The notes under the pieces were generated by a model that ran no database searches, had not been told where the DNA came from, and was given only the letters and a program-made list of their open reading frames with translations. A stretch of 64,000 bases of DNA from assembly GCA_025057975.1 (NCBI GenBank), contig JANWUV010000012.1, positions 1 through 64,000 on the forward strand. The letters are read 5' to 3'. Positions 1 to 64,000 of the stretch are shown here, in pieces; position 1 is the stretch's first letter; every line of letters begins with the position of its first letter. The DNA is from Chloracidobacterium sp. Lineage in GTDB: Bacteria; Acidobacteriota; Blastocatellia; Chloracidobacteriales; Chloracidobacteriaceae. The position numbers and the translations under genes were made by a program.

Positions 1-602
1 CCCGCCTCCGCCATCCACAGCCGCTCCCCAGCCGGCCGCTCCTCCACATACCGCGCCCCGTCGTGCCGAAACCACCGGATTGCCTCCCGTCTGTCGTCAA
101 TCGTCACATAGTACGGAACCTTCAACACCGACTCATAAATGTCCCACTTCCGCAGCAGTTTCCGGTCCTCCGCCCACGCCCCGCGCCCATACTCAGCCAA
201 GTCGTTGCGGCGCGTCTGCGGTGACAGCGCCTCGACGATGATGAGCGGCGCGCGTCCCTCATCTTCCACCACATAGCTTGCCCGCGTGCGCTCGCCGCGG
301 TACAGCGCCGGCACGCCGACAACGCCCATCCAGTTGGGACGCAGCCCGCGCACAACGCCCTCGTGCAGGCAGTACAGGTACAGGTCAATGGCACAGAAGT
401 ACTGGTCGGGGGGGACGGTTGTGGGGCGGAAGGTTTCGTACAGGAGCAGGGCGAACAGGAGGTGGAACTCGCTGGGCAAAGCTTCTTCGTCCTCAAACTC
501 GCTGGGGAGGTCGTCCATGGTGAGGACGCGGCGGGCGGGGAGGTGAGGTGGTGGGGGCGTGGGCGACGGCGAGTGGGTTGGGTGTGGGGCGGGCGTCGTC
601 AT
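1..602 (-). CDS. Uma2-family (DUF820) endonuclease-fold protein, 3' end outside window
   Basis: Reading the minus strand from an ATG at 602 gives an uninterrupted frame to the window edge, so the C-terminus is missing (about 200 residues visible). It is preceded by a GGGAGAC ribosome-binding site. The central part carries the Uma2 signature of a PD-(D/E)XK-like fold: a hydrophobic strand ending in VEALSPQTRRND, then a Lys in RKLLRKWDIYE, then a strand PYYVTIDD. A Pro-rich N-terminus of about 25 residues precedes the domain. Members of this family are widespread in multicopy in cyanobacteria, Chloroflexi and Acidobacteria; most have no known substrate. Family call is firm from the motif spacing; the biochemical role is unknown. 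Confidence 0.8.
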   Translation of the reverse strand, partial: MTTPAPHPTHSPSPTPPPPHLPARRVLTMDDLPSEFEDEEALPSEFHLLFALLLYETFRPTTVPPDQYFCAIDLYLYCLHEGVVRGLRPNWMGVVGVPALYRGERTRASYVVEDEGRAPLIIVEALSPQTRRNDLAEYGRGAWAEDRKLLRKWDIYESVLKVPYYVTIDDRREAIRWFRHDGARYVEERPAGERLWMAEA

Positions 603-936
603 CGGTTGTCTCCCGAGCGGCTGGGATGAGCAGATGAAGGTGTTGATGGCACAACGGCAGACGAAGGTACAGCTGGCGCGTACGCTTGGCGTCGTCATGG
701 TGGCAAGCTGGCGCACGCACTATGAAGGCGCTCCAACCAGCAGAGCTTACAGCCAAGCGCCAGGCCTGGCGGGCGTTTGGATGCTAGACAGCGCTGCGTC
801 CAACCTCCGAACTCTTCCAGCCATAGGGCTTCAGTCACTGGTATGGTGAACTAGCGGTTGCTCACGTCGCTAGCACAGGACGGGGATATCAACCACTAGT
901 AACACTACCCTTGCAGATTCATCCCCGGCGATCTCC
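603..936. other. intergenic, no gene seen
   Basis: Between the Uma2 gene and the acyl-CoA dehydrogenase stop codon I find no frame with a credible protein, no RNA gene and no clear terminator. A GGGAGAC ribosome-binding site for the Uma2 gene lies at its left edge. Confidence 0.5.
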
Positions 937-2118
937 TCAGTCGGCGAGAAGCAATTTTGCAATTGTGTTCAGTTGCATAAACGAAGTTCCCTCGTAGATT
1001 TTCCCAATTTTCGAGTCGCGGAAGTACTTTTCGACCGGATAATCTTTGGTAAAGCCATAGCCGCCGAAGATTTCAACGACTTGGGAGGTAACGCTTTCAG
1101 CAACTTGCGACGCAAACCACTTTGTCATTGCTGCCTCTTTGATAAACGGCTGTCCAGCGTCGCGCAGCCGGGCGGCGTTGTAGACCATCAACCGTGCCGC
1201 TTCGATGTGCGTTGCTAGTTCGGCGATCTGATGCTGGATGGCTTGGAAATCGGCAATTCGCTTACCGAACTGCACCCGCTCCTTGGCGTAGCGAATGCCG
1301 TGCTCCAATGCACCCGCCGCCACACCGACCATCTGCGCACCAATGCCGATGCGCCCTTCATTCAAGGTCTCGATGGCGATCTTGTACCCTTTGCCAATCT
1401 CACCCAGCACATTCGCCTTCGGTACACGACAACCTTCCAGAATCAACTCGCAGGTTGAAGACGCTCGAATCCCCAGCTTGTTTTCCTTTTTACCGACCGC
1501 AAAACCTGGCATATCGCGTTCAACAAGGAACGCGGTAATGCCCTTGTAGCCGGCTTCTGGGTTGACGGTGGCAAAAACAATAAACAAGCCGGCCTCAGCA
1601 GCATTGGTAATCCAGAGTTTGCGCCCTGTCAGTTCCCAGTAATCGCCTTTATCTACAGCGCGGCAGGCCAAGGCGAAGGCGTCGCTGCCCGAACCAGCCT
1701 CCGATAGGGCGTATGACGCTAGCACGCGCGTCGCCAGTTGCGGCAAATAGCGCTTCTTCTGCTCCAGCGTCCCCCACCGCATGATGGCGTTGTTGACGAG
1801 CGTATTCTGGACATCCACGATAACGGACGCCGAAGCATCCACTTTGCCAAGCTCCTCCACCGCTAGAACGGCCATAAAGAACGAACCCCCTGACCCTCCA
1901 TACTCGACGGGAATCTCAATCCCCATTAGACCGAGTTCAAAGCACTGGTCGAGAATGGCCTTTTCAAAGACGCCTTCTTCGTCCATGCGGGCGACATGCG
2001 GACGAATGCGTTCGCGGGCAAAGTCGGCGACGCTGTCACGAAACAAACGTTCATCATCTGACAGAATCGTGAGTGCGGAAACGGGCGAGGAGGCTGGTAC
2101 AGGGGCAGCAGCGGACAT
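937..2118 (-). CDS. short/branched-chain acyl-CoA dehydrogenase
   Basis: A 393-residue FAD flavoprotein of the acyl-CoA dehydrogenase family, introducing the alpha-beta double bond in short acyl-CoAs and passing electrons to ETF. The order is normal: an alpha-helical N-terminal domain, the beta domain with YALSEAGSGSDA and LWITNA, and a C-terminal four-helix domain with QFGKRI and VEIFGGYGFT. The C-terminal stretch KIYEGTS places the catalytic Glu near residue 376, as in short-chain and 2-methyl-branched-chain enzymes; the whole tail resembles the branched-chain (ACADSB-like) group. The ATG at 2118 follows AAAGGAGC. With the methylmalonyl-CoA epimerase and second dehydrogenase further on, a role in isoleucine/valine or fatty-acid breakdown is inferred. 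Exact substrate cannot be read from sequence. Confidence 0.93.
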   Translation of the reverse strand: MSAAAPVPASSPVSALTILSDDERLFRDSVADFARERIRPHVARMDEEGVFEKAILDQCFELGLMGIEIPVEYGGSGGSFFMAVLAVEELGKVDASASVIVDVQNTLVNNAIMRWGTLEQKKRYLPQLATRVLASYALSEAGSGSDAFALACRAVDKGDYWELTGRKLWITNAAEAGLFIVFATVNPEAGYKGITAFLVERDMPGFAVGKKENKLGIRASSTCELILEGCRVPKANVLGEIGKGYKIAIETLNEGRIGIGAQMVGVAAGALEHGIRYAKERVQFGKRIADFQAIQHQIAELATHIEAARLMVYNAARLRDAGQPFIKEAAMTKWFASQVAESVTSQVVEIFGGYGFTKDYPVEKYFRDSKIGKIYEGTSFMQLNTIAKLLLAD

Positions 2119-2304
2119 CGCAAAAGCTCCTTTGGTCGGCGAAATGTAAGATAAGCAACGTTTCGGCTGTATACCACGACCGTTCTCAAAATCGAATGCC
2201 TATCGGCGGTTTTGGAAACCAACCGACATGGCGACTAGCGCCTCACTTTAGCGCTTGCACCTCCCCAAACCTCACGACATCATGCCCGACGCCGGCCGGA
2301 TTTC

Positions 2305-2790
2305 TTGAACTGCCGCCCGTCCAACGCCGGCTTGCACCACGCCGTGAACCCGAAGCTTGACGCCGCCAAACAGCATCTTCACAAGTACCGGCAGGCTTTG
2401 TTGCGCATCATCGGCGACATCACCAACCGACCGATTCAAGCGCCCTCTATCTTCGCGCTGACGGTCAGCTATACCGCTACTTGGGAGGAAGTTGGGGCGC
2501 TGGCGCTGATGGTCTGGGAACTGAGCGCGCTGGAACATGCACGTTTTGACGCCCACCCCCAGTGGGAAGCCGCCGCCAATGAAACCATTCGCTTTCTATC
2601 AGAGCATTGCGCCGGCTGCGGCTGTCGGCTGATCGCCTCGACCGGCCGTTTGTGTCACGCCTGTCTGACGACGCTTGACGCGCCGACGCGCTACGCGCTG
2701 CATGCCAGCGAAGTCGTGCGCCAGATTGAAGCCTACTTGGCCGAGCTGAACGCAAGCGCGGTGACCGAGAACGAGACGGATGACACATGA
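2305..2790 (+). CDS. small protein with a CxxC/CxxC zinc-ribbon-like pair, unknown function
   Basis: About 161 residues from a TTG at 2305, or 148 from a GTG at 2344; neither has a strong ribosome-binding site, so the start is uncertain. The middle holds CAGCGC, then 12 residues later CHAC, which looks like a small zinc-binding knuckle. The rest is helical and acidic at the end. Its stop codon overlaps the ATG of the next gene (ATGA), so the two are probably translated together, which suggests a functional link with the bi-domain oxidoreductase. I do not recognise the family. Confidence 0.7.
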   Translation: MNCRPSNAGLHHAVNPKLDAAKQHLHKYRQALLRIIGDITNRPIQAPSIFALTVSYTATWEEVGALALMVWELSALEHARFDAHPQWEAAANETIRFLSEHCAGCGCRLIASTGRLCHACLTTLDAPTRYALHASEVVRQIEAYLAELNASAVTENETDDT

Positions 2791-4733
2791 GACGGCCTGT
2801 CCAAGACCCACGAACTGGAATCTTCACCTACGCAGAGACTCCCGCGCCGAGTCTCGCGCCGGGCGGCGCTGTGATTCGGGTCAGCGCGTGCCTCCTTCAT
2901 GCTTCGGTCAGCTTGCCGGCGGCTGAAGTGCAGACGACAGTCTCGTCAACAGCGCCGGTTCCAGTGGCAAAGCCCGGCCTTGTACGCCGCATGTGGTCGT
3001 CGTTTCGGCAAGCTGGCGTCAAAAAAGCCTACGAGACGTTTGTTACCCGCAAGGCAACGCTCCGCTCGATTGAGTATGGCGGTGTTGGGGTTATTACAGC
3101 CGTCGCCCCCCGAAGCGGCTTCCGCGTCGGGCAGCGGGTGGCCTGGGCCGGCTATGGGCAAGACCTCCCGGCGCCGCTGGTTTTTGTGGCGACAACACGC
3201 TTGGCGGCGCTGCCGGAAACCCTACCGGACGACTTGGCCATCTTGGCGCTTCCGGGCGGCATGGCATGGCGCGCCGTCGAAGCAGCCGAACTACGGCTGG
3301 GATTGCCGGTGGGCGTCGTCGGGCGGAATCTGACAGGACTCTTAGTGCGCGGTCTCTGCCGTTTGGCCGGCGCGACGCTGTACGATCTCGACGCCGACCG
3401 GCAACTTGGCGACCGACCGCCGCCGGAGCGGTTGGCCGCACTGATTGTAACGGATGCATCGGCCGCCGAGCGACTGGCGGCGTGGATGCCCAGTGTTGTG
3501 CTGCCGCAGGCGCGATTAGTCGCCGCTTTGCCGGAACTTCCACTGGCCGCCTGGGCAGTCTGTCAGGCGCAGGAAATGCAAGTGCGGTTTACGTGGGCGA
3601 GCGGAAGGGGTAAACGCGATCCCTTGGCGGCGGCAGTTTCACCAACCTCTGCGATGGAAGCTTTCATCCGCTTTGCCGCTTCCCTACCGCCAGAGGCTCT
3701 CCCCACCGTCGAGCGTCATGACTTCAATGCCGTCGCCGCCGCTGTGGAGGATGCTTTTCGGCCCAATGCGCCACCGGACCGGGCGGTGGTGATGCTCTAT
3801 CCCACTGCGATTGAGTCTGGCCCAGTGTTGCGGTTTGATGTCGGAACGACGCGGCCCAAACTCGCTGGGACAGTCGGGCTGGCGATGGTCGCCGACGCTG
3901 ACGACGAACTACGGGACTTCATACCGCTAAAAGAAGTTCATCTCACCGGCGTTGTCGCAACCAAACCGGAAACCGCCAAGCGCCTTGTTAAAAGTGTTGA
4001 CGGTGAGTACGCCACAAATGATGTGTCGCCGCTGTTTTCCGACGGGAAGACCGACGTGGTGGTTATGGGGCGCGCCGCCGACGCTTTTCGGCTCGCGAGC
4101 GAGATTATACGCGGCCGCTTGCCGCTCTTTCTGACGACGCTCCCGACCGAAAACGAAGACGAACTCGATGAGCTGTTCCGGTTGGCGGCGACGCATGACA
4201 CGCCGCTAACGCTCGGCTTTGCGCGACTTTCAACACCTGCCTTCACCGACCTGAAAAAACTGCGCACGAACGCCGCGCCGGTTTGGTTGCACTATAGCTT
4301 TCAGGAAACCCTGCCGCCGCAATCAGCCGACGCCGTTTTTCGTCTGGCGGAAGCGATCCGGCTGGCGACGGCGCTGACGGAAAGCGTCCCGGAGCGACTG
4401 TATGCGCAGGAAGTCGTGACCGAAAACTCCACCACCCTCGCCCTGACGCTGGCGTTGTCGGATGGAAGCAGCGTCCAGATCAGCGCAACGTTCGGAGCCG
4501 AGGGCCGTCGTGAACGTTTTGTACTCCGCGCCGCCGGCGGGTACGCCGAGCGGGAAGACCTCGCGCCGACTGCCGGTGCCCGGCGAGCTTGCTTTGAGAG
4601 CTTTCTCAAAGCCCTGAGGAATGGTGAAGCCGCTGGTGGAACGAGGCACACACAACAAGCCGTCCGCACCGCCTTGCGCGTCCGTGACTCGCTCGCGTTT
4701 GGAACCGTGGTCGGACTTTCGTCCGCAATCTGA
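2787..4733 (+). CDS. degenerate bi-domain oxidoreductase (ADH-like N-half, Gfo/Idh/MocA-like C-half)
   Basis: A 648-residue protein built like the bi-domain oxidoreductases of polysaccharide loci. Residues about 1-265 follow the medium-chain alcohol dehydrogenase fold (GVGVITAV and RVGQRVAWAG are typical of the GroES-like domain). Residues about 350-640 follow the Gfo/Idh/MocA fold. Both halves look worn: no Cys/His zinc site is visible in the first, the nucleotide-binding loop reads VGVVGRNLTG instead of a clean GxGxxG, and the second half has no EKP motif (LPLFLTTLPTEN stands in its place). It starts inside the stop codon of the preceding gene. It may be a structural or regulatory relative rather than an active dehydrogenase; this is inference. 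Confidence 0.75.
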   Translation: MRRPVQDPRTGIFTYAETPAPSLAPGGAVIRVSACLLHASVSLPAAEVQTTVSSTAPVPVAKPGLVRRMWSSFRQAGVKKAYETFVTRKATLRSIEYGGVGVITAVAPRSGFRVGQRVAWAGYGQDLPAPLVFVATTRLAALPETLPDDLAILALPGGMAWRAVEAAELRLGLPVGVVGRNLTGLLVRGLCRLAGATLYDLDADRQLGDRPPPERLAALIVTDASAAERLAAWMPSVVLPQARLVAALPELPLAAWAVCQAQEMQVRFTWASGRGKRDPLAAAVSPTSAMEAFIRFAASLPPEALPTVERHDFNAVAAAVEDAFRPNAPPDRAVVMLYPTAIESGPVLRFDVGTTRPKLAGTVGLAMVADADDELRDFIPLKEVHLTGVVATKPETAKRLVKSVDGEYATNDVSPLFSDGKTDVVVMGRAADAFRLASEIIRGRLPLFLTTLPTENEDELDELFRLAATHDTPLTLGFARLSTPAFTDLKKLRTNAAPVWLHYSFQETLPPQSADAVFRLAEAIRLATALTESVPERLYAQEVVTENSTTLALTLALSDGSSVQISATFGAEGRRERFVLRAAGGYAEREDLAPTAGARRACFESFLKALRNGEAAGGTRHTQQAVRTALRVRDSLAFGTVVGLSSAI

Positions 4734-4784
4734 CTGCACCGCGCAGTCTTGCGGGTTGGGACTTTGCTGCAACGTAAAGCCCGT

Positions 4785-5570
4785 CTAAGCGGATGACTTT
4801 GCGCGCCGTGACCGCCCCTTCTTCAGGGGCGGCGCATCCGCCGCCTTGACGATGCGCGCCTGCGGCGGCGGCGCTTGGCTTGGCGCGGACGACGTGGACG
4901 CCGCTGCGGCTGCTGACGGCGCGGCGGCCGTCGGCGCAGGGGCGGATTTCGCCGGTTTGACGGCTTCCGGCGTCAGCGTCGGCGGCTCATCGTCCGCTGC
5001 GGGCGCTTCAGCGTTGGAAACCCCAAAGCTACGCAGAGCGGCTTCTTCATCCGTCCACATGTCAAAAACGCTGTCGAGCCGTGACACCGTGAGAATCTGC
5101 CGGACGGCCTGCGACGGATTCAGAAGCTTGAGTTTGCCGCCAGCCCGTTCGGCATGGTGATAACACTCAATCAGCGAACCAACACCAGTACTGCTGATGT
5201 AGCTGACGCCGCGCAAGTCAATGAGAAAGTTGACATACCCGGATGCAATCAGGTCGTCCACGCGCTTGGTCAACTCTTCTTGAGCGGTGCTGGGGGCAAG
5301 GCGCCCAACAACTTCCAGTACGCAAACGCCGTTGACTTTTTTATCCAAGCGATAGCGGGTCGGTCGTCGCGCTGGCGGACGACCTGCGCCGCGTTCGCTA
5401 TCGTTTTCAGAGGATTTCATGGCGTACAAGCCGCTTGGGGAGGACAGACCCTCTCGGCTGGATAAAAAACTTATTGGTGCGCTGTCGTGTACGCCTACAC
5501 TAGCTTCCGTAATGCGCTGCGTCAACCCTTTGTCGTCAAAAGCCGCTTGTTTTTTCGATGTCGGCTCCAT
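4785..5570 (-). CDS. STAS-domain protein (anti-sigma factor antagonist type) with long low-complexity tail
   Basis: The recognisable part is a STAS domain of about 100 residues, with NFLIDLRGVSYISSTGVGSL carrying the Ser that is phosphorylated in SpoIIAA-like antagonists. It is followed by an Ala/Pro/Thr-rich tail of about 80 residues ending in a basic PLKKGRSRRAKSSA. Start choice is open: ATG 5570 has GGGTGAAAG upstream and gives 261 residues; a later ATG at 5420 would begin just before the domain, and a TTG at 5642 would extend it. No anti-sigma kinase gene lies beside it. STAS proteins act in partner-switching control of sigma factors or of enzymes; the partner is not in this window. Confidence 0.85.
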   Translation of the reverse strand: MEPTSKKQAAFDDKGLTQRITEASVGVHDSAPISFLSSREGLSSPSGLYAMKSSENDSERGAGRPPARRPTRYRLDKKVNGVCVLEVVGRLAPSTAQEELTKRVDDLIASGYVNFLIDLRGVSYISSTGVGSLIECYHHAERAGGKLKLLNPSQAVRQILTVSRLDSVFDMWTDEEAALRSFGVSNAEAPAADDEPPTLTPEAVKPAKSAPAPTAAAPSAAAAASTSSAPSQAPPPQARIVKAADAPPLKKGRSRRAKSSA

Positions 5571-5649
5571 CGCAGCGACTTTCACCCAAAACACTAGGAC
5601 GCAAGTCGGAAAACTTGCGCCCCGGCTGAACTGGTTTCTCAATCAGCCG

Positions 5650-5811
5650 CTACTTGGCTTCCTTGTACTCCACGTGCCGACGCACCTTAGGATCATACTT
5701 CTTCAAAACGAGCCGCTCATTGGTGTTTTGCTTGTTCTTTTCCGTGTAGTAGCAGTGCGAACTTGCCGAACTCTGCAATTTGATTTTGATCCGCTTGCTG
5801 GCCTTCGCCAT
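5650..5811 (-). CDS. rpmG: 50S ribosomal protein L33 (zinc-free form)
   Basis: A 53-residue basic protein matching L33 along its length ([20 protein letters not shown]). It has only one Cys, so it belongs to the C-minus type that does not bind zinc. The ATG at 5811 is preceded by AAAGGAGA at good spacing. It stands alone here, without rpmB or the secE-nusG genes that accompany it in many genomes, and runs toward the STAS gene about 80 bases away. Confidence 0.95.
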
Positions 5812-5894
5812 AACCGCATCTCCTTTCGCTTGGTGCTGTAAGCGCTCGACAAACAGAAAAAGCTGAAACAAACGAGTGTTGCGGTTTTGGTTGT

Positions 5895-6857
5895 TCAGGT
5901 CAAGTTCTTTTCAGCATGGGTGTTCGCCGTCCCAGCGACTTCCGACACGATGACGCCAGCGATGGTGAGCGCCCCGCCGAGCAGTTCCCGCCACCCAAGC
6001 TGTTCGACGCCGACCAAGAACGCCATCAGCGACGCGAAAACCGGTTCTAAGGTCAGTGTCAACGCCGTCTGGGTCGCCGACACATGCCGCTGCGCCCACG
6101 TCTGTAGCCGGTAGCACAGAATCGTCCCAAACGCGACCAAGTACAGCAGTTCCCATACCTGACGGGTGGTGAGCGTGAGTGGCAGCAACTCCGGCGCAAG
6201 CACCGATGGAACCGGCCAGTTCAGCGCCGCCCATCCGGCCAGCGCAAGCCAACCGGCGGCGGCCACCAGCACCGACACCCCAAGCTGCACAATGTTGAGC
6301 GCGTCCACGTCCGACCGCTCGGCATAGCGTTCCACCAACACGATGTGCACTGCGAACGGCACGGTACAGCCGAAGGAAACGGCGTCGCTCCAGCGCCAGC
6401 CGCGCGTGTGGTCGTCGGGGAAGCACAGCAGCGTAAAGCCGATAAAGGCAATGACCAAACCCAGCAGATTGCCTGCCGTCGGCCGCCGTTTGCCGAACCA
6501 CGCGCCAAACAGCGGCACCAGCAGCACGCTCGACCCCGTGATGAATGCCGCCTTGGACGGACTGCCGCTCCATGCCAAGCCCTGCGCCTGCAAGACATAC
6601 CCAAGCCCCAGAAACAATCCCAGCCAAAGGCCGTGAATCATGGTCTGGGTGGGCAGACGGCGCAGCCGCCGCACCCAGATGAGCAACATCAGGGCGACCG
6701 CGATGCTAAAACGCACAATGATGTAGCGCATCGGCGCCAGACTCGTCGGATGCGCCGGGTTGGTGACATCTTGCGCGACGACGAACGTACTACCCCAGAC
6801 GGCGTTGGCGAGCACCAAGCCTAGCAGCGCCCGGTGGTGAACGGACAAACCTCCCAT
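5895..6857 (-). CDS. EamA/DMT-superfamily transporter
   Basis: A 320-residue protein with about ten hydrophobic segments arranged as two EamA repeats. The first begins with [21 protein letters not shown], the second is marked by [19 protein letters not shown] and [19 protein letters not shown], which is typical of the second repeat in this superfamily. Such proteins export metabolites or amino acids from the inner membrane; the substrate cannot be told. The start lies 12 bases after the stop of the upstream membrane protein gene on the same strand, so the two are probably co-transcribed. Confidence 0.9.
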
Positions 6858-6869
6858 CAGGCGAACGCC

Positions 6870-8540
6870 TCATTGCGGCGGACAGCCGCGAACGAAACCG
6901 GCGACGACGCCCCGCCGTGGGTCGCGTAGGCGTACGGTCGGATCAATGTTTGAGCCGCACGGCAGTGGACTGTCGCCACAGCGCGGGAAAACGCCTGGTT
7001 GCGGTATGGGCCGGTAAAGCGCCATCCCGTTGACGTTCTCTAGCGCAACCGGCGTTGGCGTTAGGCGCGGCGGACACACCAGGGGAACGGCGGACGGCCA
7101 CGGAAGCAGCACCGCTAGTCCCAACGCCGGCAGGATTGGCGACCAGCGCGGCAGTCCAGCTGAGACCTGCGCCAGCCCCAGCGCAGGCGGAATAACAAAG
7201 TACCCAACGCCGAACCGAAGCGACGGCGCTTGCGTCAACACGTAGGCGCCGCCCAGCCAGCCCAGCGCCAGCATCCAACCCCACCCCGGAACGCGCAGGC
7301 AACGCATCGGCGGCGTCAGCATCACCAGCGTCGCCGACAAACCGCCCGCCAGCAGCGCCGCCGCGACGGGTTCGTGGGATGGCCAATCCGGCAACCAGCG
7401 CCAGTCAAGCAAGCCGTTGAGCGGCCCATCGCTGTAGCGCGGCGACGCCAACGCGCCCCAGTCCCACCGCGCTTGGTCACGAATGGCGACCGTCAACTCA
7501 CGCGGCGTCCCGTCGGCGACTTGCCACGGATTCATCTCATAGCGCCATGGGACAGACAGGGCGAACAGCTTCGAGGGAAACAACGGACACCCCGACGCGA
7601 CCACTCGCGCCAGCGTGACGGGCAGCAGCGCCGCCCCACCAATCGCCGCCAGACCAAGCGCGGCGCGGCGACCATAGCCCGCCGCCCGCCAGTCCAGCCA
7701 CCCGGCGACGAGCAACAGCGGCGCAGCCGTCAGTTTAATGCCGACCGCCACGCCGGCTAGAACGGTTGCCCATTGTCCGCCAGCACGCACGCCGTCCGGC
7801 GACTGTTCGCCGCTCAAGATCACCCATGCCGTCGTCACAATGAGCGCCGCCGTCGGCACATCTGGCGAAGAGGAAGGCAGCAAGCCCTCGACTTGGCTCA
7901 GCGCGCCGACGCCCAAGGCCGTCGCCCAGACGAGAAACCAGTCGCTTGTCCGCCCGACGCCGCGCACGATCCGAAGCCCTGATAGGACGGCGCTGGTCAG
8001 CCACAGCGCCAGAGCAAAGCCGCCGCCAAGCGCCGCCGTACGGGTTTTCATCCCGCCGTGCGTAAACGGCGCAAAGAGCGCAAACCACGTTGAGGCGTAG
8101 CCTAGTTGCACATCCAGTAACGCCGTACCTTTCACCACGCCGTACTCCGCCAGCCAGCGCATGGCGGGATAGTGGTAGATGCCGGTGTCAATAAGCGTCA
8201 CCGGCGCAACGGCGACGGCGGCTGCAACGGTGACGGCGGTGAAGCTGAAAAGCGCCGCCGGCGACCGCAGACGAACATTTTCCAGCCAAACCAAGCGTAG
8301 CTGAGACAGACGCAACGCTGCCCCCACCGCCACAGCAGCGACGACGGCCGCAACCCACGGCGTCAGCGCCGTACCGAGCGCCGCAACCAACCAGAGATTG
8401 GCAAGCACGCCCACGCCCGCCCAGACGGCGACGACAAACCGCTCCGTTGGATTCGTCCCCGCGCTCCCGGCAAGACAGGCGCTGCCGATCACGCTTGCCA
8501 AGGTCGCCAACAGTATCCAGACGGCAAGCGTGATAAGCAT
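6870..8540 (-). CDS. polytopic membrane protein, glycosyltransferase-like (LIC_10190-type)
   Basis: From an ATG at 8540 the product has about 556 residues and 10 or more hydrophobic segments. An upstream extension to 8645 is possible in frame but is Cys-rich and unlike a membrane N-terminus, so I prefer 8540. A loop with DTGIYHYPAMRWLAEYG after the fourth or fifth segment, and YASTWFALFAPF after it, resembles the first periplasmic loop of membrane-embedded glycosyltransferase-like proteins annotated as the LIC_10190 family. That assignment is from memory of the motif and tentative. No soluble catalytic domain is visible. It is likely expressed with the DMT transporter downstream. Confidence 0.7.
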   Translation of the reverse strand: MLITLAVWILLATLASVIGSACLAGSAGTNPTERFVVAVWAGVGVLANLWLVAALGTALTPWVAAVVAAVAVGAALRLSQLRLVWLENVRLRSPAALFSFTAVTVAAAVAVAPVTLIDTGIYHYPAMRWLAEYGVVKGTALLDVQLGYASTWFALFAPFTHGGMKTRTAALGGGFALALWLTSAVLSGLRIVRGVGRTSDWFLVWATALGVGALSQVEGLLPSSSPDVPTAALIVTTAWVILSGEQSPDGVRAGGQWATVLAGVAVGIKLTAAPLLLVAGWLDWRAAGYGRRAALGLAAIGGAALLPVTLARVVASGCPLFPSKLFALSVPWRYEMNPWQVADGTPRELTVAIRDQARWDWGALASPRYSDGPLNGLLDWRWLPDWPSHEPVAAALLAGGLSATLVMLTPPMRCLRVPGWGWMLALGWLGGAYVLTQAPSLRFGVGYFVIPPALGLAQVSAGLPRWSPILPALGLAVLLPWPSAVPLVCPPRLTPTPVALENVNGMALYRPIPQPGVFPRCGDSPLPCGSNIDPTVRLRDPRRGVVAGFVRGCPPQ

Positions 8541-8887
8541 GGAGCAAGTTCGTCGGACTGGAATTCCACACGCAGGAGCGCCGTCTAAGGGCAGCGTTTC
8601 ACAAGCGGAACATCCACCGCTTACGGCGCACGCTTGACTTCCCATCTTTCACAAATCCTTCCACCATCATCAAGCGCACAGGTTGGGGTCAAGACGCCGC
8701 AATGGGCGGCCAAGCCGTCGCGTGCAGCCTGCGCAACGAAACGGGTTGACGAGTCCAGCCAGTACGGAGAACACTTACGCGAACGACAAGCCAACTTCGT
8801 CGCCCCGCGTTGGCTGTTCCGGCTAAATAAGGACGCTCCAACGACAACGGTATGGAACTTTAAATCACTGACCAGTGAGCGACGCTT
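8541..8887. other. divergent intergenic region
   Basis: Lies between a minus-strand membrane protein gene and the plus-strand Gfo/Idh/MocA gene, so it must hold promoters for both, although I see no convincing -35/-10 pair. A palindrome sits close to the right-hand gene (listed separately). No coding sequence is credible. Confidence 0.45.
8865..8878. promoter_or_regulatory. 14-bp palindrome just upstream of the Gfo/Idh/MocA start
   Basis: Perfect arms TCACTG and CAGTGA separated by AC, ending 9 bases before the GTG at 8888. It could be an operator or could fold over the ribosome-binding region. Short palindromes occur by chance, so confidence is low. Confidence 0.3.
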
Positions 8888-9934
8888 GTGAGCCAGACCA
8901 TCTTCAACATCGCCGTCATTGGGTGCGGCCACTGGGGACCGAACCACATTCGCAACTTCGCCTCCTTTCCTGAAGCCAGCGTTGTGGCGGCGGCGGATGT
9001 CAGCCGTTCGAATCTTGAACGGGTCGGCAGAGCCTATCCCGGACTGGCGCTGTTTGATGACTACCGGCGCATGCTAGCTGAAACAGACGTTCACGCGGTC
9101 GTGGTTTCGACGCCGACGAGTACGCACTACGCCATCGTCCGTGACGCCCTGCTAGCTGACAAGCACGTTCTCGTTGAAAAGCCGCTCTGCCGCACTTCGG
9201 AAGAAGGTGAAGAACTGGTGGCGCTGGCCGCCGAACGCAAGCGGCTGCTGATGGTTGGACAGGTGTTTCTCTTCAATCGCGGCATCCTGAAGCTGAAGGA
9301 GTACCTGCAATTCGGCGATTTGGGGCGGATTTACACGATGGTCTCCACCCGGACGAACCTAGGGCCGATTCGGAAGGATGTTAACGCGGTCTATGATCTG
9401 GCGTCGCACGACATTGCGATTTTCGACTTTCTGACGGGGCATACGCCGCTTGAGGTTTCGGCGTCAGGCGCGGCGTATCTCCAGCCCGGTATTGAGGACT
9501 TGGCGTTTATCACGCTGCGCTATCCGAACGACTTGTTGGCGCACGTCCATGTGTCGTGGCTCAACCCGCGCAAGGTGCGCGAAATTACCATCGTTGGCGA
9601 CAAAAAGATGCTCGTCTGGGACGATCTGGCGACAGTTGGCCCGATTTACATCTACGACAAGGGCGTGGTGCGCGAGCCGTACTATGAAGACTACGGTCAG
9701 TTTCAACTGCTGGCCCGCGAAGGCGACATCTCAATTCCGCGGGTTCAACTGGAAGAACCGCTCAAGGCGCAGGCGCGCTACTTCCTTGACAGCTTGCGCC
9801 GGGGTAGCGTGACAGTCTCGGACGGTAAGAGTGGGCTGGCCGTGGTGCGTACGCTTGAAGCCATTCAAGCGTCGCTTGCCCAGCGTGGCGCGCCGGTCAA
9901 TGTACGCCGAACATCGCCTACTCCGCCTCAATAA
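8888..9934 (+). CDS. Gfo/Idh/MocA-family oxidoreductase
   Basis: A 348-residue NAD(P)-dependent dehydrogenase with an intact Rossmann start (IAVIGCGHWGPNHIRNF), the STPTSTHY segment, and the catalytic VEKPLC motif near residue 97. A YDLASHDIAIFDFLTG stretch in the C-terminal domain contains the His expected in the active site of the sugar-nucleotide branch (WlbA-like, UDP-N-acetyl sugar 3-dehydrogenase). GTG start at 8888. Unlike the bi-domain protein at 2787, all catalytic motifs are kept. Its last 17 bases overlap tail-to-tail with the end of the exporter adaptor gene on the other strand. A role in surface sugar synthesis is likely but inferred. Confidence 0.9.
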   Translation: MSQTIFNIAVIGCGHWGPNHIRNFASFPEASVVAAADVSRSNLERVGRAYPGLALFDDYRRMLAETDVHAVVVSTPTSTHYAIVRDALLADKHVLVEKPLCRTSEEGEELVALAAERKRLLMVGQVFLFNRGILKLKEYLQFGDLGRIYTMVSTRTNLGPIRKDVNAVYDLASHDIAIFDFLTGHTPLEVSASGAAYLQPGIEDLAFITLRYPNDLLAHVHVSWLNPRKVREITIVGDKKMLVWDDLATVGPIYIYDKGVVREPYYEDYGQFQLLAREGDISIPRVQLEEPLKAQARYFLDSLRRGSVTVSDGKSGLAVVRTLEAIQASLAQRGAPVNVRRTSPTPPQ

Positions 9935-11012
9935 AGACATCCATTTGCTGCCCGACGTAAACCGGGAAGGACGGCGGCCTGAAGCGGTAAATGACCTGCA
10001 ACACGCGCACGTCCACCCGTTCGGCGTTGTCGCCCGTAAGACTCCGCTTCGGCAGGATGTACGGGTCAATCCGTACAAACTCCAAATCTACGGTTTTCGT
10101 AGCGTCGCCTTTGAGGCTGGCCGTCGCTTTGAGGTTGGGCTTAATGCGCGGCGCGTTGATTTCGTCCACGTCCACACGCAATTGCAAGTAGTCGGTATCA
10201 CCCAGCAAGACCGGTGGCGTCGTGGGCGTCATCGGCAGCGTTTCCCCAACTCGGACGTTGACCTGCAACACCTTTCCCGCCTGCGGCGCAGTCACGGTCA
10301 ACCGCGACAACGTGACAGCCAACTCCGCACGCTGCGCCCGCAGCACGGCGACCTGCGCTTCTGCTTCCCGTAAACGGGCTTCGGCGCTGCGGACTTGAGC
10401 TTCAGCCTGCGTCACTTGGGCTTGCGCCTGTGCAACCTGCGCCCGCGCCTGTTCGACGCGCGCTTGGGCGGCGTCGCGCGCCGCACGGCTTGAAATCAGC
10501 ACCCGCTCGGCAAGGTCGCCGGCGGCGAAGAGCTTTTCGTTGCGCGCCACAATCTGTTCGGCGTCGGCGAGTTGCGCCTCCAGCGCCGCAACATTGGCGC
10601 GGGCGCTTTTGAGATTCGCCTGCGCCGCGCGAATTGCTTCCTGACCGTTGGCAATGTCGGTTTTGGCCGTGGCGACGGCCGCTTCAGCGCGGACGATGTT
10701 GGCTTCGGCGCTCGCCAACCGCGCCCGCTGCTCGCGGTCGTCAATCTGGTACAACCGGTCGCCAGCCCGGACGACATCGTTTTCCTTAACGAACACCGCC
10801 GTCACCAAACCCGGAATTGGCGGCGCGACGTTGATGTTGCGGGTTGCGGCTTCGACGATCCCTGCGCCGGCAATCCGACGATTGAAACGGCTTTCGGCAG
10901 GCGGCGATAAGGGCGGCGCGGCAATCGGCTGCCGCGCCGTCACTATCACCCACCAGATGGCGAAACTCAGTCCAATGATGGGCAGCACGATGGACAACAC
11001 TTTCTTAATCAC
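9918..11012 (-). CDS. HlyD/DevB-like periplasmic adaptor of an ABC exporter
   Basis: A membrane-fusion protein of about 364 residues: one N-terminal membrane anchor (VLSIVLPIIGLSFAIWWVIV), a lipoyl half-motif (PPIPGLVTAVFVKENDVVRAGDRL), a long Ala/Gln/Glu-rich coiled coil (about residues 80-255), the second lipoyl half (TVTAPQAGKVLQVNVRVGE) and a beta-barrel end. The GTG at 11012 is chosen because AGAGGAGG lies seven bases before it; the GTG at 11054 that overlaps the upstream stop has no such site. It would link the inner-membrane ABC pair encoded just upstream to an outer-membrane channel such as TolC, which is not in this window. Confidence 0.9.
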   Translation of the reverse strand: MIKKVLSIVLPIIGLSFAIWWVIVTARQPIAAPPLSPPAESRFNRRIAGAGIVEAATRNINVAPPIPGLVTAVFVKENDVVRAGDRLYQIDDREQRARLASAEANIVRAEAAVATAKTDIANGQEAIRAAQANLKSARANVAALEAQLADAEQIVARNEKLFAAGDLAERVLISSRAARDAAQARVEQARAQVAQAQAQVTQAEAQVRSAEARLREAEAQVAVLRAQRAELAVTLSRLTVTAPQAGKVLQVNVRVGETLPMTPTTPPVLLGDTDYLQLRVDVDEINAPRIKPNLKATASLKGDATKTVDLEFVRIDPYILPKRSLTGDNAERVDVRVLQVIYRFRPPSFPVYVGQQMDVFIEAE

Positions 11013-11050
11013 GCTCACACCTCCTCTACCACCCGACCTGCCGCGCCGAA

Positions 11051-11803
11051 TCACCGCACATGGTCAGGGTTGTCATGAACATCCACGATGCGCCCATCGA
11101 GCATTTCCGCAATGCGGTCGCCGTAGGGAAAAATTCGGTTGTCATGCGTCACCACGACAATCGCCCGCTCCGAACTCAGCGCCACCTGCCGAAACATCTC
11201 CATCACCACCTTGCCGGTCGCGCCGTCGAGCGCCGCCGTCGGTTCGTCGCACACCACCAGACGCGGTTCGGCCACCAACGCCCGCGCAATGGCGACCCGC
11301 TGTTGTTGCCCGCCTGAAAGCTGCGTCGGAAAGTGCTCCAATCGGTCGCCGAGGCCGACCAGCGACAGGTAATGCCGCGCCTGCTCCAGCGCTTCACGAT
11401 AGGGTCGTCCGGCGATAATCAGCGGGACGGCGACGTTTTCCGTCGCCGTTAGCGTGGGAATCAAATTGAACTGCTGAAAAATGAATCCGATGTTTTCCTG
11501 CCGAAAGCGCGTCTTTTTCGACTGGGAGAGCCGATCCACGCGAGTGCCAAAAACGTTCACCACGCCATCGTCCGCGTCAAGAATGCCCGCCATGACCGAC
11601 AACAACGTGGTCTTGCCGCAGCCCGACGGGCCAACCAACAGCAACAACTCGCCGCGTCGAATCTCAAGGTTGATGTCTTTCAGCACCGGCAGGTAGGTGT
11701 TCCCGACGCCGAAGCTCTTGTTGACGTGTTGAAGGGAAACCGCCGGCGCAACAGACGGCGGCGCAGACGGCGCGACGGCGACAGGCGCACTCAACTTGGT
11801 CAT
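11051..11803 (-). CDS. ABC exporter ATP-binding subunit (DevA/LolD-type)
   Basis: A 250-residue ATPase with Walker [10 protein letters not shown], signature LSGGQQQR, Walker [13 protein letters not shown] and the switch His in VVTHDNR. Helix details ([18 protein letters not shown]) are those of the MacB/LolD/DevA class that works with FtsX-fold permeases. A Pro/Ala/Ser-rich N-terminal stretch of about 20 residues is unusual but short. It starts 3 bases after the permease gene and is followed by the adaptor gene, a DevC-DevA-DevB-like order. Such systems export lipids, glycolipids or peptides across the envelope. Confidence 0.94.
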
Positions 11804-11806
11804 TGC

Positions 11807-12934
11807 TTATCCTCGGAAGACAACCGCCGGCTCCAGCCGCAACACTCGCTGGATGCTAAGCAGGCTGGACAGGACGCAAATCAACATCGTCGCCGCAAAG
11901 CTGATGATGAGGAGTTGGTAAGGCGTATAAAACGCCAGTCTTCCCTTTCCCTGCCCGCCGAGATAGCCGACCAGCGAACCGCCGCCAACCCCGATGCCGT
12001 AGCCAATCAGCCCGACGATGACGCTTTGTAGGACAATCATCCCCACCAGCGTCCAACTTCCCGCCCCCATCGCCTTGAGTGCGCCGAAGTATTTTTCATT
12101 TTGCAGCGCAAAGGCGTAAAAGGTCTGCCCAATGATGGCCATGCCGACCAGAAACACCAACGTTACGGAAATGCCGATATTGACCGGGATGCCGGTGTTG
12201 CGCATGTAGTAATTCATCGTCAACCACCGCATGCCGTCTTCGTCGTAGGCAGCCAAACCGGTCGTTCGCCGAATGTTGGCAATGACTTGCTCTGTCGTGT
12301 AGCCATCCTGCGGCGCGGCAAGGATGTAGTTCATCAGTTTTCGCTCGCGCGGCACGTACTGCACCGCCCGCTCGAAGGTTGTGTAGAGGTACGGGTTGGA
12401 CAAAAAATCGCGCGGCACGTCGGCGATGCCGACAACGCGCGCGCGCCGGTCGTTGATTTCAAACGTATCGCCGATTTTAGGGCTGCCAAGGCGCTCCATC
12501 TCCGCACGCCCGACAATCACGGCGTCCGGCGCATTTAGGTCCTCAATCCGACCTTCAAGCAGGCGCGGTGGGCGACCTACTAAAGTGGCGCCGTCAATGC
12601 CGACCAGCCGCACAGCCTGAAACTTGCCGCTGGGCAGCCGAACTTGCGCCTGCCGGATAAACAGTGGAACAGCCCACTTGACGCCCTCAACGCTCCGCAC
12701 CCGCAGCAAGTCGGTATCCAGTAGCCCTTTGAACTCATCCACAACTTGCAGGTTGCGATCCACGACCCAAATCGGTGCGCCGATGGCTTCTACCGGTTTA
12801 GCGGTGCGCCCAATGAGGCCGCAAAACACCGACCCTTGCTGAATAAACAAAAATACGACGACTGATACGCCGCCGACCAAGGTGAAATACTTGGCGCGGT
12901 CGCCCATCAGCATCTTCAACCCAATGCGCCACAT
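11807..12934 (-). CDS. ABC exporter permease, FtsX-fold (DevC-type)
   Basis: A 375-residue permease with one N-terminal membrane segment (FTLVGGVSVVVFLFIQQGSVF), a large periplasmic domain (about residues 40-245) and three C-terminal membrane segments, the FtsX layout. The stretch FALQNEKYFGALKAMGAG is the coupling helix region, and the protein ends in a short RLEPAVVFRG tail. DevC-type permeases carry this same start (GLKMLMGDRAKYFT). First gene of a three-gene exporter operon; a perfect palindrome upstream (12971-12990) may be its operator. Confidence 0.92.
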   Translation of the reverse strand: MWRIGLKMLMGDRAKYFTLVGGVSVVVFLFIQQGSVFCGLIGRTAKPVEAIGAPIWVVDRNLQVVDEFKGLLDTDLLRVRSVEGVKWAVPLFIRQAQVRLPSGKFQAVRLVGIDGATLVGRPPRLLEGRIEDLNAPDAVIVGRAEMERLGSPKIGDTFEINDRRARVVGIADVPRDFLSNPYLYTTFERAVQYVPRERKLMNYILAAPQDGYTTEQVIANIRRTTGLAAYDEDGMRWLTMNYYMRNTGIPVNIGISVTLVFLVGMAIIGQTFYAFALQNEKYFGALKAMGAGSWTLVGMIVLQSVIVGLIGYGIGVGGGSLVGYLGGQGKGRLAFYTPYQLLIISFAATMLICVLSSLLSIQRVLRLEPAVVFRG

Positions 12935-13545
12935 AAGCGTCGTTTACTGCTGCGTGCGGAAACATACAAAATTCAAACGACCGTTTGAATCGGCTGTATA
13001 AGCTAGGCGTTCGCCCCGACGCCCGTCAAGCGCGGCGCACCGTGTGAGTGTACCTATGTGAGTTACAGGGAGACAGGATGGGGTAGGGCAAGGGCGGAGA
13101 AGGTGAGACAGGTGACTGTAAAACTACAGAAAAAGGTTAGAGGAATCGCCGGTAGCCCTAAGTGTACTCTGCACACGAGTTCGCCGTTTTTTATCACGAA
13201 CAGCCTAGGAAACAGCCCCGATTGGCGTGCTCAATTGAATCTTTAGGCAGGCGCGTCCAAGCCTACCGCCGGCCCTCCACGGTTGCAGTTCCGGGCTAGT
13301 CGTGTGCGGTTTTTTCAGTCGCCTTTCATCAAGTATTTTTAGCCGAGGTAGTGTTGCGCGACGACCATTGACGTGTGTCTGAAAAGTGGATCAGTTACTA
13401 GGTGACACTACCGTGCTCTACGCCGCCGACTGCGAGGGCAGGTGACTGACGCATGACGGTATGGGCGCCGTGCTTGGTTGTGTAGCCAAGTTGTGGCGGC
13501 CGGGGATGCTTTTGGTTGGGGAGGAATTCCGGTCGCGCTGACGCT
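12935..13545. other. long intergenic region, regulatory and possibly a small RNA
   Basis: Between the exporter operon and tlyA. It contains the palindrome at 12971-12990. At 13171-13178 GCACACGA can pair with TCGTGTGC at 13300-13307, which is directly followed by GG and six T, so a folded RNA of about 145 nt ending in a T-tract is possible. A 62-codon frame at 13058-13246 has no family look. No other content seen. Confidence 0.4.
12971..12990. promoter_or_regulatory. perfect 9+2+9 palindrome, TetR-type operator candidate
   Basis: Arms ATTCAAACG and CGTTTGAAT flank a central AC, 37-56 bases before the permease ATG. On the minus strand the palindrome falls between a possible -35 (TTCAAA) and -10 (TATGTT) spaced by 17, which is where a repressor would block transcription. 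The AAACG/CGTTT core is common among operators of TetR-family repressors of efflux genes. No tetR-like gene is in the window. Confidence 0.6.
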
Positions 13546-14394
13546 ATGGCCAAACGCCGTTTGGACAGTTACTTGGTGGAAGCTGGTTTGGCCGAGTCGC
13601 GGCAGAAGGCGCAGGCGTTGATCTTGGCCGGGCAGGTGTTGGTCAACGACCGTCCGGCCAACAAGCCCAGCCAGCCCGTCCCACCCGAAGCCGTCGTCCG
13701 GTTGCGCGGCGAAACGCTCCGCTATGTTGGGCGGGGCGGAGTCAAACTGGAAGCGGCGCTCCAGACGTTCGCAGTGGATGTGCGGGACGCCGTTTGCCTT
13801 GATGTCGGTGCTTCCACCGGCGGCTTTACGGATTGCCTGCTCCAGCATGGCGCGCGGCGGGTGTACGCCGTGGATGTCGGCCACAACCAACTCGCCTGGA
13901 AGTTGCGTTGCGATCCGCGCGTCATCGTCCACGAGCGTGTCAACGCGCGCCATCTAACGCCGGAGATGTTTCCCGAACAATTCGCCGTAGCGACGGTTGA
14001 CGTCTCGTTTATTTCGCTTGAACTCATTCTCCCGGCGCTTCACCCGCTGCTTTTGCCGGAAGCAGCGCTCATCCTGCTGGTCAAACCCCAGTTTGAGGTC
14101 GGACGCAACGAGGTCGGCAAGGGTGGGATTGTGCGTGACCCCCAACTTCAGGCGAAAGCTGTTGCACGGATCATCATCGCCGCCCGTCGAAACAACTTCC
14201 ACCCGCTACGGCTCACCGCTTCACCGATTCTCGGCGCGGCGGGAAACCGGGAGTTTTTGTTGCTGGCGCAGCCTGCGCGGCCAGCGTCGGCAACCGACGC
14301 CCTACCAGCCGACGCCTTGTCTGCCGACTGGTCGCGCCTGTTCCCAGAGCAAAACCTTGAATCCTTGTGGTTTGGACACGCAAATGTTGGCTAG
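13546..14394 (+). CDS. tlyA: TlyA-family rRNA 2'-O-methyltransferase
   Basis: About 282 residues. An S4 RNA-binding domain (KRRLDSYLVEAGLAESRQKA, VLVNDRPANKPSQPV) is followed by an FtsJ-like methyltransferase domain with the SAM-binding loop LDVGASTGGFTD and the catalytic-region segments VDVSFISL and LLVKPQFEVGR. TlyA proteins methylate cytidines in 16S and 23S rRNA; older annotations call them hemolysins. Start at ATG 13546 fits the family; a TTG at 13516 in frame would add ten residues. The strong GGGGAGG at 13518-13524 lies far from 13546, so the start is not beyond doubt. Confidence 0.93.
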   Translation: MAKRRLDSYLVEAGLAESRQKAQALILAGQVLVNDRPANKPSQPVPPEAVVRLRGETLRYVGRGGVKLEAALQTFAVDVRDAVCLDVGASTGGFTDCLLQHGARRVYAVDVGHNQLAWKLRCDPRVIVHERVNARHLTPEMFPEQFAVATVDVSFISLELILPALHPLLLPEAALILLVKPQFEVGRNEVGKGGIVRDPQLQAKAVARIIIAARRNNFHPLRLTASPILGAAGNREFLLLAQPARPASATDALPADALSADWSRLFPEQNLESLWFGHANVG

Positions 14395-14450
14395 GCGGTT
14401 GGTTGTATGGTAGTCCTGTAAAAAACTTCGCACACCACGCCCCGAACGCC

Positions 14451-14816
14451 ATGCTGACCATCCACGAACGGACGAAAAACGGCATTTTGATTTTGGAACT
14501 CCACGGCAACATCCTCCTGGGTGACGGCGACGTCTTGTTGCGCGAACGGATTTCCCACCTACTGGGACAGGGCAACCGTCATGTTGTTTTGAATGTAGCC
14601 GGTGTTCCGTATGTGGACAGCAGCGGTTTGGGCGAGATTGTACGGGCGATGACCGCCGTCAAACGCGCCGGCGGCAGCCTCAAGCTTGCCGGGCCGACGC
14701 GCCGGCTGGTGGACATCCTCAACATCACGAAGCTGTCTTCCATTCTAGAGAGCTACGACACCGAAGACGCGGCGGTGGCCAGTTTTCAATCGCCTGCTCC
14801 CGTTGCTGGCCAGTAG
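14451..14816 (+). CDS. STAS-domain anti-sigma factor antagonist
   Basis: A 121-residue stand-alone STAS protein. HVVLNVAGVPYVDSSGLGEI holds the phosphorylatable Ser of SpoIIAA/RsbV-like antagonists, followed by KLAGPTRRLVDILNITKL, typical of the family. The frame can be extended upstream to 14367, but the ATG at 14451 fits the domain start. It follows tlyA by about 55 bases. No anti-sigma kinase or phosphatase is adjacent, so the partner is unknown. It is shorter and cleaner than the other STAS protein at 4785-5570. Confidence 0.92.
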   Translation: MLTIHERTKNGILILELHGNILLGDGDVLLRERISHLLGQGNRHVVLNVAGVPYVDSSGLGEIVRAMTAVKRAGGSLKLAGPTRRLVDILNITKLSSILESYDTEDAAVASFQSPAPVAGQ

Positions 14817-15018
14817 CTCGGCGCGTCCGAACTTTCCTTTGCTGTCCGCCTTGCGGCCGACTCGGCTGAAGCCGTTTCTGAGAGGGAAGAGCGCCATCAC
14901 CTCAGGAATGACGGTCGGTGAGTGCGGTGGTCAGCCGTCACACTCCAAATGGTAGGCTAACCCGGTACTGTCCCAGAACTTGCACTAACATGCGCAGCGC
15001 TAGCGATTCGGCGGAAGC

Positions 15019-15978
15019 TTATCTACGCCTGAGCGCTTCACGGCAGTTAGGACAAATCCCGTGCGTAAACTGGTAGCCGCAACAACGCTGAAAATACGTT
15101 TCAAATCGCATCGTTACCGTCAGCCCTTCCGCGTTGCGCTCCATGATGTCGCGGCAGTAGGCGCAAACGCGAATATACGCTGGCAGTGAAGCCTGTGAAG
15201 ACACCGTTGGGACGCGCCGTAGTAAAACAACCAGCTCTGTGTCCCGCAGCGTGTCACTCCCCTTCTCTGTTCTGGGGGCAGGCAGCGGAATCACTTCGAC
15301 ACTCACCAACGCACGCTCGCCAGCGGCCGACTGACACCATACACGCTCGATACTGGTTTCTTCGCCCCACGTTAGGCATCGGGTAATGGGATCAATAACT
15401 TCACCAGCGTCGTCGGTAAACGCCAAGCAATCGGCCAAGTGAGGTGTGACGGTGTCGCCAGGCGTGTGCCCAATCAAGGCGGCAGCGGCTGGATTGAAAA
15501 AAACCACGCGCTGGTCAGCATCCAGCACCAAAACGGCTTCCTCCAGTTTATCTAGCGTTGAAGTGTAGTATCGCTCCCGCCGCCGATAGGCCCGTTCCAA
15601 GGCGTCTTTTTGGAGCGCGATGCTAATGGCCGACTGGAGCGCAGCGTCATTGATCGGTTTAGAGACATAACCAGCTGGTCGGCTGGAAAGCACTCGGTTG
15701 AGTGTTTCTCGGTCAGTGTTGGCGGTTAGGTACACGACCGGCAGGCCGAAGCGCGCCTGGATTTGCTCGCCGGCGGCGACGCCGTCCAGTTGTCCCGCCA
15801 AGCGGATGTCCATCAGAACCAAATCGGGGTGTGTCGTCACAACCATCTCCACCGCTTCTTCGCCGGTAGCGGTGACGCCGACGACGCCGTAGCCAAGTTG
15901 TTCCAACCGGACGCGGAGCGCCTCGGCGACCAATGCTTCATCCTCAACGATGAGAATACGCTTCCGGGTTGGGGACAT
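15019..15978 (-). CDS. response regulator with PAS domain and Cys-rich C-terminus
   Basis: 319 residues. Receiver domain 1-125 with the acidic pair VEDE, phospho-acceptor Asp57 in LVLMDIRL, Thr in YLTA and Lys in YVSKPI. A PAS domain follows (EEAVLVLDADQRVVFFNPAA, about 140-260). The end has CAYCRD and CPNC with TYFQRCCGYQFTHGIC between them, the Cys/His tail often found after PAS or receiver domains and probably metal binding. No DNA-binding or enzymatic output domain is present, so output is probably by protein contact. It lies 49 bases after the sensor kinase gene, on the same strand. Confidence 0.92.
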   Translation of the reverse strand: MSPTRKRILIVEDEALVAEALRVRLEQLGYGVVGVTATGEEAVEMVVTTHPDLVLMDIRLAGQLDGVAAGEQIQARFGLPVVYLTANTDRETLNRVLSSRPAGYVSKPINDAALQSAISIALQKDALERAYRRRERYYTSTLDKLEEAVLVLDADQRVVFFNPAAAALIGHTPGDTVTPHLADCLAFTDDAGEVIDPITRCLTWGEETSIERVWCQSAAGERALVSVEVIPLPAPRTEKGSDTLRDTELVVLLRRVPTVSSQASLPAYIRVCAYCRDIMERNAEGLTVTMRFETYFQRCCGYQFTHGICPNCREALRRR

Positions 15979-16027
15979 CGGCGTTCACTCGTGGGGCAAG
16001 GATTGATGGAGGTTTTGTTGGAGCCGG

Positions 16028-17017
16028 TTATCGTTCTGCGGCCAAGCGGAACGACAGGGCTGCACGGAAGCGGCCGGGTTGCGGGTCAAAGCTAATCTTG
16101 CCGTCGAGTTGGCGGGCGAGGAGGCGCACCAGTCGCAAGCCGAGTCGCCGTCCGTCGGCCAGCCGCGTCGGTAGGTCCTCAGGATGATGCACGCCGTCGT
16201 CAATCACTTCCATTGTCACCTCGCCCGGCGCTTGGTGAATCTGGACGGTGACGTTTTGCGCTCCCGCCCCCGCGCCATGTTTGAAGCTGTTGGTCAGCAA
16301 CTCATGCGCAATGAGTGCGACCGGTACGGCCTTGTTGAGCGGAATCGCCAAGTGGCTTGGCACAAGCGTGGCGCTGATGGGAGCGCCCGCAAAAACAAGC
16401 TGGATGTGTTCCAGCAGCGACCTGAGCAAACCGTCAAGCAGAACGCGACTGAAGTCGCTTTGCTGGTAAAGCTGTTCGTGAATCAGCGCCATGGCCATAA
16501 TGCGCGAGCGGGCTTCATTCAGCAGCGCGTCCAAGTCATAGCCGTCGCGTTCCGCCGCGTGCAACTCCAGCAGGCTCATGATGGTTTGCAGATTGTTTTT
16601 GACGCGATGGTGCATTTCCTGCAACAGAATTTCGCGCTCTTCGAGGGCGTCGTTGAGAATGGCCACCATGGCCTTTTCTTTGGTGACATCTCGCTGAATT
16701 GCCACCCAACAGGCGACCTTGCCGGAGGGACCGGTGACGGGCGAGATGCTGAGGTCTACGATGAACTCCTGTCCGTCTTTGCGGTAGTTGACGAGTTCAA
16801 CCCGCACTGGCTCCCACCGCTCCAGCGCTGCACGGAGCTTGGCGAGTTGATCGCGCTGGGTGCGCGGTCCCTGCAGAATGCGCGGCGTTTGTCCGATGAC
16901 TTCGGCGCGCGAGTAGCCGGTTGTCCGCTCGAACATCTCATTGACGTAAATGATGCGCGGCCCGCCCTCTGCTGCATCAATTGGCCATGCCTCAGTCACC
17001 AGCACCATGTCATGCAC
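16028..17017 (-). pseudogene. sensor histidine kinase, C-terminal part (PAS + HisKA_2 + HATPase), separated by a tandem duplication
   Basis: This 329-codon frame has a PAS domain (RIIYVNEMFERTTGYSRAE...QGPRTQRD, lacking the photoactive Cys of LOV domains), a HisKA_2 dimer/phospho-acceptor motif EMHHRVKNNLQT (His136/137), and an HATPase with HELLTNSFKHG and RLGLRLVRLLARQL. Its first residues MHDMVLVTEAW continue the last residues of the upstream frame (LSQMHDM) if one copy of an 11-bp tandem repeat at 17006-17027 is removed. The intact gene would encode PAS-PAS-HisKA_2-HATPase of about 473 residues starting at 17433 or slightly upstream. It could still be made from an internal start, so a working shorter kinase is not excluded. 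Confidence 0.8.
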
Positions 17018-17433
17018 ATGTCATGCATTTGCGATAAGACGACTTCCAGCCACCGCAGAAAGACCTGTTCACGCTGCTGCACCGTTACGTCCCGCCCCCA
17101 AGCGAGTGTGCCGGTGATGCGCCCGTCGGCGTCATAGACAGGTTGGTAACGCACTTCCCAGGTCTCGGTCGTCCCGCCGGCCTCAAACGTGTAATGCACA
17201 TGCACCAGCTCGCCGGCGGCGGCTCGGCGGCAATGTTCGGCGACCTGCGCCCTGAAATCGGGATCAGACAGCCAATCGGTGGTTTTCTCGCCCAACTGTG
17301 GGGAACGCCCCGCCAAACGCCGGTAAAGATTGGCGTAAGCCTCGTTAAAAAACCGGAGACGCAATTCCGTGTCGTGGTAGCACAACACGCCAGGGACAAC
17401 TTGCGCGACAGCCTGTAAAACAGATTCGAGCAT
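16996..17433 (-). pseudogene. sensor histidine kinase, N-terminal PAS fragment
   Basis: From an ATG at 17433 with GGAAGG upstream, about 145 residues: a PAS domain (VVPGVLCYHDTELRLRFFNEAYANLYRRL) with a normal PAC end (YQPVYDADGRITGTLAWGRDVTVQQREQ). After LSQMHDM the frame runs into CMTWCW and stops, because of the second copy of the 11-bp repeat. It belongs to the same kinase as the following frame and would sense a ligand or redox signal. Alone it has no output domain. Confidence 0.8.
17006..17027. repeat. perfect 11-bp tandem duplication that breaks the kinase frame
   Basis: CATGTCATGCA occurs twice head to tail (17006-17016 and 17017-17027). Eleven is not a multiple of three; deleting one copy joins the two kinase frames exactly, reading LSQMHDMVLVTEAW across the junction. 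Confidence 0.95.
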
Positions 17434-17482
17434 GGTTGCCTTCCACGCCACCGCTGTCAAAAAACGCCCTTTTGCTTACATT

Positions 17483-17502
17483 ATGTAACTCAATGTAACT
17501 CA
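17483..17502. repeat. 10-bp tandem duplication at the lptD stop codon
   Basis: ATGTAACTCA is present twice in a row (17483-17492, 17493-17502). The lptD stop codon lies in the right-hand copy, and removing a copy would not change the protein. It lies about 460 bases from the kinase duplication. Confidence 0.9.
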
Positions 17503-20055
17503 CAGATTGCGGATGCGATTGCCGGACGCCTGATCGGGTTGTGTCCCGAACGTGCCCAACCCGCGCAGCGCGACGGTGAAGGTTAGACGGCCAGCGCTGG
17601 CGACGCCCAAGTTGACGCTCGCGTAGTTGAGTTGGACGGCGGCGCACCGAAACGCATAGCCGAGTGAAAACGACGTGAAGATCAGCCCTTTTTGCTGAAG
17701 ACGGCCGGTGGTTGGGCTGGGGGAACGCGAGAAATCATAGGCCACGGCGGCGCTCCCGAATAGCCCCCGTGTGGGATCGCCCAGCGCCACATTTGTAAAC
17801 GACTGACTGCCGGTGAACGTCCCCGGTTCGGGCCGACCGTCGGCGAGGCGGCGGGGTTGACTGTAGTACCACGTTTGGCTGAGTTGAAACCGCCGTCGGT
17901 AGAGGCCGCCAGTAAAGCCGAAGCTCCGTACGCCGCCCAGTACCGGGTCGAAATCCAGCCGCAAATCCGCCGCGAACGGCTGCTGCGGCGTGACGCGCAA
18001 CTTGACGTTGATGGGCGAAAAGCGCCGCCCGACGCCGCCGTAGGCGAAGCCGCTGAAGGTCAGCAGCGGCGCAATCTGATTGCGCTGTCCCGGAACCAGC
18101 GCGCCGCCGAACGTCGGGTCGAAAAAGTACTTCTGGCTGATGGTCAGGCTCAGCACTTCCCGGGCCTGCCGCGTCTGCCCGGTCTCGTCCCGAACGGGCG
18201 TCAGCAGATGGTTGACGAGCGAGTACTCAAACTCATTCGTGTCGGCGAAAACATCCAGCGCGTCAAAGCGTAGGATGCGCGAAAAATCGTCAATGCCGGC
18301 GACGCGCCGGTAAATGACCGCCGACTCAATGACGTGCTTGAAGCGCGGTGAGCCGTCTTTGGCGTAGAACGTGCGCCCTACGGCGGGCGGCCGCACTTCA
18401 AGCGAAAAATCCACAAAGCGTCGAAACAGCGATTCGCCGGCCGTTCCCAACCGCGCGCCGATGGGCAGGACGGTCGGCGGCGGCGTCAAACCGAACGCCA
18501 ACGGTGGACGCGGCGTGAGCGTCGTTTCGGGGTCGAAGGTCGCACCATAGTAGGTCGCCCGGACGCCGAGCGTCGGCGTGACGCTCCAGCCACCAAGGTC
18601 GCGCAGCAGCGCCGTCAGGCGCGGCGCGGCGTCGAGGCGCTGCACAAATTCCGGCGTTGCAAACGTCCGCCGGTTCACGTCGGTGCGCGCCTCCGTCCGG
18701 CGCAGTCCGGCCAGACTCACTTCGCCGCCGGCGTACCAGGTCGCGCCAGCGAAACGCCCCAGCCGCGTCGGAAACCAATCGAAGTTGAGCGACGGGCTTT
18801 TGCGAATCGAGAACTCCACCAGCGTCGAGCCGCGCTCGCCCTGCGGAATGTTGACCCGCGTCGTCCGATTTTCATACAGCGCCCGGAAGCCGAACTGTCG
18901 CTTCTGCTTTGTCAGATGCAGGATGATTTTCGACTCCGGGTTGAAGGCATCCTCAATCGTGTTGCCGAATACGGCGCGGAAGTCAAAGCTGGACGTGTAG
19001 TTGATGTCGGCTGCGCCGATGAAGCCGTTGGCGAAGTGGTTAATCGCCTTGGCGAAAAAGAGCGTGCCGCCTTGATTGACGCCCGCCCGGCCGAACAGCC
19101 GGTCGGCGACGCTATACGTCCCCAGCCGGACATATGAATCCTCCGCCAGCGCCACGCGCAATGTCGCGCCGAAGCCGATGCCCCGCGCGCTGTAGATGTC
19201 GCCCTGCAAGGTCAGGTCGGCGCTGTCGCCTAGCGTTTGGTAATACCCGATGCCAAGGATGCGCCCCTGCAAGGTGTTGTTGCCGATGGTAGGCAGCAGG
19301 AAGCCGGATTTGCGCTCGCGGCGGTCAATGGGCAGGGTGATGTAGGGCAGCAGTAGAATGGGAACGCCCTTGACGCGAAAGGCCGCGTTGCGCGCCGAGG
19401 CGTAGTCATTGACCCGAATGCGCGCCCGCCGAGCCGTCACCGTCCAGAGCGGCACGGCGTCTTCGCAGCAGGACGTGAGCTTGGCGTCATAGAGGACGTA
19501 CGTATCGCGGCCGGTACGTTCCACGCGCGCCGCCGTGAACTCCAGCAGGCCGCCGTCGGCGGTCTGGTCGGTGTAGCCCGTTACGTCGTAGAACACGCCG
19601 GTCTTGCGCCGGATGTCGAGTTCGGCGCGGCGGGCCGTCAATCGCTGGTTGGGCTGGGGATCGTAAATGACGTTGCCTTCGGCGCGGGCTTCGCCGCTTT
19701 TTTCGTCATAGACGACGTGATCGGCTTGGAGGCGCGCGCCGTCATACTCGATGACCACATAGCCGTCGGCGTAGAGCGTATCGCCGACGCGCCGCTGCTC
19801 ATCGGCGTCAATCTGGACGACCGGGCCGGGCCGCGTCTGGTTCGGCGGCGGTGCTTGGCCCGGCGGGGACGGCGGCACCGGGAGCGGTACGGACTGGGGC
19901 GCGGCAGTCGTCCCCGGCGGGCCGACGACGACCACGGCCGTACGGCGCTCCGGCGACGGAAGCGGCGGCGGCGTAGGGATGTACTGGGCCGCGACGTGGG
20001 CGGTACAGCCCATCCAAAGCAAGCCAACCCAGCCAATGGTGCGGAACAGGGGCAT
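17500..20055 (-). CDS. lptD: LPS-assembly protein LptD
   Basis: About 851 residues. A signal peptide (LFRTIGWVGLLWMGCTAHVAAQ) is followed by a Pro-rich linker of about 60 residues, an OstA/LptA-like N-domain (VQIDADEQRRVGDTLYADGYVVIEYDG, TARRAELDIRRKTG) and the C-terminal beta-barrel. The pair CC in LTSCCEDAVPLWTVTARRARI and the SGFLLPTIG segment are family landmarks. LptD forms the outer-membrane translocon that inserts LPS, together with LptE. Its presence shows an LPS-bearing outer membrane. The ATG at 20055 directly follows a GTG; no strong ribosome-binding site is seen. The long Pro linker before the OstA domain is unusual compared with enterobacterial LptD. Confidence 0.92.
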   Translation of the reverse strand: MPLFRTIGWVGLLWMGCTAHVAAQYIPTPPPLPSPERRTAVVVVGPPGTTAAPQSVPLPVPPSPPGQAPPPNQTRPGPVVQIDADEQRRVGDTLYADGYVVIEYDGARLQADHVVYDEKSGEARAEGNVIYDPQPNQRLTARRAELDIRRKTGVFYDVTGYTDQTADGGLLEFTAARVERTGRDTYVLYDAKLTSCCEDAVPLWTVTARRARIRVNDYASARNAAFRVKGVPILLLPYITLPIDRRERKSGFLLPTIGNNTLQGRILGIGYYQTLGDSADLTLQGDIYSARGIGFGATLRVALAEDSYVRLGTYSVADRLFGRAGVNQGGTLFFAKAINHFANGFIGAADINYTSSFDFRAVFGNTIEDAFNPESKIILHLTKQKRQFGFRALYENRTTRVNIPQGERGSTLVEFSIRKSPSLNFDWFPTRLGRFAGATWYAGGEVSLAGLRRTEARTDVNRRTFATPEFVQRLDAAPRLTALLRDLGGWSVTPTLGVRATYYGATFDPETTLTPRPPLAFGLTPPPTVLPIGARLGTAGESLFRRFVDFSLEVRPPAVGRTFYAKDGSPRFKHVIESAVIYRRVAGIDDFSRILRFDALDVFADTNEFEYSLVNHLLTPVRDETGQTRQAREVLSLTISQKYFFDPTFGGALVPGQRNQIAPLLTFSGFAYGGVGRRFSPINVKLRVTPQQPFAADLRLDFDPVLGGVRSFGFTGGLYRRRFQLSQTWYYSQPRRLADGRPEPGTFTGSQSFTNVALGDPTRGLFGSAAVAYDFSRSPSPTTGRLQQKGLIFTSFSLGYAFRCAAVQLNYASVNLGVASAGRLTFTVALRGLGTFGTQPDQASGNRIRNL

Positions 20056-20483
20056 CACGTCGCGGTCGTATCGGCGTCAAAGTGACGGCGACTCTATTCA
20101 AAGCCGCGTGAAGTTTGAAGGGCGCAGCCCTTGCCCGGCCGGAAGCGTTTCGCCGTCCGAGCGTGAAGGTCGCTTTGATTGCCGGAGGCTTTGGCCCTCT
20201 GTATGCATTGCACATTGCACGGCGCGGGATACTTTCCATTTTCACCGCATGTGCGCCTTGCAGGTGTCTGGATTTGCAGTGTCGCCGGTTGCGCAAAAGG
20301 CAAGGCTTTGTTTCAATAGCCCTACCTGAAGAAAAAGTTATCTTCCTGAATTCAACGTCACGTTGCTCACCCCGACCTGACACGAAGACGGCCGATGCGG
20401 GTCGTTCACCACAGCTCCATCAACCTGTGTTCAGCGCCGGGTGACGGCTTTCACCATTCCAGTGGGTTCTACGGAGATTGACT
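20056..20483. other. divergent intergenic region between lptD and the subtilase gene
   Basis: About 430 bases that must carry divergent promoters. A small GGGC-GCA-GCCC stem occurs near 20122-20132. ACGGAGA at 20471-20477 is the ribosome-binding site of the protease gene. I see no credible gene or RNA. Confidence 0.45.
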
Positions 20484-23400
20484 ATGCCTCTTAACTCACC
20501 TGCTTTGCCTTCCGCACACCGCCGAGGGCGGACGCCATGGCTGGCCGGACTAATCGCCCTGACGGCATTGGCCGGACTGACGGCGCTGCCGCTCGCACGG
20601 GTCAGCAGCGCCCCGCCGGTTGAAACCGGCAAGGAACGGCGCTTCCGACCGTCAGTTCCCTATGATTTCGCGGCGGATAGCCGAGGCTGCAAACTTATCA
20701 CTCGTACCACCGGCGCTCGGAGAGAAGTGGAGCGCCTCGGCGCAACGTTGGTCGCCGACTACGGTGACTTTCAGGTTTACAACACCAGCCGCAGTGATGT
20801 GACGCCCTTCGGAAAGCTTGACGGCGTCGAGATGGCGCACGAGTTCAACATCGTCCACCTCAATGTGCCCATCAACACCACTTCGCGCGGCGCGCAGGAA
20901 CTTTCGCGGCAACGGCTGCGCGGCGGCGGCAAGCATCTGCACGTTGTCCAGTTCGCCGGCCCAACGCGACGCGAATGGTTCACCGAACTGCTTCGCACCG
21001 GCGTTGAGGTCGTCAACTACCTGCCGCACAACGCCTACCTCGTCTATGGCGACGCAGCGAGCATTGAGCGCGTTGCGCGCCTTGGCGAGGGTCAGCGGAC
21101 GACGGCGGACACGCTCGCCGGAAGCGGCGGCTTCAAGCAGTGGGACGGCCCCTATCTTGGCGCGTTCAAGCTTGACCCGGCGACGGCCGACGCGCCGGCG
21201 CGCGGGACGGCGCGCTACGCCGTTCAGCTCGTCGCCGACCCGTCGCAAAACGATGCGACGATTCGCCTAGCGGAAAGCTTCGCCGGGTCGAAGGCCGTCC
21301 AACTGTACCGGATCGCCAACTTCGTCAACTTCATCGTCGAGTTGCCGACCGACGCGCTGACGACGCTGGCCGCGCAGGAAGACGTGATTTCGATCATGCC
21401 CTACGCCGAGCCGACGCTGCTCGACGAACGGCAGAACCAAATCCTCATCAACAGCCTGACAAGCGGGATTCCCAACCTCTCCACGCCGTACGCCACGTTT
21501 CTGACGGCGGCCGGCTTCCCGGCGCTCAACTCGACCTTCACTTCGACCTTCGTGGTGGATGTCAGCGACGAAATGGTGGACATCGGCAACACGGTGACGG
21601 GATCCATCACCGCTCCGCCGGGCGGGCCGCCCAACCACACCAACAGCGGCCTCAACACCAGCCACTTTGCGCTCTATCGCGCCGGCGACATTACCGCGCC
21701 GAGCCGACTGGTCTATGCCAAATGGGAAAGCACGACCTTCCCAACGCCGGCGGCGGTTGACGTGCGCGGCTGCCGGATCGGCCACGGGACGCTCTGCGCG
21801 CACATCATCGGTGGGAATGTGCCGGCGTCGCTGCCACGCGCGCTGCCGCATGCGGAGAGCGCCGCGCCGAACTTCTACTACGGTCTCGGCGTTGCGCCTT
21901 TCGTCCGCATCGGCAGCTCGGCCATTTTCGGCAACGCCGGCGTGACCGGCGGCTTCACCAGCCCGAACTACAACGACATGCTGGCGCGGTCGTATCAATA
22001 CGGCGCGCGCATCAGCTCAAATAGCTGGGGCGCAGCCGTTTCAGGGGCGTACACCACCGACTCGCAAGCCTACGACTTCCTCGTGCGCGACGCCCAGCGC
22101 CCCGCCTCAGTGTTCCCGACGCCCGGCAATCAGGAAATGGTCATCGTGTTTGCCGCCGGCAATAGCGGCCCCGGCTTGGGAACGGTTGGCTCACCCGGTA
22201 CGGGGAAAAACGTCATCACCGTGGGCGGCAGCCAAAACACACGCACCACTGGTGAGAACGCGGAAAACTTAGCCGGCTTCTCCAGCCGTGGGCCCTGCGC
22301 CGACGGACGACGGAAGCCGGAAATCGTCGCCCCGGCGACAGCCGTCTCCGGCGGCGTTTTGCAGATCGGTACGCCGGACCCGACCGGATCCGGCAACGCC
22401 GACCCCTGCGTGACAAGCGCGTTGCTCCCGGGCACGACCGGCTACTACCGTTCATCCTCTGGAACGAGTTTCTCCTGCCCGGCCGTTGCGGGCGGTGCGG
22501 CGCTCGTGCGGCAGTACTTTCTGAACAATCCGGGACCGCCGTTCAACGGTACAGCCCCCAGTCCGGCGATGACCAAGGCGTACTTGATGAACTCCGCGCA
22601 GTACATGACCGGCACGGGCGCGGGCGATACGCTGTGGTCAAACAACCAAGGCATGGGACGCATGGCGCTTGATCGGGCGTTTGACACCGCCCCGCGCATC
22701 CTGCGCGACCAGGTGGCGGCGGACAAGTTCACTGCGTCAGGTCAGGTTCGGGTGCAGACTGTCGCGTTTCCGGCGTCGGGTCCGCTGCGCATTACGCTGG
22801 CGTGGACGGACGTGCCCGGCGCGACGACGGGCAGCGGCCCGCGTCTCGTCAACGACCTTGACCTTCAAGCCGTAGCCGGCGCGGATGTCTATCGCGGCAA
22901 CAACTTTTCCGGCGCAAACTCGGTCACGGGCGGCAGCTTTGACCGACTGAACAACGCCGAAAGCATCTTCATTCCGGCGGGGACCTACGCGCCCGGCACG
23001 CCCGTCACCATTCAAGTACGGGCGTTCAACATTGCGGGCGACGGCGTGCCGGGGGACGCCGACCCGCTCGATCAGGACTACGCGCTGGTGATTTACAACG
23101 CCACGGCCACGGCGGGCGTACCGGTGCTCATCAATGGCGGCGCGACGATTCTGGCGGAAAGCTGCACGCCGGCGAACGGCGTTCTCGTGCCGGGTGAAAC
23201 GGCGACGGTGCGGTTCGTCGTAGAAAACGCGGGCGGCGGCGCAAGCGGGCCGCTCACAGCGACCCTGACGAGCAGCGGCGCGTCGGGTATCACACCGGCC
23301 AGCCAGAGCGTGCCCTCGATTGCGCCGGGCGGCACGGGAACGGCCGACTTCAGTTTCACCGTGACAGCAAGCTGCGGCAGCGTCCTGACGCTCAACCTGA

Positions 23401-25394
23401 CGCTGACCGATGGGGTCAACACTTACGGGCCGATCCCCTACACGTTCCAGATTGGCGTCTTCGCCCCGCCGACCTTCAGCAACCCGGCCGCCATCACGAT
23501 TCCAACCTCCGGGACGGCGACGCCGTATCCATCCAACATCACGGTGTCGGGCTTGACCGGCTCTATCACGAAAGTCACCGTGACCATCAACAACTTCAGC
23601 CACACCTGGCCGAGTGATGTCGGCGTGTTGCTGCGCGGCCCCGGTGGGCAAGTCTGCGTACTGTTCAACAACGCCATTGGCGGATCGGGCGGCATAACCG
23701 GCCGGACGTACACCTTTGACCAGACGGCGGCGACGGCGCTGCCGCTGACCGGCTTCCCGCCGAGCGGGACGTACCAACCGAACAACAACGGCGGCACGCG
23801 AGCCTTCACCGGCCTGGGCGCTCCGCCCTACAACAGCAACTTGAATATCTTCAACGGCCTGTCGGGAACGAGCCTGAACGGCACTTGGGAGTTGTTTGTT
23901 CAGGACTTCGTTGGAGGCGACAGCGGCAGCATTGCCGGCGGCTGGTCGCTCAGCATCACCACCACGACCAACAACGGCTTTATCTGCTGCTGTGCGAATC
24001 CGACGGTGACGCCGCCGACGGTGGCCGCCGCCGTAATCGGCTCGCCCTACACGCAAACGATTACCGCCAGCGGAACGACCGCGCCCTACACGTTTGCCGT
24101 CGTCGGCGGCGCGCTGCCGCCCGGATTGTCGCTCAACCCCACGACGGGTGTCATTTCGGGGACAGCGACGGCGATTGGGACGTTCACCTTCACGGTGCGC
24201 GTCACTGACGCCAACGGCTGCATCACGGATCGGAACTACACGATTCAGGTCATTGCCGGGGCCGTGCCGCCCGTGCCGCCGCAAGCCTGCTCAACGCCCA
24301 TCTTCACCAACGGCGGGATTGAAAGCCTGCCGACCGGCGGCTTCGGCGGCGCGCCGATCAGCGTGCTGGCCCCGCCCTTCAGCAGCTTTGGTTTCAACGT
24401 GACTTCAACCGCCAACTTTGCGCTGGCGGAAGACTTCACCGTGCCGAGCGGCTCAACCTGGACGCCCACGGCCGTGACGCTCTACGCCTATCAGACGGGG
24501 TCGCCTACGTCGCCCTCGCCCATCACCGGCGTCAGCCTGCGGCTGTGGGACGGCCCGCCCGGCACAAGCGGCACGCCGCTTACAGCTCTGACGCCGGCGA
24601 CCATCACGACGAATATCTTCAGCGGGGTGTATCGCGTGCTGGACACCACGCCGACGAACAATCAGCGGGCAATCTTTGCCACGACGGTGAACTGGCCGGT
24701 GTCGTTCCCGACGACGCTTGCGCCGGGGACCTACTGGCTCGAATGGACGATGACGCCGGTGAGCGGGACGCTCTTCTACCCGCCGCGCGCCGTCTTCAAC
24801 GGCACGGAAAACGGGCGGCAGCGCAACGGAACGACGTGGGCGACCCTGATTGACTCGGGAGCAGGCCTGCCGGTGGATGTACCGTTCGTCATCTGCGGGA
24901 CGGCAACGCCGGCCTGTACGCCGTCGGTCATCAATCCGAGCGTGTCGCTCGCCGTGGCGTCGAGCACGGTGGTTGCGCCGAGCTGCGGCCCGCACGGCTA
25001 CAGCAACGATTTCCTGATCAACGCGGTGTTCACCAACATCAGCACCCAGACAGTGTCGCTGGCGGCCTTCCAGGTTGTCGAGTTGCAGGAATCGGGTGGT
25101 CTGCCGCCGTCTGTGCCGTTCCGGCTGCTGACGGCGGACGGCGCGACCTGCACAAGTGGCGGACTCGTTGGCTCTATTCAGTCGTTGCCGTCGAGCGTTA
25201 TCCTGACGCCAGGGCAGAGCATTACGGTGACGTTCCGTATTGCTCTGCCGTCGGTGCGGCGCTTCCGTTTCTTCGTCAACGTGCTAGGTTGCGCCACGGG
25301 CGGCTTGAACGTGAGACAAGCGCCGCCACTGAAACTGGAGATTGACCCGGCGGCGATTGATAAGAACCCACCCCGCCTGCCCGGACGGCGCTAA
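20484..25394 (+). CDS. large secreted S8 (subtilisin-like) serine protease with P-domain and Ig-like domain
   Basis: About 1636 residues from an ATG preceded by GGAG. An N-terminal membrane/signal segment (WLAGLIALTALAGLTALPLA) leads to a propeptide-like region of about 300 residues. The S8 catalytic triad is Asp359 (FVVDVSDE), His434 (IGHGTLCAHIIGG) and Ser662 (SGTSFSCPAVAGG), with the oxyanion Asn in FAAGNSGPG. A beta-sandwich of the KP-43 type follows (ITLAWTDVPG...LVNDLDLQ), then a proprotein-convertase P-domain (about 995-1163), a putative Ig (He_PIG) domain with ALPPGLSLNPTTGVISG (about 1172-1260), and about 370 residues of further beta-rich sequence. The large gap between His434 and Ser662 is longer than in simple subtilisins. 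Likely an extracellular or cell-surface protease. Confidence 0.92.
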   Translation: MPLNSPALPSAHRRGRTPWLAGLIALTALAGLTALPLARVSSAPPVETGKERRFRPSVPYDFAADSRGCKLITRTTGARREVERLGATLVADYGDFQVYNTSRSDVTPFGKLDGVEMAHEFNIVHLNVPINTTSRGAQELSRQRLRGGGKHLHVVQFAGPTRREWFTELLRTGVEVVNYLPHNAYLVYGDAASIERVARLGEGQRTTADTLAGSGGFKQWDGPYLGAFKLDPATADAPARGTARYAVQLVADPSQNDATIRLAESFAGSKAVQLYRIANFVNFIVELPTDALTTLAAQEDVISIMPYAEPTLLDERQNQILINSLTSGIPNLSTPYATFLTAAGFPALNSTFTSTFVVDVSDEMVDIGNTVTGSITAPPGGPPNHTNSGLNTSHFALYRAGDITAPSRLVYAKWESTTFPTPAAVDVRGCRIGHGTLCAHIIGGNVPASLPRALPHAESAAPNFYYGLGVAPFVRIGSSAIFGNAGVTGGFTSPNYNDMLARSYQYGARISSNSWGAAVSGAYTTDSQAYDFLVRDAQRPASVFPTPGNQEMVIVFAAGNSGPGLGTVGSPGTGKNVITVGGSQNTRTTGENAENLAGFSSRGPCADGRRKPEIVAPATAVSGGVLQIGTPDPTGSGNADPCVTSALLPGTTGYYRSSSGTSFSCPAVAGGAALVRQYFLNNPGPPFNGTAPSPAMTKAYLMNSAQYMTGTGAGDTLWSNNQGMGRMALDRAFDTAPRILRDQVAADKFTASGQVRVQTVAFPASGPLRITLAWTDVPGATTGSGPRLVNDLDLQAVAGADVYRGNNFSGANSVTGGSFDRLNNAESIFIPAGTYAPGTPVTIQVRAFNIAGDGVPGDADPLDQDYALVIYNATATAGVPVLINGGATILAESCTPANGVLVPGETATVRFVVENAGGGASGPLTATLTSSGASGITPASQSVPSIAPGGTGTADFSFTVTASCGSVLTLNLTLTDGVNTYGPIPYTFQIGVFAPPTFSNPAAITIPTSGTATPYPSNITVSGLTGSITKVTVTINNFSHTWPSDVGVLLRGPGGQVCVLFNNAIGGSGGITGRTYTFDQTAATALPLTGFPPSGTYQPNNNGGTRAFTGLGAPPYNSNLNIFNGLSGTSLNGTWELFVQDFVGGDSGSIAGGWSLSITTTTNNGFICCCANPTVTPPTVAAAVIGSPYTQTITASGTTAPYTFAVVGGALPPGLSLNPTTGVISGTATAIGTFTFTVRVTDANGCITDRNYTIQVIAGAVPPVPPQACSTPIFTNGGIESLPTGGFGGAPISVLAPPFSSFGFNVTSTANFALAEDFTVPSGSTWTPTAVTLYAYQTGSPTSPSPITGVSLRLWDGPPGTSGTPLTALTPATITTNIFSGVYRVLDTTPTNNQRAIFATTVNWPVSFPTTLAPGTYWLEWTMTPVSGTLFYPPRAVFNGTENGRQRNGTTWATLIDSGAGLPVDVPFVICGTATPACTPSVINPSVSLAVASSTVVAPSCGPHGYSNDFLINAVFTNISTQTVSLAAFQVVELQESGGLPPSVPFRLLTADGATCTSGGLVGSIQSLPSSVILTPGQSITVTFRIALPSVRRFRFFVNVLGCATGGLNVRQAPPLKLEIDPAAIDKNPPRLPGRR

Positions 25395-25406
25395 CCTGAA
25401 ACCAGA

Positions 25407-25476
25407 CCGGCGGGCGTAACGCTCGCCGGGCATTCCGCGTTGCGGACAGGCTCACCCGGAGCATGTCCGCAACGCG
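25407..25476 (+). terminator. two consecutive strong hairpins after the subtilase gene
   Basis: The first hairpin has 10-bp arms 25407-25416 and 25420-25429 with a TAA loop. The second has perfect 13-bp arms 25436-25448 and 25464-25476, whose loop itself contains GCTC/GAGC. No clean T-run follows directly (CCGCCCTCTTAC), so they may work as a strong pause or RNA-end stabiliser rather than a classic terminator. Confidence 0.7.
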
Positions 25477-25621
25477 CCGCCCTCTTACACTGAATCTCAA
25501 CTTTTATGCTTTGATTTTTTGCTTCCGAAATTGGTAGCTTAGCAATGTGGTTTTTGCCCCGCCGACTTACCAAGTCATAAGAAACACAGCGTCGTTGACT
25601 ACGTTCCGCCTGGTTTTTTCC

Positions 25622-26509
25622 ATGCCGCTTGCCCGTATTCTCAACCGCACCACCGCCAAGCATCCGCGTAGCCTCAAGCAGCGCGACGCCCTGATTGAAT
25701 TCACGGCGGATCTCATCGAGCGCGCCAACCTCGAAATCAAGGAAACCTATCGTTTCCAGATTGACCGCCAAGACATCGTAATTGCCGGCCTGCCGGATGA
25801 TTTTCATGGGTTCACCATCGCGCAGCTTTCCGACATTCACCACAGCCCGTACCTGCCACTGGAACGTCTTGAGGAAGCGGTCGCCGAAACCAACGCGCTG
25901 CACCCGGACATGATTGTGCTGACTGGGGATTATGTGACGCATACAGCGCGCTATGTGGAACCGTGTGCCGCCTGTTTAGGGAGGCTGCGGGCACGGTTCG
26001 GCGTGTTCGCCGTCTTGGGCAATCATGACGTCTGGGTGGGCGCTTCCGTCGTCACGCAGGCTTTTGAGCGGCACGGTATCCCGGTGCTGAACAACGCCAA
26101 TATCCCGCTCTACATTGGCGGCCGGTTTATCTACTTGTGTGGTTTGGGCGATACCACGACGCGCAATCACGACCTCGTTGCAGCGCTCAAGGGTACACGA
26201 CGACAAGACGTGCGCATCCTGCTGTCGCATAACCCCAACATCATCAAGGAGGCCTCGCTCGCCGAGTGCGATTTGGTGCTGTCTGGGCATACGCACGGCG
26301 GCCAAGTCAACCTGCCAATCATTGGAGCGCCGATTTCCTACAATCGTCACGGAAAGCAATACACACGCGGTTGGGCGCGAATGAGAAAGACTCAGATATA
26401 TGTCAACCGCGGGCTGGGAACAATCTTTCTGCCGATTCGCTACCAGTGCCCACCGGAAATTTCTTTGCTCCGTCTTGTCCGACCGGCGGCGGATGAAAAT
26501 CGAACCTGA
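25622..26509 (+). CDS. calcineurin-like metallophosphoesterase (YkuE-type)
   Basis: About 295 residues from an ATG at 25622; a GTG at 25547 would add 25 residues. All metal-binding blocks are present in order: AQLSDIHHSP, VLTGDYVTH, VLGNHDVW, LLSHNPN and LSGHTHGGQVN. This arrangement matches the YkuE-like branch of bacterial phosphoesterases, often peripheral membrane proteins acting on lipid or nucleotide phosphodiesters. The N-terminus lacks the membrane helix usual in YkuE. It ends 9 bases before the resolvase gene, so the two are likely co-transcribed. Confidence 0.92.
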   Translation: MPLARILNRTTAKHPRSLKQRDALIEFTADLIERANLEIKETYRFQIDRQDIVIAGLPDDFHGFTIAQLSDIHHSPYLPLERLEEAVAETNALHPDMIVLTGDYVTHTARYVEPCAACLGRLRARFGVFAVLGNHDVWVGASVVTQAFERHGIPVLNNANIPLYIGGRFIYLCGLGDTTTRNHDLVAALKGTRRQDVRILLSHNPNIIKEASLAECDLVLSGHTHGGQVNLPIIGAPISYNRHGKQYTRGWARMRKTQIYVNRGLGTIFLPIRYQCPPEISLLRLVRPAADENRT

Positions 26510-26518
26510 AGCCGAACC

Positions 26519-27217
26519 ATGACGACGCGCGGACAACAACGCGGCGCCGAGCGGGGAAGCGGATTTCAGGAGGCCATTAACCGCACAAACGAGGCGTATG
26601 AACAACTCGGACGCGCGTGCATCACACGCAAAGCGATTCCGGGCAAATACGTTGTGCCCAAGAGTTGCCGCCGGCGGGGGTTAGTGGTTCCTCCGATGCC
26701 GGCGCTGGCCCATCTGAAAACAGGGGACGCTGTGCCAGCGACGATATTGAGACAAACTTGGCAAGAGGAACAGGCGAGTGACCTCCGCGCGTTTGTGCCG
26801 GAGTCACGCGGTGAACCGGATTACGGCGGCGTGATGGCGCCGACCGGCCGCGGCATTTTCTACGACGCCAAGACGACGAAACGTGACCTGCTGGACTTTG
26901 ACAACCTGCATCCGCATCAGGTGACGTTCTTAGAGCGAATGGGTGCCTGTGGGGCTGTGGCGGGGTTTCTCGTGGAGTTCGCCGGCCACCGGTCGGTGTT
27001 TTTCATTCCGATTCAGCTCGTGACATGCTTTCGTGCAGCCCGGCAGCGGAAGAGCATTCCCTACCGGTTCTGTGCAGAACATCTGACGCCGGTTGAGCCG
27101 GGGCGCGGACTGGTCATCTACGATTACCTCACAGCCATCGAGCGCCAAGAGCAAGTCTATGGGGTGAACTACAGCCGTCTTACGCTGGAGGTGTTATGTG
27201 GCAGTTCATTGCCGTGA
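26519..27217 (+). CDS. recU: RecU-like Holliday-junction resolvase
   Basis: A 232-residue protein with the RecU layout: RGSGFQEAINRTNEAYEQLG at the start, a basic ACITRKAIPGKY segment, then the nuclease motif EPDYGG followed by GIFYDAKTT, and HPHQVTFLERMGACGAVAGFLVEF. The acidic residue in the DAK block is Asp where Bacillus RecU has Glu, still allowing metal binding. RecU is known chiefly from Firmicutes, where it replaces RuvC. Here the insert between the N-terminal block and the nuclease motif is long (about residues 45-95). The family call is good; whether it or RuvC is the main resolvase here cannot be judged. Confidence 0.82.
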   Translation: MTTRGQQRGAERGSGFQEAINRTNEAYEQLGRACITRKAIPGKYVVPKSCRRRGLVVPPMPALAHLKTGDAVPATILRQTWQEEQASDLRAFVPESRGEPDYGGVMAPTGRGIFYDAKTTKRDLLDFDNLHPHQVTFLERMGACGAVAGFLVEFAGHRSVFFIPIQLVTCFRAARQRKSIPYRFCAEHLTPVEPGRGLVIYDYLTAIERQEQVYGVNYSRLTLEVLCGSSLP

Positions 27218-27275
27218 GTTTTTTGGTGTCGCCGTTGACCCTCTGCATCCTGCCTGCGGGGCACGAAATGTGTGC

Positions 27276-27289
27276 GGGGGGGGGGGGGG
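27276..27289 (+). repeat. run of 14 G immediately before a response-regulator start
   Basis: Fourteen consecutive G end three bases before the GTG at 27293. An ATG at 27268 lies upstream of the run and is out of frame with the regulator at this length; 13 or 16 G would bring it into frame. Long homopolymers of this kind vary by slippage, and also cause sequencing errors. Confidence 0.9.
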
Positions 27290-27292
27290 TAC

Positions 27293-27661
27293 GTGCCAAA
27301 ACCGAGTATCCTGATCGCCGACGACGAAGAACTGCTGTGTGAACTCTACGCCGAGTTGCTGTCACCGGAGTACGCCGTCGTCGTGGCGCGTGACGGACGG
27401 GAAGCGTTGGAGAAAGCTCTCACGTTGCCAGGCTTACGGGGCCTGCTGACGGACGTGCGTATGCCTGGCGTCAACGGTCTGCAGCTTACGTTGGAAGTAC
27501 TGGCGCAGCGCCCGGAAGTACGCGCCATCATCATGTCTGGGACGGACATCACAGCGCATGTGCGCCGGATGTTTCCGCCTGATCGCGTAGCCTTTTTGGT
27601 CAAGCCGTTTGAGTTAGACGCCTTGCAACAAGCTGTTTGGCGGATGTTTGGACGCAGGTGA
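27293..27661 (+). CDS. single-domain (CheY-like) response regulator
   Basis: About 122 residues forming only a receiver domain: acidic pocket ADDEE, phospho-acceptor Asp54 in GLLTDVRMPG, Ser in IIMSGTD and Lys in FLVKPFE. No output domain follows. The GTG at 27293 is chosen because the frame upstream consists of the G-run (a GTG at 27272 would add Arg and four Gly plus Tyr). It follows the resolvase gene by about 75 bases. No kinase is adjacent. Confidence 0.88.
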   Translation: MPKPSILIADDEELLCELYAELLSPEYAVVVARDGREALEKALTLPGLRGLLTDVRMPGVNGLQLTLEVLAQRPEVRAIIMSGTDITAHVRRMFPPDRVAFLVKPFELDALQQAVWRMFGRR

Positions 27662-27901
27662 TTTGCTGAGCAAAAGCAGCGCGGCACAAGGGTATGTAGT
27701 GGCCGGTGCTAGGACGCCTCACTAAAAACCTGAGGCGGATACGTGACGACATCCGAATGCTTTGTGAGCGCCTTCGCCGCCCCCAGATGACAAGTTTGCC
27801 GCAAGAGCTGATGATGACGCGCTTTCCGAAGCAGCAACACGAGACGGGCAGCCGCCGCCTAGCGAACTCCATTGTCTTGGAGAAATGCTCTGAAAGACGC
27901 T

Positions 27902-28726
27902 CTAGCGGTCAAAGGCGACAATAAGTTCGGGCATTTCAGCGGCGAGGATACGCTTGACCAGCGCCAGTTTATGTTCTTGCCACCGCTGCTGAAACACCTT
28001 AACTGCCGGCGCTTCAGGAACGGCATAGATCGGATCGAAAAGCGGGTTGCTCCCACCAAACACAACGCCATCGCCTGCGCGCCGAATGTACCCGCCGCCG
28101 ACAGTAAAGAACTCGACAATGAGTTCATCGGCCTTTTCACCCAATTGGGTTTCAATTAGTCGGCGTAGGCGTCCAAGGGCCGGCGTTGTCTCGGTCGGCT
28201 GACCTGGCAAGATGACCAAAAAAAGGTGATCCGCGAGGATCACTAGGAGAAACCGAAGCGTCGCTTCGCCCGGACGGGCTTTCATCAGCTGAAGCAACGC
28301 TTGCCGGTCATCAGTCGGCAACGAAGGGAAATCCTCCATTGCCTTGTCTATGTCGAGCCGGAACATCTCCGTACCGTCAAGGTGCTTTTCAACTTGCTCG
28401 CGCTTCATTACTTGGACGGTCACCCCTTCAGCCCCGTAGCTTTGCGACAGGTCAAACATAATGCTGTGCAGATTGGGCAACACGCCGGGGAAGCTCAGCA
28501 GTAAGTCGCGCTGACGAACATTCGGCATCGCTTGCTCGAACATTGCGCGCAGGGCCATGGTTTCGCGCATAACATTGCGCAAGTCGCCGCGCCGCAGCAG
28601 CGTGCCAGCCTTGAGAAACGACATCGGATCGTCAAGGCGCTTACCGAGGAAATCCACGTAAAAGCGGTTGAACAACTCAATATCGGCTTCGGTGAGCGGT
28701 GAATCACTAGCTTGACGGTGTTCCAT
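27902..28726 (-). CDS. unknown protein
   Basis: A 274-residue soluble, largely helical protein without signal peptide or membrane segment. It has a helical N-terminal half (FYVDFLGKRLDDPMSFLKAGTLLRRGDL), a central stretch RFLLVILADHLFLVILPGQ that may form two buried strands, and a Gly-rich GGGYIRRAGDGVVFGGSNP near the end that looks like a tight loop or binding site. I do not recognise the family. It is transcribed toward the CheY-like gene (convergent). Confidence 0.75.
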   Translation of the reverse strand: MEHRQASDSPLTEADIELFNRFYVDFLGKRLDDPMSFLKAGTLLRRGDLRNVMRETMALRAMFEQAMPNVRQRDLLLSFPGVLPNLHSIMFDLSQSYGAEGVTVQVMKREQVEKHLDGTEMFRLDIDKAMEDFPSLPTDDRQALLQLMKARPGEATLRFLLVILADHLFLVILPGQPTETTPALGRLRRLIETQLGEKADELIVEFFTVGGGYIRRAGDGVVFGGSNPLFDPIYAVPEAPAVKVFQQRWQEHKLALVKRILAAEMPELIVAFDR

Positions 28727-28845
28727 ACTCAGTCTGGTTTTGGCCTAGCTTAGGAAGCCGCCAACAGATACTGAAAACCAATGACCGACAACGCAACAAC
28801 CTTAAATCAGCCTGCATGGTAGTCGTTCGTAGGGAGGGTGTCTAT

Positions 28846-29898
28846 ATGCGACCAAGTCAGCAAAGGCGCAGTGCATTGCGCTGGAAGTGGGGCAGTCAAC
28901 TGTTGCACCTCTGGCTGTGTTGCGGTTTAGCCTGCCTCGCTTGGGCGCAGGAGGCAAAACGCTCATTCGCCGACGATGAAGAGGCCCAAACGCGCTTCCA
29001 GCGGGGCGTGTCGCTCTATCAGCAGACGCAGTACGCCGCCGCTTTGGAAGCTTTGGAGCCGGTCGCCGTTCAGTATCCCGACCAAGCCGCCGCCTACCGC
29101 CTGATCGGTCTCTGCCGCCTACAATTGAAAGACTACGTGGGGGCGGCGGCGGCCTTGCGTAAGGCCGTTGAACTGATACGCGCGCAAGAAAATCGTGAAG
29201 ACGTTGCTGCGCGGCTCGCTTTGGGCAAGGCGCTGTTTTTAGCCGGGGACTTCCAGGGTGCAGCCGCTGAATTGGCGTTCGCCGCCGCGCGCCCCGACGC
29301 TGAAGCCGCCACTTGGACGTTGCTTGGCTACGCCCACTATCGGTTGGGTGATGAAGCCGCTGCGCGACAGGCGCTTCTACAAGCGGTCGCACGGGACGAC
29401 CGTCAAATGGAAGCTTGGCGGTTGCTGGCCGAATTGGATGTGGCGAGCGCGACGGCGACACCCGGCGACGCGGCGGCCGTCAAGCGCGCTCTAGCTGGGA
29501 TTGAAAAGGTGCAGCGATTAGCGCCAACGGTTGCTGCTGGACTGCGCGGGCGTCTCTTGGTCGCGCAACGGCAGTTCGCTAAGGCGATCCCTGAACTCGA
29601 CCGCGCCTTGGCGCAGCAACCGGATGAGCCGGCGCTTGTTTTCGCGCTGGGTTTGGCGCTGTCGCGCGAACAACAACTCGACCGTGCGACAACAGTGCTG
29701 GCTAAAGCGACGGCGTTGCTCCCCAACGAGGCTGGCGTCTGGCGGGAATTGGGCTACGTTCACGAACGCGCCGGCCGGCGTCACGACGCCGTCGCTGCTT
29801 ATGAAAAGGCGGCCGCATTGAGCGGGCTGGACGACTTCCTCAGGCGTGCGCTTGAAAGGCTCAAAGCGCCGAGCGACGGTTTGAAGGATAAGCCGTGA
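28846..29898 (+). CDS. secreted/periplasmic TPR protein
   Basis: About 350 residues from an ATG preceded by GGAGGGTG. A signal sequence (WGSQLLHLWLCCGLACLAWAQ) is followed by a string of at least six TPR-like repeats, for example FQRGVSLYQQTQYAAALEALEPVAVQYP and LALGKALFLAGDFQGAAAELAFAAARP. The Cys in the hydrophobic stretch could serve a lipoprotein signal (GLAC), though the AWAQ end suits signal peptidase I. TPRs act as protein-binding scaffolds; the partner is unknown. Confidence 0.85.
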   Translation: MRPSQQRRSALRWKWGSQLLHLWLCCGLACLAWAQEAKRSFADDEEAQTRFQRGVSLYQQTQYAAALEALEPVAVQYPDQAAAYRLIGLCRLQLKDYVGAAAALRKAVELIRAQENREDVAARLALGKALFLAGDFQGAAAELAFAAARPDAEAATWTLLGYAHYRLGDEAAARQALLQAVARDDRQMEAWRLLAELDVASATATPGDAAAVKRALAGIEKVQRLAPTVAAGLRGRLLVAQRQFAKAIPELDRALAQQPDEPALVFALGLALSREQQLDRATTVLAKATALLPNEAGVWRELGYVHERAGRRHDAVAAYEKAAALSGLDDFLRRALERLKAPSDGLKDKP

Positions 29899-29940
29899 AC
29901 CGCCGCCGCCCTTGCAGCCAACAACCACCCCAAAACCCGC

Positions 29941-30522
29941 CTACCCACGCCCCCGGTGTTTACCGCGCCACGGGCCGCGCGTTACGTCAATCACCAACTC
30001 ACCGAGACGTAGAGTTTTGAGGATGATGTCCCAAGCCCTTTCGGAACATTCGGCGGCATCGGCCCAGTATTCAAACGTCAATAGAGCTTGAATCCGCCCC
30101 TTGCGTGCGATGCATGTCCGGGAGACGGCGTCACGTTTCTCTGTTTCGTCAATGTACCGCGCCTGTCGCCACACGATCGCCATCGAGCCACGCCGGATTT
30201 CATGCATTGGGCCGAATTCGTAAATAGGGCGCGGATCAACTCTAGCGGCCTCTTCCATGCACATCGCCAGCGTAAAGCCTGGCACGGCAAACGGCGGCAG
30301 CGTGATGTAGGAAACCGTGAGCACACTGTTCCCGTCAGGCGGCTCTTTGTCGTAGAAATCAATAGCGCCACCTTCGCCAGGCATGACGACCCACGTTTCA
30401 GGGTAGTCAAACCGAATAGCTCCATGATCGGCGACAAAGGCCAAACAACCGGATTCAACCGACCAGTGGCTTTCAGGGTGCATCGGAAGAATGGTTTGAA
30501 CCCACTTCTTTGGCTTGCTCAT
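29941..30522 (-). CDS. unknown protein, possible Mog1/PsbP-like fold
   Basis: About 193 residues from an ATG with AGAGGAGG upstream, which settles the start. The opening IRFDYPETWVVMPGEGGAIDFYDKEPPDGNSVLTVSYITLP resembles the start of DcrB/Mog1/PsbP-like domains (a Tyr-Pro-x-x-Trp turn followed by antiparallel strands), and the C-terminal FEYWADAAECSERAWDIILKTLRL ends in the expected helix. There is no signal peptide. The fold suggestion is tentative; the function is unknown. Confidence 0.75.
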   Translation of the reverse strand: MSKPKKWVQTILPMHPESHWSVESGCLAFVADHGAIRFDYPETWVVMPGEGGAIDFYDKEPPDGNSVLTVSYITLPPFAVPGFTLAMCMEEAARVDPRPIYEFGPMHEIRRGSMAIVWRQARYIDETEKRDAVSRTCIARKGRIQALLTFEYWADAAECSERAWDIILKTLRLGELVIDVTRGPWRGKHRGRG

Positions 30523-30998
30523 GACCCGCCTCCTCTTTAGAAACACGCAAGCGAAACCCACCACAGCTCGGCTGAACACAGCGCGCCCACCCTAGGCGCT
30601 CACTTGCGGGAAGCTAGGGCTTGGTACCGCAAGTGCCAAGGAAGCGTAACGTCACTCGGCGTCTGGCGCAACGCCTGCTGGGAACCCAAGGCATATTTCT
30701 TGTGTTTTACTTGCGCCGCCCAGCTTTACATCAACCAAAGGTTTCTTGGCCAAACCTTCGGCTCTCATTGGGGACGTATGCCGTTTGGTGATGTTTTTGT
30801 GTCTCACGCTGTTCAAGTGGGAAGAAGCGGTGTTCCGCTTTGAGCCGTTGGTTGCAGCCCTTTGCCTTGGCTTGGTCGTTTTTCACGCCATTCTTTTGCA
30901 ACTTAGGCGTTTTGTTGTAGAGCAAGCGCGGCGCTCAGACAACCAACGCGCGCCATCCATCCAATTCGCATTAAACAACCAAACAAAAGCGAAGCGCC
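30523..30998. other. intergenic region before the ABC-2 permease
   Basis: About 475 bases, less GC-rich than the genes around it. A frame at 30746-31120 contains hydrophobic stretches but overlaps the permease gene and has no clear start; I do not count it as a gene. Promoters for both divergent genes must lie here. Confidence 0.4.
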
Positions 30999-32258
30999 AT
31001 GCCCAACGACATACCACCGTCCGCCCCTGCGACAGCCCTGGGCCGCCGGTCTGCTCAGCCGCGTTCTTGGCGGCGCATCGGCTGTATTTACGCCAAGGAA
31101 ATGCGCGAAACCCTCCGTGACAAGCGGGTTTTGTTCGGCGTCTTCATCTCGCCGCTGCTTGTCACACCGCTTTTGTTATTTGTGATTGGGTACTTCGCCA
31201 ATCGGAAAGCTGCTGAAGACAAGGCGGAAGTGCTCACTGTCGCCGTCGTCGGCGCACCTACTGCGCTTCGAATGGCGCTGGAACGCGACGGCTCGCTTGC
31301 GGTGATGCCTGCCGCCGCCGACAACAACCATGTGGAGACGCTTGTTCAACGGCGTACGGTGCGCGTCGCCCTCATTGCGCCACCCGACAGCGAACAAATC
31401 CTAGCCGCCAACGGAACGCTCCCGCTGGAACTTGTTTTCGACCCGTCCAACGAAAAATCCCTTTCGGCGATGCGGCGCGTTCAGGACGCGCTGGACGAAT
31501 TCAACCGCGCGACAACCGGCGAACGCCTAAAGCGGCTCAATCTTGATCCGTCGCTGGTGACGCCGACGACGCTCAACAAACGCAGTGTGGCTTCAGATAA
31601 AAACATCGGCGGTTTGGTGCTTGGCGCGCTCCTACCCTACCTCGTTGTTATGACGGCGGCGTTCGGCGGTATGACCAGCGCCTTCGATCTAGGGGCCGGC
31701 GAGAAAGAGCGCGGCACGATGGAAACGCTGCTGGTGTCGCCGGCTACGCGCACGGAAATCGTTTTGGGCAAAACCCTAGCCATCACCACCGTCAGCTTCG
31801 CTTCAGCGGTGTTCACCATCATTGGTCTGGTTGGATCGTTCGCCATCGGGTTGAGCTACTTTGCGCAGGTGACGCAGGGGAAAATCGCCGTTTCGTACTC
31901 GGCCGTCGCCGTGATGACGCTTGTCACGCTGCCGCTAACGCTGTTTACGTCGTCGCTCCTAATGATCCTGTCGTCATTTGCGCGCAACCAAAAGGAAGCG
32001 CAGTCCTATTCGCTGCCATTCGTCATGGTGGTTATCCTCCCGGCGACGCTGTCACTGTTTGTCGGGGATGAAAATCCGCTTGCGATGAGCCTTATCCCGT
32101 TGTTCAACTGCGCGCTAGCCATCAAGCAAGCGCTCACTGGATCGCTGACCGTTGGCTTTTTCGCGCTCACGTTCCTGTCGTCGGCTCTCTATGCGGCGTT
32201 GGCGACGGCGGTGTGTACGGCGCTGTTCAACCGTGAGGAAATTCTGTTCCGCTCCTGA
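30999..32258 (+). CDS. ABC-2 family transporter permease (NatB-like)
   Basis: 419 residues. A first membrane segment (VLFGVFISPLLVTPLLLFVIGYF) follows the cytoplasmic stretch YAKEMRETLRDKR typical of NatB-like permeases; then a periplasmic domain of about 150 residues and five or six C-terminal membrane segments with the marker AGEKERGTMETLLVSPATRTEIVLGK. Such permeases export ions or small molecules with an ATP-binding partner (NatA). No ATPase gene flanks it, so it must use one encoded elsewhere. Confidence 0.9.
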   Translation: MPNDIPPSAPATALGRRSAQPRSWRRIGCIYAKEMRETLRDKRVLFGVFISPLLVTPLLLFVIGYFANRKAAEDKAEVLTVAVVGAPTALRMALERDGSLAVMPAAADNNHVETLVQRRTVRVALIAPPDSEQILAANGTLPLELVFDPSNEKSLSAMRRVQDALDEFNRATTGERLKRLNLDPSLVTPTTLNKRSVASDKNIGGLVLGALLPYLVVMTAAFGGMTSAFDLGAGEKERGTMETLLVSPATRTEIVLGKTLAITTVSFASAVFTIIGLVGSFAIGLSYFAQVTQGKIAVSYSAVAVMTLVTLPLTLFTSSLLMILSSFARNQKEAQSYSLPFVMVVILPATLSLFVGDENPLAMSLIPLFNCALAIKQALTGSLTVGFFALTFLSSALYAALATAVCTALFNREEILFRS

Positions 32259-32372
32259 CGCGCTCTGTACGCCGGCGAGCGGAAAACACTGGCGTTTGGG
32301 CGAAGTGCTGTGCATTATGCAGCTTTCACATGCGAAACCCATCCGCTGAATAAAGCCAATCCGTGCTGCTTT

Positions 32373-32804
32373 ATGAAAGTTGACCATCTCGGCATCGCCG
32401 TCGAATCCATCGAAAAGGCGCTGAACTTCTATCAGACAGCGCTTGGCCTTACACTTACCCATACTGAAGTCGTCGAAGAGCAAGGCGTTCGTGTCGCGAT
32501 GCTGCCGATTGGCGAAAGCCGAATCGAGCTACTTGAGCCGACCGGTCCCGACACGCCCGTAGGTAAGTTCATCGCTAAGCGCGGCGGCGGCATTCACCAT
32601 GTCTGCGTCGGCGTGGACGACATTGAAGCCGCCCTGCAGCGCCTTAAGGCGGCGGGCGTTCCGTTGATTGACGAGACGCCGCGCGTCGGCGCAGAAGGCT
32701 GCCTTGTGGCGTTCGTTCACCCAAAAGGGACGGGTGGCGTGCTGGTTGAACTTTCCCAGAAGATGACGCTGCAACCCACTGCAGCAGAAGAGAACGCCGG
32801 TTGA
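32373..32804 (+). CDS. mce: methylmalonyl-CoA epimerase
   Basis: 143 residues, the usual length. Two vicinal-oxygen-chelate halves supply the metal ligands: VDHLGIAV (His5), GGGIHHVCVGV, and VELSQK near the end. It converts (S)- to (R)-methylmalonyl-CoA in the propionyl-CoA to succinyl-CoA pathway. No mutase gene is in the window. It is followed after 74 bases by a parvulin gene and then an acyl-CoA dehydrogenase, on the same strand; propionyl-CoA from branched-chain amino acids or odd-chain fats would be its source. Confidence 0.95.
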   Translation: MKVDHLGIAVESIEKALNFYQTALGLTLTHTEVVEEQGVRVAMLPIGESRIELLEPTGPDTPVGKFIAKRGGGIHHVCVGVDDIEAALQRLKAAGVPLIDETPRVGAEGCLVAFVHPKGTGGVLVELSQKMTLQPTAAEENAG

Positions 32805-32878
32805 CGCCGGCACAGCTTGTCACCTACCACCGGCGTTCGTTGGGTGGGCTTGCATCGCATAGAGACAATCTCGACGTT

Positions 32879-34021
32879 ATGAAAAAGTCGCTGATCATCT
32901 TTGTTTTTGTTTGTTTGGCGGCAACTGGCGCGCTGGTCGCCCAAAGTTACCTAACCAAGCCTAAACCACCCATCACCCTGACGACGGCCGACATCAACGC
33001 CTATTTGGCTGACTTACCGGCAGGCAACCTTGCCGGACTGCGCGATGACCCCAAGGGTAAGGAAGAGTTTCGCAAGCAAATTGCTCGCTCACTGGCGATT
33101 GTCGCGGAAGCTGAACAACGCGGTCTGTTCCAAAAACCCGAAGTCAGGAGCCAACTCGATCTTGCTTACGCGCAGATTGTGGGCGAAATGTGGAAGCGCC
33201 GCTCAGAAGGCAAGGACAAGGCCGTGACCAAGGAAGACATTGAGGCCTTTTACCGTGAGCGTCCGACAGCGTTTGAGGATTTTTTGACGCAAAACCCACA
33301 GTTTCGCCAGTTCCCCAAAATGGACGAACTGAAGGAAAAATACGGCGAACTTCAAGTCACCCGCATGCGCGGGGAAGCCGCCGGCGTCAATAAAACCACC
33401 GCCTTTCAACTTCAGTGGCGTTTGCTTCAGGCCAATCTCGTCGGCAACGAAATCATCACCAAGCTTCAGGAAAACGCCAAACCTTCGGACGAGGAGATTG
33501 AGGCCTACTACAAAGCGCATCCGGCGGAGTTTGAGGAATACAAGGCCAGCCACATCTTGATTTCCACGACACCGGCGACCGCACCCCCTGATGCCAAAAA
33601 GCCGAATAAGCCACTGACAGAAGCCGAAGCGCGCGCCAAAGCCGAAAGCCTCATTAAGCAACTTCAGGGTGGAGCGGATTTCGCCAAGTTGGCTGAACAG
33701 CACTCGGATGATCTTGTCTCGAAGAAACAAGGCGGTGATTTGGGTTACTTCCGTGAAGGGATGATGGTAACACCCTTTTTTGAAGCCGTGAAGGCGCTTC
33801 AGGTCGGTGCTACTTCGACCACGCCGGTCCAAACCCAGTACGGCTTCCACATCATCAAGTTGGTAGACAAACGTACCAAGGCGCTTGATGAACCGACCAA
33901 GCGTGAGATCGCCGAAAAGCTCCGCCAGCGCAGAGTGGAAGCCAAGCTGGATGAGTTGGTCACCCGGTACAGGATTGTCGTTCCAAACGATTTCACCGTT
34001 CCCCCTGCCCCTGTTTCATAA
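32879..34021 (+). CDS. periplasmic parvulin-type peptidyl-prolyl isomerase
   Basis: 380 residues. A signal peptide (KKSLIIFVFVCLAATGALVAQ) precedes a helical chaperone-like region (about 40-230, related in layout to SurA/PrsA) and one rotamase domain (about 235-355) with ASHILIST, GGADFAKLAEQHSDD, GGDLGYFREGMMV and TQYGFHIIKLVDK. It would fold exported proteins in the periplasm. The start at 32879 is chosen because it begins the signal peptide; the frame extends upstream to 32801 without one. Confidence 0.93.
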   Translation: MKKSLIIFVFVCLAATGALVAQSYLTKPKPPITLTTADINAYLADLPAGNLAGLRDDPKGKEEFRKQIARSLAIVAEAEQRGLFQKPEVRSQLDLAYAQIVGEMWKRRSEGKDKAVTKEDIEAFYRERPTAFEDFLTQNPQFRQFPKMDELKEKYGELQVTRMRGEAAGVNKTTAFQLQWRLLQANLVGNEIITKLQENAKPSDEEIEAYYKAHPAEFEEYKASHILISTTPATAPPDAKKPNKPLTEAEARAKAESLIKQLQGGADFAKLAEQHSDDLVSKKQGGDLGYFREGMMVTPFFEAVKALQVGATSTTPVQTQYGFHIIKLVDKRTKALDEPTKREIAEKLRQRRVEAKLDELVTRYRIVVPNDFTVPPAPVS

Positions 34022-34060
34022 TGCACAAACAACGCACTGGTGGAAGGAGGCTTGCGCCGC

Positions 34061-35245
34061 ATGCAGTTCAACGAAGAACATCAGCTTTTCCGTAAAACGC
34101 TCCGTGACTTCATTGAGAAGGAAATCAACCCGTACGTTGACCAGTGGGAAAAGGACGGCATCTGGCCGGCCCACGAGGTACTCAAGAAAATGGGTGACCT
34201 CGATTTCTTGGGCGTCAACTACCCGCCGGAGTACGGCGGACTGGGTTTGGATTACTGGTACAACATCATTCGCGCCGAAGAGCTTGGGCGAATTCCCTGC
34301 GGCGGCGTCCCCATGGGGATTACGGTGCACACGGATATGTGTACGCCGGCGCTGGCGGAGTTCGGTTCGCATGAACTCAAGAAGCGCTTTCTAGAGCCGG
34401 CGATTCGCGGAACACAGGTCGGCGCAATCGCCGTTTCCGAGCCGGACGCTGGTTCGGACGTAGCCCGCATTCGGACGCGCGCCGAATCCGACGGCGACTA
34501 CTACGTGATTACCGGCAGCAAGATGTGGATTACCAACGGTACGCAGGCCGACTGGGTTTGCCTATTGGCGCGAACCTCGCCCGGCGAGTCGTATGAAGGC
34601 ATGTCGCTGATTATAGTGCCGACTGACTTGCCGGGTTTCATCGTCAGCCGCAAGATTGAAAAACTCGGCAACTGGTCGTCAGACACGGCGGAGCTGGCGT
34701 TTGAGGGAGTACGAGTGCCGAAGTGGTTTCGCATCGGCGAAGAAGGGCAGGGCTTCAAGCTGCAAATGCAGCAGTTCCAGAAAGAGCGGCTGATTGCGGC
34801 GGTGACGTGCTACGCCGGGGCGGAGCGGATTGTCGAGATCACGAAAAACTACCTCAAGACGCGGAAGACCTTTGGCAAGCCCCTAATTGACAATCAATAC
34901 ATTCAGTTCCGGCTGGCGGAGGTCGTCACGGAAATCGAATGCCTGCGGCAGTTGTGCTACCACTGTACGGAAAAGCTCATTGCCGGACAGGACATGACGC
35001 GCGAGGCGTCGATGGCGAAGCTCAAGGGTGGGCAATTGGTGCGACTGGTCGCCGACGTCTGCCTGCAATTCCACGGTGGGATCGGATACACGGAGGAATA
35101 TCCGCTGGCGCGGTACTACCGGGATTCGCGGTTGTTCCCCATCGGAGGCGGTGCAGATGAGATTATGATGAGCATCATCGCCAAGTACGAAGGTTTTTAC
35201 ACCGAGCGGCCGCGCGTGGTGGCAACGAAATCGGCGACGGCGTAA
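34061..35245 (+). CDS. acyl-CoA dehydrogenase (long-chain / citronellyl-type)
   Basis: 394 residues from an ATG with GGAAGGAGG upstream. It has the standard family blocks: IAVSEPDAGSDV and KMWITNG in the beta domain, RKTFGKPLIDNQ in the C-terminal domain, and QFHGGIGYTEEYPLARYYRD. The active-site Glu lies in GGGADEIMM (about 367). This ending and the LGVNYPPEYGGLGLDYW stretch resemble long-chain and citronellyl-CoA dehydrogenases rather than the short-chain enzyme at 937-2118. Last gene of a four-gene run, followed by a strong hairpin. Confidence 0.93.
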   Translation: MQFNEEHQLFRKTLRDFIEKEINPYVDQWEKDGIWPAHEVLKKMGDLDFLGVNYPPEYGGLGLDYWYNIIRAEELGRIPCGGVPMGITVHTDMCTPALAEFGSHELKKRFLEPAIRGTQVGAIAVSEPDAGSDVARIRTRAESDGDYYVITGSKMWITNGTQADWVCLLARTSPGESYEGMSLIIVPTDLPGFIVSRKIEKLGNWSSDTAELAFEGVRVPKWFRIGEEGQGFKLQMQQFQKERLIAAVTCYAGAERIVEITKNYLKTRKTFGKPLIDNQYIQFRLAEVVTEIECLRQLCYHCTEKLIAGQDMTREASMAKLKGGQLVRLVADVCLQFHGGIGYTEEYPLARYYRDSRLFPIGGGADEIMMSIIAKYEGFYTERPRVVATKSATA

Positions 35246-35298
35246 GGTGGTTGCCGTCGGCGTACGGCGACTGCCGCTTAGACAGCGCTGAAGCAAAT

Positions 35299-35342
35299 AA
35301 GGTCACGGGGAAGCTTCCACTGAAGCCTCTCCGTGACCTTTC
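35299..35342. terminator. bidirectional hairpin terminator
   Basis: Arms 35299-35317 and 35322-35340 form a 19-bp stem with one mismatch and one G-T pair and a CACT loop. TTTC follows on the plus strand and TTATTT on the minus strand, so it can end both converging transcripts. Confidence 0.85.
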
Positions 35343-35534
35343 AATAATGGCAAGGCTGGAGGTATTGCTGCCCAAAAACGCTGCGACTTAGGGCAACGCA
35401 GGTGGGTGCCCGCCTTAGGCTGGAGTCCGCCGCCTGTTTGCGCGGGCTGTTCAGGCAGATGCCCTGTGACTACTCTCGCCACCGACTAGCCGGTTGACTC
35501 GCTACTTTGACTCAAAAAGCTTCCAACTCACCTA

Positions 35535-35554
35535 AAGGCCGCGGCCTTCTTTTT
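35535..35554 (+). terminator. small GC hairpin with T-run
   Basis: AAGGC and GCCTT arms around CGCG (35535-35548), then CTTTTT. It looks like a rho-independent terminator for rightward transcription, possibly a backup to the stronger hairpin at 35299-35342. Confidence 0.6.
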
Positions 35555-35610
35555 CGGCATCGTGGCGTCCCGCCGGCATTCGCCAGGCGCTCTGTTTGTT
35601 GAAAAGTATC

Positions 35611-36786
35611 TTATCCCCGGTAATCGGGCAGAATGACGTCGCGATCCTGCCGAGGCGGATTCGTCACCCAATCCTGCATCTGTCGCGCCACTTCGGGGTT
35701 GCTGTTTGCGCCCAGATAGTTGAGGTGCTGCCGCATGCCGAAGCCTTCACGGATGAAGTTCACAAAGTCGCCCAGGTCGCCACGTCCGAAGGCGGCGCGG
35801 TTCGCGCCAAAGTACTGGCTGACAATATCCGTCTGGTGCGCAATGGAGGTGACGTTGACCGCCGGCGGAAAATCATTCGCGTTCGCCGCGCCGCCTAGCG
35901 TCAGCACTTGGACGCGCGCCAGCATCTGGTCGGCGACCGCCCGCCCATGCTGCTGAACGAGATGCCGCTCGACCAACCGGAGGGCCTCCGCGCTGATGGC
36001 CGCCCCCTGACTGTAGCCGACAATCCGCACCGGGCTGTTCGGATAGTTTGCTAACTGGGACAAAATCATGTTGGCTTGCGTCTGGGCGGCTGGCGGGTTC
36101 TGGAGCGTATTCCGTTTGACCCAGTCGGCGGTCCCCGGATTCACCGTCGCTTCGGCGAGGTAGCGGGTTGTCCGACCTAGAATGAATGCTTCCCGATTGG
36201 CTGGATTTGAGCCTAAGATGAGGCGTACCGGCAAGGGGAGATTGTTGTAGTCCGCCTCGGCGCGCGCCCGTGCTTGGCGTGCATGGTGCGTTAGGGCGAT
36301 GCTGGCGGCCACCGCCGGGTCGGAGTTGTTATAGACCATTTCGACTGGTTTACCCGTCACGCGGGAGACTTCCTGCGCGAGGCTCGCTGCGCCGGAAAAC
36401 GGCGTCATAATGCCGTTGACGACGATGACCGGCGGCGCGGCATTTGGATTAACGCCGGGCGCTGTGACACGAAACGCTGCGCCGTTGAGATGGCTGTCGG
36501 CGGCCAGCGGTGAAACGCGCGGCGGCGCAGACGGATTCGGCCCAGCGCCCGTAATCGGCCCCCGTGGATACAGACGAGTCGGAGCGCCGGCAGTCGCCAC
36601 TGCAGAAGCCGTCAAAACTTGTCCCTTGCGCAATGCGCCCATCATCTGAAGTTCGGAAAGCCGCGTCGTGTTGGCGGACACGGTGGTGTTGGCGGGCGTT
36701 GAAGGCGTTGTACGCGGGGTGTTGACCGTCGGCGAAAGCGTGCGGGCAATTGGGCGCGCCACTTGAGGCTGAATCCGATTCGTCAT
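35611..36786 (-). CDS. alpha/beta-hydrolase (lipase-fold) protein with Thr/Pro/Asn-rich N-terminus
   Basis: 391 residues from an ATG with GAGGAGA upstream. The first 40 residues are low-complexity (Thr, Pro, Asn, Ala) with no signal peptide. The core begins with strand PVIVVNGIMTPFSG, holds the nucleophile elbow RIVGYSQGAAIS, and has an Asp in HQTDIVSQYFG and a His in MRQHLNYLG, an order consistent with a Ser-Asp-His triad. It could be a lipase, esterase or acyltransferase. I do not recognise a named family. It may be cotranscribed with the kinase gene 128 bases upstream. Confidence 0.75.
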   Translation of the reverse strand: MTNRIQPQVARPIARTLSPTVNTPRTTPSTPANTTVSANTTRLSELQMMGALRKGQVLTASAVATAGAPTRLYPRGPITGAGPNPSAPPRVSPLAADSHLNGAAFRVTAPGVNPNAAPPVIVVNGIMTPFSGAASLAQEVSRVTGKPVEMVYNNSDPAVAASIALTHHARQARARAEADYNNLPLPVRLILGSNPANREAFILGRTTRYLAEATVNPGTADWVKRNTLQNPPAAQTQANMILSQLANYPNSPVRIVGYSQGAAISAEALRLVERHLVQQHGRAVADQMLARVQVLTLGGAANANDFPPAVNVTSIAHQTDIVSQYFGANRAAFGRGDLGDFVNFIREGFGMRQHLNYLGANSNPEVARQMQDWVTNPPRQDRDVILPDYRG

Positions 36787-36914
36787 AGAGCTGTCTCCTC
36801 ACCGGTCACGCCTGGGCAAAGCAGCAGGCGGTACAGGGAATGTCACCATCACCTCTGGTTATCGAACTTCCGTGTGAATTGTTGCGTCTGACGTTAGACG
36901 GAATTTTCATCCGC

Positions 36915-39011
36915 TTAACCCCGGCGGCGGTAGCGTCGTAGCATGTCAGCCAGCCTCCGATAATCTTTGTTTTGGGGATCAAGCTGGGACGCCTGCTCGG
37001 CCGCCTCGGCTGCTTCGGCGTAACGCTTTTCACCAAATGCAATCAACGCCGCATAGGAAAAAACTGCTGCCCTGTCGCGGTTGCGCCTCAGCGCCCCGTC
37101 CTGAAAAATCTTGTCCACCTGTTCACGCGCCAGCGCATACTGCTTGCGATCAATGAACAGGCCGGCAAGCGTAAGGCGCGGATAAATCTCCAAGCTTTTC
37201 CGCGTCGCCGTCGTCAGCGCCGAACGCGCCTCCATTTCGGCCTCATCCGCCCGCGCCGCAAACTTGCGTTTGTCGGAGAGGTACTGCTCGGCGTAAATCT
37301 GTGACAGAACCGCGTGCGCATAGCAGACGTACTCCTGCTCCGGGTTGAGTTCCAAACAGCGTTTCTGGTTGGCGATGGCTTCCTCAACCTTGTTTTGCCG
37401 CCACTTCAGAACACCTAAGTTTTGGTAGGCCGGCCCATAATCGGGATGCGACTTCAGCACGGCGTACACAATATCTTCCGACTCAACAAAACGCTCCTGC
37501 TCAAACAGGATTTCCGCCTTTTCAATGCGCAATTCCGGTGACGTAGGATTCGCAGCCAGCTGCTCGTCAACCAGTCGCAGCGCCTTGTCGTAGTCGCCTG
37601 CCTCGCGCAAGGCGCGCGACTCGCGCAGTATGGCGGTGGTGTCAATGGTAACCACCGACGGGGTATTCCCACCGCCGCCGTCCGAGGGGGCATAGAAGTA
37701 CAGCGCCGCGCCAACGACTAGAACGACAACAACCAGACCGGCGATGCCAAGCACGCCGCCAATAATCCAGACGTTCTTAGACGTTTCGCTGTGTCCCGGA
37801 GCGGCGGACTGCGTCGGCGGCGTCGGATAGGTCGGCGCGGCGTACGGTGTTTGCCACACTGTCCCCGGCATGGAAGCCGCCATCGGTTGGGCAACCGTCG
37901 CAGGCAGCGGCGGCGCGGCGGCGTAGGCGGGCGGCGGACGAAACACATCGTCCCGGTTTGGCGTCGCAGGCTGCGTGGCGGCTGGCGACCGCGCTCCGGC
38001 GGTGGCGATCGTCGCGCCTTGGTGGTGCGTTGCGCGATCCGTCGTGGCCGCCATTGCGCGTGTGTCCTCCACGGTGGATAAAGCCTTTTCAAGTTGGTCG
38101 GCGAACATCCCGGCCGAAGCTGGACGGTGCGCCGGCGATCGCGCCAACGCCTGCCGCACCACGGCTTCGATGGCAGGCGGCACGGCGACATGGGGGGCGG
38201 CGACCACCATCGGGCGCGGCGGCTCCGATAACCGCGCCACCATTTGCGCCTGTAAGGAGTCACCCAGAAACGCCGGCGCTCCAGTCAGCATTTCATAGGT
38301 CGTCAGCGCCAACGCATAGACGTCGGAGCGGGCATCCAGCGGTTCGCCTAGGACCTGTTCAGGCGACATGTACTGCGGCGTCCCGACGATGAAGCCGACT
38401 TGCGTCATCGGAACGACGCTTTCCATACCGCCGACGGCTTTGGCGATCCCAAAGTCCACGACCTTCACGCGGTCGCCATCCATCACCATGATGTTGTCGG
38501 GCTTAAGGTCGCGGTGGATGACACCCAACTGATGGGCAGCGTCCAACGCCGAAGCAATTTGGCGCACAATGGCGACGACACGCGCCGGCGGCAGCGGCCC
38601 GTGTTTTTGCAACAGCTTGGAGAGCGGCTGCCCTTGGATGTATTCCATCGCCAGAAAGGCCACGCCGGACTCGGCTTCGCCAAAGTCGTGAATGACGACG
38701 GCATTGGGATGGTTAATGCCAGCGGCCAGTTTAGCCTCGCGCAAAAAACGCCGCGCCGCCTCAGGATTGGCGGCGTCAGGGCGCAGAATCTTCACAGCGT
38801 CCACACGTTCCAACCGGAGATGACGAGCGCTGTAAACGCTCCCCATGCCGCCTTCACCCAGCTTAGAGAGGATTTCATAGCGTCCGGCAAGGACTTGCCC
38901 GATGAAGGGATCGGCGGTTGGAGCGCCGGCGGGGGCAAGAGACGTGCCGTCGCGTGGACAGAATTTGGCGTCATCCGGGTACTGCGTCTGGCAAGTCGGG
39001 CATTGTTTCAT
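36915..39011 (-). CDS. transmembrane Ser/Thr protein kinase with zinc-ribbon N-terminus and extracytoplasmic TPRs
   Basis: About 698 residues from the ATG at 39011. It opens with a CPTC..FCPRDG zinc-ribbon, then a complete eukaryotic-type kinase (about 40-300) with GEGGMGSVY, Lys in VDAVKIL, HRDLKPDN, VVDFGIAK and GTPQYMSPEQ. A Pro/Ala-rich linker precedes one membrane helix (about 412-440, VWIIGGVLGIAGLVVVVLVV) and a TPR region to the end. The TPRs would lie outside the cytoplasm and could sense envelope proteins. Located between the phosphofructokinase and lipase-fold genes on the same strand. Confidence 0.93.
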   Translation of the reverse strand: MKQCPTCQTQYPDDAKFCPRDGTSLAPAGAPTADPFIGQVLAGRYEILSKLGEGGMGSVYSARHLRLERVDAVKILRPDAANPEAARRFLREAKLAAGINHPNAVVIHDFGEAESGVAFLAMEYIQGQPLSKLLQKHGPLPPARVVAIVRQIASALDAAHQLGVIHRDLKPDNIMVMDGDRVKVVDFGIAKAVGGMESVVPMTQVGFIVGTPQYMSPEQVLGEPLDARSDVYALALTTYEMLTGAPAFLGDSLQAQMVARLSEPPRPMVVAAPHVAVPPAIEAVVRQALARSPAHRPASAGMFADQLEKALSTVEDTRAMAATTDRATHHQGATIATAGARSPAATQPATPNRDDVFRPPPAYAAAPPLPATVAQPMAASMPGTVWQTPYAAPTYPTPPTQSAAPGHSETSKNVWIIGGVLGIAGLVVVVLVVGAALYFYAPSDGGGGNTPSVVTIDTTAILRESRALREAGDYDKALRLVDEQLAANPTSPELRIEKAEILFEQERFVESEDIVYAVLKSHPDYGPAYQNLGVLKWRQNKVEEAIANQKRCLELNPEQEYVCYAHAVLSQIYAEQYLSDKRKFAARADEAEMEARSALTTATRKSLEIYPRLTLAGLFIDRKQYALAREQVDKIFQDGALRRNRDRAAVFSYAALIAFGEKRYAEAAEAAEQASQLDPQNKDYRRLADMLRRYRRRG

Positions 39012-39094
39012 AGGTGAGCAAAGCTCCGGCGCAGAATCGGCGGTGATCGTTGAACCCGACAGACACAAACAGTGTTTGTACAGGGGTGGGAAGT

Positions 39095-40135
39095 TTATCC
39101 GAAGAAGACGCGCGCTGTCTCATACAACTCATCATCCAGACGCTTAATGCAGGCGACGGCCTGTTCAATCGGCACCGACGCCATGCGCATCCCCTGCAGC
39201 GCCGCCATGCAGCCGAATTCACCGGCGCGTACCATATCCACGGCTTTGACGCCGAGGCGCGTCGCCAGCAGCCGATCATAAGCAGTTGGGACGCCGCCGC
39301 GTTGCGTGTAGCCTAAGACCGTAACGCGGGTTTCGATACCGGTCAATTCCTCGATTTTTTTCGCCAACAAGTGTCCAATGCCGCCCAGCCGCGTATGCTG
39401 AAACACGCGCTCGCGTTCCTCCGGTGTCAAAAAATCTTCGTCCGGGTGCGGGTGGGCGTCCTCCGCGACGACGATAATTGAGAAGAAGCGCCCTAGCGAT
39501 TTACGGTGATTGAGGATTTGGCACACCTCGCTGATGCGGAACGGATGCTCTGGAACGAGAATGATGTCGGCACCGCCCGCAATCCCAGCGCCGGCGGCGA
39601 TCCAGCCGGCATGCCGTCCCATAACTTCCACCACCATCACACGATCGTGCGACTCCGCCGTAGTGTGCAGGCGGTCAATGGCCTCGGTGGCGACCGACAT
39701 CGCCGTATCAAAGCCGAACGTCATATCCGTACCACACAGATCGTTGTCAATGGTTTTGGGAACGCCGACGATGGGATAGCCGTACCGCCGGTGCATTTCT
39801 AGCGCCGCGCTGAGCGTTCCTTCACCGCCGATGACAATCAAGGCGTCCAGCTCGTACTTGCGCCAGTTGACGCGAATTCGTTCAGCGATTTCATCGGTCT
39901 GCATAGGATTAACGCGCGACGTACCGAGAATCGTCCCGCCGCGCGGCAGGATGCCTGAGACCGAATATCTCGTCAGCGGCTCGACGCGCCCATGGATTAG
40001 GCCGTTCCAGCCCTGATGGATGCCCAGCACGCGAATCCCGTGCTGCATGGCGCGACGGACAACAGCGCGCAGCGCAGCATTGAGGCCAGGCGCGTCGCCG
40101 CCGCCCGTCAAGACACCTAACGTACGAATCTCCAT
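39095..40135 (-). CDS. pfkA: 6-phosphofructokinase
   Basis: 346 residues. Motifs: VLTGGGDAPGLNAALR, RGGTILGTSR, GGEGTLSAA, PKTIDNDL (catalytic Asp) and VMVVEVMGRHAGW. The Gly in GGEGT and the Asn in IDND argue for ATP rather than pyrophosphate as donor, within the group that includes actinobacterial enzymes. The ATG at 40135 follows GAGGTAG; the longer frame upstream is Cys-rich and unlikely. It controls glycolytic flux. A TATAGT at 40216-40211 is a possible -10 box. Confidence 0.95.
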   Translation of the reverse strand: MEIRTLGVLTGGGDAPGLNAALRAVVRRAMQHGIRVLGIHQGWNGLIHGRVEPLTRYSVSGILPRGGTILGTSRVNPMQTDEIAERIRVNWRKYELDALIVIGGEGTLSAALEMHRRYGYPIVGVPKTIDNDLCGTDMTFGFDTAMSVATEAIDRLHTTAESHDRVMVVEVMGRHAGWIAAGAGIAGGADIILVPEHPFRISEVCQILNHRKSLGRFFSIIVVAEDAHPHPDEDFLTPEERERVFQHTRLGGIGHLLAKKIEELTGIETRVTVLGYTQRGGVPTAYDRLLATRLGVKAVDMVRAGEFGCMAALQGMRMASVPIEQAVACIKRLDDELYETARVFFG

Positions 40136-40676
40136 GACGCTACCTCGTCCTCTCAACCGAAGAAATGACGGTACACACGCCGCCGCCGGAAGCCATGCCA
40201 ACTGCGCCTCACTATAGCAAAGCGTTAGAAGTAAAACAGTTTCGTAAGTGTAACATTGCACACATTGCGTCGGCGGCCGCACCGGTTGGACGTTGTTCTA
40301 GGGGGATGACGGCTTGGCGGTTGGCGCGCAAGCCGCGGCAGGACGCAAATGACGCCAGCGACGCTCACGCAACGGTGACACGGCACTTTCTTCAGTTTCT
40401 GCGGACGGGCGCGCCAAAACCTGCATCACGCCCTGACCAGCCTTTGTAAAACATCGGTTTCACAATGGATTGTAACGCCTGCGCCGGGAAGTTACCGGTC
40501 GTCCGCCTGCAGGCCTTCAAAGACGTCTGGTCAATGCCCTAAGAGTTTTTTCGCATCATTGGACTGCGCATGCGATAGTGGAAGTGAGGTCGCCCCGGAG
40601 GCTTCCCCCGCCGTGACCGGCGGCGACTTCACCCTGTCTCTTCTAACAGAACACTTGCAGACAGAACACTTGGACG
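40136..40676. other. divergent intergenic region
   Basis: Holds promoters for pfkA (TATAGT -10 candidate on the minus strand at 40211-40216, no convincing -35) and for the TPR-AAA gene. GCAATGT is repeated near 40255-40277 on the minus strand and ACAGAACACTTG occurs at 40646-40657 and 40661-40672. No gene seen. Confidence 0.4.
40646..40672 (+). repeat. direct repeat just upstream of the TPR-AAA gene
   Basis: ACAGAACACTTG is present at 40646-40657 and again at 40661-40672, start to start 15 bases, ending four bases before the ATG. It could be a binding site pair or a local duplication. Confidence 0.6.
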
Positions 40677-42791
<2,115 letters not shown>

Positions 42792-42891
42792 GTCGGGTGG
42801 AAAAATCGCCCGCCAGCGCCTACCCTGGAAACGAGCGGTTCAGTCTGCCGTGGCGACCGCGAGTCCCATTTACCCAAATGACGGCGTCCGC

Positions 42892-43155
42892 CTATGAACC
42901 AGTTGAGGCGGCGGCCGGGAACTCGATCCGGTAATCCTCAATGACGGGATTGGCCAGCACCTCGCGCGCAAAGCGTTCCAACTCGGCGCGAGCAGCTTCC
43001 AAATCACCGTCGGCAGCGACTTCGACCTCGAAGAACTTCCCCTGCCGCACGTCGGCGATGCGCGTAAAGCCAATCGCTTCGCTTGCGCGCTGAATCGTTT
43101 GCCCCTGTGGGTCGAGGACGCCCGGCTTGAGCGTCACGTGTACTGTAGCTTTCAT
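42892..43155 (-). CDS. purS: phosphoribosylformylglycinamidine synthase subunit PurS
   Basis: 87 residues, the usual size. KATVHVTLKPGVLDPQGQTI and ARELLANPVIEDYRIEF-like ending are PurS hallmarks (here REVLANPVIEDYRIEF). PurS bridges PurL and PurQ in the small-subunit form of FGAM synthase. It lies downstream of rplI in the housekeeping cluster; purL and purQ are not in the window. Confidence 0.93.
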   Translation of the reverse strand: MKATVHVTLKPGVLDPQGQTIQRASEAIGFTRIADVRQGKFFEVEVAADGDLEAARAELERFAREVLANPVIEDYRIEFPAAASTGS

Positions 43156-43186
43156 AGCGACGCTTCCACCTACCAGTCCGCGCCGA

Positions 43187-43717
43187 CTACTCGGCTAACG
43201 TTTCCGCCGCCGGCACCGCCGACTTTTCCGGCTTCGAGGAAGCGGCTGGCTTTTCGGCCGGCGGCGCGTCGGAGACGACCACGACCTTGAGCGTCACTGT
43301 TACGTCGCGGTGCAACTTGACCGGCACTTCATACTCACCAAGCGCCTTAATCGGCTCTTTGAGCATAATTCGCCGCCGCTCAACGCTAAGTTGGCGGGAG
43401 GCCAGCTCTTCGGCAATATCCATCGAGGTTACTGAGCCATAGAGCGTTCCGTGTTCGCCAGCCTTGCGTTGGAACGTCAGCGTCAGGGCGGACAGTTGCT
43501 CGCCAAGCGACTGCGCCGCCGCCAGTTCCGCCTGCGCCAGTTTGACGAGCCGCTGCCGCTCCCGCTCAATCAGCTTCACGTTGGCGCGCGTCGCCATCAA
43601 AGCCAATCCCTTGGGAATCAAGTAGTTGCGTCCGTAGCCGGCCCGTACCTTCACAATGTCGCCCCGGACGCCAAGGTGTTCGACGTCTTCCTTCAACAGG
43701 AGTTCCATCATCGCCAT
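43187..43717 (-). CDS. rplI: 50S ribosomal protein L9
   Basis: 176 residues. The N-terminal domain MELLLKEDVEHLGVRGDIVKVRAGYGRNYLIPKG is the L9 signature; a connecting helix and the C-terminal rRNA-binding domain follow. A Ser/Ala/Pro/Lys tail of about 25 residues extends beyond the usual length of about 150. GGAGGTG precedes the ATG. It starts 17 bases after rpsF, with no rpsR or ssb between them. Confidence 0.96.
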   Translation of the reverse strand: MAMMELLLKEDVEHLGVRGDIVKVRAGYGRNYLIPKGLALMATRANVKLIERERQRLVKLAQAELAAAQSLGEQLSALTLTFQRKAGEHGTLYGSVTSMDIAEELASRQLSVERRRIMLKEPIKALGEYEVPVKLHRDVTVTLKVVVVSDAPPAEKPAASSKPEKSAVPAAETLAE

Positions 43718-43733
43718 TGCAGGTTCACCTCCA

Positions 43734-44156
43734 TCAGGCTTCGCCTTCCGGCTCTGCGCCGTTGGTCGCCGCCGCCTGTTGCGCCGCGCGCGCTGCCATT
43801 CGCCGTTCGCGGCGCGCCTTGATTTTCGCCGCCCGCTTGAGGTCCTCGTCCACCCGTACCGTCAGAAAGCGAATGACTGGATCGAGCACCCGCAGGCGGC
43901 GTTCGGTCTCGGCGATTTCTCGCCCTGTGCCGTTGATATGGAGCAGAACATAAAAACCTTCGTGGAATTTACGGCTTCCCTTACGGATCATGTAGGCCAG
44001 CCGTTGGCGGCCAATCTTTTCAACTTTGTTGACCAGTCCGCCGTGGCTGCTGACCTGTTCGGAAAGCGATTCAATGATCTTGTCGGTTTCTTCCTCCGTC
44101 AGATCGGGGTCAAGCACAAACATCACTTCATACAAACGATCACGCTTCGTGTTCAC
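43734..44156 (-). CDS. rpsF: 30S ribosomal protein S6
   Basis: 140 residues. RLYEVMFVLDPDLTEEE and RQRLAYMIRKGSRKFHEGFYVLLHI are S6 landmarks; the tail after about residue 105 is basic then Ala-rich. S6 pairs with S18 on the small subunit platform, but rpsR is not in the usual place between rpsF and rplI. Confidence 0.96.
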   Translation of the reverse strand: MNTKRDRLYEVMFVLDPDLTEEETDKIIESLSEQVSSHGGLVNKVEKIGRQRLAYMIRKGSRKFHEGFYVLLHINGTGREIAETERRLRVLDPVIRFLTVRVDEDLKRAAKIKARRERRMAARAAQQAAATNGAEPEGEA

Positions 44157-44262
44157 GGATAACTCCTTTCGGACTCAGTCCGTCGGACTGACGCCTCCGC
44201 ACCTGTAGCGGAAGCAAGGGATAGCCGGCGTAAACGGCAACGCCGGCGGTTTGGAGGGCGGG

Positions 44263-44826
44263 TCAGGTGTTGAACCGCGCCATGGTCGGTTCAAGTCCAT
44301 ACTGGACCCACGCTTCAACGGCGTCGGCGGCGCGCGCTGTCAACTCCGGCAGCGCCGACCGTTCGGCCGCCGAAAAATTGCTCAGCACAAAGGCAGCCAA
44401 GTCGTGGATGGGATGTTCTGGGCGAATGCCGATGCGCAGGCGGGCGTAGTGTTCCGTCTTGAGCTTCTCCGCCAACGACTTCAAGCCGTTGTGGCCGCCC
44501 GAACTACCCTTACCGCGTAAGCGCAGCCGACCAAACGGCAGCGCTACGTCGTCCACCACGGCCAGCAAATCCTGCTGTGGGTTGACGCCGTATTTGGCGC
44601 ACAGCGGCGCTACCGCCTGTCCCGATGCGTTCATGTAGGTCTGCGGCTTGACCAGCAACACCGCTTCGCCGCCGACCACAATCCTTCCCGTCAACGCCTC
44701 ACACTCGGCCAGCCCGATTGACCGACCGGCGCGTTCAGCCAGCACGTCCACCACCAGAAAGCCGATGTTGTGGCGCGTCATGGCATAGGTTGCGCCGGGA
44801 TTCCCGAGGCCCACGACACACTTCAC
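44263..44826 (-). CDS. pth: peptidyl-tRNA hydrolase
   Basis: 187 residues. KCVVGLGNPGATYAMTRHNIGF holds the catalytic His; KPQTYMNASGQAV, VVDDVALPFGRLRLR and GGHNGLKSL complete the site. It recycles tRNA from stalled peptidyl-tRNA. A GTG start at 44826 is used because the frame upstream is inside rplY and lacks Pth similarity; it begins eight bases after the rplY stop. Confidence 0.95.
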   Translation of the reverse strand: MKCVVGLGNPGATYAMTRHNIGFLVVDVLAERAGRSIGLAECEALTGRIVVGGEAVLLVKPQTYMNASGQAVAPLCAKYGVNPQQDLLAVVDDVALPFGRLRLRGKGSSGGHNGLKSLAEKLKTEHYARLRIGIRPEHPIHDLAAFVLSNFSAAERSALPELTARAADAVEAWVQYGLEPTMARFNT

Positions 44827-44833
44827 GGGCGGA

Positions 44834-45451
44834 CTACTTCTTGCCCTTCTTCGGCGCTTCACCAGCAGCGGCGGCGGCGGCTTCGGCCGAGGCGCGCGTC
44901 CCGACCAGCGAGGCGACCAGTTGCGTCGGCGGCGACAGCAACTGCGCGCCTTCCGGCAACGGCACGTCCTGCGCGTACACCCGCCCGCCAATTTTCAAGT
45001 CGGTGATGTCCACAACAAGCTCCTTGGGCAGTTGCGATGTCAGGCACTTGATGGTCAGCGTCCGTACCCCTCGCTGCAACACTGCACCTTGGCGGACACC
45101 CAGCGGTTCACCCTGCAGGCGAATCGGTACGGGCGTTTTGACCGGCTCATCCATGGCGACACGGAGAAAATCCAAATGCTCGATGGTACCGCGTACGGGA
45201 TGGGTTTGCACTTCCCGAATGATGACCGGCACCAGGCCTTCTTCCGGCAGCTTGATGTTGAACACCGTCGCCCGACTAATCCCTGTTCGCACAAAAGCCA
45301 TGAACGCTTTGCGATCCACCAAGCCGTTGAATGACGGCTTTTTGCGCCCATAGACATTGACCGGAATTGCGCCCGCCCGCCGGTTGCGACGCGCCTCGTT
45401 CGAGCCAAGTTTCAGGCGCGGCTGTACCTCAATCACGGTTTCTGCAATCAT
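44834..45451 (-). CDS. rplY: 50S ribosomal protein L25 (CTC type)
   Basis: 205 residues: an L25 domain with RNRRAGAIPVNVYG and the longer C-terminal TL5/CTC domain (VVDITDLKIGGRVYAQDVPLPEGAQLL). The end is Ala-rich and then basic. L25 binds 5S rRNA; CTC forms occur in many non-enteric bacteria. It follows prs by 36 bases and precedes pth, the common order. Confidence 0.95.
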   Translation of the reverse strand: MIAETVIEVQPRLKLGSNEARRNRRAGAIPVNVYGRKKPSFNGLVDRKAFMAFVRTGISRATVFNIKLPEEGLVPVIIREVQTHPVRGTIEHLDFLRVAMDEPVKTPVPIRLQGEPLGVRQGAVLQRGVRTLTIKCLTSQLPKELVVDITDLKIGGRVYAQDVPLPEGAQLLSPPTQLVASLVGTRASAEAAAAAAGEAPKKGKK

Positions 45452-45487
45452 ACGACCTATAATGACCTTTCTTCCGCACTGACAAAT

Positions 45488-46423
45488 TCATACAAAGAGC
45501 CGGCTCACCGATGTCGCCGTGTGAATGGAACGAATCGCTTCGGCCAGCAGGCCGGCCACGCTTAGCACGCGAATCTTGGGCGGAAGGTTTGTGTGTGGAA
45601 TCGTATTGGTGACGACGAGTTCCTCAATCGGCGATTGGGCGATGCGTTCCAGCGCCGGCCCAGAGAGGACGGCGTGCGTGCAGCAGGCGTAAACGGCCGT
45701 TGCGCCTTTGTCGGCGATGGCCTGCGCCACCTGCGTGAGCGAGCCGGCGGTATCCACCATGTCGTCCACGATCAGCGCCGGTCGCCCGGCAACGTTCCCG
45801 ACGATGTTCATCACTTCAACGGTATTGGCCCGCTCCTTGTCACGGCGTTTGTCGGCCAGCGCCAAGTCCGCATCGAGGCGTTTGGCATAGGCGCGCGCGC
45901 GTTCGACGCCGCCTGCGTCAGGGGCGACCACCACGAGGTTGTCCAGTTTTTTCTTGGCGAAGTAATCGAGAAGCACCGGCGCGGCGTAGAGGTGATCCAC
46001 CGGAATGTCAAAAAAACCCTGAATTTGACCGGCGTGCAAATCCATCGTTAGTACGCGCGTCGCGCCGGCGGTGGTGATGATGTTCGCCATGACCTTAGCC
46101 GAGATTGGGACGCGCGGCCGATCCTTCCGGTCTTTGCGGGCGTAGCCGAAATAGGGAATAACAGCCGTAATGCGCTCCGCCGATGAGCGCCGAAAGGCGT
46201 CAAGCATAATGAGCAGCTCGACGACGTGGCTGTCCACCGGCGGACAGGTGGGCTGAACGATAAAGACATCCGCCCCGCGTACGTTTTCGTTGATTTGGTA
46301 GTTGAACTCGCCGTCGCTGAAGCGGGTGGTGTTGGCGTCGCCGAGTTGGATGCCGAGGTAGCGGCAGATTTCCTCCGCTAGGGGACGATTGGCGTTGCCG
46401 CAAAACACGCGCATCCCGCTCAT
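45488..46423 (-). CDS. prs: ribose-phosphate pyrophosphokinase
   Basis: 311 residues from the ATG at 46423, preceded by [61 protein letters not shown] and the PRPP loop [13 protein letters not shown] are all present. It makes PRPP for purine, pyrimidine, histidine and NAD synthesis. A hairpin at 46459-46492 lies between tRNA-Gln and this gene, leaving little room for a separate promoter. Confidence 0.96.
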
Positions 46424-46458
46424 GATCGGTTGACCTCGTTCCCCACGGACGAACAAAT

Positions 46459-46492
46459 GCGACGCCCTACTCTGCCGGGAGCAGGGCGTCGC
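46459..46492 (-). terminator. hairpin between tRNA-Gln and prs
   Basis: Perfect 10-bp arms GCGACGCCCT (46459-46468) and AGGGCGTCGC (46483-46492) with a 14-base loop. On the minus strand ATTTGTT follows, a weak T-rich stretch. It may end part of the tRNA transcript or mark its processing site. Confidence 0.65.
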
Positions 46493-46514
46493 ACATCACA
46501 CATCACCGAAAATG

Positions 46515-46588
46515 TGGCTGGCAGACAAGGACTCGAACCTTGATTCAGCGCTCCAAAGGCGCTTGTCCTACCATTGGACGATCTGCCA
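46515..46588 (-). tRNA. tRNA-Gln (anticodon UUG)
   Basis: 74 bases including an encoded CCA. The acceptor arms TGGCAGA and TCTGCCA pair fully; the D arm is GTCCAATGGTAGGAC; the anticodon arm AGCGC-CTTTGGA-GCGCT reads UUG; the T arm CAAGG-TTCGAGT-CCTTG is perfect. Placement between ispE and prs is seen in many bacteria. Confidence 0.97.
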
Positions 46589-46601
46589 ACAAATCGCTCT
46601 C

Positions 46602-46632
46602 ATTATAGCCCTAACACCGCACCATCAGGCAA
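46602..46632 (-). promoter_or_regulatory. promoter of tRNA-Gln
   Basis: A perfect TATAAT (46607-46602) lies 13 bases before the tRNA 5' end. TTGCCT at 46632-46627 is a possible -35 with a 19-base spacer, directly next to the ispE stop codon. Confidence 0.65.
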
Positions 46633-46633
46633 G

Positions 46634-47515
46634 TCACATTTTTGACCCGAGAAGGCGCTGCGTGTAGGCTTCACGTCCGACAGCGCGACAGACCCAACAT
46701 CGCCATCCGGCGTTTGTGCCTGCTTGTCGCGCCGCTTCACTCGTCGCTGCGTCTGCGAACAACCCGAAGACCACACCGCCGCTGCCTGACATCCGCGCCA
46801 CCGACGCGCCCCATGCACGAAGTCGGTCACGCGCTTCGCGCACCACGGAAAAGTCTTCAAAGACGACAGCTTCGAGGTCATTCCCCGCTTGCCGCCAATC
46901 CACGTCGGCCTGCGAGGAAGCCGCCAGTGTACGAACGGCGGCGGCGGTTGTCAACCCTGCGTTGAGTCGCCGAAACACCGGCCCGGTCGGTACTGACACA
47001 TTGGGATGGATAAGCACGATCGACGGCAACTCGGCATCCGGCAGCGGATGAATCAGATCACCACGTCCTAAGCCCAGCGCCGTTCCCCCAACAAGGAAAA
47101 AGGGGACATCAGCGCCGAGTTGCGTTGCGATGTGGTGCAGTTCTGCGTCGGAGACGTTGACCGCCCACAATTGCCGCAAGGCAAGCAACGTCACAGCGGC
47201 GTCGCTGCTGCCGCCACCTAAGCCAGCTTGCATTGGGATGCGTTTCTGAAGGTGGATGCGTGCACCCTGCCGCGTCTGCCCAGCGGCTTGGAGCGCCTGG
47301 GCAGCGCGTACGACAAGATTACGTTCATCACATACCAGCGTCGGGTCGTCACAGGTCAGGTGAATGCCCGGCGTCGCCGTCGCCTCGATTTCGAGGCGGT
47401 CGTGCAGGTCTATGGTCTGAAAAACCGTTCGCAGTTCGTGGTAGCCGTCGGGACGACGCCCAATAACTTCCAGCGACAGGTTGATTTTGGCGAAAGCGGG
47501 AAAAACAGTCGGCAT
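46634..47515 (-). CDS. ispE: 4-(cytidine 5'-diphospho)-2-C-methyl-D-erythritol kinase
   Basis: 293 residues, normal length. AFAKINLSLEVIGRRPDGYHEL at the start, the GHMP ATP loop PMQAGLGGGSSDAA and the C-terminal ARMSGSGGVVFGLF identify IspE of the non-mevalonate isoprenoid pathway. It heads the run ispE / tRNA-Gln / prs / rplY / pth. Confidence 0.95.
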   Translation of the reverse strand: MPTVFPAFAKINLSLEVIGRRPDGYHELRTVFQTIDLHDRLEIEATATPGIHLTCDDPTLVCDERNLVVRAAQALQAAGQTRQGARIHLQKRIPMQAGLGGGSSDAAVTLLALRQLWAVNVSDAELHHIATQLGADVPFFLVGGTALGLGRGDLIHPLPDAELPSIVLIHPNVSVPTGPVFRRLNAGLTTAAAVRTLAASSQADVDWRQAGNDLEAVVFEDFSVVREARDRLRAWGASVARMSGSGGVVFGLFADAATSEAARQAGTNAGWRCWVCRAVGREAYTQRLLGSKM

Positions 47516-47715
47516 TGGCCCAGCAATGAAGCAGCTTGCTTTGTAAGGTCGGCGACATCGTTATCGGCGCACGAATGCTACAGGCCGCTGCGGCGTACAC
47601 CAAGCAAGCTGGCTTGCGCCCTGCGCAGAGTTGAGCGCGCTATCAGCAGCCTGCTAAGAATCAGCGCCAGTCGGAGGCGTTTGGCCTAACTGCCGTTCGC
47701 TGCGATGGCATTCGT

Positions 47716-49242
47716 CTAGGGATTCCTACGCTTCACAAAATAAATTTCACCGTCCGCAAGTTTTACTAGGGAGGTGATTTCGGCGACGCTTTTGAGCTGT
47801 TCGACTCGATTCAGCGACTCACCAAGATAGGCGTGCTTGAATCGCACCAAGTAGGCTTGTCCGGACTCCGGCCAAGAGGATCGCACCTGAAACGGCAAAT
47901 GCCTTGCCTGAATGTGAACGAGGAAGTAAAGCCCTTCTGGGTCGTTGGTATAGATTGGTTGGCGGGCAAAGTAGGCTTGGTGTTGCCGTATGTATTGGAT
48001 GGTTTCGCTTCGCCGCCAGTGGACAGCCTGATAGCCCTGTCCGTTGTGGTGGGCCTCAATCGCCAGCGTCGTCGTAGCGACGGCTGGGTATGCAAACCAG
48101 ATAATCAGTCCGAAGACCACCGGAAACCGCCTGTAATGGCGGGGCGATTCTTTACGTACACTGAAGTGCAGGAATTGGGAAAAGAAGCACAGTACAGCGA
48201 TTACAAGCGGGATAAAGATCGGAGACAGCAGGCGATGGTCAATGGGATCATACAAAACACAAACAGCTGAAAGGATGATAAAAGTGGAATATACAATGAT
48301 AAAGATGGGAGTGTAGGTAAGTTCAAACATTTTCTTCTGCAAGCTTTGGTAAAGATAAGCGCCTAGGAAAAAGAAAAAGGCGGTAAGCACCAATGATGAA
48401 AAAATGATCCAAGTAACCTTGCTCAACTTTGCAGATGGGTAGAAAAAACAATCAAGAAGTACATCCCCAAACAAAATGAGAACTTGGTGAGGAGTTAGCA
48501 CAGAAGCCATCCGAGGACCTAAAAACGTACCAGAGACAACATAGTTTCTTATGATCCACAAACCAATGGGCAGCGATGAAACTAAGAAAAAGATGCAACA
48601 TCGTGCGAAACCTACTTTCAGGTTCTTTATGTGAAGAAGAAGAAGGAGAATGATGCTGGAAATGATAACAGTAACTCCAGCGTAGCGAGTTAGGCATGAG
48701 CATCCTGTAATGATTGCACTTAGGAATAGGTACTTAGCTTTCCTGTTTATAGCAAAGTTGTTGATGAGATTTAGATGAATCATTAAGAGAAAAATGAAAA
48801 GCAGTTCACTCCATGCAAAAACTGACACCCAAAATATTGGTACACTAGCTATAACTGAAAGACAGGTTAGAATTGATAAGCCGAATGAATTGGTTACTGA
48901 GAAGGATGCTGTTCCAGCGAGGTAGATGACGGCAGCATAAAGCATCAAGTTGAGAAAGAGCGCGGCAGCGACGCCGTCCAAGTTGAAGAGACGCATCAAT
49001 CCCGCCAGCACAAATGGGTACAAAGGTGGTTGTGAGACGAGAGGTTCACCGTGATAAGAAGTCAGGCCTGCGCCTTCGAGGATATGCTGTGCAACCGCCA
49101 AGTAGCTGACGGAATCTGGCGACAGTCCGACGCCATGGCGCGAAAGGGTCAACCAGAGCGCGCCGGTGCCGCATAGGCCAAGCAACCCCAGCCCGACCTC
49201 CTGTTGCCACGATAGCGTTGATGGAGCAGCGACGGTCGGCAT
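47716..49242 (-). CDS. polytopic membrane glycosyltransferase-like protein with AT-rich core
   Basis: 508 residues, about 11 membrane segments and a soluble C-terminal domain of about 110 residues. The first periplasmic loop has LSPDSVSYLAVAQHILEGAGLTSYHGEPLVSQPPLYPFVLAGLM, whose Asp-Ser/Tyr pattern and PPLYP match GT39/PMT-type lipid-linked sugar transferases. No catalytic assignment is certain. Base composition changes sharply inside the gene: both ends look like the rest of the window, whereas about 48150-48950 is near 35-43% GC in the lines I counted (for example 19 of 60 at 48241-48300, against 41 of 60 at 49141-49200). Confidence 0.82.
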   Translation of the reverse strand: MPTVAAPSTLSWQQEVGLGLLGLCGTGALWLTLSRHGVGLSPDSVSYLAVAQHILEGAGLTSYHGEPLVSQPPLYPFVLAGLMRLFNLDGVAAALFLNLMLYAAVIYLAGTASFSVTNSFGLSILTCLSVIASVPIFWVSVFAWSELLFIFLLMIHLNLINNFAINRKAKYLFLSAIITGCSCLTRYAGVTVIISSIILLLLLHIKNLKVGFARCCIFFLVSSLPIGLWIIRNYVVSGTFLGPRMASVLTPHQVLILFGDVLLDCFFYPSAKLSKVTWIIFSSLVLTAFFFFLGAYLYQSLQKKMFELTYTPIFIIVYSTFIILSAVCVLYDPIDHRLLSPIFIPLVIAVLCFFSQFLHFSVRKESPRHYRRFPVVFGLIIWFAYPAVATTTLAIEAHHNGQGYQAVHWRRSETIQYIRQHQAYFARQPIYTNDPEGLYFLVHIQARHLPFQVRSSWPESGQAYLVRFKHAYLGESLNRVEQLKSVAEITSLVKLADGEIYFVKRRNP

Positions 49243-49284
49243 GACGAGTGCGCGAAAAAGCGGCTTTCAGCAGAATGTTCGGCG

Positions 49285-49944
49285 TTACGGGGCGAGGTGG
49301 AGCAAGGCTTCTGTCAACGATGGAAAAATTCGCGCTGCAAGCTGCTGAGCCTCTCTGGACGGCGCTTTGAAGTCAGGGATCATCACCACTGTTACGCCGG
49401 CCGCATGGGCGGCGGACACACCCGGATCGGAGTCTTCAAACGCCAACACCCGTTCCGGCGCAACACCGAGCTTGGCGCAGGCGACAAGGTAGATATCCGG
49501 CGACGGCTTCGGACGGGCCGCTTCATCGCCGGTGACGGTCACAGGAAAACGCCGGTCAAGGCCAGTACGCGCCAGACGCGCCTTGGCCGCCGGACGCTGG
49601 GTTGATGTCGCCAGCGCCTTGGGCAAACGGAGTTCGTCCACTTTGGCCAGCATCTCCCACACACCCGGCTTCACCGGGATGGGCTCTTCGGCAAAGTAAA
49701 CATTTTCGTAGTAGAGGACACGCTCATGAAAAGCCGGCATTGGAACGCTGTCGCCGAAATGGTCGAGGACAATTTGCAGGGCGTCGGCGCGCGAACGACC
49801 AACGAGCCGACCGTAAAAGGTTGGGGTAATGGTGAAGCCGCAGTCGGCGGCGGCACGTTGCCACGACCGGCAGTAAAGGCTTTCCGTGTCTATGAGGAGG
49901 CCGTCCATGTCAAAGATGATGGCGGCGAAATCACTCAGTTTCAT
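49285..49944 (-). CDS. HAD-IA hydrolase (phosphoglucomutase/sugar phosphatase type)
   Basis: 219 residues from the ATG at 49944. All HAD motifs are present: FDMDGLLIDTES (nucleophile and acid/base Asp), ALATSTQRP, Lys in RPKPSPDIYL, and EDSDPGVSAAHAAG. The cap inserted after motif I is helical, subfamily IA. These act as sugar-phosphate phosphatases or beta-phosphoglucomutases; substrate unknown. It follows the large kinase gene by about 110 bases and precedes the membrane transferase gene by 42. Confidence 0.93.
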   Translation of the reverse strand: MKLSDFAAIIFDMDGLLIDTESLYCRSWQRAAADCGFTITPTFYGRLVGRSRADALQIVLDHFGDSVPMPAFHERVLYYENVYFAEEPIPVKPGVWEMLAKVDELRLPKALATSTQRPAAKARLARTGLDRRFPVTVTGDEAARPKPSPDIYLVACAKLGVAPERVLAFEDSDPGVSAAHAAGVTVVMIPDFKAPSREAQQLAARIFPSLTEALLHLAP

Positions 49945-50055
49945 TGCCGACCAGTCGCCAGACAGGGCGGGCCGGCGAGCGTTTTGGCGCGTCCGCCGCC
50001 GGGCAACCAAAACGAGCCAACAGTTGCTTTCCACAAGCCAGGCGCCGAAAGCGTC

Positions 50056-53000
50056 TTATTCTCCATACGTTTCCCGCCACTCCGCGTGGAACGGCTCGAT
50101 GACCCGCGCGAAGTGGCGGGGATTGACCGTTGGACTAAGGTTCGCTTGAAGGTCTTCGATGACAGCACGCGCCTTGGCCAAATCAGCGCGCGCCACATCC
50201 ATTTGGCGCAGCAGCCGGTGACAGCGGGCTGACATCACAGCAATACGCCACTGCCAAGGCCGCGCCGTCGCGTCCGGCAGTACCGTCGCCGCCTGCTGCA
50301 CCAGCTCCAGCGCCTCAACCGGATGCCGATCCAGACAGTGCCAATCCGCCAACGCCAGCAAAGCGTCGCACTCGGCGGCGCGGTCGCTGATCGCCGACAA
50401 CAGCTTATGGGCGGACTGAAAACACACTACGGCCGCCCCAAGTTCCTCACGCTGTCGGTAGGCATACCCAATGCACAACGTCGCTAGCCCTTCCAGTTGA
50501 CGGTTGCCAATGCGCAGAGCAATGTCCAGCGCCGCCTGACCCTGCTCAAGCGCCTGCGAGAGGTCGCCCAGCCGAACCAAGCACTCTGCAATGTTGATGC
50601 GTTCAATGCACTCGCTGCGCGGGCGATTGAGGTCCTGCGTCAACTGACGCGCCCGCTGGAAGCGTTCAATGGCGGCTTCATACTCGCCCTGCAACCGGAG
50701 TACAACCCCCATGATGCTGGTGGCGATGGAAGCGCCTAAAGGATCGGCCAGCCGTTCGGCGGCGGCTATCCCTTCCTGAGCCAGCGCCATCGCTTTAGCG
50801 AACTCACCCTGCCGGGCGCGGACAAACGCGCCTTCGCGCAGCGCCAGCGCTTCCACCTGCCGATCCCGGATGGCGCGTCCCAACGTCAGCGCCTTATCAA
50901 GCGAATCCGCCGCCCGTGTGAACTGCCCAAGGCGGCCGTACAGGGTACCAATCACCGCCATGGTGCGCGCCTCGGCACGCTTGTCGCCTGTGCGACGCAA
51001 CACCTCAAGCGCCTGATGGCAGTACAACAAAGCCGAGGAATACTCGCTGCGCGCCTCACACAACTCACCAAGCGCCGCCAGCGTGCGACCGCGCAGGTGC
51101 TCGTCCTGCGACGGCCGCGCCAGCGTCTGCGCAAGCTGAAGCTTCTTTTCAGCCTCATCCAGTCGCCCAATGTGGACGAGGAGTTGCCCGTAGTTGAGGT
51201 TGAAGTCGGTCAGCAGGCGCAGTTGCTCCACCGGCACGTTGTCAAACGACGCCTCTTTTTCGTCGAAGATCACATCTACGAGAATGTTCAAGCGCCGTTC
51301 GGCTTCTTCGGCCCAGCCGAAGTACTTGAGCGCCTCGTCAATCGCCCAGCTGCGCCAAGCCTGAGCGCCGGCGGCGGCAGCGTACCGCAGGGTTGGAAGG
51401 TGTTCGGCGGCCTGATGGAAATGGTAGGCGAGTTCACCGGCCAGCCGCCCGCCGCGCCCTGTCGCTGTGGCCGCCCGCTCCAAGGCGTGGCCGACGGCGG
51501 CGTGCGTCGTTCGGCGACGACGGCGATTGAGCCGGTTGTAGAGCACTTTCTGTACCGTACCGTGCCGAAAGCGGTAACTGTCCTCTTCCGCGTCCGTCAA
51601 CTCGGTGATGATGCCCTGCGCCAGACCCTCTTCGACGGCGGCGAGCACCTCGCGCTCCGGGCGTTCCGTCACCGCCAGCAGTAAGTCAAAAGTAAAGTCC
51701 ATCCCGATGACGGCCGCCTGCGACAGAAGCTCCAGCGCCGCCGGTGACAGTCGAGAAAACGTCGCCTCCACCACCTCAATCACCGACGGCGGCAGGGAAA
51801 CATCCGTCAGCGGTGGAAACACCCAACCATCGTCCTGCCATCGAACATGCTGGCACTGCGCTAAATGACGCAGAATTTCCGCCAGAAAGAAGGGATTGCC
51901 GCGTGTTTCCGCGTGAAGACGCGCAACCGTGGCGGGCGCGACCTTCACCTTAGGAAAGGTCGCGTACACAAGGGCTGTCGCGTCTTCCAGCGATAGCGGC
52001 TCTAGCGTCAGAGACTCAAATCCGACCGACTGATTGACGGCGCGCATCCAGTGGCGCAGCGGATGCTGTTCGGTCAGCGATTCCGTCCGCGCCGTCAACA
52101 CCAACATCAGCCGCAAACCCGACATCGAGCGCGCCAAATAGGCCAGCATGTCCAGACTGAGTTCGTCGGCGAAGTGCGCGTCGTCCACACACAAAATGGT
52201 GACTTGCCGATGCGCCAGCGCCGTATAGAGCGCTACGAGGTAGTCAAACGCTAAAAAGCGTTCATGCTGATTTTCAGACTGGACAGCGTCGCAGAAATGG
52301 AGGAAACCATCCTCGGTGGCGAATTCAAGCGCCACACGTTCCGCCAGCGGCCCGAACATTTGCTGCAACTCGGCTGGCTCATGCGCTTCAAGCAGTAACT
52401 GCAACGTCCCGCGCAGACTGTCGTAAAACGACTTGTACGGCGTGCCCTGCCCAGCCTCGTAGAAGGGCATGCTGAGAAACGTCACCTCAAAGCCAGCAAG
52501 CCGCCGCCGGAACTCGTGAAGCAGGCGGGTTTTGCCAATGCCAGTCGGCCCTAGCACCAGCACAGGCTGCCCGCGTCCGGCCACCGTCCGGTCATACATT
52601 TCGTGCAGTTTATGTAGTTCGGCCGTCCGCCCAACAAAGGCGTTGAAGTTCGGGTGAGTCTGCAGCGCCGCTTCATCCACACCCTGCCGGTAGACCCGGC
52701 CCGGCGCGCGCTGTTTGGCGACAGCCAGCGCCTGCCCACCCGCATCAAGTAAGCCCACGCCCGTTGTGGCGTCGTCAGGTGAAACAACGACGGCGATTGT
52801 GACCTGTACGGTGACGCCGCCCGGCACCTCAGCGCGTAGAAAGCGCTGCGTCGCCAACTGCTGGATCATGCGGTCGGCGAACACAATGGCATCGGGCGCT
52901 GTGCTCCCCGGCAACAGAATGGCGAACTCGTCGCCGCCGAGACGTGCGACAACCCCTAACTCGCCGACATGCTCGCGCAGCCAGTGCGCCAACTCGCGCA

Positions 53001-54306
53001 GGAGATTGTCCCCCACAGCGTAGCCGAACCGTTCATTGTAGGCTTTCATGCCGTCTACGCCGACCAGCAGCAGGGAAGCCGTCCGGCGTGCGGCGACCAG
53101 GCTTTCCACCTCCTGCTTGAGAAAGGTCAAGTTGCGAATGCCAGTCAGACTGTCATACCGAAGCGTTCCCGACCGGCGCACAACAACGTTGCGAAGCGAC
53201 GGGTGGTCGGCGGCGCCCCCGCTGGTCGGCGGCGTGAGCGGCCCGGTCATCTCGCGGGTCGGCGGCGCCGCAAAGCCGCTCATTTCGTGGGTTGGCGGTG
53301 GGACAAAGCCGCCCGGTGAACTGGTCAAACGCAGCGCACCGCTTGGACGCGCGCCTGAAGCCAGTGGGCGCGTATTTGTCAGCGATAGACTCAAATCCTG
53401 CGCAAGCTCAGCGGCGGTTTGCGGACGGCGCGCCGGATCTTTTTCTAGCGCCCGCATCACGACGTGTTCCAGCGCCCAGCTCAGGTCAGGGTTGAGGTCG
53501 CGCGGTCGGCGTGGCGTTTCCGTCGCCTGCTGAATGATGACCGCCGAGACCGTGCGTGCGTTGAAAGGCACAGTTCCTGTCAACAGCTCGTAGAGGATAA
53601 TGCCCAGGCTGTACACATCCGACCGCGGGTCAAGCGGCTCGCTCCGGCACTGCTCCGGCGACATGTAGTGCGGCGTGCCGACCATCAAGCCGTGCTCGGT
53701 CAACTTGGTCATAGCGGAAGCGGCTGCTTGTTCGTGCAGCTCGGCGACGCCGAAATCTACGACTTTGACCACCTCCGAACCGTCCCGCATCCGGGCCAGC
53801 ATGATGTTCTCCGGCTTGAGATCACGGTGCAGGATGCCCTCCTGATGGGCGGCGTGGATAGCCGCGCACACGCTGGTCATAATGGCGACGGCCCGCTCCG
53901 GGCTGAGGCGACCAACGCGCTTGAGTTCATCCCGCAGCGACTCGCCAGTGATGTATTCCATCACCATGTAGGCGCGACCGTCCGGCAGCGTCCCGAAATC
54001 GTAAATCGTGACAACGTTGGGGTGTTTGATGCGGGCCGCAGCGCGTACTTCACGCTGAAAGCGCGCCACCGCCAACGGAATAGCCCGCGATTCCGGCGTC
54101 AGCACCTTAATCGCCGCCGTATCGCCGATTTGCAGCCGCGTCGCTGCATAGACTGTCGCCATGCCGCCGACGCCAAGGACACGCTCAATGCGGTACTTGC
54201 CGTCTACGGTCATGCCCAGAAGTGGGTCGGTTTGGTCCTCGGCCGTAGCAGTTGTCGGCGGCGACTCGTGTTCAGTCATGCTGCGTGCGGCTGATGACGT
54301 GACCAT
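50056..54306 (-). CDS. Ser/Thr kinase - GGDEF - AAA-like ATPase - TPR fusion protein
   Basis: 1416 residues from the ATG at 54306 (ATG 54279 is an alternative). Domains in order: a complete protein kinase (about 37-300: GVGGMATVY, Lys in TAAIKVL, HRDLKPEN, VVDFGVAE, GTPHYMSPEQ); a Pro/Thr-rich linker; a GGDEF domain (about 385-545) with DSLTGIRN, RLGGDEF (about 456); an AAA/STAND-type ATPase (Walker A GPTGIGKT about 585, Walker B ILCVDDAH); and a TPR region (about 960-1410). In the GGDEF domain the usual DID metal site reads GVD, so the first metal-binding Asp is Gly, and no RxxD inhibitory site precedes RLGGDEF. No membrane segment is evident. Kinase-ATPase-TPR proteins are known (PknK-like); the inserted GGDEF domain is what is unusual. 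Confidence 0.92.
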   Translation of the reverse strand: MVTSSAARSMTEHESPPTTATAEDQTDPLLGMTVDGKYRIERVLGVGGMATVYAATRLQIGDTAAIKVLTPESRAIPLAVARFQREVRAAARIKHPNVVTIYDFGTLPDGRAYMVMEYITGESLRDELKRVGRLSPERAVAIMTSVCAAIHAAHQEGILHRDLKPENIMLARMRDGSEVVKVVDFGVAELHEQAAASAMTKLTEHGLMVGTPHYMSPEQCRSEPLDPRSDVYSLGIILYELLTGTVPFNARTVSAVIIQQATETPRRPRDLNPDLSWALEHVVMRALEKDPARRPQTAAELAQDLSLSLTNTRPLASGARPSGALRLTSSPGGFVPPPTHEMSGFAAPPTREMTGPLTPPTSGGAADHPSLRNVVVRRSGTLRYDSLTGIRNLTFLKQEVESLVAARRTASLLLVGVDGMKAYNERFGYAVGDNLLRELAHWLREHVGELGVVARLGGDEFAILLPGSTAPDAIVFADRMIQQLATQRFLRAEVPGGVTVQVTIAVVVSPDDATTGVGLLDAGGQALAVAKQRAPGRVYRQGVDEAALQTHPNFNAFVGRTAELHKLHEMYDRTVAGRGQPVLVLGPTGIGKTRLLHEFRRRLAGFEVTFLSMPFYEAGQGTPYKSFYDSLRGTLQLLLEAHEPAELQQMFGPLAERVALEFATEDGFLHFCDAVQSENQHERFLAFDYLVALYTALAHRQVTILCVDDAHFADELSLDMLAYLARSMSGLRLMLVLTARTESLTEQHPLRHWMRAVNQSVGFESLTLEPLSLEDATALVYATFPKVKVAPATVARLHAETRGNPFFLAEILRHLAQCQHVRWQDDGWVFPPLTDVSLPPSVIEVVEATFSRLSPAALELLSQAAVIGMDFTFDLLLAVTERPEREVLAAVEEGLAQGIITELTDAEEDSYRFRHGTVQKVLYNRLNRRRRRTTHAAVGHALERAATATGRGGRLAGELAYHFHQAAEHLPTLRYAAAAGAQAWRSWAIDEALKYFGWAEEAERRLNILVDVIFDEKEASFDNVPVEQLRLLTDFNLNYGQLLVHIGRLDEAEKKLQLAQTLARPSQDEHLRGRTLAALGELCEARSEYSSALLYCHQALEVLRRTGDKRAEARTMAVIGTLYGRLGQFTRAADSLDKALTLGRAIRDRQVEALALREGAFVRARQGEFAKAMALAQEGIAAAERLADPLGASIATSIMGVVLRLQGEYEAAIERFQRARQLTQDLNRPRSECIERINIAECLVRLGDLSQALEQGQAALDIALRIGNRQLEGLATLCIGYAYRQREELGAAVVCFQSAHKLLSAISDRAAECDALLALADWHCLDRHPVEALELVQQAATVLPDATARPWQWRIAVMSARCHRLLRQMDVARADLAKARAVIEDLQANLSPTVNPRHFARVIEPFHAEWRETYGE

Positions 54307-54324
54307 CTACATCTGCAATGTAGA
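54306..54324. promoter_or_regulatory. inverted repeat next to the kinase-GGDEF start
   Basis: Arms TCTACAT (54306-54312) and ATGTAGA (54318-54324) around CTGCA, touching the ATG at 54306. An operator or a 5' hairpin affecting initiation is possible; if the ATG at 54279 is used the repeat lies in the leader. Confidence 0.35.
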
Positions 54325-54533
54325 CGATCACCATAGAAAAACCGAGTCGTAGGGTTCGTTGAAACAGGCGTCTGCGTGCCACTAAACGGTATGTGCCGAC
54401 GTGAGGCGAAGTCAAGCAATGGTTGGCGCTCGGCGGCATTGACCTTCGGAGCGAAGATTGACGTACAAGTGAAGGTGCGTAATATCACCTTCCATCACTC
54501 CGCCCGGCGGTTTTCGGCCCTAGTTGGTGATCC

Positions 54534-54914
54534 ATGCGTGTTGAGTTGGCGAAAACCTTTACCTTTGAGGCAGCCCACCACCTGCCCTATGTCCCGCCCG
54601 ACCACAAGTGCCGCCGCCTCCATGGTCACAGTTACCGGGTTGAGATCGTCGTCCGTGGCGACGTGGACCCCGAACTCGGCTGGTTGATGGACTTTGACCA
54701 GATCGCGCAGGCGTTTGAACCCATTCGGCTTCAGCTTGACCACTACTACCTCAACGAGATTCCCGGACTTGAAAACCCCACCAGCGAAATCTTGGCGCGT
54801 TGGATTTGGGAACGACTGGTGCCGACGTTGCCTTGCTTGTACCGGGTGAGCATTGCCGAGACATGCGCTTCGGCCTGCCACTACTACGGCGAAGTCGCCG
54901 AAACCTCGCCGTGA
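54534..54914 (+). CDS. queD: 6-carboxy-5,6,7,8-tetrahydropterin synthase
   Basis: 126 residues. The zinc ligands are His15 (FEAAHHL), His30 and His32 (RLHGHSY); the catalytic Cys is Cys26 in DHKCRRLHGH, with Asp69/His70 in LDHYYLNE and a late Glu in IAETC. QueD converts dihydroneopterin triphosphate to the carboxytetrahydropterin precursor of queuosine and other 7-deazaguanines. queC and queE are not in the window. The MFS gene follows after 12 bases. Confidence 0.94.
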   Translation: MRVELAKTFTFEAAHHLPYVPPDHKCRRLHGHSYRVEIVVRGDVDPELGWLMDFDQIAQAFEPIRLQLDHYYLNEIPGLENPTSEILARWIWERLVPTLPCLYRVSIAETCASACHYYGEVAETSP

Positions 54915-54926
54915 GATGGAACGCCT

Positions 54927-56159
54927 ATGCAGTCGGAGTCGGACAGGGTCATGCGGCGCGCGTCATGGCTGATTTTCCTAGTGACGTTGGTTGACCAGAT
55001 TGGGTGGGGGATGGTTGTCCCCATTTTGCCGACGTATGCGCGGGCGTTCGGCGGCTCGCCGGTGGTCGTTGGGTGGCTGTTGGCTGCCTATTCCATTGTG
55101 CAGTTGCTGTGTGCGCCGGCTATTGGGCGACTTTCTGATCGCAAGGGTCGCAAGCCGCTGCTGTTGGCGTGCATGGGGGGGTCAACGGTTGCGGCGGCGG
55201 CGACTGGCGCAGCGTCGTTACTGACCGACCACACGCTGGCGCTAGGCGTGTTGTTTGCGGCGCGCGCGCTAGACGGCGCAACGGGCGGCAATACGGCGCT
55301 GGCTATGAGCTACGCCAGCGATGTCGCGCCGCCGGAGCGACGCGCGCAGAGCCTAGGGATGATCGGCGCGGCGATTGGTCTGGGCTACACCATCGGCCCC
55401 GCGCTCGGTGGGCTGGTCGCCCACTACACCGACGCTGCGACGCCGTTTTACGTCGCTGCCGGCCTAGCTCTAGCCAACGGGCTGGCGATGTGGTGGCTGC
55501 TGCCGGAGAGCCTGTCCCCTGAACGCCGCGCCGAAGCTGCGTCCAACCATTACGCCGGCGATGTGGCTTCCCTGTGGACCTGGCTGCGCCATCCACAACT
55601 CGGCCCGCTGTTCGTCATTAACTTTCTGTTCATTGTGGCGGCGTCCTGCTACCAGATGATGCTGCCGCTCTACACCAACCTGCGGTTTTCGCTGGAGGAG
55701 CGTGACAATAGCTATCTGTTCGCTTTCCTCGGCCTGACGATGACAATTGTACAAGCCGGCTGCATTCGTCCGCTGGTACATCGGTTTGGGGAACGCTCCG
55801 TGTTTGTCTTCGGCGTTAGCTTGCTGACGACGACGCTGGCGGCAGCCCCGTTGGCGGATGCCGTCGCCGGTTTGGTTTGGCTGTGCGCCGGTATGGGCGT
55901 CGGAACGGCGCTCGCCAACCCGACGCTGCTGGCGTTGCTCACCAATCAAGCCGAGGAGGAGGAACGCGGCGAAGTCTTGGGGGTCGCTGCTTCCGTCGCT
56001 GGTCTCGGACGGATTCTGGCGCCTGCTTGGTGTGGGTACGCCGTGAAGCACGTTTCCATCGTGTCCCCGTTTGTAACCGGCGCTGCCGTCGCAGCATTAG
56101 CGACGGCAATGTTTGTCGCGTTCGTCACGATAAAAACAACGGCATCGGCTCGGTCGTAA
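54927..56159 (+). CDS. MFS efflux transporter (TetA-like)
   Basis: 410 residues, twelve membrane segments. The motif-A loop reads GRLSDRKGRKPLL between segments two and three, and GAAIGLGYTIGPALGG is the antiporter motif C of drug/H+ exporters of 12-TM type. This makes a proton-driven exporter of the TetA class likely; the substrate is not predictable and no resistance should be inferred. Located right after queD. Confidence 0.92.
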   Translation: MQSESDRVMRRASWLIFLVTLVDQIGWGMVVPILPTYARAFGGSPVVVGWLLAAYSIVQLLCAPAIGRLSDRKGRKPLLLACMGGSTVAAAATGAASLLTDHTLALGVLFAARALDGATGGNTALAMSYASDVAPPERRAQSLGMIGAAIGLGYTIGPALGGLVAHYTDAATPFYVAAGLALANGLAMWWLLPESLSPERRAEAASNHYAGDVASLWTWLRHPQLGPLFVINFLFIVAASCYQMMLPLYTNLRFSLEERDNSYLFAFLGLTMTIVQAGCIRPLVHRFGERSVFVFGVSLLTTTLAAAPLADAVAGLVWLCAGMGVGTALANPTLLALLTNQAEEEERGEVLGVAASVAGLGRILAPAWCGYAVKHVSIVSPFVTGAAVAALATAMFVAFVTIKTTASARS

Positions 56160-56194
56160 GCCTGCTCTACGTACGCCTCTGGGAGGATTCGCCT

Positions 56195-59100
56195 ATGCCG
56201 CCGCAACGTGAAATCTGGCGTGGTCCGCTTCTCGGAAAACAGCGCGACCATCTGTTGGCGGCGGTGAGGGCATTCATTCAGCAAGGCCGTGCGCAAAGCG
56301 TTCTCTATCTGACGGCCTCGCGGCCAATGCTGGACGCCGTTTCTCGTCGCCTGCTTGACGGGCAAAGCTGTGTCGGCAGCTTTGACGGGCTGCCGGTGTA
56401 TCTCTTCAATGGATTCATCCGCCGCCTGCTGCGGACGGCGCTGCTTGAGTGGGACGGTCGCTGGCAACCTGTCCCCCGCCGCCGCGACATCAGTGGCGAA
56501 GACTACCCGATGCGCCGCCCGCTCATCGCCCAAATCATGCGGCAGCTTGCGCAACGAGGGCGACTGCCGGCTTTTGGCGCGTTGGCGACAGCCGGCGGCT
56601 GCGTCGCTTCCGTCACAAAGCTGATTGGCGAAATCACCCGCGCCGGTAAAACCGCCGCTGAGTTTGCCCGTATCGTTGAGCAACGCATCGCGCGTCATCA
56701 GGAAAGCCTCCCCGCGCCCGACCCGACCGGCACGCAGGCACCGCATCCGGCGGAGCAGGTTTATGGCTACGAACGTGATGTCGCCCGCATCGCCCAGTGC
56801 TACGCCGCCGCTTTGGAAATTGGTGGGCTGACCGAAAACGACTACGATTACTTGCGAGCGATAGCGGCGCTGGACGGTGAACTCGACGGCTCTCCCTGCC
56901 GGACGCCTTTCCTCGAAGGCGTCGAGTGGATCATTGTGGACGGCTTCTTCGACTTCACGCCGGTTCAGGGTGAAATCCTCCGCCGTCTGGTGGCGCGCGC
57001 GCCGCGGATCACCTTCAACTTCGACGATGACGTGGACAATCCGCAGGTTTTCGCGCCGGTTCAGGAAACCATCGCCAAAGTCAAAGCCATGGGCGAGGGG
57101 TTTACGGAAGTCGTCTTCCATGAACGAGCCGGGACGAAAACCATCGCCGTTGAGCCGACGGCGGAGGGGCTGGATATCTTGCGCCACGGGTTGTTCAATC
57201 CGTCGTTTCGTGCGCCGACGGCGGCGGAAGCTACTACGCCACCGGTCTTTGTGGCGGCCGCGCCCGATGTCGAACGCGAACTTCGGCATCTTGCCAAAAC
57301 CATCAAGCAGTACGTCACGCTCGACGACCTGACGCCGTCCGACATCGCCATCGTCGTTCGGGACAAGGAGGCCTACGGCCCACATTTGCGGCGCATCCTG
57401 AGCGACGAAGGCATCGCCTACACGCTTGACGAACGGCTGCCGGTGATGGACGTTCCAGCCGTCCGCGCTTGGCTTAAGCTGTTGGCGGCGGCGATGGATC
57501 GTCCGTCCGATGAAAGCCCATCCGGGGAAGAGCCGCCAGCGATCCCAGTTGGCCGGCTGATTGATGTCCTCAAGAGTGATTACTTTGCCGTACCGGACAA
57601 CTTGTTGACCGCCGACGACATAGAAAACGTCGTTGCGTTTGTCGGCGACCAGCTGCGCCTTGACGCTTGGCTCAAACGTGCGCAACGACTGGCGGCTTAC
57701 CTGCGACGGCTGGGCAATGCAGCAGACAGTACGGTGGACGCCGACCAAACCGCCGAGACTGAAGCGGAGGCCGCCACATCTGAGCCGAAGGTTCACCCAG
57801 ACGCCGTTACGGCCGCGGACCTGGACGCCGTCGGCGACCTGCTGCGACGACTGGGACGCCTGATTGCTGGCATCCCGTTGACGGGAACAGCGGAAGCGCT
57901 TTTGCAGGCTATTGAGCAGACGCTAGCGGCGTTGAGTTTTGAGTCGCGGCTCGAAACCGACATTCGGATGGCCGTGGGACAACCCCGGCGACTGCTGCAG
58001 GCGACGCTGGATTTGCGCGGGTTGCAGGCTGTTCGGCGGGCCGTGGCGGCCGCCGTGGACGCCCAACGGCTTGCAGCGCGCAGCATAGCGGCTGTTTTGG
58101 GCGGGGCGTCGCCGGTAAACACGGCCTCGCCCACGCTGACCTTGGCCGCCTTTCAGGCTGACATTCTGCGGGCGTTGGACGGCCTTACGTTGCGCGTTGA
58201 GCCGGAGACCTTTGGCGCAGTGCGCATTCTGGAAGCAACAACCGTGCGGGGTTTGCACTTTCCGGTCATTTTCGTTCCGGGCCTTGTGGAAGGCGGCTTT
58301 CCTATTCGACTGTCGGGCGACTGGATTTATCCGGCTGCCGAGCGCGAACAGCTCAAGGAGGACGGCCTCACCCTCGAAGATCTCTCGCCGGCGACCCTGG
58401 CTAAGGAAGAGCATTACTTTTACCAAGCCGTCTGTCGTGCAACGCAGGCCGTCCATCTTTCGTACCCGACCATCGGAGCGGAGGACGAGGAGTTGTCTCC
58501 CTCTTCGTTTCTGGCTGAAATCGGGCGGTTGGTCCCAGAAACACAGCCCGGCGGACGGCGGCACACTGTCGTGCCGAAGGGGTACGACGGCGCATCGCTG
58601 TTGAAAGCGACTACGAAGCACGAACTACTCCGTCAAACAGCGGCGGCAACCGCCCGTCTTCGACGCGGCGCGGCGGCTGATGAGCTGTTGTCGCCGCCGG
58701 ACGCTGAAGACGCGCCGCCGGTGCTGTCACCGTTGGAACAACTGGCGGCCGTTCAAGATTACCTTGAGCGGCAGGGTTGGTTCTCTGCAACGCTCGTACA
58801 GCGCCAAGCAGTTGAGCAGTCCCGCTACAGCCGCGCATGGACGCCCTTTGACGGTCACATTGAAAGCGCTGACCTGCGCGAGGAATTGGCAAAGCGATTC
58901 GGCGAGCGGTACGTGTTCAGCGCCACGGCGTTGAATGAGTATGCGGCTTGCCCGTTCCGGTTTTTCGCCCACCGCGTCTTACGGCTTCGCCCGCGAGTCA
59001 GCGCTGCGCTTGATCTTCAGGCGGTGGAGCGCGGCCGCATCGTGCATGACATTCTGCGGGACGTTTACCGCCAAGACTCGCCGCACGCGGCCTCGCCCGA

Positions 59101-59887
59101 CCAACAAGCAGTCCACTTGGAGCGACTGCATGCGGTGGCAAACGCTGTCTTTGACGCTTATGAGCAACGGATTCCGCCGCTCAACACCCGGTTGTGGGCG
59201 ATTGAAAAGCGCGTCCTATTGACATACCTCGAACAACTGCTCATCGAAGAGATGACATATGGGAACGCCGCCGCCCATGTCACGGAACTGGCCTTTGGTA
59301 TGCAGTCGCTGCACGCCGATCCTCGTTCGAAAAGATTGCCGCTGAGGCTCACCGGCGCAAACGGCGAAATCATTCAACTCCGTGGGCAAATAGACCGGAT
59401 TGATATCCTTGAGGCTCGGAACGGCGCGGAAGGACAACGGGTGTTTGTTGTCTATGACTACAAGCTGTCTAAAGGCCCTTCCGTACGCGACATGCTCGAA
59501 GGGCGCGATGTACAAATCGCCGTCTACCTTGCGGCTTTGGCGAATAGTTTCCCCGAATTCCAACCCGTCATTGGCGGTGGCTATTTCGCCGTTGCAAAGA
59601 CGCCGCGTTGTCACCATGGTCTTTACCTGTTGGAGTATGAAAGCCTGTTGAACCAGCCCTACGGTCGCTCATTCATATCACGAGAAGACTTTGAAGCCAC
59701 ATACAAGGTTGTTATGGATTACGTCTGGAAATATCAAGCGCAGATCAAACAAGGAAGATTTGATGTGTTCCCTGCACGCGGCATACGCGAGTGTGCGTCC
59801 TGCGATTTCTCATCTGTTTGCCGATATGAAACTTACAGAATCAGACGCAAGGTCGGCTCACCTCACAAAACTCAACGGCAAGACTAA
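56195..59887 (+). CDS. AddB-type nuclease/inactivated helicase subunit with iron-sulfur cluster
   Basis: 1230 residues from the ATG at 56195 with GGGAGGA upstream. The N-terminal and middle parts resemble a UvrD-like helicase fold without a Walker A Lys motif, as in AddB. The C-terminal PD-(D/E)XK nuclease has GRIVHDILRDVY, RGQIDRID and VYDYKLSKG. A Cys in NEYAACPFRFF (about 918) together with ECASCDFSSVC (about 1200) forms the AddB-type 4Fe-4S site. AddB works with AddA in double-strand break processing; addA is not next to it. It could also be a PD-(D/E)XK protein that acts alone. Confidence 0.87.
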   Translation: MPPQREIWRGPLLGKQRDHLLAAVRAFIQQGRAQSVLYLTASRPMLDAVSRRLLDGQSCVGSFDGLPVYLFNGFIRRLLRTALLEWDGRWQPVPRRRDISGEDYPMRRPLIAQIMRQLAQRGRLPAFGALATAGGCVASVTKLIGEITRAGKTAAEFARIVEQRIARHQESLPAPDPTGTQAPHPAEQVYGYERDVARIAQCYAAALEIGGLTENDYDYLRAIAALDGELDGSPCRTPFLEGVEWIIVDGFFDFTPVQGEILRRLVARAPRITFNFDDDVDNPQVFAPVQETIAKVKAMGEGFTEVVFHERAGTKTIAVEPTAEGLDILRHGLFNPSFRAPTAAEATTPPVFVAAAPDVERELRHLAKTIKQYVTLDDLTPSDIAIVVRDKEAYGPHLRRILSDEGIAYTLDERLPVMDVPAVRAWLKLLAAAMDRPSDESPSGEEPPAIPVGRLIDVLKSDYFAVPDNLLTADDIENVVAFVGDQLRLDAWLKRAQRLAAYLRRLGNAADSTVDADQTAETEAEAATSEPKVHPDAVTAADLDAVGDLLRRLGRLIAGIPLTGTAEALLQAIEQTLAALSFESRLETDIRMAVGQPRRLLQATLDLRGLQAVRRAVAAAVDAQRLAARSIAAVLGGASPVNTASPTLTLAAFQADILRALDGLTLRVEPETFGAVRILEATTVRGLHFPVIFVPGLVEGGFPIRLSGDWIYPAAEREQLKEDGLTLEDLSPATLAKEEHYFYQAVCRATQAVHLSYPTIGAEDEELSPSSFLAEIGRLVPETQPGGRRHTVVPKGYDGASLLKATTKHELLRQTAAATARLRRGAAADELLSPPDAEDAPPVLSPLEQLAAVQDYLERQGWFSATLVQRQAVEQSRYSRAWTPFDGHIESADLREELAKRFGERYVFSATALNEYAACPFRFFAHRVLRLRPRVSAALDLQAVERGRIVHDILRDVYRQDSPHAASPDQQAVHLERLHAVANAVFDAYEQRIPPLNTRLWAIEKRVLLTYLEQLLIEEMTYGNAAAHVTELAFGMQSLHADPRSKRLPLRLTGANGEIIQLRGQIDRIDILEARNGAEGQRVFVVYDYKLSKGPSVRDMLEGRDVQIAVYLAALANSFPEFQPVIGGGYFAVAKTPRCHHGLYLLEYESLLNQPYGRSFISREDFEATYKVVMDYVWKYQAQIKQGRFDVFPARGIRECASCDFSSVCRYETYRIRRKVGSPHKTQRQD

Positions 59888-59913
59888 TCACGTTCACAAC
59901 GGAGGTTGCAAGC

Positions 59914-62448
59914 ATGTCCCAGACGAAAACGCTGCTTTCGGAGTCGGCCGCCAATCTTTCGGCGTACGAGAGCTATCACGGACTGACGGCGCAGGCCATT
60001 CAGCGTAGTTTTCTCGATCATCTGGAGTTTACCTTAGCCAAGGATCGCTTCAGCATGACCGAATTAGATCGCTATCTGGCGCTGGCCTATGCCATTCGAG
60101 ACCGGCTCATCGAACGTTGGCTGCGGACGCAGGATGCCTACTACCGCGCTGACGCCAAACGGGTGTATTACCTCTCGATGGAATTCCTCATGGGGCGCAC
60201 GCTTGGCAACGCTATCGTCAATCTCAATCTCCGGGAAGAGTGTCAGAAAGCCTTGGCCGACCTTGGTTACGCCCTTGAAGAAGTGCAGGAAATTGAACCC
60301 GACGCCGGCCTCGGCAACGGTGGTCTTGGCCGCCTAGCGGCTTGCTTTCTTGACTCCATGGCGACACTGGCGCTGCCGGGATATGGCTACGGCATTCGCT
60401 ATGAGTATGGCATTTTCCACCAACAGATCAAAGACGGTGAGCAAGTCGAGCAACCGGACAACTGGCTGCGTTACGGCAATCCGTGGGAAATTGCGCGCCC
60501 CGAACTGCTTTACCCGGTGCACTACTACGGTGAAGTCGTCCAGTATCCAAACGAAAAAGGCAAGATTGTTCACAAGTGGATTAAAACAGAAACAGTCCTG
60601 GCGATGGCCTATGACACACCGATTCCGGGGTACGGCGTACAAAATGTCAACACCTTGCGTCTCTGGTCGTCGAAGGCCTCGCGGGAATTTGATTTCTACT
60701 ACTTCAATGAGGGTGACTACATTAGTGCTGTTCGTTCAAAAACTGAATCTGAAACAATTTCAAAAGTTCTCTATCCCAATGACAATCGGCACTCCGGTAA
60801 AGAACTCCGGTTGAAGCAGGAGTATTTTTTTGTCTCAGCGACGCTTCAGGACATCTTTCGGCGCTACAAAAAGAACCGCTCAACTTTTGACGATTTTCCC
60901 GACAAAGTAGCCATCCAACTCAATGATACACATCCGGCAATCGCCGTCGCCGAACTGATGCGTATTTTCGTTGACATTGAAGATCTTCCTTGGGAAAAGG
61001 CGTGGGAACTGACGCGCGCAACCGTCGCCTACACAAACCACACGGTTTTGCCTGAAGCTCTAGAAAAGTGGACAGTTGACTTGCTGGGCAAAGTTCTGCC
61101 ACGTCACTTAGAAATCATCTATGAGATCAATTACAGGTTCCTGCGCGAAGTTCGCTCAAGATATCCGAACAATGAATCGCTAGTGGAACGTGTCTCTTTA
61201 GTTGAGGAGCCGATTCCGAACATTCGTCCGAAGTCCATCAGAATGGCGCACCTAGCGATTGTCGGCTCACACCGCGTTAACGGCGTCGCCAAGCTCCACA
61301 CGGAGATTCTCAAGCGAGATCTTTTCCGAGACTTCGCCATGATGTTTCCCGAAAGGTTTGAAAACAAAACCAACGGCATCACCCAGCGACGGTGGCTTGC
61401 CTGCTGCAATCCACGGCTGGCTCGACTGATTACAGAAGCCATTGGCGACAAGTGGATGACCGACCTGTATGAGATGGAAAAGTTGGTCCCACTCGCCGAA
61501 GACCCCGGCTTCCGGCAGGAATGGTGGAAAATCAAACAGGAGGGCAAGGACATTCTTATCAAGCTCATCGAAGATGAATGGGGCGGCAAGCTGCGGATAG
61601 ACAAAACTTCAATGTTTGACTGTCAAGTGAAGCGCATTCATGAGTACAAGCGCCAGCTACTCAATGTCCTGCATGTGATTACGCTGTACAACCGTTTACG
61701 GCATAACCCAAACCTTGACATTACACCACGTACGATTATTTTCTCCGGTAAGGCGGCGCCGGGCTATCGGTTGGCGAAGTTGATTATTCGACTCATCAAT
61801 GCCGTCGCTGAAATCGTCAACAATGACGTTATGGTGCGGGATCGCTTACGGGTTGTTTTTCTCCCGAACTACCGCGTTTCATTGGCGGAGAAAATTCTGC
61901 CGGGAGCGGAGTTGTCCGAGCAAATTTCGACTGCCGGCATGGAAGCCAGCGGCACAGGTAATATGAAGTTCGCGCTCAACGGCGCATTGACCATCGGAAC
62001 GCTTGATGGGGCAAACATAGAAATCGCCGAAGAAGTAGGACGCGAGAATATCTTTATCTTCGGACTGACAGCTGAGGAAGTAGCGGCGCTGAGGCCACAC
62101 TATGCATCGTGGGAGTATTTCCACAAGGACCTCGAACTCAATGAGGCGCTTAATATGATCGGCGGTGGGTATTTCAGTCCGCTTGATAGGGAACTCTTCC
62201 ATCCGATTCTGTTTTCGTTGCTTGAAGGCGGCGACCAGTACATGGTGCTGGCGGACTATCGCGCCTATGTTGAATGTCAAGAACAGGTTTCGCAAGCGTA
62301 CCTCAATCAGGATGAGTGGACGCGGAAATCCATCCTCAATGCGGCTAAAATGGGTAAGTTCTCTAGTGACCGAACGATTTTGGAATATGCCCAGTCTATT
62401 TGGAGAGTGTCGCCTGTCCATGTCAACATGGCGGCCTGTGAGATTTAG
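59914..62448 (+). CDS. glgP: glycogen/alpha-glucan phosphorylase
   Basis: 844 residues, full length for the family. AKRVYYLSMEFLMGRTLGN, EPDAGLGNGGLGRLAACFLDSMA and the pyridoxal-phosphate site EASGTGNMKFALNGALTIG (Lys about 686) are all present. It releases glucose 1-phosphate from glycogen or maltodextrin and, with phosphofructokinase at 39095, feeds glycolysis. GGAGG precedes the ATG. The gene is somewhat less GC-rich than its upstream neighbour. Confidence 0.96.
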   Translation: MSQTKTLLSESAANLSAYESYHGLTAQAIQRSFLDHLEFTLAKDRFSMTELDRYLALAYAIRDRLIERWLRTQDAYYRADAKRVYYLSMEFLMGRTLGNAIVNLNLREECQKALADLGYALEEVQEIEPDAGLGNGGLGRLAACFLDSMATLALPGYGYGIRYEYGIFHQQIKDGEQVEQPDNWLRYGNPWEIARPELLYPVHYYGEVVQYPNEKGKIVHKWIKTETVLAMAYDTPIPGYGVQNVNTLRLWSSKASREFDFYYFNEGDYISAVRSKTESETISKVLYPNDNRHSGKELRLKQEYFFVSATLQDIFRRYKKNRSTFDDFPDKVAIQLNDTHPAIAVAELMRIFVDIEDLPWEKAWELTRATVAYTNHTVLPEALEKWTVDLLGKVLPRHLEIIYEINYRFLREVRSRYPNNESLVERVSLVEEPIPNIRPKSIRMAHLAIVGSHRVNGVAKLHTEILKRDLFRDFAMMFPERFENKTNGITQRRWLACCNPRLARLITEAIGDKWMTDLYEMEKLVPLAEDPGFRQEWWKIKQEGKDILIKLIEDEWGGKLRIDKTSMFDCQVKRIHEYKRQLLNVLHVITLYNRLRHNPNLDITPRTIIFSGKAAPGYRLAKLIIRLINAVAEIVNNDVMVRDRLRVVFLPNYRVSLAEKILPGAELSEQISTAGMEASGTGNMKFALNGALTIGTLDGANIEIAEEVGRENIFIFGLTAEEVAALRPHYASWEYFHKDLELNEALNMIGGGYFSPLDRELFHPILFSLLEGGDQYMVLADYRAYVECQEQVSQAYLNQDEWTRKSILNAAKMGKFSSDRTILEYAQSIWRVSPVHVNMAACEI

Positions 62449-62783
62449 ACGGAATGTTTTGGCTGGGTTTCACTCGTCAGTTTCCGGGGTCATCGAGCGC
62501 TGTAACACTGGCGAGCGCCATAATACTGGCTAGGCGTGAAGGCGGCGGCGTCTCGCCTGCGCAGTGAAGCAACGCACGCTTGGTCTTCCCGCCAGACAGG
62601 GCAGGGAAGGGCAGCCTTGCCCGCCCCGCAGGGTTTAGCGCCGTCCTGACACCGAAGCGTGCGCCGACGCGAACTCGTTCGAGCCGACGCGACCTCGTTT
62701 GAGAAACGAACCGGTTGCAAGCGAGCGCCGCTCAATGGTTTCTGGTACGTCCTCGGTGGAATCGAGCCGGAGACGCCAGCCGC
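62449..62783. other. convergent intergenic region
   Basis: Between glgP and the cytochrome gene. It contains a short GGGCA/TGCCC hairpin at 62609-62622 without a T-run, which may be a weak terminator, and the tandem repeat at 62663-62702. No gene is seen. Confidence 0.5.
62663..62702. repeat. 20-bp tandem repeat, two copies
   Basis: Copies at 62663-62682 and 62683-62702 differ at two positions (A/C and C/T in the middle and end). Purpose unknown; only two units, so not a CRISPR or a typical VNTR. Confidence 0.8.
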
Positions 62784-64000
62784 TTACTCGCCAATGTCAA
62801 TCGTGGAGCTTTTGGCCAACTCAGCACGGAAGGCGGCCATCTGCGCCGCCGGAATCTGCCAGTCAGCGTCAAGCGGCACACTCGCCGGCCGCGTCCACTC
62901 CGCTGACTTAGGTAGCGACCGCCACCACGCGGCATACCGTCCGATGACCGCCTCTCGGTCGCGCGCATCTGCAAGGTAGAAGAAGCCAAAATCCTCGCCG
63001 GAAACATTCCGCAGCGCGTCATAGGCGAAGTACCGAACGGCTGGATACGTGTCGCGCAACGCTTCAATTAGAAACGGAATCGCCCACTTGCGGTCGCGCG
63101 CCCGTCCGTCGGCTCCGCTTGTGCCCAACGCCCACGCAGCCGTGATGCGCGCCGACGGGTCGCGGCTGAACAACGCCCGTACCATTTCCGCAATGTTCGC
63201 CTCCGGGCGCGCGGCGTTGGTCTTGGACAGGGCGTACTTCGGCCCGTACCACTGCGTCATGTAGCGCGCCGCCCACGCGGCGCTTTCGCCCGGATGACAC
63301 ATGTTGCAGCCATTCGGCATCTCCGTCGTCAGGCTCTTATCCGGTTCTGGGTTGAGGATGCGGTGCGTCCGCTTGGCGGTCAGCAGGCCGAACGAAATGC
63401 GCGGACGATGACACTCATAACAGGCGCTCCCGCTCCCATCGGCCCGGTGATGCGTATGGGCTTCCACGTTGGCGGCGATGGCGGCGTGGCACTGCGTACA
63501 GGATTTGTTCCCGCGCATTTCATCGTGCATCAGCGATTGCTGGCGGCCCTTGTGCACGTCATGGCAACTGATGCAGGTCATGCCGCCTTCCGTGTGGCAC
63601 TTGCTCATCAGCAGGCCCTGATACTCGTAAGCCGTCAAACGCGGCGTGCCGTCCGGGTAAAAACGCGGCGCGAAGCTGTAGTCGCCAACCTTGGCCGTGA
63701 TGTCCAGCGGGCGGTAGTACTTCGCCAAATCCTCACCCGGTGTGTACGGGTCGCCCGTGGCCATAATCTCCCGAATCTTGTCGAGTTCGATGGGCAGGCG
63801 TTGGCCGTGGCAGTGACCGCACACCTGGGTGTTGGCGCGCTTGTCCAGCTTTGCCTGATTGACAATTGTCGGGTCGTCCGGGCGCGCCTGCCGTCGCAGC
63901 CACGTCCAGCCGAAAGCTTGATTCTTCTCAACATGGAGCTGTCCGGGGCCGTGGCAGGCTTCGCAGCCGATGCCGAGTTCCTCGACTTTGGTGTTTGTAA
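62784..64000 (-). CDS. multiheme cytochrome c with HEAT-like C-terminus, 5' end outside window
   Basis: The frame is open from the window edge to the stop at 62784, about 405 residues visible. Six CxxCH haem-binding motifs appear in order: CEACH, CGHCH, CISCH, CTQCH, CYECH and CNMCH. After the last comes a HEAT/armadillo-like helical region (ITAAWALGTSG...FLIEALRDTYPAVRYFAYDALR). His-rich stretches (AHTHHRADG) may supply distal haem ligands. The secretion signal would be upstream. Periplasmic or surface electron transfer is likely; the partner is unknown. Acidobacteria carry many such proteins. Confidence 0.93.
   Translation of the reverse strand, partial: TNTKVEELGIGCEACHGPGQLHVEKNQAFGWTWLRRQARPDDPTIVNQAKLDKRANTQVCGHCHGQRLPIELDKIREIMATGDPYTPGEDLAKYYRPLDITAKVGDYSFAPRFYPDGTPRLTAYEYQGLLMSKCHTEGGMTCISCHDVHKGRQQSLMHDEMRGNKSCTQCHAAIAANVEAHTHHRADGSGSACYECHRPRISFGLLTAKRTHRILNPEPDKSLTTEMPNGCNMCHPGESAAWAARYMTQWYGPKYALSKTNAARPEANIAEMVRALFSRDPSARITAAWALGTSGADGRARDRKWAIPFLIEALRDTYPAVRYFAYDALRNVSGEDFGFFYLADARDREAVIGRYAAWWRSLPKSAEWTRPASVPLDADWQIPAAQMAAFRAELAKSSTIDIGE

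Follow-up and report, generated by a model that had tools for sequence, protein, structure and literature searches.

A 14-base G homopolymer in the probable leader of a Chloracidobacterium receiver gene: an unusual and probably incidental tract

Introduction

A run of 14 G (G14) stands immediately before the gene of a CheY-like regulator in a stretch of 64,000 nucleotides from Chloracidobacterium sp. (contig JANWUV010000012.1, assembly GCA_025057975.1; this whole stretch is referred to below as the window). The question raised by this locus is whether changes in the length of the tract switch the regulator on and off, as was proposed in an initial annotation of the same DNA, or whether the tract is an incidental feature of the leader in which it is found. 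In the present work, we have examined the rarity of the tract, the conservation of the start codon next to it, the consequences of altered tract length for the reading frames and for ribosome binding, and the occurrence of long G runs in other members of the Acidobacteriota.

Results

The G14 tract and its genomic context

The features of the locus that are discussed in this work are the following (positions are those of the window):

26519..27217, + strand: RecU-like gene (PF03838, E 6.9e-20), found in the same order in congeners
27218..27292, + strand: 75-base leader, from the stop codon of the recU-like gene to the receiver start, delimited by ORF limits
27268..27274, + strand: ATGTGTG, containing ATG 27268, GTG 27270 and GTG 27272, one start per frame, read directly
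27276..27289, + strand: G14 homopolymer within the 75-base leader of the receiver gene, read directly in the assembly
27293..27661, + strand: stand-alone receiver (CheY-like) gene of 122 codons, start GTG 27293, PF00072
27196..27342, + strand: short frame of ATG 27196 and ATG 27268 at 14 G, obtained by translation, overlapping the receiver start

The sequence of positions 27260-27297 is GGCACGAAATGTGTGC-G14-TACGTGCC, and the tract lies, exactly as first described, between ATG 27268 (27268-27270) and GTG 27293 (27293-27295). Within the window, G or C runs of at least 8 bases are limited to this one, the next longest G run having 7 bases, and the whole genome (3,522,876 bases in 86 contigs) contains no second G or C run of at least 11. 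With four G or C runs of at least 9 found genome-wide against 21.6 expected under a first-order model of the window composition, this genome is poor in long runs and G14 therefore stands out; the same model predicts 0.02 runs of at least 14 per genome. The length of the tract is far beyond chance for its genome.

Two other observations on the runs of this genome may be recorded here. The second-longest G/C run is a C10 (G000:C13:13409-13418, locus L105) situated 17 bases upstream of the ATG of a histidine kinase with a PAS domain, whose similarity to congeners starts at that ATG; like G14, it stands before a two-component signalling gene, which may be a coincidence. The G tract itself is flanked by the 6-bp inverted repeat GGCACG/CGTGCC (27260-27265 and 27292-27297), the right arm of which covers the GTG start.

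The gene that follows the tract had been correctly recognised as a receiver-only regulator. Residues 6-115 of its 122-residue product match PF00072 (E 1.6e-16), which is the sole Pfam match of this stand-alone receiver without an output domain, and the receiver residues (viz. the acidic pair in ADDEE, the Asp in TDVRMPG and the Lys in VKPFE) are all present. Comparisons with the congeners gave dN values of 0.11-0.27 and dS values of about 1 or more, several of the latter being saturated, which indicates purifying selection on the receiver in all of the species, those that have the tract and those that lack it. The RecU-like gene and a metallophosphoesterase lie upstream of the receiver and a convergent gene without a Pfam match lies downstream, and this order is kept in the congeners with the exception of G006, whose 3.4-kb locus yielded no match to the downstream genes. 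The recU-like gene has at its end a terminator-like stem with a T run (27197-27216), which stands ahead of the receiver and may separate the transcription of the two genes; no promoter match was found between the stem and the receiver.

Conservation of the start codon downstream of the tract

In five of the six congeneric orthologues (G006, G003, G002, G005 and G001), the codon that aligns with GTG 27293 is itself an ATG or GTG, and the similarity to the receiver begins at this very codon. The remaining orthologue (G004) has GTA at the aligned codon and an ATG 12 bases upstream. Because five of the six orthologues start at this codon, G14 is most likely part of the leader and not of the coding sequence. 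The leader itself has no evident similarity between species in the comparison with the six congeners, none of which has a G run at this place or a run of at least 12 anywhere in its genome, and a search of viral contigs for same-species sequence gave no match to the G14 flank. These comparisons suggest that G14 most likely belongs to an untranslated leader and is specific to its species, which is represented by one assembly; this differs from the position expected of a tract in a frame-shift phase-variable gene, which is within the 5' part of the coding sequence.

Effects of tract length on reading frames and ribosome binding

When the tract length was varied in silico from 9 to 19 G, the receiver frame was found to read the tract as Gly codons at every length and to have an in-frame start before the tract at every length, GTG 27293 itself remaining untouched. 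The receiver frame meets an upstream start at all of these lengths because ATGTGTG supplies an ATG and two GTG codons in the three different frames, and slippage therefore cannot turn the gene off by frame; lengths at which the gene is out of frame with every start, which constitute the OFF state of a frame-shift phase-variable gene, do not occur in this range. The frame assignments first given for ATG 27268 (in frame with 13 or 16 G, out of frame with 14) agree with our computation, in which this codon shares the receiver frame only at 10, 13, 16 and 19 G. At the other lengths it opens a short overlapping reading frame, of 24 codons in the case of 14 G. The frame 27196..27342, which in the length series merges with that of the receiver when the tract has 13 or 16 G, is probably due to chance, since it is without a counterpart in the congeners. 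A hydrophobic upstream peptide, MWQFIAVSFLVSPLTLCILPAGHEMCA, was considered as a real leader and rejected, as it likewise has no counterpart in the congeners.

It had further been argued that the tract occupies the place of the ribosome-binding site, so that length changes would alter translation either way. The pairing computed between the leader and an anti-Shine-Dalgarno sequence, with the 16S tail taken to be of the E. coli type, stays level over tract lengths of 11 to 18 G, and the local folding computed for the region around the start differs little over the range of 9 to 14 G, making this argument a weak one.

G runs in promoter spacers of other Acidobacteriota

As the interior G runs of relatives seemed to follow TTGACA, the pattern TTGAC-N(1-12)-G10-N(0-8)-TANNNT was searched for in 162 Blastocatellia genomes. 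It was found at 20 places in 12 of these genomes, as against 1 place for the backward-read pattern; the C10 version of the pattern gave 3 rows at 2 sites and scrambling of the first motif to TGTCA left 1 match, in the window's own genome. The corresponding search in a phylum sample of 396 genomes, in which part of the Blastocatellia is included, yielded 33 rows in 22 genomes versus 1 backwards. The distance between the hexamers in the 44 distinct matches has a mean of 18.5 and a standard deviation of 2.0, compared with a standard deviation of 4.5 for random placement within the pattern limits, and none of 20,000 simulations (gaps drawn uniformly, base composition not modelled) was as narrow. 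The matches in other genomes include the following:

Loci L156-L175 and L207-L211: promoter-spacer G runs of at least 10
G203:C84:9027-9054: promoter-spacer G run, TTGACAAATCGT-G10-TATAAT

In the Blastocatellia set, several downstream ORFs start with stretches that, judged by eye, resemble signal peptides or membrane anchors; in Pfam searches most of the downstream ORFs had no match, the exceptions being a multihaem cytochrome-like protein and weak matches of the thioredoxin/redoxin-like kind. Promoter-spacer phase variation is known for fetA and porA (PMC5320596), and the Acidobacteriota promoters of sigma-70 type with G runs in their spacers are candidate phase-variable promoters and better candidates than G14. 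A literature search combining the terms returned no report of promoter phase variation in Acidobacteriota, which is weak evidence. Long G runs of a different origin also occur in the Blastocatellia: in G044 and G045 (loci L131, L176, L179 and L180), G12 runs form one arm of a short palindromic, REP-like repeat, an example of which is CAGTTGCCCCCCGCTTCAGC-G12.

Discussion

We consider it probable that G14 is a real and unusual tract of incidental character, viz. a recent, species-specific homopolymer upstream of a receiver that is translated mainly from GTG 27293. Replication slippage would have lengthened the tract within a short non-coding leader, a setting in which long runs are presumably only weakly selected against, and the tract probably still slips, a 14-base G run being the kind of sequence that is expected to do so. 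Because the main start would lie downstream of the tract, both the protein and its start codon would be left intact by ordinary length changes. Translation initiated upstream would enter the tract in one of three frames, and initiation in the receiver frame would add at most a short Gly-rich N-terminal extension, predicted to be MRGGGGY- at 14 G, MCAGGGGY- at 13 and MCGGGGGY- at 15. Any effect on expression, such as competition from ATG 27268, would be graded and small. The direct observations on which we draw are the uniqueness of the tract, its absence in relatives, the conserved downstream start and the three-frame start motif. Points that speak against the incidental reading are the position of the genome's longest tract directly before a regulatory gene, as would be expected of a switch; the fact that ATG is a stronger start than GTG in most bacteria, with the frame of this ATG depending on length; and the use of an E. 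coli-type 16S tail in the pairing energy model.

Other explanations of the tract have also been considered. G homopolymers are error-prone on several sequencing platforms, the three two-contig congener genomes are without any run of at least 12, and in the assemblies of other Blastocatellia many of the G runs of at least 12 are artefact-like, being located beside N or no more than about 100 bases from a contig end, all of which would fit a tract that is shorter in the cell or whose length was set by poly-G read errors. However, G14 is located 27 kb into a contig of 119 kb (118,952 bases), and this interior position, together with a flanking gene order that is the same in relatives, argues against a contig-end artefact and a misjoin. 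An assembly or sequencing artefact is thus rather unlikely, and the presence of G14 is likely real, its length of 14 being that of the assembly. A role as a promoter spacer, with the tract length tuning transcription, is suggested by the strong enrichment of G runs of at least 10 in TTGAC...TANNNT spacers of the class and the phylum, but we regard it as very improbable for G14, which is preceded by no -35-like hexamer within 12 bases and followed by no -10-like hexamer ahead of the start codon; none of the seven genomes of the genus contains the pattern. Promoter-spacer phase variation was rejected for this locus, the tract not lying between a -35 and a -10 and no promoter match being found near it. 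Two further candidates were set aside, viz. a sigma-54 site at the GGCACG upstream of G14, in which a by-eye check placed GG and GC two bases too far apart, and a recurrence of tracts at receiver starts, for which a GTG ORF right after a G10 in G001 (L122) is no parallel, this ORF being antisense to a gene whose start lies at a distance of 41 bases.

Phase variation of a graded kind, in which slippage sets the receiver level in subpopulations, has more to recommend it. At 13 or 16 G, ATG 27268 would be in frame and give higher expression or a longer N-terminus, and at 14 or 15 G it would be out of frame, its short overlapping frame taking ribosomes from GTG 27293. The length of the tract far beyond chance, its position at the 5' end of a regulator and the dependence of the ATG 27268 frame on tract length are consistent with this proposal, as are known systems. 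In Moraxella catarrhalis uspA1, mRNA changes about 21-fold between 10 and 12 G, and this tract resembles G14 as a G homopolymer of similar length that lies outside the ORF and upstream of the start codon, with an effect that is graded and not on/off and a length that is known to vary (PMC7302503). The uspA1 product is a surface protein, whereas the G14 gene encodes a cytoplasmic receiver. FlgR of Campylobacter jejuni varies by frame shifts in homopolymers within the FlgR coding sequence; unlike these, G14 is not within the conserved coding sequence and is unable to truncate the protein. The likeness of FlgR to the G14 receiver is that of the target, a response regulator, which is referred to as phase-variable in PMC9449129 (citing Hendrixson 2006). 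Of the neisserial phase-variable genes, pilC has a poly-G tract in its coding sequence and fetA a poly-C tract in the promoter spacer (PMC5320596), and both share with G14 a homopolymeric G/C tract near the gene's 5' end. Unlike these tracts, G14 lies neither in the 5' part of the coding sequence, in which a shift would truncate the protein, nor in the interval separating -35 and -10. Against graded phase variation of the receiver stand the in-frame start that is kept at every length, the conserved start downstream of the tract and the lack of a tract in any of the six congeners, and we judge it to be possible but unlikely. The original switch idea is accordingly reduced in scope: what survives of it is a graded effect that would depend on the frame of the ATG, and the on/off form is not supported, in view of the same three lines of evidence and of the level anti-Shine-Dalgarno pairing. 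That G14 represents a young graded rheostat, in which slippage toggles the upstream ATG between being in frame with the conserved receiver and competing with it, seems to us distinctly doubtful.

Implications

This locus provides a caution that a striking homopolymer at the start of a gene need not mean a switch, and it suggests a quick test for such tracts, namely whether each of the three frames carries a start codon. If the rheostat were true, it would provide cell-to-cell variation in a signalling pathway of a phototrophic acidobacterium and would exemplify a broader reliance of the Acidobacteriota on G tracts for variable expression. Should the spacer lengths of the candidate promoters described above be found to vary, promoter phase variation would be extended to a large, little-studied and mostly environmental phylum.
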